Positions 1-36,065 of a DNA stretch of 36,065 nt are shown here, piece after piece. A program made the position numbers and the translations under genes. Origin of the DNA: an uncultured Elusimicrobia bacterium. Its GTDB lineage: Bacteria; Elusimicrobiota; Elusimicrobia; Elusimicrobiales; UBA9959. The notes under the pieces are model-generated. The model searched no databases. It saw only the letters and a list, made by a program, of their open reading frames with translations, and was not told the DNA's origin. Where the stretch lies: NCBI GenBank assembly GCA_903879915.1, contig CAIRNJ010000005.1, positions 1 through 36,065 on the forward strand, given 5' to 3'. Each line of letters begins with the position of its first letter. Position 1 is the first letter of the stretch.

Positions 1-3000
1 AGGTGCTCCCTCCCACGGCCGCGTCCAGCCAGGCCTGGCCGGCCTGCCAGTCAGCGCCGTTCCAGAAATAGCCGTCCGCGAACCGGGAGATGGTCAGCAC
101 CACGGAAGAGACCGACACGTCATCCGTGGCGGCGCCTGAGATCTGCGGCAGCGAATTCGCCGCCGAATTATTCCCCGGCTGCAGTATTTCCGCCGCGGGC
201 GGCGTGCCCATATACGTGAAAGTGCTGGAGTTAACGGCGGGACCGGAATCATTCCCCGCCAGGTCGTAGCTCTTCGACATTACGACGTAAGTAGTGCCTT
301 CCAGCAGGGCAGCGTTGCTTATGCCGGCATAGGTCCAGGCGGCGGTGCCTGCAGCCAGGTTCCAGGCTTCGGAAGCCCCCCACGCGTCGCCCGACCAGTA
401 ATTATTGTCTGACCAGCGCCGCACGCTTACCTGTACCTGCGCGATGCCGCCCGCGTCCGTCGCTATGCCCGAGACGTAATTGAACGCGGGAACCTGGCCG
501 GAGGCCGGCATTATGACGAACGAGACCGGCGGGGTAATATCATAAGTGAACAGGCCGGTGGAATAGTCCACCGACCAGAGGCCGGAATCGTCCAGCGCTT
601 TCGCCGTCACTGTGTAGGAAGAATCAGTAACCCAGGCGGGCAGCCCGCCGGTATAGGTCCAGGAGGGGCCTGCGAAGTCAGCGGGCAGCCACGTGCGCCC
701 AGCCGCCCAGCCGGCGCCGTTCCAGAAATAGTTGTCCGAAAGCCTGGTCAGCGACACTACCACCGAGGAAACCGCGATATCGTCGGCCGCCGTGCCCGAG
801 AGCTGTGTCAGCGAAGTAAGATAAAAATTATCCTGGGGCTGAAGTATGGCCGTAGTGGGCGGTAAGTGCAGCAGGGTTATCCCGCCTTCGGCCGTATACA
901 CATAGGCTGTGGCCACGCCCTCATTGTTCAGCGCCCGCACGCGGCCATAATAAGTGGTGCCTTCCGCAAGGCCGGCCAGCAATACCGTGGTGCCGGCACC
1001 GGCGCCGCTGGAAGTCAGCACCCCGAAGCCGGACGACACCGACACCTCGTACTGGTAGGTGGTCCAGCCCGGGTTCGCGCCGCCCTGCCAGTTCAGGGCC
1101 GCGGTGGAATACGATATCCCGGCGAACGCCACGGAAGACGGGGCAGCCGCCAGGGTAGCCGCCGCGGCCGCGTTGGACAGCGCGCTGTAATTGGCGTACC
1201 CGTCTTTGGTCCACAGCCGGAAATAATAACTGGTATTTACCTCCAGCCCGCCCAGCGTATATTGCTGGCCGCTGCCTGGGTTCACGCCCGTGGTGGAAAT
1301 ATTCAGCTGCGCGGCCGCGGTGGACCAGACAACGCCTGTGAAGGTGCTGTATTGTATGGTGAAAGTGGAACTATTAAGCGCGCCGCTCAGGCCGTCATCG
1401 CCCGGCGCCGTCCAGCTAAGCGTAATGGCGCCGGTGGACGCAGCCGCGGCCGCAAGGTCCGCCGCGGCTGCCGGGGGAATAGTGAAATCCACGGTGAAGC
1501 CGGTCTGCGCGGCATTGGCCAGGTTGCCCGCTTTATCCCGGATGGAAGCGTCCAGCGCATGAACGGCCTGAGTAAGCCCCGTAAGCTGCACAGCGGCCGA
1601 CGAAGTAAAAGCCGTGACCGCGCCGGGGTCCACGATCGCGCCGTCCAATTTCACTGCCAGGCTGGCCAGGTCAAGCCCCGCGCCGCCGGTATCCGAGTAA
1701 CTGACGACAGCCGTGGTGGAAGTGTAGTTGAAGACGCTGCCGTTGGCCGGCTTGATTATCGTGATCATCGGCGTGGTCAGGTCCACCGTGAAAGCGGCCT
1801 GGACCGCGTTGCCAAGATTGCCGGCATTATCCTGCACTGACGCGTCCAGCGTATGCGCAGACTGAGATAGCCCCGCAAGCTGCACCGCGGCCGAAGAAAC
1901 ATAACGCGTGAACGCGTCCGTGGAAAGGACCACGGAGTCCAATTTTATCACCAGGGTCGAGGTGCTGAGCCCGGAACCGCCGGTATCAGCATAGCTCACT
2001 ACGACCATGGTAGAGGTGTAATTCAGGAAACCGACGCCGGCCGTAAGGGTCGGCGAGGTCAGGTCTACAGTGAAAGAAGCTTGAACAGCGGCGGTCAGGT
2101 TGCCGGCCTTATCCTGTATGGACGCGTCCAGCGTATGCGCCGTCTGCGCCAGGCCAGTAAGCTGCACCGCGGCCGACGACACGTAACGCGTGAACGCGGC
2201 CGTGGAAAGCGCCACCGAGTCCAGCTTGATCACCAGGGTTGAAGTGCTGAGCCCCGAACCGCCGGCATCAGAATAGTTAACCACCACCATGGTAGAGTTG
2301 TAATTCAGGAAGGCGCCGCCAGCCGGCTGTACCAGCGTAACGGACGGCGGGGTCAGGTCAACCGTGAAGGCGACCTGTACGGCATTGGTCAGGTTGCCGG
2401 CCTTATCCTGTATGGACGCGTCCAGCGTATGCGCCGCCTGCGATAACCCCGTAAGCTGCACCGCAGCCGACGAAACATAACGCGTGAACGCGGCCGTAGA
2501 AAGCGCCACCGAGTCCAGCTTTATCACCAGGGTGGAAGTGCTGAGCCCCGAACCGCCCGCATCAGAATAGTTAACGACCACCATGGTAGAGTTGTAGTTC
2601 AGGAAACTGCCGCTGACCGGCAGCGCCACGCTCAAAACCGGCGGCGCGCCATCGTAGGTGAATACGCTGGTAGAGTAAGCTAAAGACCACGCGCCCGCGT
2701 TATCCCTGGCTTTGGCTATTACCGTGTACGACGAGCCGCTGACCCAGGCGGGAACGCCGGCATAGGTCCAGGAGGAACCGTTCAGGCCGGCATACAGCCA
2801 GCTAGGGCCCGGCGCCCAGGCGGCACTGTTCCAGGAATAATTATCCGATGCGCGGACTATCGACAGCGCTACCGAGGAAACCGCCACATCGTCCGCGGCC
2901 GTGCCTGAAACCTGCGTCAGGGAATTCACGAACGAATTATTCTGGGGCTGAAGTATGGCCACCGTGGGCGGATTATTAGGTACCAGGGTCGTCCCGGCTC

Positions 3001-6000
3001 CTGAAGTATACGCATAGGCGGTAGGAACACCCGCGCTGTTCACGGCCCGCACACGGCCGTAATAATCGATCCCGGAACTCAAACCGTACAGCCAGCCGGT
3101 AATGCCGGTACCTGCCCCGCTGGACGCTACCGCCCCGAAACCGGACGATACGGACAGTTCGTACTGGTACTCGGTCCAAGCCGGGTTTGCCGCCGCCTGC
3201 CAGCTCAGGGCGGCGCTGGAATAGAAAACTCCGGAGAAATCCGCGGAGGACGGCGCCGCCGCGAAAGTGGCCGCGGCGGGCCCGTTGGAGACAGCGCTCC
3301 AGTTTCCGCGGTCATCCTGGGTCCACAGCCTGAAATAATAACTGGTGTTGACCGCCAGTCCGCCGACCGTATAGCTCTGTCCGCTCCCGGGGTTCACGCC
3401 TGAGGTGGAAATGGTCAGCCTCGAGACCGAGACGGCCATGGAAGACCATTCGACGCCGGTGAAAGTGGAGTATTGTATGGTAAAAGTAGACTCGTCCAGC
3501 ACGCCGGCCATGCCGTCGGCGCCGGGCGCGGTCCAGTTGAGCGTGATCGCTCCGGAGGACGCCGGCGCGGCCGCTAGATCGGTCACGGCCGCCGGGGGAA
3601 AGCTTGAATCCACGGAAAAATTGCTCTGCGCGGCGTTGGCAAGATTGCCGGCCTTGTCGCGGATGGACGCGTTCAGCGTGTAGAAGGTCTCCCGGAGGTC
3701 GGCAAGCACCACCGCAGCCGAAGAGGCGTAGACCGTTACCGAGCCGGAGGCTACTTCGGCCCCGTCCCATTTTACCACCAGGCTTTCCGGGTCCAGCCCC
3801 GCGCCGCCGGCGTCCGAATAGTTGATTATGGCGGTGGTGGAGAATTGAAGCACAAAGACGCTGCCATTCGCCGGTCGGACGATGCTGATGACCGGCGAAG
3901 ACAGGTCCACCAGGAAGCCGGTCCGGGCGGCGTCGGCCGGGTTGCCGGCTTTATCCAGCATGGACGCGTCGAGCGTGTGCGCCCCCTGCGTCAGGCCCGT
4001 GAGCTGCACCGCGGCCGAGGAGGAGTAACGCGTGAACGCGGCCGTGGAAAGGACCACCGAGTCCAGTTCTATGACCAGCGTGGAAGCGTCGGGACCGGAG
4101 CCGCCGGTATCGGAATAGGATACTACCGCCGCGGTCGATACGCTGTTCAGGAAGCTGCCGTCGCCCGGAGCCGCAATATGCAGGACCGGCGGCGCGGCGT
4201 CGTAAGTGAACACGCTGGTAGAAGAGACCAGGGACCATTTTCCGGTGTTATCCATGGACCTCGCCACTACCCCGTATGATGAACCCGTAGCCCAGGCGGG
4301 AACGCTGTCATATGTCCAGGAAGAACCGTCCACGGCGGCAGTCAGCCAGGCCTGGCCGGACGCCCAGAAGGAACTGTCCCAGAAATAGTTGTCTGAAAGT
4401 CTGATTATCAACAGCTCCACCGCTGAAACGGGAACATCGTCCGCGGCGGTACCGGAAACCTGCGCCAGGGAATTCGTAAAAGAGTTATTCAGCGGCTGAA
4501 GTATGGCCGGCGGCGAAAGGGTCCTGCCCGGCCCGGGAGCATACGCATAGGCGGTAGGAACGCCGGCGTTATTTATGGCCCGCACGCGGCCATAGTAAAT
4601 CGTCGAATCAGTTAAACCGTACATCCAGCCTTCGGGCCCAGGGCCCGCGCCGCTGGACGCTAACACGCTGAAACCCGGCGACACCGACAGCTCGTACTGG
4701 TAGGTGGTCCAGCCGGGATTTATTCCGCCATCCCAGCTCAAGGCCGCGCTGGAATACTCCAACCCGGAGAACGCCACCGAGGAAGGCTCCACGGCCAGGG
4801 TCACGCCGAGGTCGGTCATGACAAAGCCCGCGTCCGGTGAAGTAGAAACATAGCCGTAATAGGTGGTATTCGCGTCCAGCCCGGCGAAACCGAAGACGGC
4901 GGCAGTTGTAGAGGCGCTGGACACCAGCGCGCCGGGATCAGGCGCGGTAGCAAGCCCCACATAATACAGCGTGCCCGGTCTGAACGTGGTGTCCCAGTTC
5001 ACCGTTATGGCGCCGACGGTCAAGCCGCTGAAGGCGGCGGGGATCAAGTCGCCGTCGTTCACGCGGACCAGCACGCTCCTGCTCGCGCCGGGGTAGCCGG
5101 GCACATCCGCTTCGCAGGTAACGCTGTAGGTACCCGTAGCATCCGGCGCGGTCCACACCGCGGAAGAAACATAGGCGTTTATGCTGCCGCTGGCCGCGCT
5201 CCAGGTATAGGACGGTTCGCCGTTGTCCGGGGCCAAAGCCGAACATTCAACGCTGACCTCGCCCCCGCTGCCCACCGTATCCGGCGCCGCGGTCAGGCTT
5301 GTTATCTCAGGCCCCGAAAGTACCAGCACCTGCGCCGCGCGCAGCGCCATAATGCCGGGCTTGCCGTCCGACACCCCGCAGCTTACCTGGTACCCGCCGG
5401 TGGACAGGGGCGCCGTCCAGGTCACGTACGCGCCGCTGCCGCTTATCGTGCTGCCCTCCACAGCGGCCCAGCTGTACGCCAATTCGTCCCCGTCGGCGTC
5501 GCTCGCCGCGCAGTGCAATACCGAGGCAGAACCCGTGGACACTATAGCCGGCTCGGCCGTTAGCGCGCTTATCTCCGGCGGGCTGTTCACCAGGACCTGC
5601 GCGCTCGCGCTAACGCTGTCCTGTCCCGCAACGCTCGCTTCGCAGGTGATGCTGTATGTCCCCGTGGCATCCGGCGCCGTCCAGACGGTTGTGGACGACC
5701 CGTTAACGGCGGGCAGGCTGCCGCCGTCCGCGCTCCAGGAATAGCTTATTTCGGCGTTCTCCGGGCCCGTAGCCGCGCACACCGCGCCGGCTTCGCCGTT
5801 CCTGGCCACCGTACCAGTGGTCAGGCCTACGTGCAGTATCTCCAGCGGAGCGATATAAACGTACACCAGCGTAACGGCGGCGTCGGTCACGTAAGAATAG
5901 GACGTTGGGACGCCTTCGCTGTTGACGGCCCGCACGCGGCCGTAATAAGTGGTGCCTTCGATTAATCCGGTGACCCAGCCGGTGCTTGCCGCAATTATGC

Positions 6001-7024
6001 CGCTCGATACTATCACGCCGGAAGTGGACGAGTCCGACACGTCGTACTGGTACAGGGTCCCGGGCGGGTTTAGCCCCGTGTCCCACATAAGCGCCGCGCT
6101 GGAATATGCCACGACCGCGAATCCCGCGGATAACGGCGCCGACGCCAAGGTCACGCCATAACCGATCTGCACAAGACCGGAGCCGGGCGTGGTGGATACG
6201 TAACAGTAATAGGCGGTGTTCGCGTCTAATCCGCTGAAACCGTAGAAGGTATCCGTTGTCTCCGCGTTGGCCACCAGCGCGCCAAGATTCGGCGCGGTGG
6301 TCAGGCCGAGATAATACAGCGTGCCCGGACCGAACCCCGTCCCCCAGTTCGCCGTTAAGGCATCGGCGGTAACGCCGCTGAAATCGGCCGTGGTCAGCAT
6401 GACACGATGCTCCAGCGTTACGGCCGGTTCCGAAGCGTAGGTATAATCCGTGGGGACGCCTTCCTCGTTAAAGGCCCGCACACGGCCGTAATAAGTGGTG
6501 CCTTCCTTAAGCCCCGTCAGCCAGCCGGACGTATCCTCGATCATGCCGCTTGAAACTATCACGCCGGAGATCGAGGATTCGGATACCTCGTACTGGTACA
6601 GGGTCCAGGGCGGGTTTATCCCGTCGTTCCATATAAGCGCCGCGCTGGAATACCCCACGATTTCGAACACCGCGGCTAACGGCGCCGACGCCAAGGTCAC
6701 GCCATAGCCTACCGGGACAAAACCGGACTCGGACATAGTGGACACATACGCGTAGAAGGGGACATTCGCGGGCAGCCCGCCGAATTCATAGTAGGAATTT
6801 ATCGTGGCACCGGTAGAGACCATCGCGCCGGGATTGTCCGCCGTTGTCAGCACCACGGCGTACGGCGTGCCCGGGCTGAACGTGGTTCCCCAGTTCACCG
6901 TTAAAGCGTTGGTAGTCACGCCGCTGAAAGGGGCGCTGCTGATACTGCCGGCGGTTGAATTGACAACGGCGGCCGCCAGGAGGGCGGCTGACAGAAAAAT
7001 ATGCGAACATCTCAGACTTACCAT
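1..7024 (-). CDS. Giant secreted fibronectin-III / Ig-like repeat protein (3' end outside window)
   Basis: The frame is open from ATG at 7024 to the left edge, 2,341 codons, so the C-terminus is missing. Residues 1-25 form a signal peptide (charged start, then a Leu/Ala-rich core, STA-G cleavage-like site). Residues about 30-400 hold alternating fibronectin-III-like domains (motifs TTYYGRVRA, SSAAL.W). Residues about 400-662 hold three Ig/PKD-like modules (SYSWSA, AYSWAA, SYTWSA). The rest is a mosaic of FnIII domains, an SDN.YWN / GSSWTY module and a 94-98-residue module with GGSGLSTSTLVIKLD and LDASIQDKAGNL. Ser, Thr, Ala, Gly and Tyr are abundant; no catalytic motif is visible. It is probably exported and surface-exposed as an adhesin or matrix protein, which is inference. 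The start is supported by the promoter 70-95 bases upstream; the Shine-Dalgarno site (GGCGGA) is weak. Any sorting domain would lie beyond the window. Confidence 0.9.
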   Translation of the reverse strand, partial: MVSLRCSHIFLSAALLAAAVVNSTAGSISSAPFSGVTTNALTVNWGTTFSPGTPYAVVLTTADNPGAMVSTGATINSYYEFGGLPANVPFYAYVSTMSESGFVPVGYGVTLASAPLAAVFEIVGYSSAALIWNDGINPPWTLYQYEVSESSISGVIVSSGMIEDTSGWLTGLKEGTTYYGRVRAFNEEGVPTDYTYASEPAVTLEHRVMLTTADFSGVTADALTANWGTGFGPGTLYYLGLTTAPNLGALVANAETTDTFYGFSGLDANTAYYCYVSTTPGSGLVQIGYGVTLASAPLSAGFAVVAYSSAALMWDTGLNPPGTLYQYDVSDSSTSGVIVSSGIIAASTGWVTGLIEGTTYYGRVRAVNSEGVPTSYSYVTDAAVTLVYVYIAPLEILHVGLTTGTVARNGEAGAVCAATGPENAEISYSWSADGGSLPAVNGSSTTVWTAPDATGTYSITCEASVAGQDSVSASAQVLVNSPPEISALTAEPAIVSTGSASVLHCAASDADGDELAYSWAAVEGSTISGSGAYVTWTAPLSTGGYQVSCGVSDGKPGIMALRAAQVLVLSGPEITSLTAAPDTVGSGGEVSVECSALAPDNGEPSYTWSAASGSINAYVSSAVWTAPDATGTYSVTCEADVPGYPGASRSVLVRVNDGDLIPAAFSGLTVGAITVNWDTTFRPGTLYYVGLATAPDPGALVSSASTTAAVFGFAGLDANTTYYGYVSTSPDAGFVMTDLGVTLAVEPSSVAFSGLEYSSAALSWDGGINPGWTTYQYELSVSPGFSVLASSGAGPGPEGWMYGLTDSTIYYGRVRAINNAGVPTAYAYAPGPGRTLSPPAILQPLNNSFTNSLAQVSGTAADDVPVSAVELLIIRLSDNYFWDSSFWASGQAWLTAAVDGSSWTYDSVPAWATGSSYGVVARSMDNTGKWSLVSSTSVFTYDAAPPVLHIAAPGDGSFLNSVSTAAVVSYSDTGGSGPDASTLVIELDSVVLSTAAFTRYSSSAAVQLTGLTQGAHTLDASMLDKAGNPADAARTGFLVDLSSPVISIVRPANGSVFVLQFSTTAIINYSDAGGAGLDPESLVVKWDGAEVASGSVTVYASSAAVVLADLRETFYTLNASIRDKAGNLANAAQSNFSVDSSFPPAAVTDLAAAPASSGAITLNWTAPGADGMAGVLDESTFTIQYSTFTGVEWSSMAVSVSRLTISTSGVNPGSGQSYTVGGLAVNTSYYFRLWTQDDRGNWSAVSNGPAAATFAAAPSSADFSGVFYSSAALSWQAAANPAWTEYQYELSVSSGFGAVASSGAGTGITGWLYGLSSGIDYYGRVRAVNSAGVPTAYAYTSGAGTTLVPNNPPTVAILQPQNNSFVNSLTQVSGTAADDVAVSSVALSIVRASDNYSWNSAAWAPGPSWLYAGLNGSSWTYAGVPAWVSGSSYTVIAKARDNAGAWSLAYSTSVFTYDGAPPVLSVALPVSGSFLNYNSTMVVVNYSDAGGSGLSTSTLVIKLDSVALSTAAFTRYVSSAAVQLTGLSQAAHTLDASIQDKAGNLTNAVQVAFTVDLTPPSVTLVQPAGGAFLNYNSTMVVVNYSDAGGSGLSTSTLVIKLDSVALSTAAFTRYVSSAAVQLTGLAQTAHTLDASIQDKAGNLTAAVQASFTVDLTSPTLTAGVGFLNYTSTMVVVSYADTGGSGLSTSTLVIKLDSVVLSTDAFTRYVSSAAVQLAGLSQSAHTLDASVQDNAGNLGNAVQAAFTVDLTTPMITIIKPANGSVFNYTSTTAVVSYSDTGGAGLDLASLAVKLDGAIVDPGAVTAFTSSAAVQLTGLTQAVHALDASIRDKAGNLANAAQTGFTVDFTIPPAAAADLAAAAASTGAITLSWTAPGDDGLSGALNSSTFTIQYSTFTGVVWSTAAAQLNISTTGVNPGSGQQYTLGGLEVNTSYYFRLWTKDGYANYSALSNAAAAATLAAAPSSVAFAGISYSTAALNWQGGANPGWTTYQYEVSVSSGFGVLTSSGAGAGTTVLLAGLAEGTTYYGRVRALNNEGVATAYVYTAEGGITLLHLPPTTAILQPQDNFYLTSLTQLSGTAADDIAVSSVVVSLTRLSDNYFWNGAGWAAGRTWLPADFAGPSWTYTGGLPAWVTDSSYTVTAKALDDSGLWSVDYSTGLFTYDITPPVSFVIMPASGQVPAFNYVSGIATDAGGIAQVQVSVRRWSDNNYWSGDAWGASEAWNLAAGTAAWTYAGISNAALLEGTTYVVMSKSYDLAGNDSGPAVNSSTFTYMGTPPAAEILQPGNNSAANSLPQISGAATDDVSVSSVVLTISRFADGYFWNGADWQAGQAWLDAAVGGST
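1490..2640 (-). repeat. Four tandem copies of a 94-98-residue Ig-like module
   Basis: The anchor GCGTCCAGCG (plus strand) recurs at 1548, 1842, 2124 and 2418, giving periods of 294, 282 and 294 bases, all whole codons. Each unit encodes a beta-rich module starting after (F)TVDLTPP and containing a GGSGL...LVIKLD strand pair and SSAAVQLTGL...HTLDASIQDKAGNL. Adjacent copies at 2124 and 2418 are nearly identical, which suggests recent duplication. Confidence 0.85.
3600..4195 (-). repeat. Two tandem copies of the same Ig-like module
   Basis: Two units of about 298 bases (anchors near 3668 and 3966) match the four-copy array at 1490-2640. They occupy the same place in a larger repeating block, between the SDN.YWN module and the next fibronectin-III pair. 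They are more divergent from each other than the downstream copies are. Confidence 0.8.
5040..5825 (-). repeat. Three Ig/PKD-like modules of about 265 bases
   Basis: Three consecutive units encode modules with Y-(S/T)-W-(S/A)-A, followed by VWTAPDATGTYSITCEA-like strands ending in a conserved Cys. The Y.W cores lie near 5200, 5470 and 5735. Each unit has a Cys on the second strand and another near the end, as in Ig-like folds. They separate the N-terminal fibronectin-III pairs from the mosaic C-terminal part. Confidence 0.7.
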
Positions 7025-7091
7025 GGCTGTTATTCCGCCCGGGAAAGCTGCCGCCTGTCGATGTATGCTGCATCCGGTGAAGTGATTCTAG

Positions 7092-7120
7092 AGTTTACCC
7101 CACGGATACATGTATGTCAA
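7092..7120 (-). promoter_or_regulatory. Sigma-70 promoter of the giant repeat protein
   Basis: On the minus strand TTGACA (7115-7120), a 17-base spacer and TAAACT (7092-7097) form a strong housekeeping promoter. The expected start near 7085 leaves a leader of about 60 bases. A perfect 10-base palindrome, ATACATGTAT (7106-7115), lies in the spacer and overlaps the edge of the -35 box, so it could be an operator; that is inference. Confidence 0.75.
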
Positions 7121-7159
7121 TAGGACGCGTGTTACATATTTAATTATAAATAAAGTAAA

Positions 7160-7187
7160 GAAAAAAGGTCCCGGCAGTGCTGCGGGA
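7160..7187 (-). terminator. Rho-independent terminator after the MscS-type gene
   Basis: On the minus strand CCCGCAG and CTGCCGGG pair with one bulged base, followed by a run of six T (7161-7166). It begins about 40 bases after the channel gene's stop codon and insulates it from the promoter at 7092-7120. Confidence 0.65.
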
Positions 7188-7227
7188 GAAAGCCAGTACA
7201 GGTTCAGGAAGCGGCTCCTGCGGCAGT

Positions 7228-8742
7228 TCAAAGCTTAAAAAAATTCTTTATTTTAGAAAGCAGGTTCTGCTGCTCGGTATTCAGTCCCGCCGGGGCAGCT
7301 TCGCCAGCCAGCAGCTCTTTGGCCTGGGCCAGTTCCAGCCGCCTTTTTGCCAGCATAAGGGCTATGGATTCCGCTATCTCGGGGCGGCTGGCCAGTACGT
7401 CGGCAAAGCCTTCATGGTCCAGCCTGTAGCAGCGCACCTCACCCTCCGCCACTGCGGTTGCCGTGCGCGCCTCGCCGGTAAAAAGTCCCATTTCGCCCAG
7501 GAAATCGCCCGGGCCCAGCGTTTTTACCACGCGGTAGGCGCCGAGGCCTTCCGAGTATAGCCTTACTTCGGCCGTACCCTCGTAAATTATATACAGCCAG
7601 TCGGCCGCGGCCCCCTGCCTGGTTATCAGCTCGCCCCGCGCGAACGGCGTGGGCTTAAGGCGCCCGGCAAGGAGGTTCCTTTCAGCTTCGGTCAAAGCCT
7701 GGAAGACATAAACGCCCTGAAGCGCGGCCAGCCTGCGGACCTGTTCCTCTTTGCGGGTCCGCGCCTCCACTTCCTCGGCTTCCTGGGTGACCACCACGGA
7801 CCGGGCGGGCACCGAAAGCTTTATGCCCGCGCGCGACAGCGCGTAGAAGATCCTGCCGCGCACCCTGGAATCCGCCGCCCCGGGGGCGGAGAGGTCGGTC
7901 AGCCAGTAGCGCGCCTCGTAAACTATGCAGCCGGGCTGAAAATCCTTTATCACGCAGTCCGGCGGCGGCTCCGCGGCAACACTGTCAGGCGTATCGTCGC
8001 GCAGCACCTGCTCCACGGCGCGGATCACCTCGCCGGGCGCCCGGTCGTAATACACGTTGAAAGGAACGGCGCGGAAGCGTTTATTGCCGGAGGCCCGGCC
8101 CAGCACCGTTACGGAACTCTTCATCAATACGATATTGGGGATGATGATAAGGTCGCCGTCCGAAGTTTCCAGCGTGGTCTGGCGCCAGCGTATCTCGCGC
8201 ACTATCCCTTCGCAGCCGTCTATTTTTATCCTGTCCCCGGCCACGAAAGAATCCTCGAGATGCAGCACCATGCCGCCTATCACGTTGCCCAGCGTATCCT
8301 GCAGGGAGAACGCGACCACGGCGGTGACCACCGCGGAAGTGGCCAGGATGCCGCTCAGGTCGGCCCCCGAAGCCGAGAGCACCGCCAGGCCCGCCGCCAC
8401 GTACGCGACGGCCAGGATAATATCCTCGAGGATCTTAGGAACGCTCACCCCGAGTTTCGGCAGCACCTGCGAGAACAGCAGCGTTCCCGCCACGTTCACG
8501 GCCGCTATCACCGCCAGCAGCCGGGCTACGATCAGGCCCAGTTTTATAAAGCCGCCCGCCTCTCCGCCTCCCATAATGCCGGCGGCCGCGATCCCCGCCA
8601 TGGAACATACGGCCATTAAGCAGGAGGTCCCCATTCTTTTCCGGGAAGTGTTATCGAAATAAGAAAGGAACGCTGCGCAGATAAGAAGTACCGGGTAAAA
8701 GACCAGCATCCACGGCCTGAAAGAAGCGGCGATATTTTCCAT
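7228..8742 (-). CDS. MscS-type channel with C-terminal cyclic-nucleotide-binding domain
   Basis: Inner-membrane small-conductance channel fused to a Crp-type ligand domain (about 504 residues; numbering below is from the ATG at 8748). There are about five hydrophobic segments (near residues 12-30, 44-60, 70-94, 108-128 and 133-163). The last is the pore helix running into FSLQDTLGNVIGG and the MscS beta-domain (DSFVAGDRIKI). Residues 345-470 form a cNMP-binding domain with the phosphate cassette GEMGLFTGEARTATA (418-432), retaining the Glu and Arg that contact the ligand. Such bCNG-type channels usually gate on cyclic nucleotide rather than tension; the ligand here is inferred. Two ATGs are possible. 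I prefer 8742 because a TACAAT box abuts the 8748 ATG, so that codon probably precedes the transcript. Confidence 0.9.
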   Translation of the reverse strand: MENIAASFRPWMLVFYPVLLICAAFLSYFDNTSRKRMGTSCLMAVCSMAGIAAAGIMGGGEAGGFIKLGLIVARLLAVIAAVNVAGTLLFSQVLPKLGVSVPKILEDIILAVAYVAAGLAVLSASGADLSGILATSAVVTAVVAFSLQDTLGNVIGGMVLHLEDSFVAGDRIKIDGCEGIVREIRWRQTTLETSDGDLIIIPNIVLMKSSVTVLGRASGNKRFRAVPFNVYYDRAPGEVIRAVEQVLRDDTPDSVAAEPPPDCVIKDFQPGCIVYEARYWLTDLSAPGAADSRVRGRIFYALSRAGIKLSVPARSVVVTQEAEEVEARTRKEEQVRRLAALQGVYVFQALTEAERNLLAGRLKPTPFARGELITRQGAAADWLYIIYEGTAEVRLYSEGLGAYRVVKTLGPGDFLGEMGLFTGEARTATAVAEGEVRCYRLDHEGFADVLASRPEIAESIALMLAKRRLELAQAKELLAGEAAPAGLNTEQQNLLSKIKNFFKL

Positions 8743-8748
8743 AGGCAT

Positions 8749-8777
8749 ATTGTAGGAAATACAGGGGAAAGCCCCAA
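8749..8777 (-). promoter_or_regulatory. Promoter of the MscS-type gene, probably leaderless
   Basis: On the minus strand TTGGGG (8772-8777), 17 bases, then TACAAT (8749-8754). Initiation 6-7 bases downstream falls on the ATG at 8742, so the mRNA would have almost no leader. No Shine-Dalgarno site is present before either ATG. Confidence 0.45.
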
Positions 8778-8821
8778 ACCGCCGCGGCTTGGACCAGGGG
8801 CCGCAGGCGGCCGGAGTTTAA

Positions 8822-8827
8822 TATAAT
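8822..8827 (+). promoter_or_regulatory. TATAAT box of the outer-membrane protein gene
   Basis: A perfect TATAAT lies five bases before the ATG at 8833. There is no good -35 at 16-18 bases and no Shine-Dalgarno site. The arrangement fits a leaderless transcript divergent from the MscS-type gene. Confidence 0.45.
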
Positions 8828-8832
8828 ATGCC

Positions 8833-9459
8833 ATGGGTAAAAAATCGCCTTTAACGTCAGCTCTGCTCTTAGCCGCGGCGCTGTGCGCCGCCTCCCCGGC
8901 GGCGGCCGTCGGCAACGACCGGCCGAAGTGGAACATCACCACGGCGGCCGGGTTCCCTAATTTCTTCACGGCCCAGGTGGCGCGCCAGGTCGGCGACAAG
9001 TTCTTCCTGGGCCTTTCCGGCGGCGCGGCCGCCGGCCTCCCCGAAAAAAGGGAAGCCTGCGGAGCCCTGGTCTCGATGGCCGCCAGCAACGTGGAAGTCG
9101 TTTCGCGCTACCATTTCACCGGCGCCGCCTTTTTCGGCGGGTTCAACCTGGGCTACCAGGATTTTTCCGTGAACTCGAAACAGAACACGGTCCCGGGCGC
9201 GGAGTACGACATAACCGACGGAGTGAAGGTTTATTACGCGACCCCGCACATAGGCTGGCTCAAGGCGTACGGCTCCGGCTTCACGCTGGGCTTCGAACTG
9301 GGCCTGCGTCTGCCGCTTTCCACCAGCCGCTACACGGAGAGATCCGGGCCCGGCGACTACGATCCCTCCGTCCGCAAAACCGTTAACGACGGGATGGACC
9401 TGCTGGCGAAGAAACCCATGCCGTTCCTGACGCTCATCCGGCTGGGCTATTCTTTCTAG
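8833..9459 (+). CDS. Outer-membrane beta-barrel protein, hypothetical
   Basis: This 208-residue protein has an N-terminal signal peptide (MGKK, then a Leu/Ala-rich core, cleavage near ASPAAA-V at residue 26). The mature part alternates polar and aromatic residues in strands (YHFTGAAFFGGFNLGYQDF, FTLGFELGLRLPL). It ends in an aromatic strand, LIRLGYSF, the terminal Phe being the usual BamA-recognised signal of small outer-membrane barrels. No specific family is recognised. It is divergent from the MscS-type channel and 44 bases before tcdA, so it may be co-transcribed with tcdA. Barrel prediction rests on pattern only. Confidence 0.75.
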   Translation: MGKKSPLTSALLLAAALCAASPAAAVGNDRPKWNITTAAGFPNFFTAQVARQVGDKFFLGLSGGAAAGLPEKREACGALVSMAASNVEVVSRYHFTGAAFFGGFNLGYQDFSVNSKQNTVPGAEYDITDGVKVYYATPHIGWLKAYGSGFTLGFELGLRLPLSTSRYTERSGPGDYDPSVRKTVNDGMDLLAKKPMPFLTLIRLGYSF

Positions 9460-9503
9460 CGCAGGCAGGGACCGGACCGCGCGGACGGAGGCCGGGAGGA
9501 ACA

Positions 9504-10328
9504 ATGACCGCACCAGATAACCCGTTCGCACAGATGGAAGACCCCGAGCGCCGCTTCGACAGGATGGCGCGGCTGGTGGGCCCGGAGGCCATAGCGAAGC
9601 TGAAAGCCGCGCACGTGATGGTGATCGGCTGCGGCGGCGTAGGCTCATGGGCCGCCGAGGCGGTGGCGCGCGCGGCCGTGGGCCGGATAACGCTTATCGA
9701 TTTCGACACCGTCTGCATCCGGAACTTCAACCGGCAGCTGCAGGCTTTGACCGGCATGATAGGCAGGCCCAAGGCGCCGCTGCTGGCCGAGCGCCTGCGC
9801 CTGATAAACCCGGAAGCCCGCGTGGACGGCATAGCCAACTATTTCAACGATACTACCTGCGAGACGCTCATGAAGGACCGGCCCGATTTCGTGATAGACG
9901 CCATCGACCACGTCACGTCGAAATGTTTTCTTATAGATTACTGCCGCGAGCGGGGCCAGCCCTTTATAGTTTCCACCGGCTCGGGCGGGCGCCTGGACCC
10001 CACGCAGGTGCGCGTGATGGACCTGGGCAGGACGGAGATCGATCCCCTCGCCCGCGCTATCCGCCAGATCCTGAGGGAAAAATACGCTTTCCCGAAAAAA
10101 GGTGATTTCGGCGTCCGGGCGGTCTGCTCCGTAGAACTGCCTCTTAAGCCGCACGCCGCCATGGAGCAGACCGACTGCAAGGCCGGCTGCCTGTGCCCGC
10201 AGGGCGAGAACGACTTCCAGAGCTGCACTAAAAAAAGCGTGGTGGTGGGCACGGCCGGTTTCGTCACCGGGGCGTTCGGCATGGCCTGCGCCGCCGCCGC
10301 CGTAAAACATATCTGCGCCGCCGCCTGA
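9504..10328 (+). CDS. tcdA: tRNA threonylcarbamoyladenosine dehydratase (TcdA/CsdL)
   Basis: E1-like/ThiF-fold enzyme that adenylates t6A37 of ANN-decoding tRNAs to form cyclic ct6A. Visible features are the nucleotide loop GCGGVGSWAAEA (residues 42-53), the IDFD acidic motif (65-68), NRQLQA (76-81), the VIDAID motif (130-135) and TGSGGRLDPT (158-167), all diagnostic of TcdA rather than MoeB or ThiF. At 274 residues it has the usual length. Residues 225-241 contain four cysteines (C225, C229, C231, C241), not present as a cluster in the E. coli protein as I recall it; they might bind metal. The Shine-Dalgarno site GGGAGGA precedes the ATG by a few bases. A strong terminator follows. Confidence 0.93.
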   Translation: MTAPDNPFAQMEDPERRFDRMARLVGPEAIAKLKAAHVMVIGCGGVGSWAAEAVARAAVGRITLIDFDTVCIRNFNRQLQALTGMIGRPKAPLLAERLRLINPEARVDGIANYFNDTTCETLMKDRPDFVIDAIDHVTSKCFLIDYCRERGQPFIVSTGSGGRLDPTQVRVMDLGRTEIDPLARAIRQILREKYAFPKKGDFGVRAVCSVELPLKPHAAMEQTDCKAGCLCPQGENDFQSCTKKSVVVGTAGFVTGAFGMACAAAAVKHICAAA

Positions 10329-10342
10329 CCCGCCAATAAAGC

Positions 10343-10378
10343 CCCCCGCGTTCCTTACGGGAACGCGGGGGTTTCATT
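10343..10378 (+). terminator. Strong hairpin terminator of tcdA, probably bidirectional
   Basis: A perfect 12-base stem (10343-10354 with 10360-10371), loop TTACG, followed by TTTCATTT. On the minus strand the stem is followed by GGCTTTATT, so it can also end the DUF4097 transcript, whose stop lies 30 bases away. Confidence 0.85.
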
Positions 10379-10400
10379 TCCTGCGGCGGTTATGCGGCGC

Positions 10401-11324
10401 TTATTTCTTCACGGAGCCGCTTACGGTCTTTATCGAAGGGTTCTTTATGTCGCTGCCGGTGTAGTCTATGTCCCCGCTCACGGTCTTGATAACGGCGCTC
10501 TCGGCCGCCGTCTCCCGGATCAGCACGTCGCCGCTGATGCTCTGGGTGAGCAGCGAATTCAGCTGCGATTCCCTTATCTCCACGTCCCCGCTCACCGTCT
10601 TGGCCGAGACCTCGGCGGTATTCTTCAGCCTTTCCACCAGGATGTCGCCGTTGACGCCTTTGAAGACCGTGTCGCTCCCGGTCGAGAAATCGCCGATCGT
10701 TATGTCGCCGTTGACGCTCTCGGCGCTCAGGCGGGCCAGCTTACCGGGCAGATAGATCTTCGCGTCGCCGATAAGGCTTTTGCTTCCGCTTTTGGTCTTC
10801 AGCTTTATCTCGCCGTCCTCGAAGAACGCCTCGGTATCGCCTTCTTCCTTCTCCATGATCTCCAGCTCGGCCTTCGCGCCGGGGCTGTCGTGCCCGATTA
10901 TGGTCAGGTCGCCGTTAAGCGTTTTTACTTTAAAGAAATCATAGGCGTACTTATCCGCCGAGATCTCCACTTTCCGGCCTGTCAGGTCCTTGATCTCGCT
11001 CAGGCCGCTGAAAGCGCCCTTCAGCGCCCCGCCTACGGTCTCGCCGATGGCGCCGGCCATCTTTTCCCCCCTGTGCTTCCTGGACCAGAAGCCGCCCTCG
11101 GCGCCGGCCAGGCTTTTAATGAACGGTATGCCGAGTATGATGGCCGTAAGGGCGATCATCGTTCCGGCCACTATGCCCAGGGCTATTATGCCGATCATGC
11201 CCAGCCACAGGTATTTCAAAGCCGTTTTGGCGTCGGCGCCCATCGGCCCCACCTGGTTCACCAGGTAAACGAGCCCCACTACGAGTATCGAAAGTACCAC
11301 CAGCTCTATCAGTTTCCTTATCAT
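10401..11324 (-). CDS. Membrane-anchored DUF4097 beta-repeat protein
   Basis: A 307-residue protein with two hydrophobic N-terminal segments (about residues 5-23 and 37-68), a basic stretch (SRKHRGEK, 81-88) and a C-terminal ladder of seven short repeats from 134 to 307 (K-T-L-N-G-D, SVNGDI, GVNGDI, TVSGDV, SISGDV, TVSGDI, TVSGSV). This is the DUF4097 'putative adhesin' solenoid pattern. The Shine-Dalgarno site AAGGAG lies seven bases before the ATG. It is the last gene of the sigma-factor unit and has its own copy of the ECF-type promoter, so it is probably the main target of that sigma factor. Function is unknown: an envelope-stress sensor, a scaffold or an anti-sigma partner are all possible. 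No zinc-finger anti-sigma motif is present. Confidence 0.85.
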   Translation of the reverse strand: MIRKLIELVVLSILVVGLVYLVNQVGPMGADAKTALKYLWLGMIGIIALGIVAGTMIALTAIILGIPFIKSLAGAEGGFWSRKHRGEKMAGAIGETVGGALKGAFSGLSEIKDLTGRKVEISADKYAYDFFKVKTLNGDLTIIGHDSPGAKAELEIMEKEEGDTEAFFEDGEIKLKTKSGSKSLIGDAKIYLPGKLARLSAESVNGDITIGDFSTGSDTVFKGVNGDILVERLKNTAEVSAKTVSGDVEIRESQLNSLLTQSISGDVLIRETAAESAVIKTVSGDIDYTGSDIKNPSIKTVSGSVKK

Positions 11325-11379
11325 AAGTTTCTCCTTGGTTTCACTTGCGCCGGGCCCGGGTTTTCCGGCCCTTCACTAC

Positions 11380-11410
11380 ATATGACACGCGGCCCGGGAA
11401 TTTGTTTCAC
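11380..11410 (-). promoter_or_regulatory. ECF-sigma-type promoter before the DUF4097 gene (copy A)
   Basis: On the minus strand GTGAAAC (11404-11410), 15 bases, then GTGTCATA (11381-11388), followed by GTGAAGGG. TGAAAC at -35 and GTCA at -10 with about 16 bases between them is the usual ECF pattern. The same boxes, with identical spacing, occur at 12175-12205. A GC-rich stem-loop (GGGCCGG/CCCGGGCCC, AAAA loop) follows in the leader. Confidence 0.7.
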
Positions 11411-11416
11411 TCTTTT

Positions 11417-11950
11417 TTAAAAATCTATTTTTTTCCTTACCAGCTCCTTAGCGCGCAGCAGCTGGATCTTCACGGTGTTGATCGGGATGCCGAGGCTGTC
11501 GGCTATTTCCTGGTAGGACTTTTCCTCGAAGTAATAGAGCTTTATTACCACCTTATACTTAACAGGTATTTCCTCTATTATTTCCTTTATCCTCGAGAGC
11601 ACCAGCTGCCTGTCGAACTCCTCGTCGGCCGCGCTGGCTTCCTCCGGGATGGTCTCGGCGAAGCCGTCGTCCAGCTGCGTCTCGCGGCCTTTCACCCTTT
11701 CGGACCAGTTGATGCTGAGGTTGTAAGCTATCCGGTAAAGCCAGGAGGAGAACTTCGAATCCCCCCTGAACTTCTCTATGTTCTCGTAGGCTTTTAAAAA
11801 AACGTCCTGGGTGATGTCCCGCGCCTCTTCCTCGAACCTGACGTAATTCTTCACCACGTTAAAAATGAAGTCCTGATGCCTGAGCATGAGCTCGCCGAAG
11901 AATTCTTTTTCCCCTGCGGCTATCCTTTTTATCAGGCTTTCTTCATCCAT
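11417..11950 (-). CDS. ECF-type RNA polymerase sigma factor
   Basis: A 177-residue sigma-70 family protein containing only regions 2 and 4. Region 2 spans about residues 20-90 (DITQDVFLKAYENIEKFRG, then FSSWLYRIAYNLSINWSER). An acidic linker follows (residues about 98-112). Region 4 runs to the C-terminus with the helix-turn-helix YQEIADSLGIPINTVKIQLLRAKELVRKKI. This is the RpoE-like ECF architecture. No Shine-Dalgarno site is seen; the start lies 8 bases after the stop of a 50-residue ORF, so translation may be coupled. The next gene is a DUF4097 protein. Promoters of ECF type precede both the small ORF and the DUF4097 gene, implying autoregulation. No conventional anti-sigma gene is adjacent. 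Confidence 0.93.
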   Translation of the reverse strand: MDEESLIKRIAAGEKEFFGELMLRHQDFIFNVVKNYVRFEEEARDITQDVFLKAYENIEKFRGDSKFSSWLYRIAYNLSINWSERVKGRETQLDDGFAETIPEEASAADEEFDRQLVLSRIKEIIEEIPVKYKVVIKLYYFEEKSYQEIADSLGIPINTVKIQLLRAKELVRKKIDF

Positions 11951-11958
11951 ACGGAACT

Positions 11959-12111
11959 TTATTTGCCGGCGCAGACCGCGTAGAAACCGGTTCCATTTTC
12001 CCGCGGCGAGAAAATATATACGTATTCTATATCTTTCACGCGGAGCCCAGCGGTGCCTTCATTGCCCCGCCCGCTGATCGAATCCACGAACGCTTTAATT
12101 ATTTTTGCCAT
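11959..12111 (-). CDS. 50-residue hypothetical protein preceding the ECF sigma gene
   Basis: A short ORF with an excellent Shine-Dalgarno site (AAGGAGAAAGAT directly before ATG), the same leader motif as the DUF4097 gene, and a stop 8 bases before the sigma start. It encodes a 50-residue soluble protein beginning MAKIIKAFVDSISG, with a central VKDIEYVYIFSPRENG stretch and the C-terminus FYAVCAGK. It holds one Cys (C47) and no signal peptide or membrane segment. I do not recognise a family. Its position first in the ECF-promoted unit makes a role in controlling the sigma factor, or as a coupling leader peptide, plausible; both are inference. Confidence 0.65.
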   Translation of the reverse strand: MAKIIKAFVDSISGRGNEGTAGLRVKDIEYVYIFSPRENGTGFYAVCAGK

Positions 12112-12174
12112 ATCTTTCTCCTTGGGTTCTTTAGGACCGGGCGGCTTCTGCCGCTTTTAGCGTCCCTTCACCAG

Positions 12175-12205
12175 ATATGACACACAACTACTGAAAATGT
12201 TTCAC
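12175..12205 (-). promoter_or_regulatory. ECF-sigma-type promoter before the small ORF and sigma gene (copy B)
   Basis: On the minus strand GTGAAAC (12199-12205), 15 bases, GTGTCATA (12176-12183), then GTGAAGGG a few bases on, as in copy A at 11380-11410. The -35 box overlaps the TGA stop (12202-12204) of the upstream membrane-protein gene. A small GC stem (GCGGC/GCCGC) lies in the leader before the Shine-Dalgarno site. Confidence 0.7.
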
Positions 12206-12747
12206 TCCCGCTTCAGACGGCCCGCAAGGGTTACCCCGGCGCAGGCGATGATCAGGTTCAGGAATATTATGGGATACTCCCCGAAATAACGCCTTATGAG
12301 CAGTATCGGCAGTATGGCGGAAGCCATCACTTTCACGGCGGGATATCTGCGCCGGATAAGGCTGACCGCGGCCGCGGCGATAAAGATAACGTCCAGTTCC
12401 CAGACCTTAAAGCGCAAGCCGAAAAGCGCCAGGAAAACGGCCCATAAAGCGCAGGCCAAAGCCGCAGTATAAGCCCGGGCCGGTTTCCAGAAAGAATCGT
12501 CTCCCAGGCGCGCCTGCCCGCAGTAGACCGCCGCCGCCATGGCCGCGGCCAGGCCCAGTTTGAACGAACACCTGCCGATGCAGGCGAGTATGGTCTGATG
12601 CCGCACCACGCCCATAAGCATCAGGAAGCCCAGCATGAACAGGATAGCCGAGCGGGCCGCTTTAAGGTCAAGCACGGAGTCCAGCCGGGAAATACGAAAC
12701 GATCCTCCCGCCAGCGCCCATTGCGCGGAAATTATAACACCCAGCAC
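12202..12747 (-). CDS. Polytopic membrane protein, hypothetical (start uncertain)
   Basis: From the GTG at 12747 this gives 181 residues with about five hydrophobic segments (for example SAILFMLGFLMLMGVV, AAAMAAAVYC, and the C-terminal IIFLNLIIACAGVTL) and Arg-rich loops, so an inner-membrane protein. No family is recognised. The GTG start looks too late: the frame stays open upstream and encodes another hydrophobic segment (TVLAGIILNLCIFIAVTSA). No ATG, GTG or TTG is available there, but a CTG at 12859-12861 has a GGAGAAGAGG Shine-Dalgarno site just before it and would give 219 residues. It lies after the nucleotidyltransferase gene on the same strand, probably in one transcript. Confidence 0.6.
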   Translation of the reverse strand: MLGVIISAQWALAGGSFRISRLDSVLDLKAARSAILFMLGFLMLMGVVRHQTILACIGRCSFKLGLAAAMAAAVYCGQARLGDDSFWKPARAYTAALACALWAVFLALFGLRFKVWELDVIFIAAAAVSLIRRRYPAVKVMASAILPILLIRRYFGEYPIIFLNLIIACAGVTLAGRLKRE

Positions 12748-12905
12748 CGGGAAGATCCAGTGATGGTGAAGTTCCTGAAAAGCCGGGGCTGAAGTTACGG
12801 CTATGAAGATGCAGAGATTAAGAATTATCCCCGCCAGAACGGTCCTGGTAGTTTTTGTCAGAAAGCCTCTTCTCCGGGCGGCCGGCCGCGGCGGGCGGAC
12901 CCGCG

Positions 12906-13913
12906 CTACTGGTCGCAGACGGTCTTGTCGAACCTTATCTCGGAATTTTCCCCGACGTTCAGCTGGTCCTTCCTGCCGATTATGGCGGCGCTGGGGCCTA
13001 TCAGCGAACCTGTCAGGTTTATATTGGAGACGAACGCTTTTTCGTTGACGATAGAATCCGAGATTATGGCGGAATCTATGCGCGCCCCGTCGCCGATGGA
13101 GGCGTACGGGCCGACGATGGAATTCTCCACCCGGGCCGTGGGAGAAATATAGACGGGAGGGATGATCAGCGAATTCACGGCTTTGGGCGAGAACTTTTTA
13201 TTGTCCAGTATGTAGCGGTTGGTTTCCAGCAGCGTCTCGGGCTTGCCGCAGTCGTACCAGCCGTCTATGGGCAGGGGCCTGAGCTTATGCCCTGCGCGCA
13301 CCAGCGCGGCCAGCGCGTCGGTGAACTGTATCTCACCTTTGGTGGTCTTCCCGGAGTCCACGAGTTCCTGCAGGCTGCCGTAGAGCTGCGCGGAGTTATG
13401 AAAGGAATAAATGCCCACTATGGCCAGGTTGGTCTTCGGATGCTCCGGTTTCTCCACCATGCCGGAGATATAGCCGCCTTTCACCTCCACCACGCCGAAG
13501 CGGCGCGGGTCGGACACTTCCTTCACGGCTATGCAGTCGTCCTTCGACGCCAGGAATTTCCGCAGGTCGGCCGAGATTATGGTGTCCCCCAGCATTACCA
13601 GCACCGGGCCCGTGACCGCGCGGCGCGTCAGCCAGATGGCGTGGCCCAGCCCCTTCGGCTCGGGCTGCTCGACGTAAGAGATATCGAGCCCGGCGTAGCT
13701 GCGGCTCACGTATTCTTTTATTTTATCGCCCAGGTAGCCCGTGACCAGGCAGATCTTCTTTATCCCGGCCGCCGAGATCTCGTCGAGGATATGGCCGATT
13801 ATGGGCTTGTCGCCCACGGTAAGCAGCACCTTGGGGTAGGTATGCGTATGCGGGCGCAGGCGCGTCCCCGCCCCGGCCACCGGCACCACCGCGGTAAATT
13901 CGTTCTTTTTCAT
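12906..13913 (-). CDS. Sugar-1-phosphate nucleotidyltransferase with beta-helix C-terminus
   Basis: Cytoplasmic enzyme that activates a sugar-1-phosphate with NTP, of the RmlA/GlmU-like class. The N-terminal Rossmann domain carries VAGAGTRLRPHTHTYPK (residues 12-28), with the signature Gly-rich loop and catalytic Lys, and LVMLGDTI with the metal-binding Asp. GWYDCGKPETLLE is the family's C-terminal catalytic-domain motif. About residues 245-310 form hexapeptide-like repeats (VENSIVGPYASIGDGARI), a left-handed beta-helix. Substrate is not certain: glucose-1-phosphate thymidylyl- or uridylyltransferase are likeliest. I chose the ATG at 13913 because GGAGG lies five bases upstream; the GTG two codons earlier sits inside that site. 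It probably supplies the surface polysaccharide pathway (compare the genes at 25091-27701). Confidence 0.88.
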   Translation of the reverse strand: MKKNEFTAVVPVAGAGTRLRPHTHTYPKVLLTVGDKPIIGHILDEISAAGIKKICLVTGYLGDKIKEYVSRSYAGLDISYVEQPEPKGLGHAIWLTRRAVTGPVLVMLGDTIISADLRKFLASKDDCIAVKEVSDPRRFGVVEVKGGYISGMVEKPEHPKTNLAIVGIYSFHNSAQLYGSLQELVDSGKTTKGEIQFTDALAALVRAGHKLRPLPIDGWYDCGKPETLLETNRYILDNKKFSPKAVNSLIIPPVYISPTARVENSIVGPYASIGDGARIDSAIISDSIVNEKAFVSNINLTGSLIGPSAAIIGRKDQLNVGENSEIRFDKTVCDQ

Positions 13914-13954
13914 AAGCACCTCCGCAACAGGATACAGGATTTAGAATAGCCTGG

Positions 13955-15196
13955 CTAGTCCTCGGTCATCTGCCGCATGACCTCTTTCTGGTCCGGCGCC
14001 TTCTTACGGCCGGCCCGCGCGTACTTTACGGAGTCCCAGAAATTGGGGCGCTCCAGCGCCTTTTCATAATCCGCCAGCGCGGCCGCGCGCCGCCCGGCCA
14101 GGTCCTTCGCCTGCGCCCGCCGCAGATAGCAGTAAGTGATCCAGCCTTTTTCCGGGAAGCCGGTCCGCCCGATGCCGGCGGTCAGCCATTCTTCGGCTTC
14201 CCCGTACCGCCCGAGCGCGATCAGCGCGTCGCCGGCCGCCAGGTAGACGGAGCCGAGCTGCTGCTCTATCCCGCGCTGCGGCTGCCTCCGCCAGGCGGCC
14301 AGAAAGGCCTCTGACTCGTCGAGCACCCCCTGCCAGTCCTGCGCCTGGGTGTGCGTCATTATCTCGCCCAGGCGGAAAAGCATGTTGCCGGGGTCCAGCG
14401 CGCGCAGGGCCGAGCATTCCGCGAAGGCCGCCGCGAAATCCCTCTCGTGCCGCGAATAGATCTCTATAAGGAACATCCGGGCCTCCAGCTTGAAAAAGCG
14501 CCCCTTGTCCCTGACCGTTCTCACGTAGTCCATCCCGCGCGCCCTGTCGCCGCCGGCAAAAAGCTTGGCGCCCAGGCCCAGCGCGCCGGGCAGCGTGGCC
14601 GCGTAGTAGTCGAAGATCCCCAGCCCCAGGTAGGCATCGTAGACGGCCGGGTTGGTCTGAACGCATTTTTTGAGGTACTTGCGCCCTTTCTTGCCGTGGG
14701 TGTAGGCCCGCCACCAGGCGCGCTGCACCGCGTACCAGCGGCCCTGCAGGCCGTAGGCGCTGCCCATGAAGAAATAGGCCTGGTCCAGGTCGCGCCGTTC
14801 CTTCACCATCCTCTTGGAAAGCTCTATCGCCTTTTCAGAACGGTCGAAGAACTCCTCCTCGGCTTCCTTAAAGCCGCCCTGCATGTCGAAGTCCTGCGAA
14901 TAGCGCCACCAGGCCAGCGCGGCCAGCGCGAAATAGCCGGCGGGGCTGTCGGGATCCAGCAGCACTATCTCTTTCACCTCGGCCTCGGCCCTGTCGAACT
15001 CGAGGCGGTACATGTAGGCGATGGCGCGGTCGTAGCGCTCGTCCGCCCCCGGGCTGAGCACGAAAGGCCGCGTGGAGGCGTGGATGTCTATCAGCGCCGG
15101 GCCCAGCCCGTCGTCGTCGGCCGCGGCGAAGTCCTGCGCGCCCGCGCACAGGCGGCCGGATACGAGCAGAGCGAGGGCGAAGATGGTTCTTTTCAT
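13955..15196 (-). CDS. Exported tetratricopeptide-like repeat protein
   Basis: A 413-residue protein whose N-terminus (MKRTIFALALLVSGRLCAGAQD) is a signal peptide. The remainder is alpha-helical with TPR-like pairs: AEVKEIVLLDPDSPAGYFALAALAW, LDQAYFFMGSAYGLQGRW, YDAYLGLGIFDYYAA, and AGDALIALGRYGEAEEWL. Likely periplasmic, binding partner unknown. The ATG overlaps the stop of the DUF1634 gene (ATGA), so translation is coupled; a longer in-frame extension to 15349 overlaps that gene and is rejected. It lies within the patatin-TauE-DUF1634 string, 41 bases before the nucleotidyltransferase gene. Confidence 0.85.
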   Translation of the reverse strand: MKRTIFALALLVSGRLCAGAQDFAAADDDGLGPALIDIHASTRPFVLSPGADERYDRAIAYMYRLEFDRAEAEVKEIVLLDPDSPAGYFALAALAWWRYSQDFDMQGGFKEAEEEFFDRSEKAIELSKRMVKERRDLDQAYFFMGSAYGLQGRWYAVQRAWWRAYTHGKKGRKYLKKCVQTNPAVYDAYLGLGIFDYYAATLPGALGLGAKLFAGGDRARGMDYVRTVRDKGRFFKLEARMFLIEIYSRHERDFAAAFAECSALRALDPGNMLFRLGEIMTHTQAQDWQGVLDESEAFLAAWRRQPQRGIEQQLGSVYLAAGDALIALGRYGEAEEWLTAGIGRTGFPEKGWITYCYLRRAQAKDLAGRRAAALADYEKALERPNFWDSVKYARAGRKKAPDQKEVMRQMTED

Positions 15197-15471
15197 GACA
15201 CGAGCAGCGAGACCGCGAGCAGCGCCAGCACGATAAAAGAGGCCAGCGCGAAATACGGCTCTCCTCCCCGCCAGTAGCCGTAGATAAGCATTACTACGCG
15301 GGCCGCCGGCGTAAGCAGCAACGCGCTCAGCCCGGCGCGCAGCAGCCACGCGCCCGCCGGCGAGCCGGAGACAAGGAAAGCGAAGCCGGTAAAGATCAGG
15401 CCCAGGCTCAGGAAAACTCCCGAGAGCAGGGTGCGCTGTATCAGTCCGGCGAAATCTTTTTCTGAGAACAT
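15193..15471 (-). CDS. DUF1634 small membrane protein
   Basis: A 92-residue protein with three hydrophobic segments: GVFLSLGLIFTGFAFLV, LLRAGLSALLLTPAARVVMLIYGY and YFALASFIVLALLAVSLLVS. The pattern and the position matching TauE/SafE neighbours identify it as DUF1634. It starts one base after the TauE/SafE stop codon and its own stop overlaps the next start (ATGA). DUF1634 genes commonly accompany TauE/SafE exporters, so it is probably an accessory subunit; its role is unknown. Confidence 0.8.
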   Translation of the reverse strand: MFSEKDFAGLIQRTLLSGVFLSLGLIFTGFAFLVSGSPAGAWLLRAGLSALLLTPAARVVMLIYGYWRGGEPYFALASFIVLALLAVSLLVS

Positions 15472-15472
15472 A

Positions 15473-16318
15473 TTATACGCCCGTCAGCATTTTTACCCCC
15501 GCCAGCAGCGCCAGCGCTCCGAACGCCAGCTGCAGCTTCCCGGAGCGGGCCCGGTACAGCGCGTAGATGCCCAGGAACGAGCCCAGCAGCACCCCCGTAA
15601 CTATCACGGCCGTCAGTTCCGGCGGGATCAGGCCCTTGCACCAGTACACGTAGGCGCTGGCGGCCGCAGAAACCCCGATGATGAAATTGCTGGTGGCGGC
15701 CGCGGCCTTCATGGGCACGCCGCACAGCAGGTTCATCACCGGCACCTGCACTATGCCGCCGCCTATGCCCAGCAGCCCGGAAAGCGAGCCGGCGAAAAAA
15801 GAGATAAAGGAGGCCGGGACGATGTTCTTTACCGAATAAGGGGTATGCGCCGCCAGCGCGGGGTCGAAGAAAGCCGAGTCGAACGCCGTAGCTTTGCGCG
15901 CGGGCGCGGGAGCGGCTTTGACGGCGGTCTTTTTCAGCGCCGCGCCGCCTTTCAGGAACATCAGCGCCGAGACCGGAAAAAGCATAAGGGCGAACAGCAG
16001 CCGCAGCGCGGCGGCGGGCAGGTAGCCGGCGGCCAGCGCGCCGGCCAGCGAGCCCAGCGCCGTAGTGACCTCCAGCGTTATCCCCAGCCTGATATTGGCG
16101 AGCCCCCGCTCAACGTTCACGGCCGCCACGGCGCTGGAGGTGGCCACGATGGCCACCAGCGAAGCGGCCACGGCCTGGTGCATGGGTATTTTCAGCGCGA
16201 GCACCAAAAACGGCACCATAAAAATGCCGCCGCCTATGCCCAGCGCGGAACCGGCCAGGCCGATGAACGTCCCGAAGAAGAAAAGGACGGAAAAATTAAG
16301 CGCGGTTAACTCTATCAT
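15473..16318 (-). CDS. TauE/SafE family anion exporter
   Basis: A 281-residue polytopic inner-membrane protein with the duplicated TauE/SafE signature: LAGSALGIGGGIFMVPFLV (residues about 21-39) and GLLGIGGGIVQVPVM in the second half. Each GIGGG loop is followed by a conserved Pro and a hydrophobic helix. A charged, Ala/Pro-rich central loop separates the two halves. Family members export sulfite, sulfoacetate or other small sulfur or organic anions; substrate here is not determined. The start is 18 bases after the patatin stop and the stop is one base before DUF1634, so these are one operon. Confidence 0.9.
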   Translation of the reverse strand: MIELTALNFSVLFFFGTFIGLAGSALGIGGGIFMVPFLVLALKIPMHQAVAASLVAIVATSSAVAAVNVERGLANIRLGITLEVTTALGSLAGALAAGYLPAAALRLLFALMLFPVSALMFLKGGAALKKTAVKAAPAPARKATAFDSAFFDPALAAHTPYSVKNIVPASFISFFAGSLSGLLGIGGGIVQVPVMNLLCGVPMKAAAATSNFIIGVSAAASAYVYWCKGLIPPELTAVIVTGVLLGSFLGIYALYRARSGKLQLAFGALALLAGVKMLTGV

Positions 16319-16336
16319 GGCAAAGCGCCGGCCGTG

Positions 16337-17260
16337 CTAGCCCTCGGCGGCAAGGAACCTGCGGGCCTCGGCCTCCCCGATATCGAAGGCTTTCTGGCAT
16401 TTCGCCCCGTCGAACTCCAGCAGTTTGACCCCCAGGTCGACGGGAGGCTTTATCAGGTGGACGTCGGGCGCCGAGCGGATGAACACCCTGGATTCGTAGA
16501 TCTTCTGCGTATGCAGCGCCAGCATCCGGCGCGCGCGGCTTTCAAAAAGGCCGAAGGGGCCCGAGTGCGGATAATCCATGTCCTCCGGGCGGGAATTGCC
16601 TATCATGATGATGGTGCGGCAGCCCTCGAAGAAATTCAGGTTTATGGTGGCTATGCCGATAACGCCGCCGTCCACCAGGTGGTAGCGGCGCCCGTGCTCC
16701 GTTACCGGGACGGGCGGGAAGATCATCGGGATGGAACAGCTGGCCATCAGCGCGTCGTTGAAGGAGAGGTTGCCGCTCTGCTGCGCGGAGCCGTCGAAGC
16801 GCGAGATATAGGGCAGCTTAAGCTCCACCGCGTGGCTGATAACGTAGAATTTTATGCCGTGCGCGAACTGCGCCCCGCTGCGCGCGAGCCAGCCGTTCAG
16901 GAATTCATAGACCGGCTTGTTCGAGAACAGCGTAACCTTCGCCAGCTGGTTCTGCAGGAACGAACCCGCCCTGCTCAGCGGGCTGCCGTCGTCGTGCTGG
17001 TAAAGTTCCACCGGGATATGGTGGTAGCGCGGGCCCAGCCTAAGGATGCTGGACGGCTTGAAGCCGCTCCAGATGCGGCGCAGTTCCCCCGTTTTATTGT
17101 AGCAGTACGCCGCTCCGTTCAGCGAGCCCACGCTGAAGCCGGCCACGGCGTCGAAATGCAGCCCCTGGCGCACGAGTTCGGCCAGAGCCCCGGACTGCCA
17201 GGAGCCCAGCGCGCCGCCGCCGCACAAGAAAAGCCCTATAGGCCTTTTGAATTTGAACAT
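16337..17260 (-). CDS. Patatin-like phospholipase
   Basis: A 307-residue serine lipid acyl hydrolase. It has the oxyanion Gly-rich loop CGGGALGSW (residues 13-21), the nucleophile motif GFSVG (41-45, Ser43) and the catalytic DGG (Asp197) in YHLVDGGVIG; Ser and Asp form the patatin dyad. No signal peptide, so cytosolic or peripheral membrane. FDDAL-type motif is replaced by FNDALMASCSIPMIFPP. It is the first gene of a minus-strand string extending to 12202 and is divergent from the DUF1646-tryptophanase operon across an AT-rich gap. Substrate unknown; lipid remodelling or turnover is inferred. Confidence 0.9.
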   Translation of the reverse strand: MFKFKRPIGLFLCGGGALGSWQSGALAELVRQGLHFDAVAGFSVGSLNGAAYCYNKTGELRRIWSGFKPSSILRLGPRYHHIPVELYQHDDGSPLSRAGSFLQNQLAKVTLFSNKPVYEFLNGWLARSGAQFAHGIKFYVISHAVELKLPYISRFDGSAQQSGNLSFNDALMASCSIPMIFPPVPVTEHGRRYHLVDGGVIGIATINLNFFEGCRTIIMIGNSRPEDMDYPHSGPFGLFESRARRMLALHTQKIYESRVFIRSAPDVHLIKPPVDLGVKLLEFDGAKCQKAFDIGEAEARRFLAAEG

Positions 17261-17315
17261 TTTCCCGATCGAACCCGCACAAACGGCTTTTTATGGCCTT
17301 ATTAAAATATTAGAA

Positions 17316-17321
17316 TATAAT
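17316..17321 (+). promoter_or_regulatory. TATAAT box of the DUF1646-tryptophanase operon
   Basis: A perfect TATAAT in the AT-rich divergent region 17285-17325. The -35 region is weak. Initiation near 17328 would place the ATG at 17331 at the 5' end of the mRNA. The same AT-rich tract probably also holds the patatin promoter in the opposite direction, but I cannot fix its boxes. Confidence 0.45.
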
Positions 17322-17330
17322 TGTAGCACA

Positions 17331-18416
17331 ATGTCCCCTGGTAGTTGCCGGTGCTTTGCGACTTTTATGTCCGACTACGCGATCATAGCAGGCTTGGCGC
17401 TCATAACCAGCCTTACCCTGGTGCTTCCTTTTTCCGTAAAGCGGGTGGAGGACGACCTTGAAGCGTTCCTTTTCGCCATGGGCCTGTGCGCGGTGAGCAT
17501 CTCCGGGCTGTGGAGCCTGGGCCTGATAAAGGAAGCCCTGAAAGAACCGCTGGCCATCACGGCGGCCGTAGGCGCGGTGGGCTGGCTGTTCAGCCGGCTG
17601 CGCCCCCGCCTGCGCGGCGCGCTGCAGTACCTGACCGCCCGCCTCGGGCTGCGCGGCGCCATCTTCGCCGTCGTCGCGGCGCTCGGCCTCGGCTCCAGTT
17701 TTTTCACCGCCATCATCGCCGCGCTGGTCCTGTCGGAAATAGTCACGCTGCTCAGGCTTAAGCGCGGCTACGAGGTAAAGCTCACGGTCTACGCCTGCTA
17801 CGCCATCGGGCTGGGCGCCGCGCTGACCCCGCTGGGCGAACCGCTGTCCACCATAGTGATAGCCAAGCTGAGGGGCCCGCTGCACGAAGCCGGCTTCTTT
17901 TACCTGCTGCAGAACCTCGGGGCGTGGATAATACCCGGCGTGCTGCTGGCCGCGTTCATGGCGGCCCGCGGGGCGGAGGAGGCCGAGGCCGCCGGCCCCG
18001 GCCTCCGGGAAGACTCCCCCGACACCGGCCGCGACATAGCCGTGCGCACCCTGAAAGTTTATGCCTTCGTGATGGCGCTTATCTTCCTCGGCGCCGGCCT
18101 GACCCCGCTGGCGGAACGCTTCATGGCGAAAATGCCGGCCTGGGCGCTTTACTGGGCCAACTCGGTCTCCGCCATCCTCGACAACGCCACGCTGGCGGCC
18201 GCTGAGATCACTCCGGCCATGACCGACAGGCAGATAAAGTTCGTCCTGATGGGCCTGCTGATCTCCGGAGGCATGCTTATCCCGGGAAATATCCCCAATA
18301 TAGTGAGCGCCGGCAAGCTCGGCATCAAGTCGCGGGAATGGGCGCGCGCGGCGCTGCCTTTCGGCGCGGTGCTGATGACGGGCTACTTCATACTTCTCAG
18401 CGCGCTGGCCAGGTGA
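17331..18416 (+). CDS. DUF1646 family putative transporter
   Basis: Polytopic inner-membrane protein of about 361 residues with ten or so hydrophobic segments. Recognisable motifs are VEDDLEAFLFAMG near the N-terminus, GLGAALTPLGEPLSTI midway, SAILDNATLAAAEI and GGMLIPGNIPNI near the end. The paired Pro/Asn-rich re-entrant-like motifs resemble the ArsB/NhaD ion-transporter superfamily, and DUF1646 members are described as putative cation transporters. Start is uncertain: ATG 17331 fits a leaderless transcript, ATG 17367 (MSDYAIIAG) fits homologue length better; neither has a Shine-Dalgarno site. It is 30 bases before tnaA, where other bacteria carry a tryptophan permease, so an aromatic amino acid or coupled ion substrate is possible (inference). 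Confidence 0.8.
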   Translation: MSPGSCRCFATFMSDYAIIAGLALITSLTLVLPFSVKRVEDDLEAFLFAMGLCAVSISGLWSLGLIKEALKEPLAITAAVGAVGWLFSRLRPRLRGALQYLTARLGLRGAIFAVVAALGLGSSFFTAIIAALVLSEIVTLLRLKRGYEVKLTVYACYAIGLGAALTPLGEPLSTIVIAKLRGPLHEAGFFYLLQNLGAWIIPGVLLAAFMAARGAEEAEAAGPGLREDSPDTGRDIAVRTLKVYAFVMALIFLGAGLTPLAERFMAKMPAWALYWANSVSAILDNATLAAAEITPAMTDRQIKFVLMGLLISGGMLIPGNIPNIVSAGKLGIKSREWARAALPFGAVLMTGYFILLSALAR

Positions 18417-18446
18417 AAGAAAGAATATTAACAGGAGAGAACACAT

Positions 18447-19826
18447 ATGGAATGGAAAACGATAATAGAACCTTTCAAGATCAAGACCGTTGAGCCGCTG
18501 GGCATAACCACCCGGGAAGAGCGCCAGGCCATTCTCGCGGCCGCGCATTACAACCTTTTCAATATCCGCGCCGAGAAAGTGCTGATAGACCTGCTCACCG
18601 ACAGCGGCACCGGCGCGATGAGCGCCGCGCAGTGGGGCGGCATCATGAACGGCGACGAATCCTACGCCGGGGCGCGCAGCTACTACAACTTCGAGAGCGA
18701 GGTGAAGCGGCTGACCGGCTTCGACGAGATAATCCCGGTGCACCAGGGCCGGGCCGCCGAGAAGATCCTTTTCACGGTGATCGGCGGCAAGGGCAAATAC
18801 ATAATTTCCAACTCCCATTTCGACACCACCAGGGCCAACGTGGAATTCTCCGGCGCCCAGGCCATGGACTTCCCGGTGAAGGAGGCCATGGAGTTCGACA
18901 AACCCGCGCCGTTCAAAGGCAACGCCGACGTGGCGGCCATGGAGAAGTTCATAAAGGAAAAAGGCGCCGCCAGCATCCCGCTGTGCGTGATGACGGTCAC
19001 CAACAATTCGCTGGGCGGCCAGCCGGTGTCCATGGAGAACCTCAAGGCCGTGCAGAACCTGTGCCGCAAGTTCGGCATACCGATGTTCCTGGACTGCGCG
19101 CGCTTCGCCGAGAACGCCTATTTCATAAAGCTGCGCGAGAAGGGCTACGCCCAGTGCCCGGTGCGCGAGATAGCCGAGTCCATGTTCGAGCTGGCCGACG
19201 GCGCCTGGATGAGCTCCAAGAAGGACGCGCTGGTCAACATCGGCGGGTTCCTGGCCATGAACAACCGCGACTGGTCGGGCAAGGCCCGCCAGCTGCTGAT
19301 CCTCACCGAAGGCTTCAGCACCTACGGCGGCCTGGCCGGCCGCGACCTGGAAGCGATAGCCATCGGCCTGCGCGAAGTGCTCGACGAGAACTACCTGCAG
19401 TACCGCATCCGCTCCACGCAGTACCTCGGAGAGGGCCTGCTCGGGCACGGCGTGCCCATAATCAACCCGCCCGGCGGCCACGGCGTGTACGTGAACGCGA
19501 AAAAATTCCTGCCCCACATAAAGCCGGCCAATTTCCCGGCGCAGGCGCTGGCCTGCGCGCTGTACCTGGAAGGCGGCATACGCAGCGTGGAGATAGGCAC
19601 GCTGATGTTCGGGAAGCGCGACAAGGACGGCGTCTACCAGGCCGCCCCGATGGAGCTGGTGCGCCTGGCCATTCCGCGCCGGGTCTATACCCAGAGCCAT
19701 ATCGATTACGTTATCGAGGTGTTCGGCTACCTGGCCGCCAACAAGAAGAACATCAAAGGGCTGGACATAGTGGAAGCTCCGGCGATACTGCCGCATTTCA
19801 CGGCTAAGCTTAAACCTGCGAAGTAG
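18447..19826 (+). CDS. tnaA: Tryptophanase (tryptophan indole-lyase)
   Basis: PLP enzyme cleaving L-tryptophan to indole, pyruvate and ammonia; 459 residues, usual length. Motifs: IDLLTDSGTGAMS (47-59), HQGRAAEK (99-106), TNNSLGGQPVS (185-195), FLDCARFAENAYFIK (214-228) and MSSKKD (255-260), with the PLP Schiff-base Lys at 259. Tryptophanase is distinguished from tyrosine phenol-lyase by Asp126 in SHFDTT (E. coli Asp137; Thr in TPL) and His450 in LPHFTAKLK (E. coli His463; Phe in TPL). Both point to tryptophanase. A Shine-Dalgarno site (AGGAGAG) precedes ATG. No TnaC-like leader peptide lies in the 30-base gap before it. It is followed 13 bases later by a GlcD/GlcE fusion. Confidence 0.93.
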   Translation: MEWKTIIEPFKIKTVEPLGITTREERQAILAAAHYNLFNIRAEKVLIDLLTDSGTGAMSAAQWGGIMNGDESYAGARSYYNFESEVKRLTGFDEIIPVHQGRAAEKILFTVIGGKGKYIISNSHFDTTRANVEFSGAQAMDFPVKEAMEFDKPAPFKGNADVAAMEKFIKEKGAASIPLCVMTVTNNSLGGQPVSMENLKAVQNLCRKFGIPMFLDCARFAENAYFIKLREKGYAQCPVREIAESMFELADGAWMSSKKDALVNIGGFLAMNNRDWSGKARQLLILTEGFSTYGGLAGRDLEAIAIGLREVLDENYLQYRIRSTQYLGEGLLGHGVPIINPPGGHGVYVNAKKFLPHIKPANFPAQALACALYLEGGIRSVEIGTLMFGKRDKDGVYQAAPMELVRLAIPRRVYTQSHIDYVIEVFGYLAANKKNIKGLDIVEAPAILPHFTAKLKPAK

Positions 19827-19839
19827 GACAAAGGGCGGA

Positions 19840-21891
19840 ATGTTCAACAAGAAAGAGCGCATCACCAGGATAAAGCCGGAGCTGGAGGCCCTCGTCGGGG
19901 CCGAGAACGTCCGCACCGACGAGGCCGAGATCCTCCTGTATTCCTACGACGCCGGCATGGCGCGCGCGCGGCCGGAAGCCGTGATAATCTTCAACGCCAT
20001 CGAAGAGGTGGCCCCCGTAGTGAAAGTGCTGTACCGGGAAGGCATCCCCTTCCTGCCGCGCCTGGCCGGCACCAACCTTTCCGGCGGCACCATCCCGCTG
20101 AAGGGCGGCGCGATACTCAATCTGGCGCGCCTGAAAAAGATACGCCAGATAGATACCGGGGCGCGCATAGCCCTGGTGGAGCCGGGCGTGGTGAACCTGG
20201 CCCTTCAGACGGCCCTGGAGCCGTTCGGCTTTTTCTACGCGCCCGATCCCTCCAGCCAGAAAGTTTCCACCATCGGCGGCAACATCGGCGAGAACGCCGG
20301 CGGCCCGCTGTGCCTCAAGTACGGCGTGACGTCGGACAACGTGGAGCGCCTGGAAATAGTGACCCCGGACGGCTCGGTGAAGACCTGGTCGTTCAGGGAC
20401 AACGGGCCCGACCTTATGAGCCTTATGACCGGCTCCGAGGGAACGCTGGGCATCGTAACGCGCGCCTGGCTGAAGATCCTCCCCCTGCCGCGCTGCATCA
20501 AGACGGCCTCCGCTGCGTTCACTTCCATGGACACCGCCATCGCGGCCGTGACGGCGATCATAAGCGCCGGCATAGTGCCGCGCGCGCTGGAAGCCATGGA
20601 CCGCATATCGCTGGAAGCCGCTTTCAACGGCAGGCATAACCCTTTCCCCGCGAAAACGGAAGCCGTGCTGATCATAGAGCTGGACGGCCCCGACTCCGCC
20701 AGGCTGAAAAGAGAAATGACCGCCGTGGAGGCCGTCTGCGCCGCGAACTACTGCGCTAATTTCAGGGCGGCCGCGGACGAGGCCGAGCGGGAACTGCTCT
20801 GGGCCGCGCGCAAAGGCGCCTACCCCGCCATGGCGCGCCTCGCCCCCGACGTGCTGGTGGAGGACGGCGTGGTGCCGCGCCCGAAACTGCCCGAAGCCCT
20901 CCGGCAGACGCGGGAGATCCTTTCCAAGTACAAGCTCACCGCCGGCCTGCTTTTCCACGCCGGCGACGGCAATCTGCATCCCAACATCATCTTCGACCGG
21001 CGGGACATGCAGGAGGTCAAGCGCGTGAAAAAAGCCGGCCACGAGATACTGAAGGCCTGCATAGACCTGGGCGGCACGGTTTCCGGCGAGCACGGCATCG
21101 GGGTAGAGAAGCGGGTGGCGATGAACTGGCTTTACGGCCCCTCCGAGCTGGATTTTTTCGGCAGGATAAAGAAAGCTTTCGATCCCAAGGACCTGGCCAA
21201 CCCGGACAAGATACTGCCGGTGGCCGAAGACAAGCCCGCCGGTTCCGCCGGCCTGAGCGACAAGGCCTCGCTCAGCCCCGAAGCGCGGGAAGTCATAGAC
21301 GAGCTGCGCCTGCGCGCCAGGAGCGGCACGCGCACGGCGGTAACGGGCCTGGGCACCCGCCTTAAGCCCGAGCGCATAATGGAAGGGGCCCTGCCCCTCA
21401 ACCTGCGCGCCCTGGCCGGCGAGCCGCAGATAGACCGCGAGAACCTCACCGCGCGCGTGGAGGCCGGCCTGCCTATGGAAGAGTTCCGCCGGCGCCTGCG
21501 CGCGGCCGGCCTTGACCTGGAACTGCCCGACCTCAAAGGCAGCGTGGGCGGGCTTATAGCCACGAAGGCCTGCGCCGACATCCGGGAAGTGCTGCTGGGC
21601 CTGGAAATAGCCTCGGCCGACGGGACCCTGATGGAGTTCGGCGGCAAAACGGTCAAGAACGTGGCCGGCTACGACGTGGTGCGGCTGCTGTGCGGCTCCA
21701 TGGGCGCCTACGCCGTGATCCTCGCCGCCACTTTCGCGCTGTCGGTGCGCTCGAAACACCAGGCGGCCGGCGGCGAGAACGAGCAGTGGGATTCCTTCGA
21801 GCCGGACGAATACCATCTGCGCCTGAAAAAAGAATTCGACCCGCAGAACCTTCTGAACCCGTGGATCTACAGGGAGCCGGCGTTAAAATGA
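19840..21891 (+). CDS. FAD-linked 2-hydroxyacid oxidase, GlcD fused to a short GlcE
   Basis: A 683-residue fusion. Residues about 1-465 are a complete GlcD-type FAD oxidase: the PCMH FAD-binding domain (LAGTNLSGGTIPLKGG, DPSSQKVSTIGGNIGENAGGP, GSEGTLGIVTRAWLKI) followed by the cap and C-terminal end (LLFHAGDGNLHPN, TVSGEHGIGVEKR, FDPKDLANPDKI). Residues about 475-683 resemble only the FAD-binding half of GlcE (GSVGGLIATKACADIREVLLGLEIASADG, KTVKNVAGYDV), then end in a second LKKEFDPQNLLNPW tail. Likely oxidises D-lactate, glycolate or a related 2-hydroxyacid, passing electrons to the iron-sulfur subunit encoded next (ATGA overlap). The substrate is not known. A Shine-Dalgarno-like AAAGGGCGGA precedes the ATG. 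Confidence 0.88.
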   Translation: MFNKKERITRIKPELEALVGAENVRTDEAEILLYSYDAGMARARPEAVIIFNAIEEVAPVVKVLYREGIPFLPRLAGTNLSGGTIPLKGGAILNLARLKKIRQIDTGARIALVEPGVVNLALQTALEPFGFFYAPDPSSQKVSTIGGNIGENAGGPLCLKYGVTSDNVERLEIVTPDGSVKTWSFRDNGPDLMSLMTGSEGTLGIVTRAWLKILPLPRCIKTASAAFTSMDTAIAAVTAIISAGIVPRALEAMDRISLEAAFNGRHNPFPAKTEAVLIIELDGPDSARLKREMTAVEAVCAANYCANFRAAADEAERELLWAARKGAYPAMARLAPDVLVEDGVVPRPKLPEALRQTREILSKYKLTAGLLFHAGDGNLHPNIIFDRRDMQEVKRVKKAGHEILKACIDLGGTVSGEHGIGVEKRVAMNWLYGPSELDFFGRIKKAFDPKDLANPDKILPVAEDKPAGSAGLSDKASLSPEAREVIDELRLRARSGTRTAVTGLGTRLKPERIMEGALPLNLRALAGEPQIDRENLTARVEAGLPMEEFRRRLRAAGLDLELPDLKGSVGGLIATKACADIREVLLGLEIASADGTLMEFGGKTVKNVAGYDVVRLLCGSMGAYAVILAATFALSVRSKHQAAGGENEQWDSFEPDEYHLRLKKEFDPQNLLNPWIYREPALK

Positions 21892-23342
21892 TAAAGCACG
21901 ACCACAAAAGAGCCGACGACGCGCTGGATAAAGCCCGCAGGGAATTCACCTCGGCCTCGGCCGGGTCCTCGGCCGGCCACCCCGTAAGCGCCACCAACGA
22001 ACTTTACCCGCACGAGGCCGCGCCCGGACACCTGGCCGCGCTGCTCACCGACCTCGGGGAAAAGACCCTTTACGACGCGGCCGCCCAGTGCAACCGCTGC
22101 GGCTACTGCGAGACCGTCTGCCCCACTTACACGCTGACCGGCCGGGAAACGTTATCCGCGCGCGGCCGCAACCAGTTCATGCGCATGCTGGTGGAGGGCA
22201 GGGCGAAGGACCCGGCCGACGCGGAGGAAGCTCTGTCCACCTGTCTGCTCTGCGGCGCCTGCACCAGCGCCTGCTACGCCAAGGTGCCCACCCCCGACAT
22301 CGTGCTGGAAGGCCGCCGGAGCCTGGACGGCTACGGCGAGAACTTCGTCTCGCGGGCCGCTGTCTTCACGCTGCTCAACACCCCCTGGCTGTTCGCGTTC
22401 TGGCTGAAGCTGGCCTACCTGGTAAAGCGCACGGGGCTGCCGCGCCTGGCGGGAGCCATGGGGCTTTACCACCTGCTGGGGATGCCGGGCCTGGCCGAAG
22501 CCGAAGGTTCCATCGACAAGGTCCCGCTGCGCTTCGCCGCGGAGCTGCTGCGCAAGGACCCCGACCTCCGCCCGGAGGGCAAAGTGAAGGTAAACTGGGC
22601 TTACTTCGCGCCCTGCGGGCCCAACTTCCTGTTCACCGACGTGGCCATGGCCACGGTAAGGCTCCTGAAAAAATACTCCGGCGACGGCATCTTCATAGAG
22701 AACCAGTGCTGCGGCCTGCTGGCCCACAACTACGGCCGCCTGGAGGACGCCCGCGAATTCGCCCGACGCAACATCGTCCGCTACGAGGAACTGAAGGCCG
22801 TTCACGGCAGCTTCCCGGTGCTGGCCGACTGCGCCTCCTGCGCGGCTTTCATGAAATCCTACGAGCAGCTTTTCACAGCCGACGACGCCTGGCGCGCCCG
22901 CGCGCGCGCCTTCGCCGGCGCGGTCCGCGACATCCTGGAATTCTTCAGGCCCGAGGACCTGCCCCCCACCACCAAGGCGCAGCAGACCGAGCACGGGGTG
23001 GTCACCTATCACGATTCCTGCCGGGCCTGCCACGGCCAGGGCATAAGGCGCGAGCCCCGCGCCGTGATACGCAAATTCACCGGGAAGCGCTACGTGGAAC
23101 TGCCCGAGAGCGAATGGTGCTGCGGCGGCGCCGGGGCGTACGCCTTTACGCAGCCCGAGATCTCCGCGCGCGTGCTGGACCGGAAATTGCGCAATATAGC
23201 CTCCATCCAGGCCGAAACCGTGATAGTAGGGGCCACCTCCTGCCTGATACAGATAAACGCCGGCCTTCGGGCCGCTTATCCGGGCGCCAAGGCCGTGCAC
23301 TACAGCGTTTTTCTCGACAGTAATAATGCCGCCGGCCATTAG
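21888..23342 (+). CDS. GlcF-like iron-sulfur subunit of the 2-hydroxyacid dehydrogenase
   Basis: A 484-residue protein with two [4Fe-4S] ferredoxin motifs, CNRCGYCETVC (C68, C71, C74, C78) and CLLCGACTSAC (C119, C122, C125, C129). Two CCG-type domains follow, with NQCCGLLAHNYG, DCASC, YHDSCRACHGQG and EWCCGGAGAY, as in GlcF, LldE/LutA and heterodisulfide reductase HdrD. It should accept electrons from the FAD subunit and pass them on to quinone or another membrane carrier. Its ATG overlaps the stop of the fusion gene (ATGA), which fixes the start; a longer upstream extension overlaps the fusion and is rejected. It is the last gene of the tryptophanase operon; no hairpin terminator follows. 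Confidence 0.9.
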   Translation: MIKHDHKRADDALDKARREFTSASAGSSAGHPVSATNELYPHEAAPGHLAALLTDLGEKTLYDAAAQCNRCGYCETVCPTYTLTGRETLSARGRNQFMRMLVEGRAKDPADAEEALSTCLLCGACTSACYAKVPTPDIVLEGRRSLDGYGENFVSRAAVFTLLNTPWLFAFWLKLAYLVKRTGLPRLAGAMGLYHLLGMPGLAEAEGSIDKVPLRFAAELLRKDPDLRPEGKVKVNWAYFAPCGPNFLFTDVAMATVRLLKKYSGDGIFIENQCCGLLAHNYGRLEDAREFARRNIVRYEELKAVHGSFPVLADCASCAAFMKSYEQLFTADDAWRARARAFAGAVRDILEFFRPEDLPPTTKAQQTEHGVVTYHDSCRACHGQGIRREPRAVIRKFTGKRYVELPESEWCCGGAGAYAFTQPEISARVLDRKLRNIASIQAETVIVGATSCLIQINAGLRAAYPGAKAVHYSVFLDSNNAAGH

Positions 23343-23350
23343 CGCTTTAA

Positions 23351-23382
23351 TGCTAAAATACAGCTATGCCAAGAGTTGACGA
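23351..23382 (+). promoter_or_regulatory. Extended -10 promoter and six-codon leader ORF of the HD-GYP gene
   Basis: TGCTAAAAT (23351-23359) is an extended -10 box; the start would fall near 23366, on an ATG. That ATG opens a six-codon ORF (MPRVDE) whose TGA (23384-23386) overlaps the HD-GYP ATG at 23383. The leader ORF and the gene start form a 17-base imperfect tandem repeat (13 of 17 identical). Confidence 0.45.
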
Positions 23383-24543
23383 ATGACAAGGGTCGATGAA
23401 CTCGAGACCAGGCTGCGCCTGCTCGTGAATTTCGGCGGGGTCGTTTCCAAGGAAACGAACCTCGCCAAGCTTCTCGAGCTCATAGCCGAACAGGTCAGGA
23501 CCATCATAAACTGCGACCGCTGCAACGTTTTCATACTCGACCGCTATACCAACGAGCTGTGGTCCAAGGTGGCCCTCGGGATGCAGCATACGGAAATAAG
23601 GGTGCCTTTCGGCAAAGGTATCGCCGGGCATGTGGCTTCCTCCGGGCAGACCATCAATATCCAGGACGCGTACCAGGACCTCCGCTTCAACCACGACCTG
23701 GACCGCCTCACGGGATACCGCACGCGCAGCATCCTGGCCGTGCCGCTGAGGAACGTGGGAGGCCACATCATAGGCGTGTTCGAAGCAACCAATAAAACCG
23801 GCTCCGCCTTCAACATCGACGACGAAGGCATCCTCCAGCTGATCAGCTCCCTGGCGGCCTCGGGCATAGAGAACGCCCAGCTTTACGAAAGCCTGTCGAA
23901 ATCGCAGTTCGAGACCATTTACCGCCTGGCCGTGACCGCCGAATACCGCGACCAGCACGACACCGCCATCCACCTGCGCCATATCAGCGAATATTCAGCG
24001 CTGATAGCGCAGGGCCTGGGGCTGCCGGAGCGCGAAGTGGAGAACATCCGCTACTCCAGCCCCCTGCACGACATCGGCAAGGTGGGCATTTCCGACGCCA
24101 TCCTGCTCAAGCCCGGCAAGCTGACCGCCGACGAGTTCGAAGAGATGAAGAAGCACACTATTTACGGGGCCAAGATCCTCAGCAACGCGGAAAGCTCGCT
24201 GCTGCAGATAGCCTGCAAAGTGGCGGCCTCCCACCACGAGAAGTTCGACGGCACCGGCTATCCCGCCCGCCTCAAGGGCGAGCAGATACCGGTCTACGCG
24301 CGGGTAGTGTCGGTAGCGGACGTTTTCGACGCCCTGTGCATGCAGCGCGTTTATAAGCCGAAATGGGACCCCGAAAAGGCCAGGCAGTACATAAACGAGG
24401 AAAGCGGCAGATCGTTCGACCCTGCGGTCGTCGACGCTTTCGAAAAAGTATACGGCGACATCCTCAGGACGCATCTGGCCGGCGACGGGAAGACCACGAT
24501 AATCCCGGGCATAACGAAAGAAATGAACCGCCACGATTACTGA
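23383..24543 (+). CDS. GAF domain / HD-GYP phosphodiesterase
   Basis: A 386-residue cytosolic signalling protein. Residues about 20-170 are a GAF sensor (NVFILDRYTNELW, FGKGIAGHVASSGQTINIQDAYQD, SILAVPLRNVGGHIIGVFE). Residues about 178-365 are an HD-GYP domain with metal and catalytic motifs: HD at 229-230 in PLHDIGKVGI, HHEKFDGTGYP (284-294) carrying HH and GYP, and VADVFDAL (311-318). This family hydrolyses cyclic di-GMP (some members cGAMP). The catalytic residues are intact, so activity is likely. It is a single gene between the tryptophanase operon and a strong terminator. The ATG at 23383 has only a weak AAGAG upstream and may be translated by coupling to the six-codon leader. Confidence 0.92.
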   Translation: MTRVDELETRLRLLVNFGGVVSKETNLAKLLELIAEQVRTIINCDRCNVFILDRYTNELWSKVALGMQHTEIRVPFGKGIAGHVASSGQTINIQDAYQDLRFNHDLDRLTGYRTRSILAVPLRNVGGHIIGVFEATNKTGSAFNIDDEGILQLISSLAASGIENAQLYESLSKSQFETIYRLAVTAEYRDQHDTAIHLRHISEYSALIAQGLGLPEREVENIRYSSPLHDIGKVGISDAILLKPGKLTADEFEEMKKHTIYGAKILSNAESSLLQIACKVAASHHEKFDGTGYPARLKGEQIPVYARVVSVADVFDALCMQRVYKPKWDPEKARQYINEESGRSFDPAVVDAFEKVYGDILRTHLAGDGKTTIIPGITKEMNRHDY

Positions 24544-24565
24544 CGGCCGCGCGGATCCCGCCGGC

Positions 24566-24596
24566 AAAAGAGCCTGAAACTTTCAGGCTCTTTTTG
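24566..24596 (+). terminator. Rho-independent terminator of the HD-GYP gene
   Basis: AAAAGAGCCTGAAA and its complement TTTCAGGCTCTTTT, separated by one base, form a near-perfect hairpin ending in five T. It lies about 22 bases after the stop codon. Confidence 0.88.
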
Positions 24597-24687
24597 CATC
24601 TAAACGCTAAGAGGCTCAAGGACCGGAAATAGAGGATCGACGAGTTCTTTGCTTTCAGATGCTCGCTCACAGATATAAAAGGAGTTT

Positions 24688-25083
24688 ATGATGAACGACA
24701 TGAAGATAACTTTCCCGGGCGGGAAGAAAGTCAGCGCGCTTTGGCACGGTTTTGAAATAGCCACCGACCAGCCGGCGGGCGGCGGCGGGCAGGGCTCGGC
24801 GCCCACCCCGTTCGATCTTTTCCTGGCTTCGCTGGGTACCTGCGCGGGCATCTTCGCCCTGGGCTTCATCCAGTCGCGCGGGCTTTCGGCCGAAGGTCTC
24901 GGGATGACCTTGTCGTTCGAGCAGGACGAGAACACCCATCTGCTGAAGAAGGCCGTCTTTAAAATAGCGCTGCCCGTGGATTTCCCCCCGAAATACAAGG
25001 ACGCGGTGATAAAAGCCGCCGAACAGTGCCTGGTAAAGCGCACCATGGACAACCCGCCAGCGTTCGTAATAACGGCGGAATAA
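24688..25083 (+). CDS. OsmC/Ohr family redox protein
   Basis: A 131-residue OsmC-fold protein. The two conserved Cys are C52 in LASLGTCAGIFA and C114 in AAEQCLVKRTM; in the family these reduce organic or inorganic hydroperoxides with thiol cofactors. The N-terminal strand (ATDQPAGGGGQGSAPTPFDLFL) is typical of the YhfA/OsmC-like branch. AAGGAG lies four bases before ATG 24688; ATG 24691 is the alternative. It converges on the WecA-like gene with only seven bases between the two stop codons, so the 3' ends of the mRNAs probably overlap. Confidence 0.9.
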   Translation: MMNDMKITFPGGKKVSALWHGFEIATDQPAGGGGQGSAPTPFDLFLASLGTCAGIFALGFIQSRGLSAEGLGMTLSFEQDENTHLLKKAVFKIALPVDFPPKYKDAVIKAAEQCLVKRTMDNPPAFVITAE

Positions 25084-25090
25084 GAAGTTT

Positions 25091-26128
25091 TCAGATCTTG
25101 ATCTTGGCGATGGCGGTGCTCACCAGCAGGAACTCAACCGTGAGCACGAGGGCTATCAGGATGCCCCAGACCAGGGCTACCTGCGTAATAAGCCAGGCGA
25201 ACAAAACCAGCGACAGCGTGCACAGCGAAGCCAGCCAGACTACGCGCCGGCGTGAAAAGCCCACCTTCTCCAGCCGCAGCGCGAAATGGTCCTGGCTGCC
25301 CACGAAAGGCGAATGCCCGCGGCGCAGCCGCATTACGGAAACGAAAAGAGTGTCGTAAATGGGCACGGCCAGGATGAACAGCGGCGCGTACACGCCCAGC
25401 GGATTTACCTCGGTGTATTTGGTGCCCATGGCCACCAGCGCCAGCACGAAGCCGCAGAACAGGCTGCCGGAATCCCCCATAAAGATCTTGTATTTCTTCG
25501 AGAAATTATACGGCAGGAAACCCAGCGCCGCCCCGGCCAGCGCCGCCGAGGCGAAATTGACGTAAATGGCCTCGGAAGGGAAGGCGATGAGCAGGAAACC
25601 GAAAGCCGCCAGCGCGGCCTGGCCGGCGGAAAGCCCGTCCATTATGTCTATCAGGTTGAACGCGTTGGACACTCCCACTATCCACAGCACGCTCAGGGCG
25701 AACCCCAGGTAATCGGGCTGGATAAAGTGTATCCGGATCCCGTAATAAGCGGTGAAGACCGCCACCCCGAACTGCACGGCGAACTTGGTCTTAACTCCCA
25801 GCCCCTTGGGCTTTCGCAGGTCGTCCAGCAGGCCCAGCACGAACATAACTCCGCCGCCGAACAGGATAACGCGCAGGTCCCTGAGCGTTCCGGTAGGGAA
25901 AGAGGTGTAGAACCGCATTACCACCAGAGCGGCGAAAAAGGACAGGAAAACAGCCGCGCCGCCCAAAAGCGGGGTGGGGACCTTATGGGTCTTAATGTCG
26001 GTAGGCTTATCCAGGTGGCCGCCGCGTATGGCCAGGCGGCGCAGCAGCGGCGTGAGACAGAGCGACAGCACCAGCGGAAGCAGGAAAGCGATCAGGTACA
26101 GCCGGAAATTCTCGAGCAGGTCGGTCAT
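25091..26128 (-). CDS. WecA/MraY-like polyprenyl-phosphate sugar-1-phosphate transferase
   Basis: A 345-residue polytopic membrane enzyme that loads a sugar-1-phosphate (often GlcNAc) from UDP onto undecaprenyl phosphate. Motifs: KTHKVPTPLLGG (46-57), LGLLDDLRKPKG (98-109, metal-binding Asp102-Asp103), SNAFNLIDIMDGL (154-166), FMGDSGSLFCGF and a final SQDHFALRL (His-containing loop). The last is nearer the WecA branch than MraY. About ten helices. Its ATG overlaps the stop of the reductase gene, so the three minus-strand genes to 27701 form one operon for a surface glycan. Confidence 0.92.
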   Translation of the reverse strand: MTDLLENFRLYLIAFLLPLVLSLCLTPLLRRLAIRGGHLDKPTDIKTHKVPTPLLGGAAVFLSFFAALVVMRFYTSFPTGTLRDLRVILFGGGVMFVLGLLDDLRKPKGLGVKTKFAVQFGVAVFTAYYGIRIHFIQPDYLGFALSVLWIVGVSNAFNLIDIMDGLSAGQAALAAFGFLLIAFPSEAIYVNFASAALAGAALGFLPYNFSKKYKIFMGDSGSLFCGFVLALVAMGTKYTEVNPLGVYAPLFILAVPIYDTLFVSVMRLRRGHSPFVGSQDHFALRLEKVGFSRRRVVWLASLCTLSLVLFAWLITQVALVWGILIALVLTVEFLLVSTAIAKIKI

Positions 26129-26988
26129 ATGTTCTTCATCAGCGCCGCTATTTCGGCCAGGCTTTCTTCCACCGGAGGCAGGCCGCGCCCCAGCTCCCTT
26201 ACCAGTTTTTTCGTCTTCAGCCCGGCCCGCAGCGGCCTGGCCGCGGGCTGCCCCAGCTCCGCGGTCAGCCGCGGCTCCAGGAAAGAAGGATCGAAACCGA
26301 AAACCGAGCAGGCCTTCAGCGCGAAAGCGTAGCGGTCCATTACTTCCGGCCCCACCACGTTGTACACGCCGCCGGCGCCTTTCAGCGCCAGGTCCAGCAT
26401 GGCCGCCGCCAGCGCCGGCGCGTAAGTAGGGTTCGAGAGCTGGTCTTTGGGCACGCGCATAACCGTTGCGGAGCGGTGATTGGCGATAAGCTGCATGATG
26501 AAATTCTTGGCCGCGGGCGCGTAGCTGTAAACCACGGTCGTCCTGATCACGAGCGCGGCGGCGAGGGACAGCGCCGCCCGTTCCCCCTCGAGCTTGGTGC
26601 GGCCGTAAACGCTGACCGGGTTCACCGGGTCGTCCTCGCCGTACGGGCCGGCCTGGCCGTCAAAGACGTACTCGGTCGAAAGATAGACCAGCCGCGCGCC
26701 GCGGGCGCGGCATTCTGCGGCTACCGCGGCGGGGCCCAGGGCGTTGACGCGGCGCGCCAGTTCGGGGTCGCGCTCGCAGCCGTCCACGTACGTCATGGCG
26801 GAACATAAAAAAACGATATCCGGGCGGGCCTGCGCGAAAACCTCCTTTACGGCGGCCGGCTGCGCAAGGTCGAGACGCAGCTCTTCGCCGCCGACGCCCG
26901 CCCCGCTGACCGCGATATTTCTTGAGGCGCACTGCCCGGTGAGAACTCCGCCGATCTGGCCGGAAGAGCCTATGATAAGGGCTTTCAT
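26125..26988 (-). CDS. RmlD-like dTDP-4-dehydrorhamnose reductase / sugar-nucleotide reductase
   Basis: A 287-residue short-chain dehydrogenase. MKALIIGSSGQIGG gives the Rossmann loop (7-13), followed by DIVFLCSAMTYVDGCERDPELA, LVYLSTEYVFDG and the catalytic YGRTK (Tyr...Lys). These, with the length, fit RmlD; the enzyme would make a deoxysugar nucleotide. Without the rest of the rhamnose pathway here the exact substrate is not proved. ATG 26988 overlaps the stop of the glycosyltransferase gene (ATGA), so I prefer it to the longer frame to 27027. Confidence 0.85.
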   Translation of the reverse strand: MKALIIGSSGQIGGVLTGQCASRNIAVSGAGVGGEELRLDLAQPAAVKEVFAQARPDIVFLCSAMTYVDGCERDPELARRVNALGPAAVAAECRARGARLVYLSTEYVFDGQAGPYGEDDPVNPVSVYGRTKLEGERAALSLAAALVIRTTVVYSYAPAAKNFIMQLIANHRSATVMRVPKDQLSNPTYAPALAAAMLDLALKGAGGVYNVVGPEVMDRYAFALKACSVFGFDPSFLEPRLTAELGQPAARPLRAGLKTKKLVRELGRGLPPVEESLAEIAALMKNI

Positions 26989-27701
26989 GGGAGGAACGAC
27001 GCGTTGGAAAGGCTGAGGCGCAGCCACAGTATCTTAAGAACGCCTTTTATGGCGTCCTTGTAATTTATTTTTTTGCCGTCTTCCCTCGAGCGGGAAGCGT
27101 AGTTAATGGGTATCTCCATGAAACGCAGGCGCCGGAAGGCGGCCTTGCAGGAAATTTCCGCCTCTATCTCGAAACCGGCGGAGACCAGGTTCATTTTTTT
27201 AAGCAGCGGGGCCCGGAAAGCCTTGTAGCAGGTATAAGAATCCGTCATGCGGGCGCCGAAAAGCAGGTTGGTCAGGAAAGTAAGGAACTGGTTGCCCCAC
27301 AGGTAGAGCAGGTTGTAGGTTTTGGACTGCCCCGAGAGCATGCGCGAACCGTAAACCACGTCGGCCGCGCCGTCCTCTATCGGCTTCACGATGGCGGGGA
27401 TATAGGCCGGGTCGTATTCCAGGTCCGCGTCCTGGACGATGATGATGTCGCCGGACGCCGCGTTAAAACCGGTGATAAGCGCGCCGCCTTTCCCGGTGTT
27501 GCGCGCGTGCTTTATGAACTTCAGTTCGAAAGGGAATTCCCCGGCGGCCAGCGCCTTATCCACCCACTCCCTGGTCCCGTCGGTGGAGCCGTCGTCGACT
27601 ATGACTACCTCTTTCTCGAGCGGCACCGCCGCCAGGGCCTTGAGCACGGCAGGCAGGGTGCGCATCTCGTTGTAGGACGGCACGACGATAGTGGTCTTCA
27701 T
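26985..27701 (-). CDS. Glycosyltransferase family 2 (DPM1/polyprenol-phosphate type)
   Basis: A 238-residue GT-A fold transferase. VDDGSTDG (35-42) and QDADLEYDP (90-98) are the nucleotide and metal motifs; SGFEIEAE-like and INYASRSREDGKKI (about 200-214) resemble dolichyl-phosphate mannose or glucose synthases. No strong transmembrane helix, so peripheral. It would transfer a sugar to polyprenyl phosphate or a glycan. It leads the operon with the reductase and WecA-like gene (ATGA overlaps). A TATAAT on the minus strand lies seven bases before the ATG with no Shine-Dalgarno site, suggesting a leaderless mRNA. Confidence 0.9.
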   Translation of the reverse strand: MKTTIVVPSYNEMRTLPAVLKALAAVPLEKEVVIVDDGSTDGTREWVDKALAAGEFPFELKFIKHARNTGKGGALITGFNAASGDIIIVQDADLEYDPAYIPAIVKPIEDGAADVVYGSRMLSGQSKTYNLLYLWGNQFLTFLTNLLFGARMTDSYTCYKAFRAPLLKKMNLVSAGFEIEAEISCKAAFRRLRFMEIPINYASRSREDGKKINYKDAIKGVLKILWLRLSLSNASFLP

Positions 27702-27708
27702 TATGAAA

Positions 27709-27714
27709 ATTATA
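27709..27714 (-). promoter_or_regulatory. TATAAT box of the glycan operon
   Basis: TATAAT on the minus strand, 7 bases before the ATG at 27701. A -35 box is not recognisable at 16-18 bases. Position suggests a leaderless transcript. Confidence 0.45.
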
Positions 27715-27762
27715 ACAAATAATACAAAAGGGATTTAGCGCCGGACGGCGCGCGGGAACCTG

Positions 27763-28350
27763 TTACGGCGCCAGCGCCGCCGCCAGGTCAAGGGGGATTA
27801 TGGTCAGCACCTCGCCGCGGCTGACGCGGGAATCGCCGTGCACGCTGACCGGGGAGACGATTATCCGGAAGTTCTGGCGCGGCTCGACATGGGCGCCCAG
27901 GCCCTCGGCGATATGCCCCGCGTCCCCTTTCAGCATGAGAGGGACCGAAGGGATAGCGCTCTTCTTAAGGGCGTTCTGCAGATAGTTGATAATGGCGTTA
28001 AGGATTATGTTGCCCAGTTCGAGAAGCATTTCCTCGTCGAAGCGCGGGACCGAAGCGCCGGCCGCCGGCAGGGATTCCCCGACAAAACACTTCGCTATGT
28101 GCGCGACGTCGCCCTGTTCGAAGAACATCAGCGAGATGAACGGGAACCTGTCCTGAACGTGGATGTAAACGGCGGCGGCTGCCGGATCTTTAAATTTATG
28201 CAGGCTGACGGCCTCTGCGAGCGTGCCGGTCGAAACCCTTGTATCCCCCAAGCGCCATTCGCCGCCCGAGACCTTTGCGATCTTAAGGAGGCATTTTTCA
28301 AGGCCGGCGGCCGCCAGCCGCTCCAATACTCCGGTTTCCTGTTCGGTCAT
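27763..28350 (-). CDS. CheC-like chemotaxis phosphatase family protein
   Basis: A 195-residue soluble protein. The EEMLLELGNIILNAIINYLQ segment (107-125) resembles the CheC/CheX phosphatase helix, with Glu111 and Asn114 in the E-x2-N arrangement used to hydrolyse aspartyl phosphate. Only one such motif is clear, whereas CheC has two; the N-terminal half is divergent. It starts 2 bases after the stop of the CheY-like gene, so it probably dephosphorylates that regulator. No CheA, receptor or flagellar gene is in the window. Confidence in the family is moderate; another adapter of this fold is possible. Confidence 0.65.
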   Translation of the reverse strand: MTEQETGVLERLAAAGLEKCLLKIAKVSGGEWRLGDTRVSTGTLAEAVSLHKFKDPAAAAVYIHVQDRFPFISLMFFEQGDVAHIAKCFVGESLPAAGASVPRFDEEMLLELGNIILNAIINYLQNALKKSAIPSVPLMLKGDAGHIAEGLGAHVEPRQNFRIIVSPVSVHGDSRVSRGEVLTIIPLDLAAALAP

Positions 28351-28352
28351 GG

Positions 28353-28706
28353 TCAGGCTATACGCTTCAGAACTTTATCGAACTCGTCGGGCGCGAACGG
28401 CTTGTAGATCACCGCTGAGGCGCCGTTGCGGAAAAGGTCCTTATTAACTTCGTCCTGCTCTATGGCGGTCACCAGTACCACCTTGGCGGCGGGGTCTATG
28501 GCCCGGATCTCCTTCAAAACCTCTACTCCCGACTTCCCCGGCATGATGATGTCCAGCAGCACTACTTCCGGCCTAAGCTCGGCGAAAACTTTTACCGCGC
28601 TGTCCCCGTCCCCCGCCTCGCCCAGCACCGTATGGCCCGACCGCTCCAGGATAACCCTTATCATGGCCCTTGTGCCGGCATTGTCGTCTACGATCATCAC
28701 TTTCAT
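28353..28706 (-). CDS. CheY-like single-domain response regulator
   Basis: A 117-residue receiver domain with acidic pocket D7-D8 (MIVDDN), phospho-acceptor D52 in LLDIIMPG, T80 in VVLVTA and K102 in YKPF, so phosphorylation-competent. There is no output domain. SD GAGGGGGG lies four bases before the ATG. It is followed immediately by the CheC-like gene. The cognate kinase is elsewhere. Confidence 0.93.
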   Translation of the reverse strand: MKVMIVDDNAGTRAMIRVILERSGHTVLGEAGDGDSAVKVFAELRPEVVLLDIIMPGKSGVEVLKEIRAIDPAAKVVLVTAIEQDEVNKDLFRNGASAVIYKPFAPDEFDKVLKRIA

Positions 28707-28793
28707 AGAACCCCCCTCAAACAGTCAATAAAAACAGATAAAGATCCCGCGCAGCGGCGCACCGGGACACGGTGTCCGGCGCATACCATTCAT

Positions 28794-28822
28794 AGACTAA
28801 CACTCTCCACCCGGCTTGTCAA
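28794..28822 (-). promoter_or_regulatory. Sigma-70 promoter of the CheY-CheC-like pair
   Basis: On the minus strand TTGACA (28817-28822), 17 bases, TAGTCT (28794-28799). The leader of about 80 bases contains a GGACAC/GTGTCC stem-loop (28765-28777). The TTGACA lies next to the GC-rich dyads that end the upstream radical SAM gene. Confidence 0.6.
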
Positions 28823-28823
28823 G

Positions 28824-28870
28824 GCCGCCGCGGCGGCGCGGGAACTTCCCGGGCAGGGCCGCGGCCCTGC
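28824..28870 (-). terminator. Three consecutive GC-rich dyads after the radical SAM gene
   Basis: Perfect palindromes or near-palindromes GCAGGGCCGCGGCCCTGC (28853-28870, starting at the base after the TAA), CGGGAA.TTCCCG (28839-28851) and GCCGCCGCGGCGGC (28824-28837). There is no T-tract, so this is a structured 3' end rather than a standard intrinsic terminator. It abuts the promoter of the CheY-like gene. Confidence 0.5.
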
Positions 28871-30325
28871 TTATGCCTTGCCTGCCGCCGGCCGCCGGCC
28901 GTTGAACCGAGGTGCGCGTGCAGCGCGTCGCGCTCCGCCGCGGCGGCCGCCCTGGCGGGGGTCCAGTTTCAGCTCCCCGGTAAGGTAAATATAGGTCAGT
29001 TCGCGCAGACTGGAGCGCGAGATAGCGTGCGTCCGCCCGGTACGGGCGTAAAGCCAGGCGCTGAAAGCCGCGAAGGAACTGAATGTCGAAGCCCCCCCGC
29101 AGATAAGTGCGGCGGTCTCCGGGAAGACGCCGCTGTTCGCGAGAAGGTCCCAGTACCGCGCGAAGCGGCGCAGCCGCTGCATGGCGAAGAAATCCAGACT
29201 GCTGCTGCAGCGCAGTTCGTAAGGCGGGAAGGGGCTGTAAACCATGCCCCATTCGGCTGTATGCCGCGCTATGGGCGCCCCGCGCAGCCGCTTCAGGATG
29301 CCCACCTGTATCTCCTGCGGCCCCAGCGCCGCCAGCCTGTCGAAGCCGGCGGCGAAGCTCTCCAGGCTCTCGCCGGGCAGCCCCGCTACCAGGTCGGCGT
29401 GCAGATGGACCGAGGTTTCCCGGCGCAGCCTTGAAATATTTTTTTCCGCCGCGGCGTTATCCTGGCGCCGGCCGATGCGCGCCGCCACCGCCTCGTTGAA
29501 GGTCTGCACCCCCGCCTCCAGCTGCAGCGCCCCGGGCGGGAATTTTTTCAGCAGCGCGAACAGCTCCTCCGGCAGGCGGTCCGGCACTATCTCGAAATGC
29601 AGGAACAGCCCGGGCTGATAGCGTTCCAGGAAGAACTCCAGCACGGCGGCGGCGCGCCGCATGTCCAGGTTGAAGGTGCGGTCCACGAACTTGAACCTGC
29701 GCGCGCCCCTGGCCAGCAGCTTTTCCCAGGCCGCGAACAGGCCCTCCAGCGGGAAACAGCGCACCTCCTTGTCCAGCGCGGACAGGCAGAAGTCGCAGGC
29801 GAAAGGGCAGCCCCTGGACGCCTCGGTATAAATTACGCGGTGGGCGATGTCCTCGTCGGAATAAAGCCCGTAAGGCAGCGCCAGCACAGCCAGGTCGGGC
29901 GCGGGCGCGGCTATGAGCTTCTCCTCCGGCGGCCGCCCCGCAAGCAGGCCGCGGCATAACTGCGCGAAAGCGGCCTCGCCTTCGCCCGTTATCACATAAT
30001 CGGCGGCGCGGCAGATCTCCTGCCCGGCCGTCTCATGGCTGACCTCGGGCCCGCCGAGCACTATCACCAGTTCCGGGCGCAGCTGTTTAAGCTCGGCGGC
30101 CAGCATGCGGCATTCCGCGGCGTTCCACACGTATACTCCTATGCCCACGACGCGCGGCTTCAGGGCCAGGATAGCCTCGGCCGCTTCGGGCGTGCGGGTA
30201 TCCGGCGTAAACTCCAGCAGCCGCGCGGCGGGGGCCAGTTCCCCGAGGTTGGCCAGCAGATAGCGCAGCCCGAACGAGCAGTGCTCGTATTTCGCGTTGA
30301 AAGTGGTAAGTACGATATCGGCCAT
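28871..30325 (-). CDS. Cobalamin-binding radical SAM protein (DUF4080 type)
   Basis: A 484-residue protein. Residues about 1-130 are a B12-binding-like Rossmann domain (GIGVYVWNAAECRMLAAELK, LVIVLGGPEVSH, DYVITGEGEAAF). The radical SAM core has the cluster motif RGCPFACDFC (C173, C177, C180), with FVDRTFNLD and a later HLHADLVAGLPGES. The C-terminal part, with an Arg/Gly-rich tail of about 30 residues, matches the DUF4080 extension only loosely. Reaction unknown; such enzymes often modify lipids, tRNA or natural products. It is a single gene: the promoter would lie in the short gap containing the pheT terminator, where only a weak TATTAC is visible. Confidence 0.85.
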   Translation of the reverse strand: MADIVLTTFNAKYEHCSFGLRYLLANLGELAPAARLLEFTPDTRTPEAAEAILALKPRVVGIGVYVWNAAECRMLAAELKQLRPELVIVLGGPEVSHETAGQEICRAADYVITGEGEAAFAQLCRGLLAGRPPEEKLIAAPAPDLAVLALPYGLYSDEDIAHRVIYTEASRGCPFACDFCLSALDKEVRCFPLEGLFAAWEKLLARGARRFKFVDRTFNLDMRRAAAVLEFFLERYQPGLFLHFEIVPDRLPEELFALLKKFPPGALQLEAGVQTFNEAVAARIGRRQDNAAAEKNISRLRRETSVHLHADLVAGLPGESLESFAAGFDRLAALGPQEIQVGILKRLRGAPIARHTAEWGMVYSPFPPYELRCSSSLDFFAMQRLRRFARYWDLLANSGVFPETAALICGGASTFSSFAAFSAWLYARTGRTHAISRSSLRELTYIYLTGELKLDPRQGGRRGGARRAARAPRFNGRRPAAGKA

Positions 30326-30334
30326 CGGAGTAAT

Positions 30335-30371
30335 AAAAAAGGCCGGGCGGGGACCGGGCCCCCGCCCGGCT
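30335..30371 (-). terminator. Terminator of the infC-pheT operon
   Basis: On the minus strand GCCGGGCGGGG (from 30360-30370) pairs with CCCCGCCCGGC (30342-30352), seven-base loop, then six T (30335-30340). It lies 24 bases after the pheT stop and just before the radical SAM start. Confidence 0.85.
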
Positions 30372-30394
30372 TTCTGGCTGAGCTGCGTCGGGAC

Positions 30395-32782
30395 TCAGCT
30401 GCGGAGCTTGGCGCTGAAGTTCTTTATCAGTTTCTCCAGCACGGCGGCCATGCGGGCGCCCACGTCGGCGTCGTTGAGCGTGCCCGTCATCGAAGTAAAA
30501 GTGAACCGGATGGTAATGCTGCGGAACCCGGCCGGGATATTTTTGCCTTTATAAACGTCTATCAGCCGCGCCGAGGCCAGGTCCTGCACGCCGGAGAAAG
30601 ACCGTTCCATCTCGGCCCAGCCGTGCTTTTCCTCCAGCACGATGGAAAGATCGCGCCAGTTCTGCGGGAAGGCGGAAACCGGCTTTATCTTGGCCACCTT
30701 CTGCCAGAACTCGGTCTTGCCGGCCACGGCCAGGCAGGCCAGCGGGACCTCGAAGTAAAAAATATTATTATCCTTGAAGTCGAAGGCGGCCGCCACCGCC
30801 GGGGCCAGCCGGCCCGCGTAACCCGCGGACCCCCCGCCCAGCTTCATCTCGAGACAGAGCCCCGGCTGGAAATAGGCCGGAGCTTTTTTAGGGCTTTCGA
30901 AACGGAAGCCGCTGCGGCCAGCGAACAGCCGCGTCATCATCCCTTTCAGATGATAGAAATCCGCGCGGGCCTGCCCCCCTTTCCAGAAACCGCCCTCAGG
31001 GAAATCCCCGAACATCAGCCCGGAACAGTGCGTTTCCTCCGCCTTGCCGGCGTCCTTCCTGGCGCAGGCGACCCCCGTCTCGAAGATAAGCACGGAATCG
31101 CGGCCGCGGTTGAGGTTGTAGCGCAAAGTCTTGAGCAGCCCCGGCAGCAAAGTAGGGCGCAGGTACTGGTAATCGGAGGACAGCGGGTTCCTGACCTCCA
31201 CCGCGCCCGCGGCTTCCAGCCCGCAGGCCTGCATTTCCCTGGCCGAGACGAAATCGTAATTATAAGCTTCGCTGAACCCCAGCGCGGCCAGCGTATTCTT
31301 CATTTCGGCGGTGACCGTCCACAGCGGCGTGACGGCGGAGGGCAGCATGGGCATATGAGACGCCGAGGGGATAACGTCGTAGCCTACGTAGCGCGCCACT
31401 TCCTCGGCCACGTCCCAGACCGACTCGATATCCTGGCGGTAGGTGGGCACGGTGAACTTCCACGGCTTCACGTCCTTAAGGTCGGGCTGGAAAGCCTTCA
31501 GGCAGGCGAAGATCTCGCCGTCCACGATGCCGGTGCCGAGAATAGCGTTCACGCGCTCGGGGGAGATCGCCAGCACCGGCGGCTGGTACTTCACCGGGTA
31601 GTTGTCGGTGAGCTGTTCGGCTTTGGCGCCGGGCGCGGCCTCGAGTATAAGCGCGGCCAGGCGCCGGGCCGCCTTCACGGTCAGCTCGGGGTCGGTGCCG
31701 CGCTCGAAACGGTAGGAGGACTCGCTCTTGATGCCGGTGGTCTTGGAGGCCAGGCGCACCGTGGGCGGGTTAAAGCGGGCGGATTCGATTATGATGGCGT
31801 CGGTGTAGTCGGAGACGGCCGTCTCCAGGCCGCCCATCACGCCGGCCAGGGCCACCGATCTCTTCGCGTCGGCTATCACCATCATGCCGGCGTCCAGCTT
31901 AAGGTCTTTATTGTCCAGCGTGGTGAAATGCTCGCCGGGCAGGGCGCGGCGCACTTTTATCTCGGGGCCTTCCAGCCTGGAAATATCGAAACAATGCGTG
32001 GGCTGGCCCAGTTCGTACATCACGTAGTTGGAGCCGTCTATAAGGATATTGCCCTTGGGATTGGAGCCCATGGCGCGCAGGCGCTCGGCCATCCACTCGG
32101 GGGTGCGCGCGCCGCGCAGGCCGGTCATGGCGATGGCGGTATAGCGCGTGCACAGGTCGGGCACTTCGATGTTCACGGGCACCAGGCAGCCGGCGGCGGA
32201 ACCTTCGAAAACTTTGGCCTCTTTCAGCTTCAGCCCGTAGAACAGGCAGAGCTCGCGGGCCAGCGCGTAATGGGAAAGCGCGTAGCCCTGGTTGGGCAGC
32301 ATCTCGACTTCCAGGGTATAGTCGGCCTTGGGGAAAAGCGTTACCGCGTCCACTCCCACGGCGGTGGTATCGGGCAGCACCAGGATGCCGGAATTGTCGT
32401 AGCCTTCCAGCCCCAGCTCGGCGGCCGAGCAGATCATGCCCTCGGATTCCACGCCGCGGATCTTTGCCTTCTTAAGCTCGCCCTCGGAAAGCCGGGCGCC
32501 GACCCTGGCGAAAGGGATCTTCTGTCCCACGGCGATGTTCTTGGCGCCGCACACTACGCGCATGGTCACGGCCCCGTCGTGCACGTCCACCAGCGCCAGC
32601 TTGTCGGCGTTGGGGTGCTTGTCTATCCTCATTATCTGCCCCACGCAGACGCCGGAGAAGGACGCGCCGGTCTTCTTTATCTCCTCCACCTTCAGGCCCA
32701 CGCGGGCGAGCTTCGCCGCCAGGTCCGCCGGGGCGGGAGGGTTCTCGATGAAGTCGGACAGCCAGGAATATAGTATTTTCAT
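30395..32782 (-). CDS. pheT: Phenylalanyl-tRNA synthetase beta subunit
   Basis: A 795-residue beta subunit with the usual order: N-terminal SWLSDFIE core, EMAP-II-like tRNA-binding domain (VGQIMRIDKHPNADKLALVDV, about 45-150), B3/B4 editing domain (about 200-400, GRYTAI-type LCTRYTAIAMTGL), B5 domain (TGIKSESSYRFERGTDP, VPTYRQDIESVWDVAEEVARYVGYD), catalytic-like fold, and a C-terminal FDX-ACB domain (FPQNWRDLSIVLEE...DVYKGKNIPAGFRSITIRF). It works with PheS as alpha2beta2. The ATG at 32782 shares one base with the TAA of pheS (TAATG), which fixes the start; a longer frame to 32899 overlaps pheS and is rejected. Confidence 0.96.
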   Translation of the reverse strand: MKILYSWLSDFIENPPAPADLAAKLARVGLKVEEIKKTGASFSGVCVGQIMRIDKHPNADKLALVDVHDGAVTMRVVCGAKNIAVGQKIPFARVGARLSEGELKKAKIRGVESEGMICSAAELGLEGYDNSGILVLPDTTAVGVDAVTLFPKADYTLEVEMLPNQGYALSHYALARELCLFYGLKLKEAKVFEGSAAGCLVPVNIEVPDLCTRYTAIAMTGLRGARTPEWMAERLRAMGSNPKGNILIDGSNYVMYELGQPTHCFDISRLEGPEIKVRRALPGEHFTTLDNKDLKLDAGMMVIADAKRSVALAGVMGGLETAVSDYTDAIIIESARFNPPTVRLASKTTGIKSESSYRFERGTDPELTVKAARRLAALILEAAPGAKAEQLTDNYPVKYQPPVLAISPERVNAILGTGIVDGEIFACLKAFQPDLKDVKPWKFTVPTYRQDIESVWDVAEEVARYVGYDVIPSASHMPMLPSAVTPLWTVTAEMKNTLAALGFSEAYNYDFVSAREMQACGLEAAGAVEVRNPLSSDYQYLRPTLLPGLLKTLRYNLNRGRDSVLIFETGVACARKDAGKAEETHCSGLMFGDFPEGGFWKGGQARADFYHLKGMMTRLFAGRSGFRFESPKKAPAYFQPGLCLEMKLGGGSAGYAGRLAPAVAAAFDFKDNNIFYFEVPLACLAVAGKTEFWQKVAKIKPVSAFPQNWRDLSIVLEEKHGWAEMERSFSGVQDLASARLIDVYKGKNIPAGFRSITIRFTFTSMTGTLNDADVGARMAAVLEKLIKNFSAKLRS

Positions 32783-33843
32783 TACTGAACCTGTTTCAGG
32801 ACCCTGAGATCGTTCTCGTAGAGCATGCGCATATCGCTGATGCCGTACAGCAGCATCGCGAAGCGCTCTATGCCGCCGCCGAAAGCGAAGCCGCTCCACT
32901 TCTCCGGGTCGTACTTGCAGCCCTTCAGGACGTTAGGGTGCACCATGCCGGCGCCCATCAGCTCCAGCCAGCCGGTGCCCTTGCAGACCGGGCAGCGCTC
33001 GGCGGCGTTGACGCCGCCTTTGCAGAAAATGCAGGACATGTCCACTTCGGCGCCCGGCTCCACGAACGGGAAATACGACGGGTTGAAGCGCGTCTTAACC
33101 GCGGAACCGAACAGGTCCTTCATGAAGGCGTCCGCGGTCCACTTCAGGTCGGCCATGCTGACGCCCTTGTCGACGTACAGGCCCTCTATCTGGTGGAAGG
33201 CGAAAGAATGGCTGGCGTCCACGGCCTCGGAGCGGAACACGCGGCCGGTATGGAACACGCGCAGCGGCGGGTCCTGCTTCTTCATGGAGCGGATCTGCAC
33301 CGGGGAGGTGTGCGTGCGCAGCAGCATGGGCTTGCCCAGCTGGTCCTTCGCGTCCACGTAGAAAGTGTCCTGCATGTCGCGCGCCGGGTGGAAAGGCGGG
33401 AAGTTCAAAGCTTCGAAATTGTGGTAGTCGTCCTCGATGAGCTGCCCGTCGGCCATGGTGAAGCCGAGCTTCAGGAAGCCCTCGGCCAGGCGGTTCATGA
33501 CGTGCGTGAGCGGGTGCAGGCTGCCCTTGGGGAAAGGCCACCCCGGCAGCGTCAGGTCAAGGTCGGCTTTAACGGCGGGCCCTGCGGCGCCGGCGGCGGC
33601 GCCTTTCAGCTCGGAGAGCTTCGCCTCCATCTCCTGCTTGGCGGTATTCCCCAGCGCGCCCAGCTCCTTGCGCTCTTCCAGGGGGATATCCTTCAGGTCC
33701 CGCAGCAGCAGGGCCAGCTCGCCCTTGCGGCCGAGGTAATGAAGTTCCAGCGCCTCGGGGTTCCCGGCGGGCTTTTTAGCTATAGAAACGGAAAAACTGT
33801 CCCGTATTGCGGACAGTTTCTCCTTCCACGTCGCGGCGTTCAC
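32782..33843 (-). CDS. pheS: Phenylalanyl-tRNA synthetase alpha subunit
   Basis: A 353-residue class II synthetase subunit. N-terminal coiled coil (about 1-90), then the catalytic core: motif 1-like HPLTHVMNRLAEGFLKLGF, motif 2 FHTGRVFRSEAVDASHSFAFHQIEGL and motif 3 GFAFGGGIERFAMLLYGISDMR. A zinc-ribbon-like insertion has two CxxC pairs (SCIFCKGG and RCPVCKGTGW), a known feature of many PheS proteins. The start is GTG at 33843, with a weak AAGG upstream, 9 bases after the rplT stop. Length is normal. Confidence 0.96.
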   Translation of the reverse strand: MNAATWKEKLSAIRDSFSVSIAKKPAGNPEALELHYLGRKGELALLLRDLKDIPLEERKELGALGNTAKQEMEAKLSELKGAAAGAAGPAVKADLDLTLPGWPFPKGSLHPLTHVMNRLAEGFLKLGFTMADGQLIEDDYHNFEALNFPPFHPARDMQDTFYVDAKDQLGKPMLLRTHTSPVQIRSMKKQDPPLRVFHTGRVFRSEAVDASHSFAFHQIEGLYVDKGVSMADLKWTADAFMKDLFGSAVKTRFNPSYFPFVEPGAEVDMSCIFCKGGVNAAERCPVCKGTGWLELMGAGMVHPNVLKGCKYDPEKWSGFAFGGGIERFAMLLYGISDMRMLYENDLRVLKQVQ

Positions 33844-33852
33844 GGCGCGGCC

Positions 33853-34239
33853 TTATTTCTCGGTACCGACAACTTTCTTCAGGGTGGTCCCGAGGGCTTT
33901 CCGGGCTATCGCGGCCAGCTGCGTGAACGACTTGGGATCGCGGATGGCTATTTCCGACAGCATTTTGCGGTTAAGCATGATGTTGGCCTTGTGGATGCCG
34001 TCCATGAACCTGCTGTAGGACATGCCTTCGTCGCGGGCGGCGGCGTTCAGGCGGACTATCCACAGCTGGCGGATGTCGCCCTTCTTGTCGCGGCGGTGGA
34101 TGTAGGCGGTGGTAAGGGATTTGTTCACCTGCTGCTTGGCTTGGCGCAGGCGCGTGCCTTTATCGCTGTAATAGCCTTTGGCCAGCTTCAAAACTCTTTT
34201 TTTCCGTTTGTTGCGTGCTACGCTGTATTTTATTCTCAT
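33853..34239 (-). CDS. rplT: 50S ribosomal protein L20 (bL20)
   Basis: A 128-residue basic protein with the L20 signature (RKKRVLKLAKGYY, RQLWIVRLNAAARDEGMSYSRFMDGI, LNRKMLSEIA). It binds 23S rRNA early in assembly. A Shine-Dalgarno site AGGAAG precedes the ATG. It sits between rpmI (27 bases) and pheS, the conserved order. Confidence 0.97.
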   Translation of the reverse strand: MRIKYSVARNKRKKRVLKLAKGYYSDKGTRLRQAKQQVNKSLTTAYIHRRDKKGDIRQLWIVRLNAAARDEGMSYSRFMDGIHKANIMLNRKMLSEIAIRDPKSFTQLAAIARKALGTTLKKVVGTEK

Positions 34240-34266
34240 AGGTCTTCCTGTTCCTGGTTTAGAAAA

Positions 34267-34470
34267 TTATTTGTAAGGCAGATAATCCGCGAGCAGCCGC
34301 CCTTCTGAGGAGTTCTTTTCCTCAACCTTGACGGTGCGCAGGGTCCTGCCGCGCTTGGAGGACATCCCGGTCAAAAGATGCCGGAGCCCGGACTTCCTGT
34401 GCGTCCATTTGCCGGTGCTGGATTTCCTGAAACGCTTCTTCGCGCCGCTGTGTGATTTCATTTTAGGCAT
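34267..34470 (-). CDS. rpmI: 50S ribosomal protein L35 (bL35)
   Basis: A 67-residue basic protein (MPKMKSHSGAKKRF start, then KRGRTLRTVKV), the standard L35 length and N-terminus. The leader of about 20 bases holds AAGAGAG. It has its own promoter in the gap after infC. Confidence 0.96.
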   Translation of the reverse strand: MPKMKSHSGAKKRFRKSSTGKWTHRKSGLRHLLTGMSSKRGRTLRTVKVEEKNSSEGRLLADYLPYK

Positions 34471-34496
34471 ATTTATACACTCTCTTTAATCTGACT

Positions 34497-34525
34497 ATTA
34501 TATAACTTTAGCGCCCGTCTGGGAA
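34497..34525 (-). promoter_or_regulatory. Promoter in front of rpmI
   Basis: On the minus strand TTCCCA (34520-34525), 17 bases, perfect TATAAT (34497-34502). It allows rpmI-rplT-pheST expression independently of infC. No L20-binding leader structure could be identified by eye. Confidence 0.6.
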
Positions 34526-34550
34526 GTGCGCCGCCGCAAGAACGCTCTTT

Positions 34551-35141
34551 TCAGGGCTGCTGCTCGGGCTTTACCGCCGGCCCGGCCGGTTTCGCCTGCG
34601 GCGGCTTCGCGGCCGCTACGGGCTTGCCCAGTACCGGCGCGAGCATGATGCTCATGCGGTTGCCCATCATCTGGGGCCGCCCTTCGGGGGCGCCCACGGT
34701 AGAAAGGTGGTCGCGCACGGCGTTGAGTATTTCCTCGCCGAGGTTCCTGTGCTGGTTCTCGCGGCCGCGGAACACCACGGTGACGCGGACTTTATTGTGC
34801 TCTTTCAGGAATTGCTCTATGTGCTTTACCTTGGTCTGCAGATCGTGGCTGGCGATGCGCGGGTTAAGGCGGATCTCCTTGAGCACGCCGGCTTTCTGTT
34901 TCTTCCGGTTCTCCCGGTCCTGTTTTTCTTTCTCGTAAAGGTACTTGGAAAAATCCATTACCTTGCAAACCGGCGGGTTGGCGTCGGGAGAAATTTCCAC
35001 CAGGTCCAGCCCGGCGCCCTTGGCCATAGTCTGCGCGTCGATCAACGGCTTTATGCCCAGCATGGTCCCGTGCATGTCGATGAGACGCACCTGCGGGGAC
35101 GTGACGTTCCTGTTAACTCTTATCCTCTTATCGTGATACAA
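34551..35141 (-). CDS. infC: Translation initiation factor IF-3
   Basis: A 196-residue IF-3 with the N-domain (VRLIDMHGTMLGIKPLIDAQTMAKGAGLDLVEISP, then PVCKVMDFSKYLYEK), a lysine-rich linker, and the C-domain (EIRLNPRIASHDLQTKVKHIEQFLKEHNKVRVTVVFRGRE). The C-terminus extends with an Ala/Pro/Lys-rich tail. I place the start at TTG 35141: AGGAGG lies six bases upstream and homology begins there (YHDKRIRVN). The ATG at 35204 directly follows the -10 box and would not be transcribed. A non-ATG start is usual for infC, since IF-3 itself disfavours such codons (feedback control). Confidence 0.95.
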   Translation of the reverse strand: MYHDKRIRVNRNVTSPQVRLIDMHGTMLGIKPLIDAQTMAKGAGLDLVEISPDANPPVCKVMDFSKYLYEKEKQDRENRKKQKAGVLKEIRLNPRIASHDLQTKVKHIEQFLKEHNKVRVTVVFRGRENQHRNLGEEILNAVRDHLSTVGAPEGRPQMMGNRMSIMLAPVLGKPVAAAKPPQAKPAGPAVKPEQQP

Positions 35142-35204
35142 AACCTTCCTCCTATCGAACCCGGCTGTAGCCCGCTGACGGCACGGAATACGCCCTAGAG
35201 GCAT

Positions 35205-35210
35205 ATTCTA
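35205..35210 (-). promoter_or_regulatory. -10 box of the infC operon
   Basis: TAGAAT on the minus strand; a weak TTCCAT lies 18 bases upstream (35229-35234). Transcription would begin near 35198, giving a leader of about 57 bases to the TTG start at 35141. Confidence 0.4.
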
Positions 35211-35240
35211 CCTTTTTTCCCCCTTCCAATGGAACAAAGC

Positions 35241-35987
35241 TCAGCGGGCCAGGCGGTAGAACAGCAGGCCCAGGTATTCGTTCAGGGCGCGCGCCGCGGA
35301 GTAGAAATTGCCGGGCAGGTAGTCGCGGAAGGACCTTTTCGCGCCTTTTATCGCGGTCCTGCTTACCGGGAACGGGACGATATCGGTGAAGCCGGTCTTT
35401 TTATAAAGGTATACCGAGCGCGGCATATGCGAAGCGGAGGTAAGGAGTATTATTTTCTGATAGCCCCGCTCGCCGCAGATCCTGCGCGTGAACACCGCGT
35501 TCTCGTAAGTGTCCCGCGCCTGCGTTTCTTTTATTATGTACTTTGCCGGAACCCCGAGTTCTTCCAGATAAGCCCCGGCGGCGGCGGCCTCTGTGATATC
35601 AGTGAACACCGCCCCGCCGGAGAATATCACGGGCAGTCCGGTTTTCTTATACAGCAGCGCCGCGGCGCTGACCCGCTCCAGACTGCCCGGCGACAGCCTT
35701 TCCCCCGCTGAATAAACTTCGTCCGAGTCATAAGCCCCGCCGCCCAGCACCACGATAACGTCCCCCGCCGGGGCTGCCGGCGCCGAATACTTGTACTCCA
35801 GCGGCCGCAGCAGCGCGTCAGAAAAGACCTTGGTGGACGAAACCCACATACTCCCCGCCAGCACCGCGCAGATAATAGCCCCCGGTCTGCTGCGCCGCCG
35901 CAAATAAACAGCGGCCCAGACCAGCGCCACCACAAATATCCCCGGCGGCAGAAGAAAAGGAGTGATCAGTTTTTTAAATATGAACAT
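35241..35987 (-). CDS. YdcF/ElyC-family (DUF218) membrane protein
   Basis: A 248-residue protein with two N-terminal hydrophobic segments (ITPFLLPPGIFVVALVWAAVYL and PGAIICAVLAGSMWVSS). A DUF218 domain follows: VIVVLGGGAYD (near 77-87), PVIFSGGAVF, ETQARDTYENAV, and IILLTSASHMPRSVYLYKKTGF. This is the pattern of ElyC/SanA/YdcF envelope proteins, some of which affect peptidoglycan precursor and lipid carrier metabolism. Molecular role not established. It is followed downstream by infC's promoter, 30 bases after its stop. No good Shine-Dalgarno site is visible. Confidence 0.88.
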   Translation of the reverse strand: MFIFKKLITPFLLPPGIFVVALVWAAVYLRRRSRPGAIICAVLAGSMWVSSTKVFSDALLRPLEYKYSAPAAPAGDVIVVLGGGAYDSDEVYSAGERLSPGSLERVSAAALLYKKTGLPVIFSGGAVFTDITEAAAAGAYLEELGVPAKYIIKETQARDTYENAVFTRRICGERGYQKIILLTSASHMPRSVYLYKKTGFTDIVPFPVSRTAIKGAKRSFRDYLPGNFYSAARALNEYLGLLFYRLAR

Positions 35988-36065
35988 AAGTGTTTATCCC
36001 GATAACCCGCAACCCGGAGGGTCCGGGCGGGGGCCGGGCTGGCAAAACGCGGTGTCGGCCACACC
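35988..36065. other. Right-edge sequence, no gene recognised
   Basis: This GC-rich tail upstream of the DUF218 gene holds no ORF, RNA or hairpin terminator I can support. It may be the promoter region of the DUF218 gene or the end of a neighbour outside the window. Confidence 0.3.

Follow-up and report, generated by a model that had tools for sequence, protein, structure and literature searches.

Sigma factors of the SigW, RpoE and AlgU type share a transcript with a class I anti-sigma factor and control large regulons. Single-target ECF circuits are already known as well: the ECF41 circuits of Bacillus licheniformis and Rhodobacter sphaeroides have one target and no partner anti-sigma factor, and are experimentally supported (PMC3426412). 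The Toastrack (DUF4097) domain, for which a review of PSP systems names 4QRK and 4OPW as examples of the fold, has been proposed to provide a platform for assembly inside the cell, close to the membrane, and some of the contexts concerned have a linked sigma factor (PMC11237479). Searches of the open-access literature found nothing published on ECF sigmas in Elusimicrobia or on the sigma-Toastrack pair described here.

The sequence studied (the window) is a 36,065-nt stretch of contig CAIRNJ010000005.1 from an uncultured Elusimicrobia bacterium (GCA_903879915.1; 3.37 Mb genome). It very probably encodes an ECF sigma circuit that is self-contained and serves almost only one target, with two promoters and a Toastrack protein as its output. 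The order on the minus strand is P1, micro-ORF, sigma gene, P2, DUF4097 gene:

12176..12205, minus strand: P1, predicted ECF-type promoter element GTGAAAC-N15-GTGTCATA, upstream of the micro-ORF/sigma operon
12164..12171, minus strand: conserved initial transcribed sequence GTGAAGGG after P1 (column counts, 13 aligned P1 copies)
11959..12111, minus strand: micro-ORF, 50 aa, with Shine-Dalgarno AAGGAG and conserved C-terminus; probable translational-coupling leader
11417..11950, minus strand: ECF sigma factor, 177 aa (Sigma70_r2 and Sigma70_r4_2), with no Shine-Dalgarno of its own
11381..11410, minus strand: P2, predicted ECF-type promoter element between the sigma and DUF4097 genes (22/22 genomes)
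11347..11376, minus strand: predicted 5' end of the P2 mRNA, where GTGAAGGG precedes, or lies inside, a G+C-rich hairpin (15/17 close orthologues)
10401..11324, minus strand: gene for the Toastrack (DUF4097) protein, 307 aa product (DUF4097 profile and predicted structure)
10343..10371, no strand assigned: long, G+C-rich, terminator-like inverted repeat between the convergent DUF4097 and ThiF-family genes

The two promoter elements

An earlier note on this DNA had described two near-identical ECF promoters flanking a sigma gene. Both copies are present on the minus strand, at 12205-12176 and 11410-11381 (the ends given there were off by at most 1 nt), with exactly 15 bases between GTGAAAC and GTGTCATA; both continue with ATNTRGTGAAGGG, and in both AAGGAG precedes the next ATG. 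The sigma gene (11950-11417), the small ORF before it (12111-11959) and the DUF4097 gene after it (11324-10401) are also where the note had placed them. The boxes, TGAAAC and TGTCAT, lie at 12204-12199 and 12182-12177 in P1, and at 11409-11404 and 11387-11382 in P2.

In the aligned copies (13 of P1, 17 of P2), TGAAACA and GTGTCA are invariant; A(T/A)TT comes after the -35 box, the remainder of the 16-nt spacer is variable, and GTGNRGGG is conserved at the expected transcript start. The consensus for P1 and P2 is TGAAACATTT-N11-GTGTCATAT. One further P1 copy, in G045, has a spacer one base longer. The AAC that is the signature of ECF -35 boxes (PMC3426412) is present, TGAAAC being invariant in all 30 aligned copies, while the -10 box has GTGTCATA / TGTCAT in place of the typical, not obligatory, CGT. 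No sigma-70-like promoter was found at 10300-12300. Comparison across genomes strongly supports P1 and P2 as functional ECF-type promoters.

Two details of individual copies can be recorded here. The TGA of the P1 -35 box (12204-12202) doubles as the stop codon of an upstream ORF (12747-12202; 181 aa, hydrophobic, no Pfam match). Both spacers in G002, that of P1 and that of P2, start with AAATTCCCGG rather than the usual ATTTT (L165, G002:C102:14799-14827 and 15601-15629), a likeness suggesting that local conversion or copying may occur.

Exclusivity of the element

The window contains two perfect matches, against 0.26 expected even when up to three mismatches are allowed. In the 3.37 Mb genome, TGAAAC-N16-TGTCAT occurs at exactly two sites, P1 and P2, and a search for a longer form of the element with up to three mismatches gave no additional site. 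Across 295 genomes of the phylum (at most one mismatch) there were 32 matches, 31 of them at the module, vs. 3 for reversed control patterns; four of the 31 are from other genera, and each of these precedes a divergent Toastrack gene. Chance or coding constraint can be rejected on these counts, and the earlier suggestion of a functional element, which random scatter in coding DNA would have contradicted, survives.

A wider regulon was sought in 10 genomes with up to three mismatches; the four extra matches, vs. seven control matches, are not credible. Nor did the 295-genome scan yield a third target above control, though one with a weaker box may exist. The Toastrack gene thus appears to be the only detectable target besides the sigma gene itself, for which reason "main output," as the earlier note called the DUF4097 protein, is too weak a term. 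The genome encodes seven further ECF matches besides the module sigma.

Conservation and natural variation

The genomes compared are MAGs. Sigma orthologues in 17 genomes, from the genus and those closest to it, share at least 67% identity, the next relatives falling to 37% and below; the named nearest loci, at 67–85% sigma identity, are all in Elusimicrobia MAGs. Among 59 genomes of the family, the sigma orthologue, the Toastrack orthologue and the element are found in the same 22, and P2 precedes the DUF4097 gene in every one (22/22, divergent element forms included). A Fisher test on this distribution (22/0/0/37) gives 1e-16, a value to be read in light of the relatedness of the genomes; because of it, the variety of flanking contexts counts for more. 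Flanking genes vary over at least nine contexts, through which sigma, P2 and Toastrack persist, with Toastrack the only partner gene conserved throughout; the circuit is kept intact across six genera despite changed surroundings. Outside Elusimicrobia, the sigma's closest relatives share at most 39% identity with it, and the flanks examined there contain no relative of Toastrack.

Two loci stand somewhat apart. G004, with no sigma orthologue and neither gene complete, has a lone element at a contig end (L181, G004:C164:258-286), followed by a truncated Toastrack-like start (MIWKLI); this could be a remnant or an assembly break. In G248, the Toastrack gene is followed by a second ORF that by eye resembles another DUF4097-type repeat protein (L185, G248:C246, locus 2553-3027).

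P1 is less constant than P2. Of the 21 genomes that could be tested, 14 have it before the sigma operon; it is absent in G007, G014, G248, G082, G205, G237, and G239. The autoregulation proposed earlier would therefore not be a universal property of the sigma. Three of the genomes lacking P1 are also rearranged: in G205, 23 kb separates the sigma gene from Toastrack; G237 has the pair in divergent orientation; and in G239 they lie ~1.5 kb apart in opposite orientations. In each case the element stays with Toastrack, which marks P2 as the invariant target, and in G205 linkage alone cannot explain its retention. The boxes themselves have changed in some of the genomes lacking P1: G205, G082, and G237 have the divergent form GTGTCTTA before Toastrack, and the G239 element is TGTAACATTTT-N10-GTGTCTAA, with TGTAAC at -35. 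Sigma self-activation looks clade-restricted, and P1 was apparently gained later, in the clade to which the window's genome belongs, the alternative being its loss in other lineages.

The sigma factor and the Toastrack protein

The sigma factor has Sigma70_r2 (residues 22-82) and Sigma70_r4_2 (120-169) domains and no other, and the 177-residue protein ends after region 4 with no C-terminal extension. With sigma2 and sigma4 alone, joined by a short linker, it belongs with the ECF (group IV) sigmas. AlgU, SigW, and RpoE are its best-matching families and solved structures, at scores far below the SigW/RpoE equivalog cut-offs. A profile search detected no anti-sigma domain in the module proteins. 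That this sigma recognizes the P1 and P2 boxes is suggested by correlation, the perfect co-occurrence of gene and element.

The DUF4097 protein matches its profile at 46.1 bits (curated cut-off 22.9). In its predicted structure, two long N-terminal helices are followed by a variable linker of low confidence and then by a C-terminal beta-helix that is predicted confidently. Foldseek matches (3pet, 3ljy, 4qrk, 4opw) have E-values of ~1e-5, with low TM-scores and a membrane part of low confidence; these are fold matches only, with no sequence relatives among PDB entries. Two N-terminal hydrophobic segments are found in all 17 orthologues, and only ~4 residues precede the first membrane helix. Two membrane segments and an N-in start would place the beta-helix domain in the cytoplasm, a predicted orientation that agrees with the general argument made for Toastrack proteins (PMC11237479). 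Class I anti-sigma proteins, in contrast, have an N-terminal four-helix ASDI domain (PMC7406223), for which the Toastrack protein has no room; it also has no anti-sigma profile match.

The micro-ORF and RNA features

In 12 genomes, a micro-ORF of 40–53 aa lies between P1 and the sigma gene. Its C-terminus is conserved as K[ED]I[EQ]YxYIFxPxxxGxGFxAVC, ending ..AVC(A/V)G(K), and among 199 phylum genomes it is confined to this module. It is absent from G045 and G005, where P1 directly precedes sigma. For most pairs dN is less than dS, in a short stretch where some synonymous sites are unusually conserved; the predicted structure of the micropeptide is of low confidence. In 11 of the 12, a gap of 6–15 nt separates its stop codon from the start of the sigma gene (8 nt in the window), and in almost all genomes the sigma start has no clear Shine-Dalgarno, which together suggest translational coupling. 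The simplest reading is that sigma translation is probably coupled to that of the micro-ORF; its product may possibly also be a functional or arrest peptide.

At the 5' end of the predicted Toastrack mRNA, 15 of 17 orthologues have a G+C-rich hairpin, with differing sequences, which could possibly serve as an mRNA stabilizer. Single-sequence folding is suggestive (mean z of -2.25 for P2 vs. -0.35 for P1, with mononucleotide shuffles); alignment-based folding of the P2 hairpin was uninformative as to covariation and lends it weak support, and no known RNA family was matched.

A possible circuit and its alternatives

The identity of the element, its conservation, its exclusivity, and its perfect co-occurrence with the sigma and Toastrack genes are plain from the sequence. 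In the circuit favored here, the sigma would direct RNA polymerase to P1 and P2. Transcription from P1 would yield the micro-ORF and sigma, with sigma translation coupled to that of the micro-ORF, and so give positive feedback; transcription from P2 would yield a membrane-anchored Toastrack protein with its beta-helix domain facing the cytoplasm. The signal would be envelope stress, and by analogy with LiaG, LiaX, and LiaF the Toastrack protein would act at the inner membrane, most likely in envelope stress, presumably as the effector. More tentatively still, it could also dampen or tether the sigma, closing a negative loop.

This last step can be taken further, to a Toastrack protein whose main role is to regulate the sigma: anchored in the membrane, it would be an anti-sigma-like sensor whose cytosolic domain binds the sigma, with P2 providing negative feedback and the signal sensed at the membrane. 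Its perfect co-occurrence with the sigma, its position next to it in most genomes, its expression from the sigma's own predicted promoter, and its combination of transmembrane anchor and predicted cytosolic domain would all fit, as would the proposed near-membrane assembly platform in sigma-linked contexts (PMC11237479), and no other conserved gene is a candidate anti-sigma. However, no anti-sigma domain is detected, there is no space for an ASDI domain before the first membrane helix (PMC7406223), and in G205 the two genes are 23 kb apart; we regard this as a serious possibility, but the less likely one. The most elaborate version, a minimal closed sensory circuit in which Toastrack is both sensor and feedback inhibitor of a dedicated ECF sigma, representing a new, non-ASDI class of anti-sigma factor, and a coupled leader micropeptide sets sigma synthesis, is speculative and somewhat more doubtful again.

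The other alternatives concern the elements themselves. They could conceivably be operator sites for another regulator, with the sigma gene merely one of its targets: the element is long, and its conservation reaches the initial transcribed region (GTGARGGG), beyond what a minimal ECF promoter needs. This seems improbable, given that two boxes at 16-nt spacing, with no palindrome or repeat, resemble an ECF promoter, that the presence of the element tracks the sigma orthologue perfectly, and that the module contains no further conserved regulator. A recent local duplication, or a chance similarity of no function, would suit the very similar P1 and P2 spacers of G002, but the boxes are invariant while spacers and flanks diverge, the element is exclusive to the module, and P2 is conserved even where there is no P1; conservation already refutes this reading, and we give it practically no weight.

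Comparison with known systems

As in the ECF41 circuits, there is no partner anti-sigma gene, and the detectable targets are the neighboring gene plus, if co-transcribed, the sigma itself. ECF41 sigmas have a fused C-terminal regulatory domain, a TGTCACA -35 box, and a COE (carboxymuconolactone decarboxylase/oxidoreductase/epimerase) target; here, in contrast, there is a bare sigma2-sigma4 protein, a TGAAAC -35 box, and a Toastrack membrane protein as target. With neither the extension, the box, nor the target, this sigma would work like ECF41 and not be a member of it. SigW, RpoE, and AlgU, the best-matching families and structures, share the AAC-type -35 box and predicted positive autoregulation, but here no anti-sigma gene was found and there are two promoters only.

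One prediction study put the share of autoregulated ECFs at about 55% (PMC8103513), which makes P1 by itself nothing out of the ordinary; what is unusual is a circuit that is nearly closed, with two promoters and a Toastrack output. Conservation alone yields a complete, testable assignment of sigma, promoters, and target in a phylum for which no ECF study was found. The absence of P1, the relocation of sigma, and the change of the -10 box to GTGTCTTA or GTGTCTAA make a ready-made test set for sigma-promoter specificity, and so compact and apparently orthogonal a promoter pair could serve in synthetic circuits.

The Toastrack proteins of lia/PSP systems (LiaG, LiaX, LiaF; PMC11237479) likewise have the Toastrack fold C-terminal to transmembrane helices, a predicted cytosolic location, and a linked transcription regulator. 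Unlike those systems, the module has no PspC, LiaI-LiaF-TM, two-component system, or PspA; it has instead a dedicated ECF sigma with its own promoter pair. A near-single-target ECF circuit with a Toastrack output would give the lia/PSP envelope-stress toolkit a direct link to an ECF sigma.
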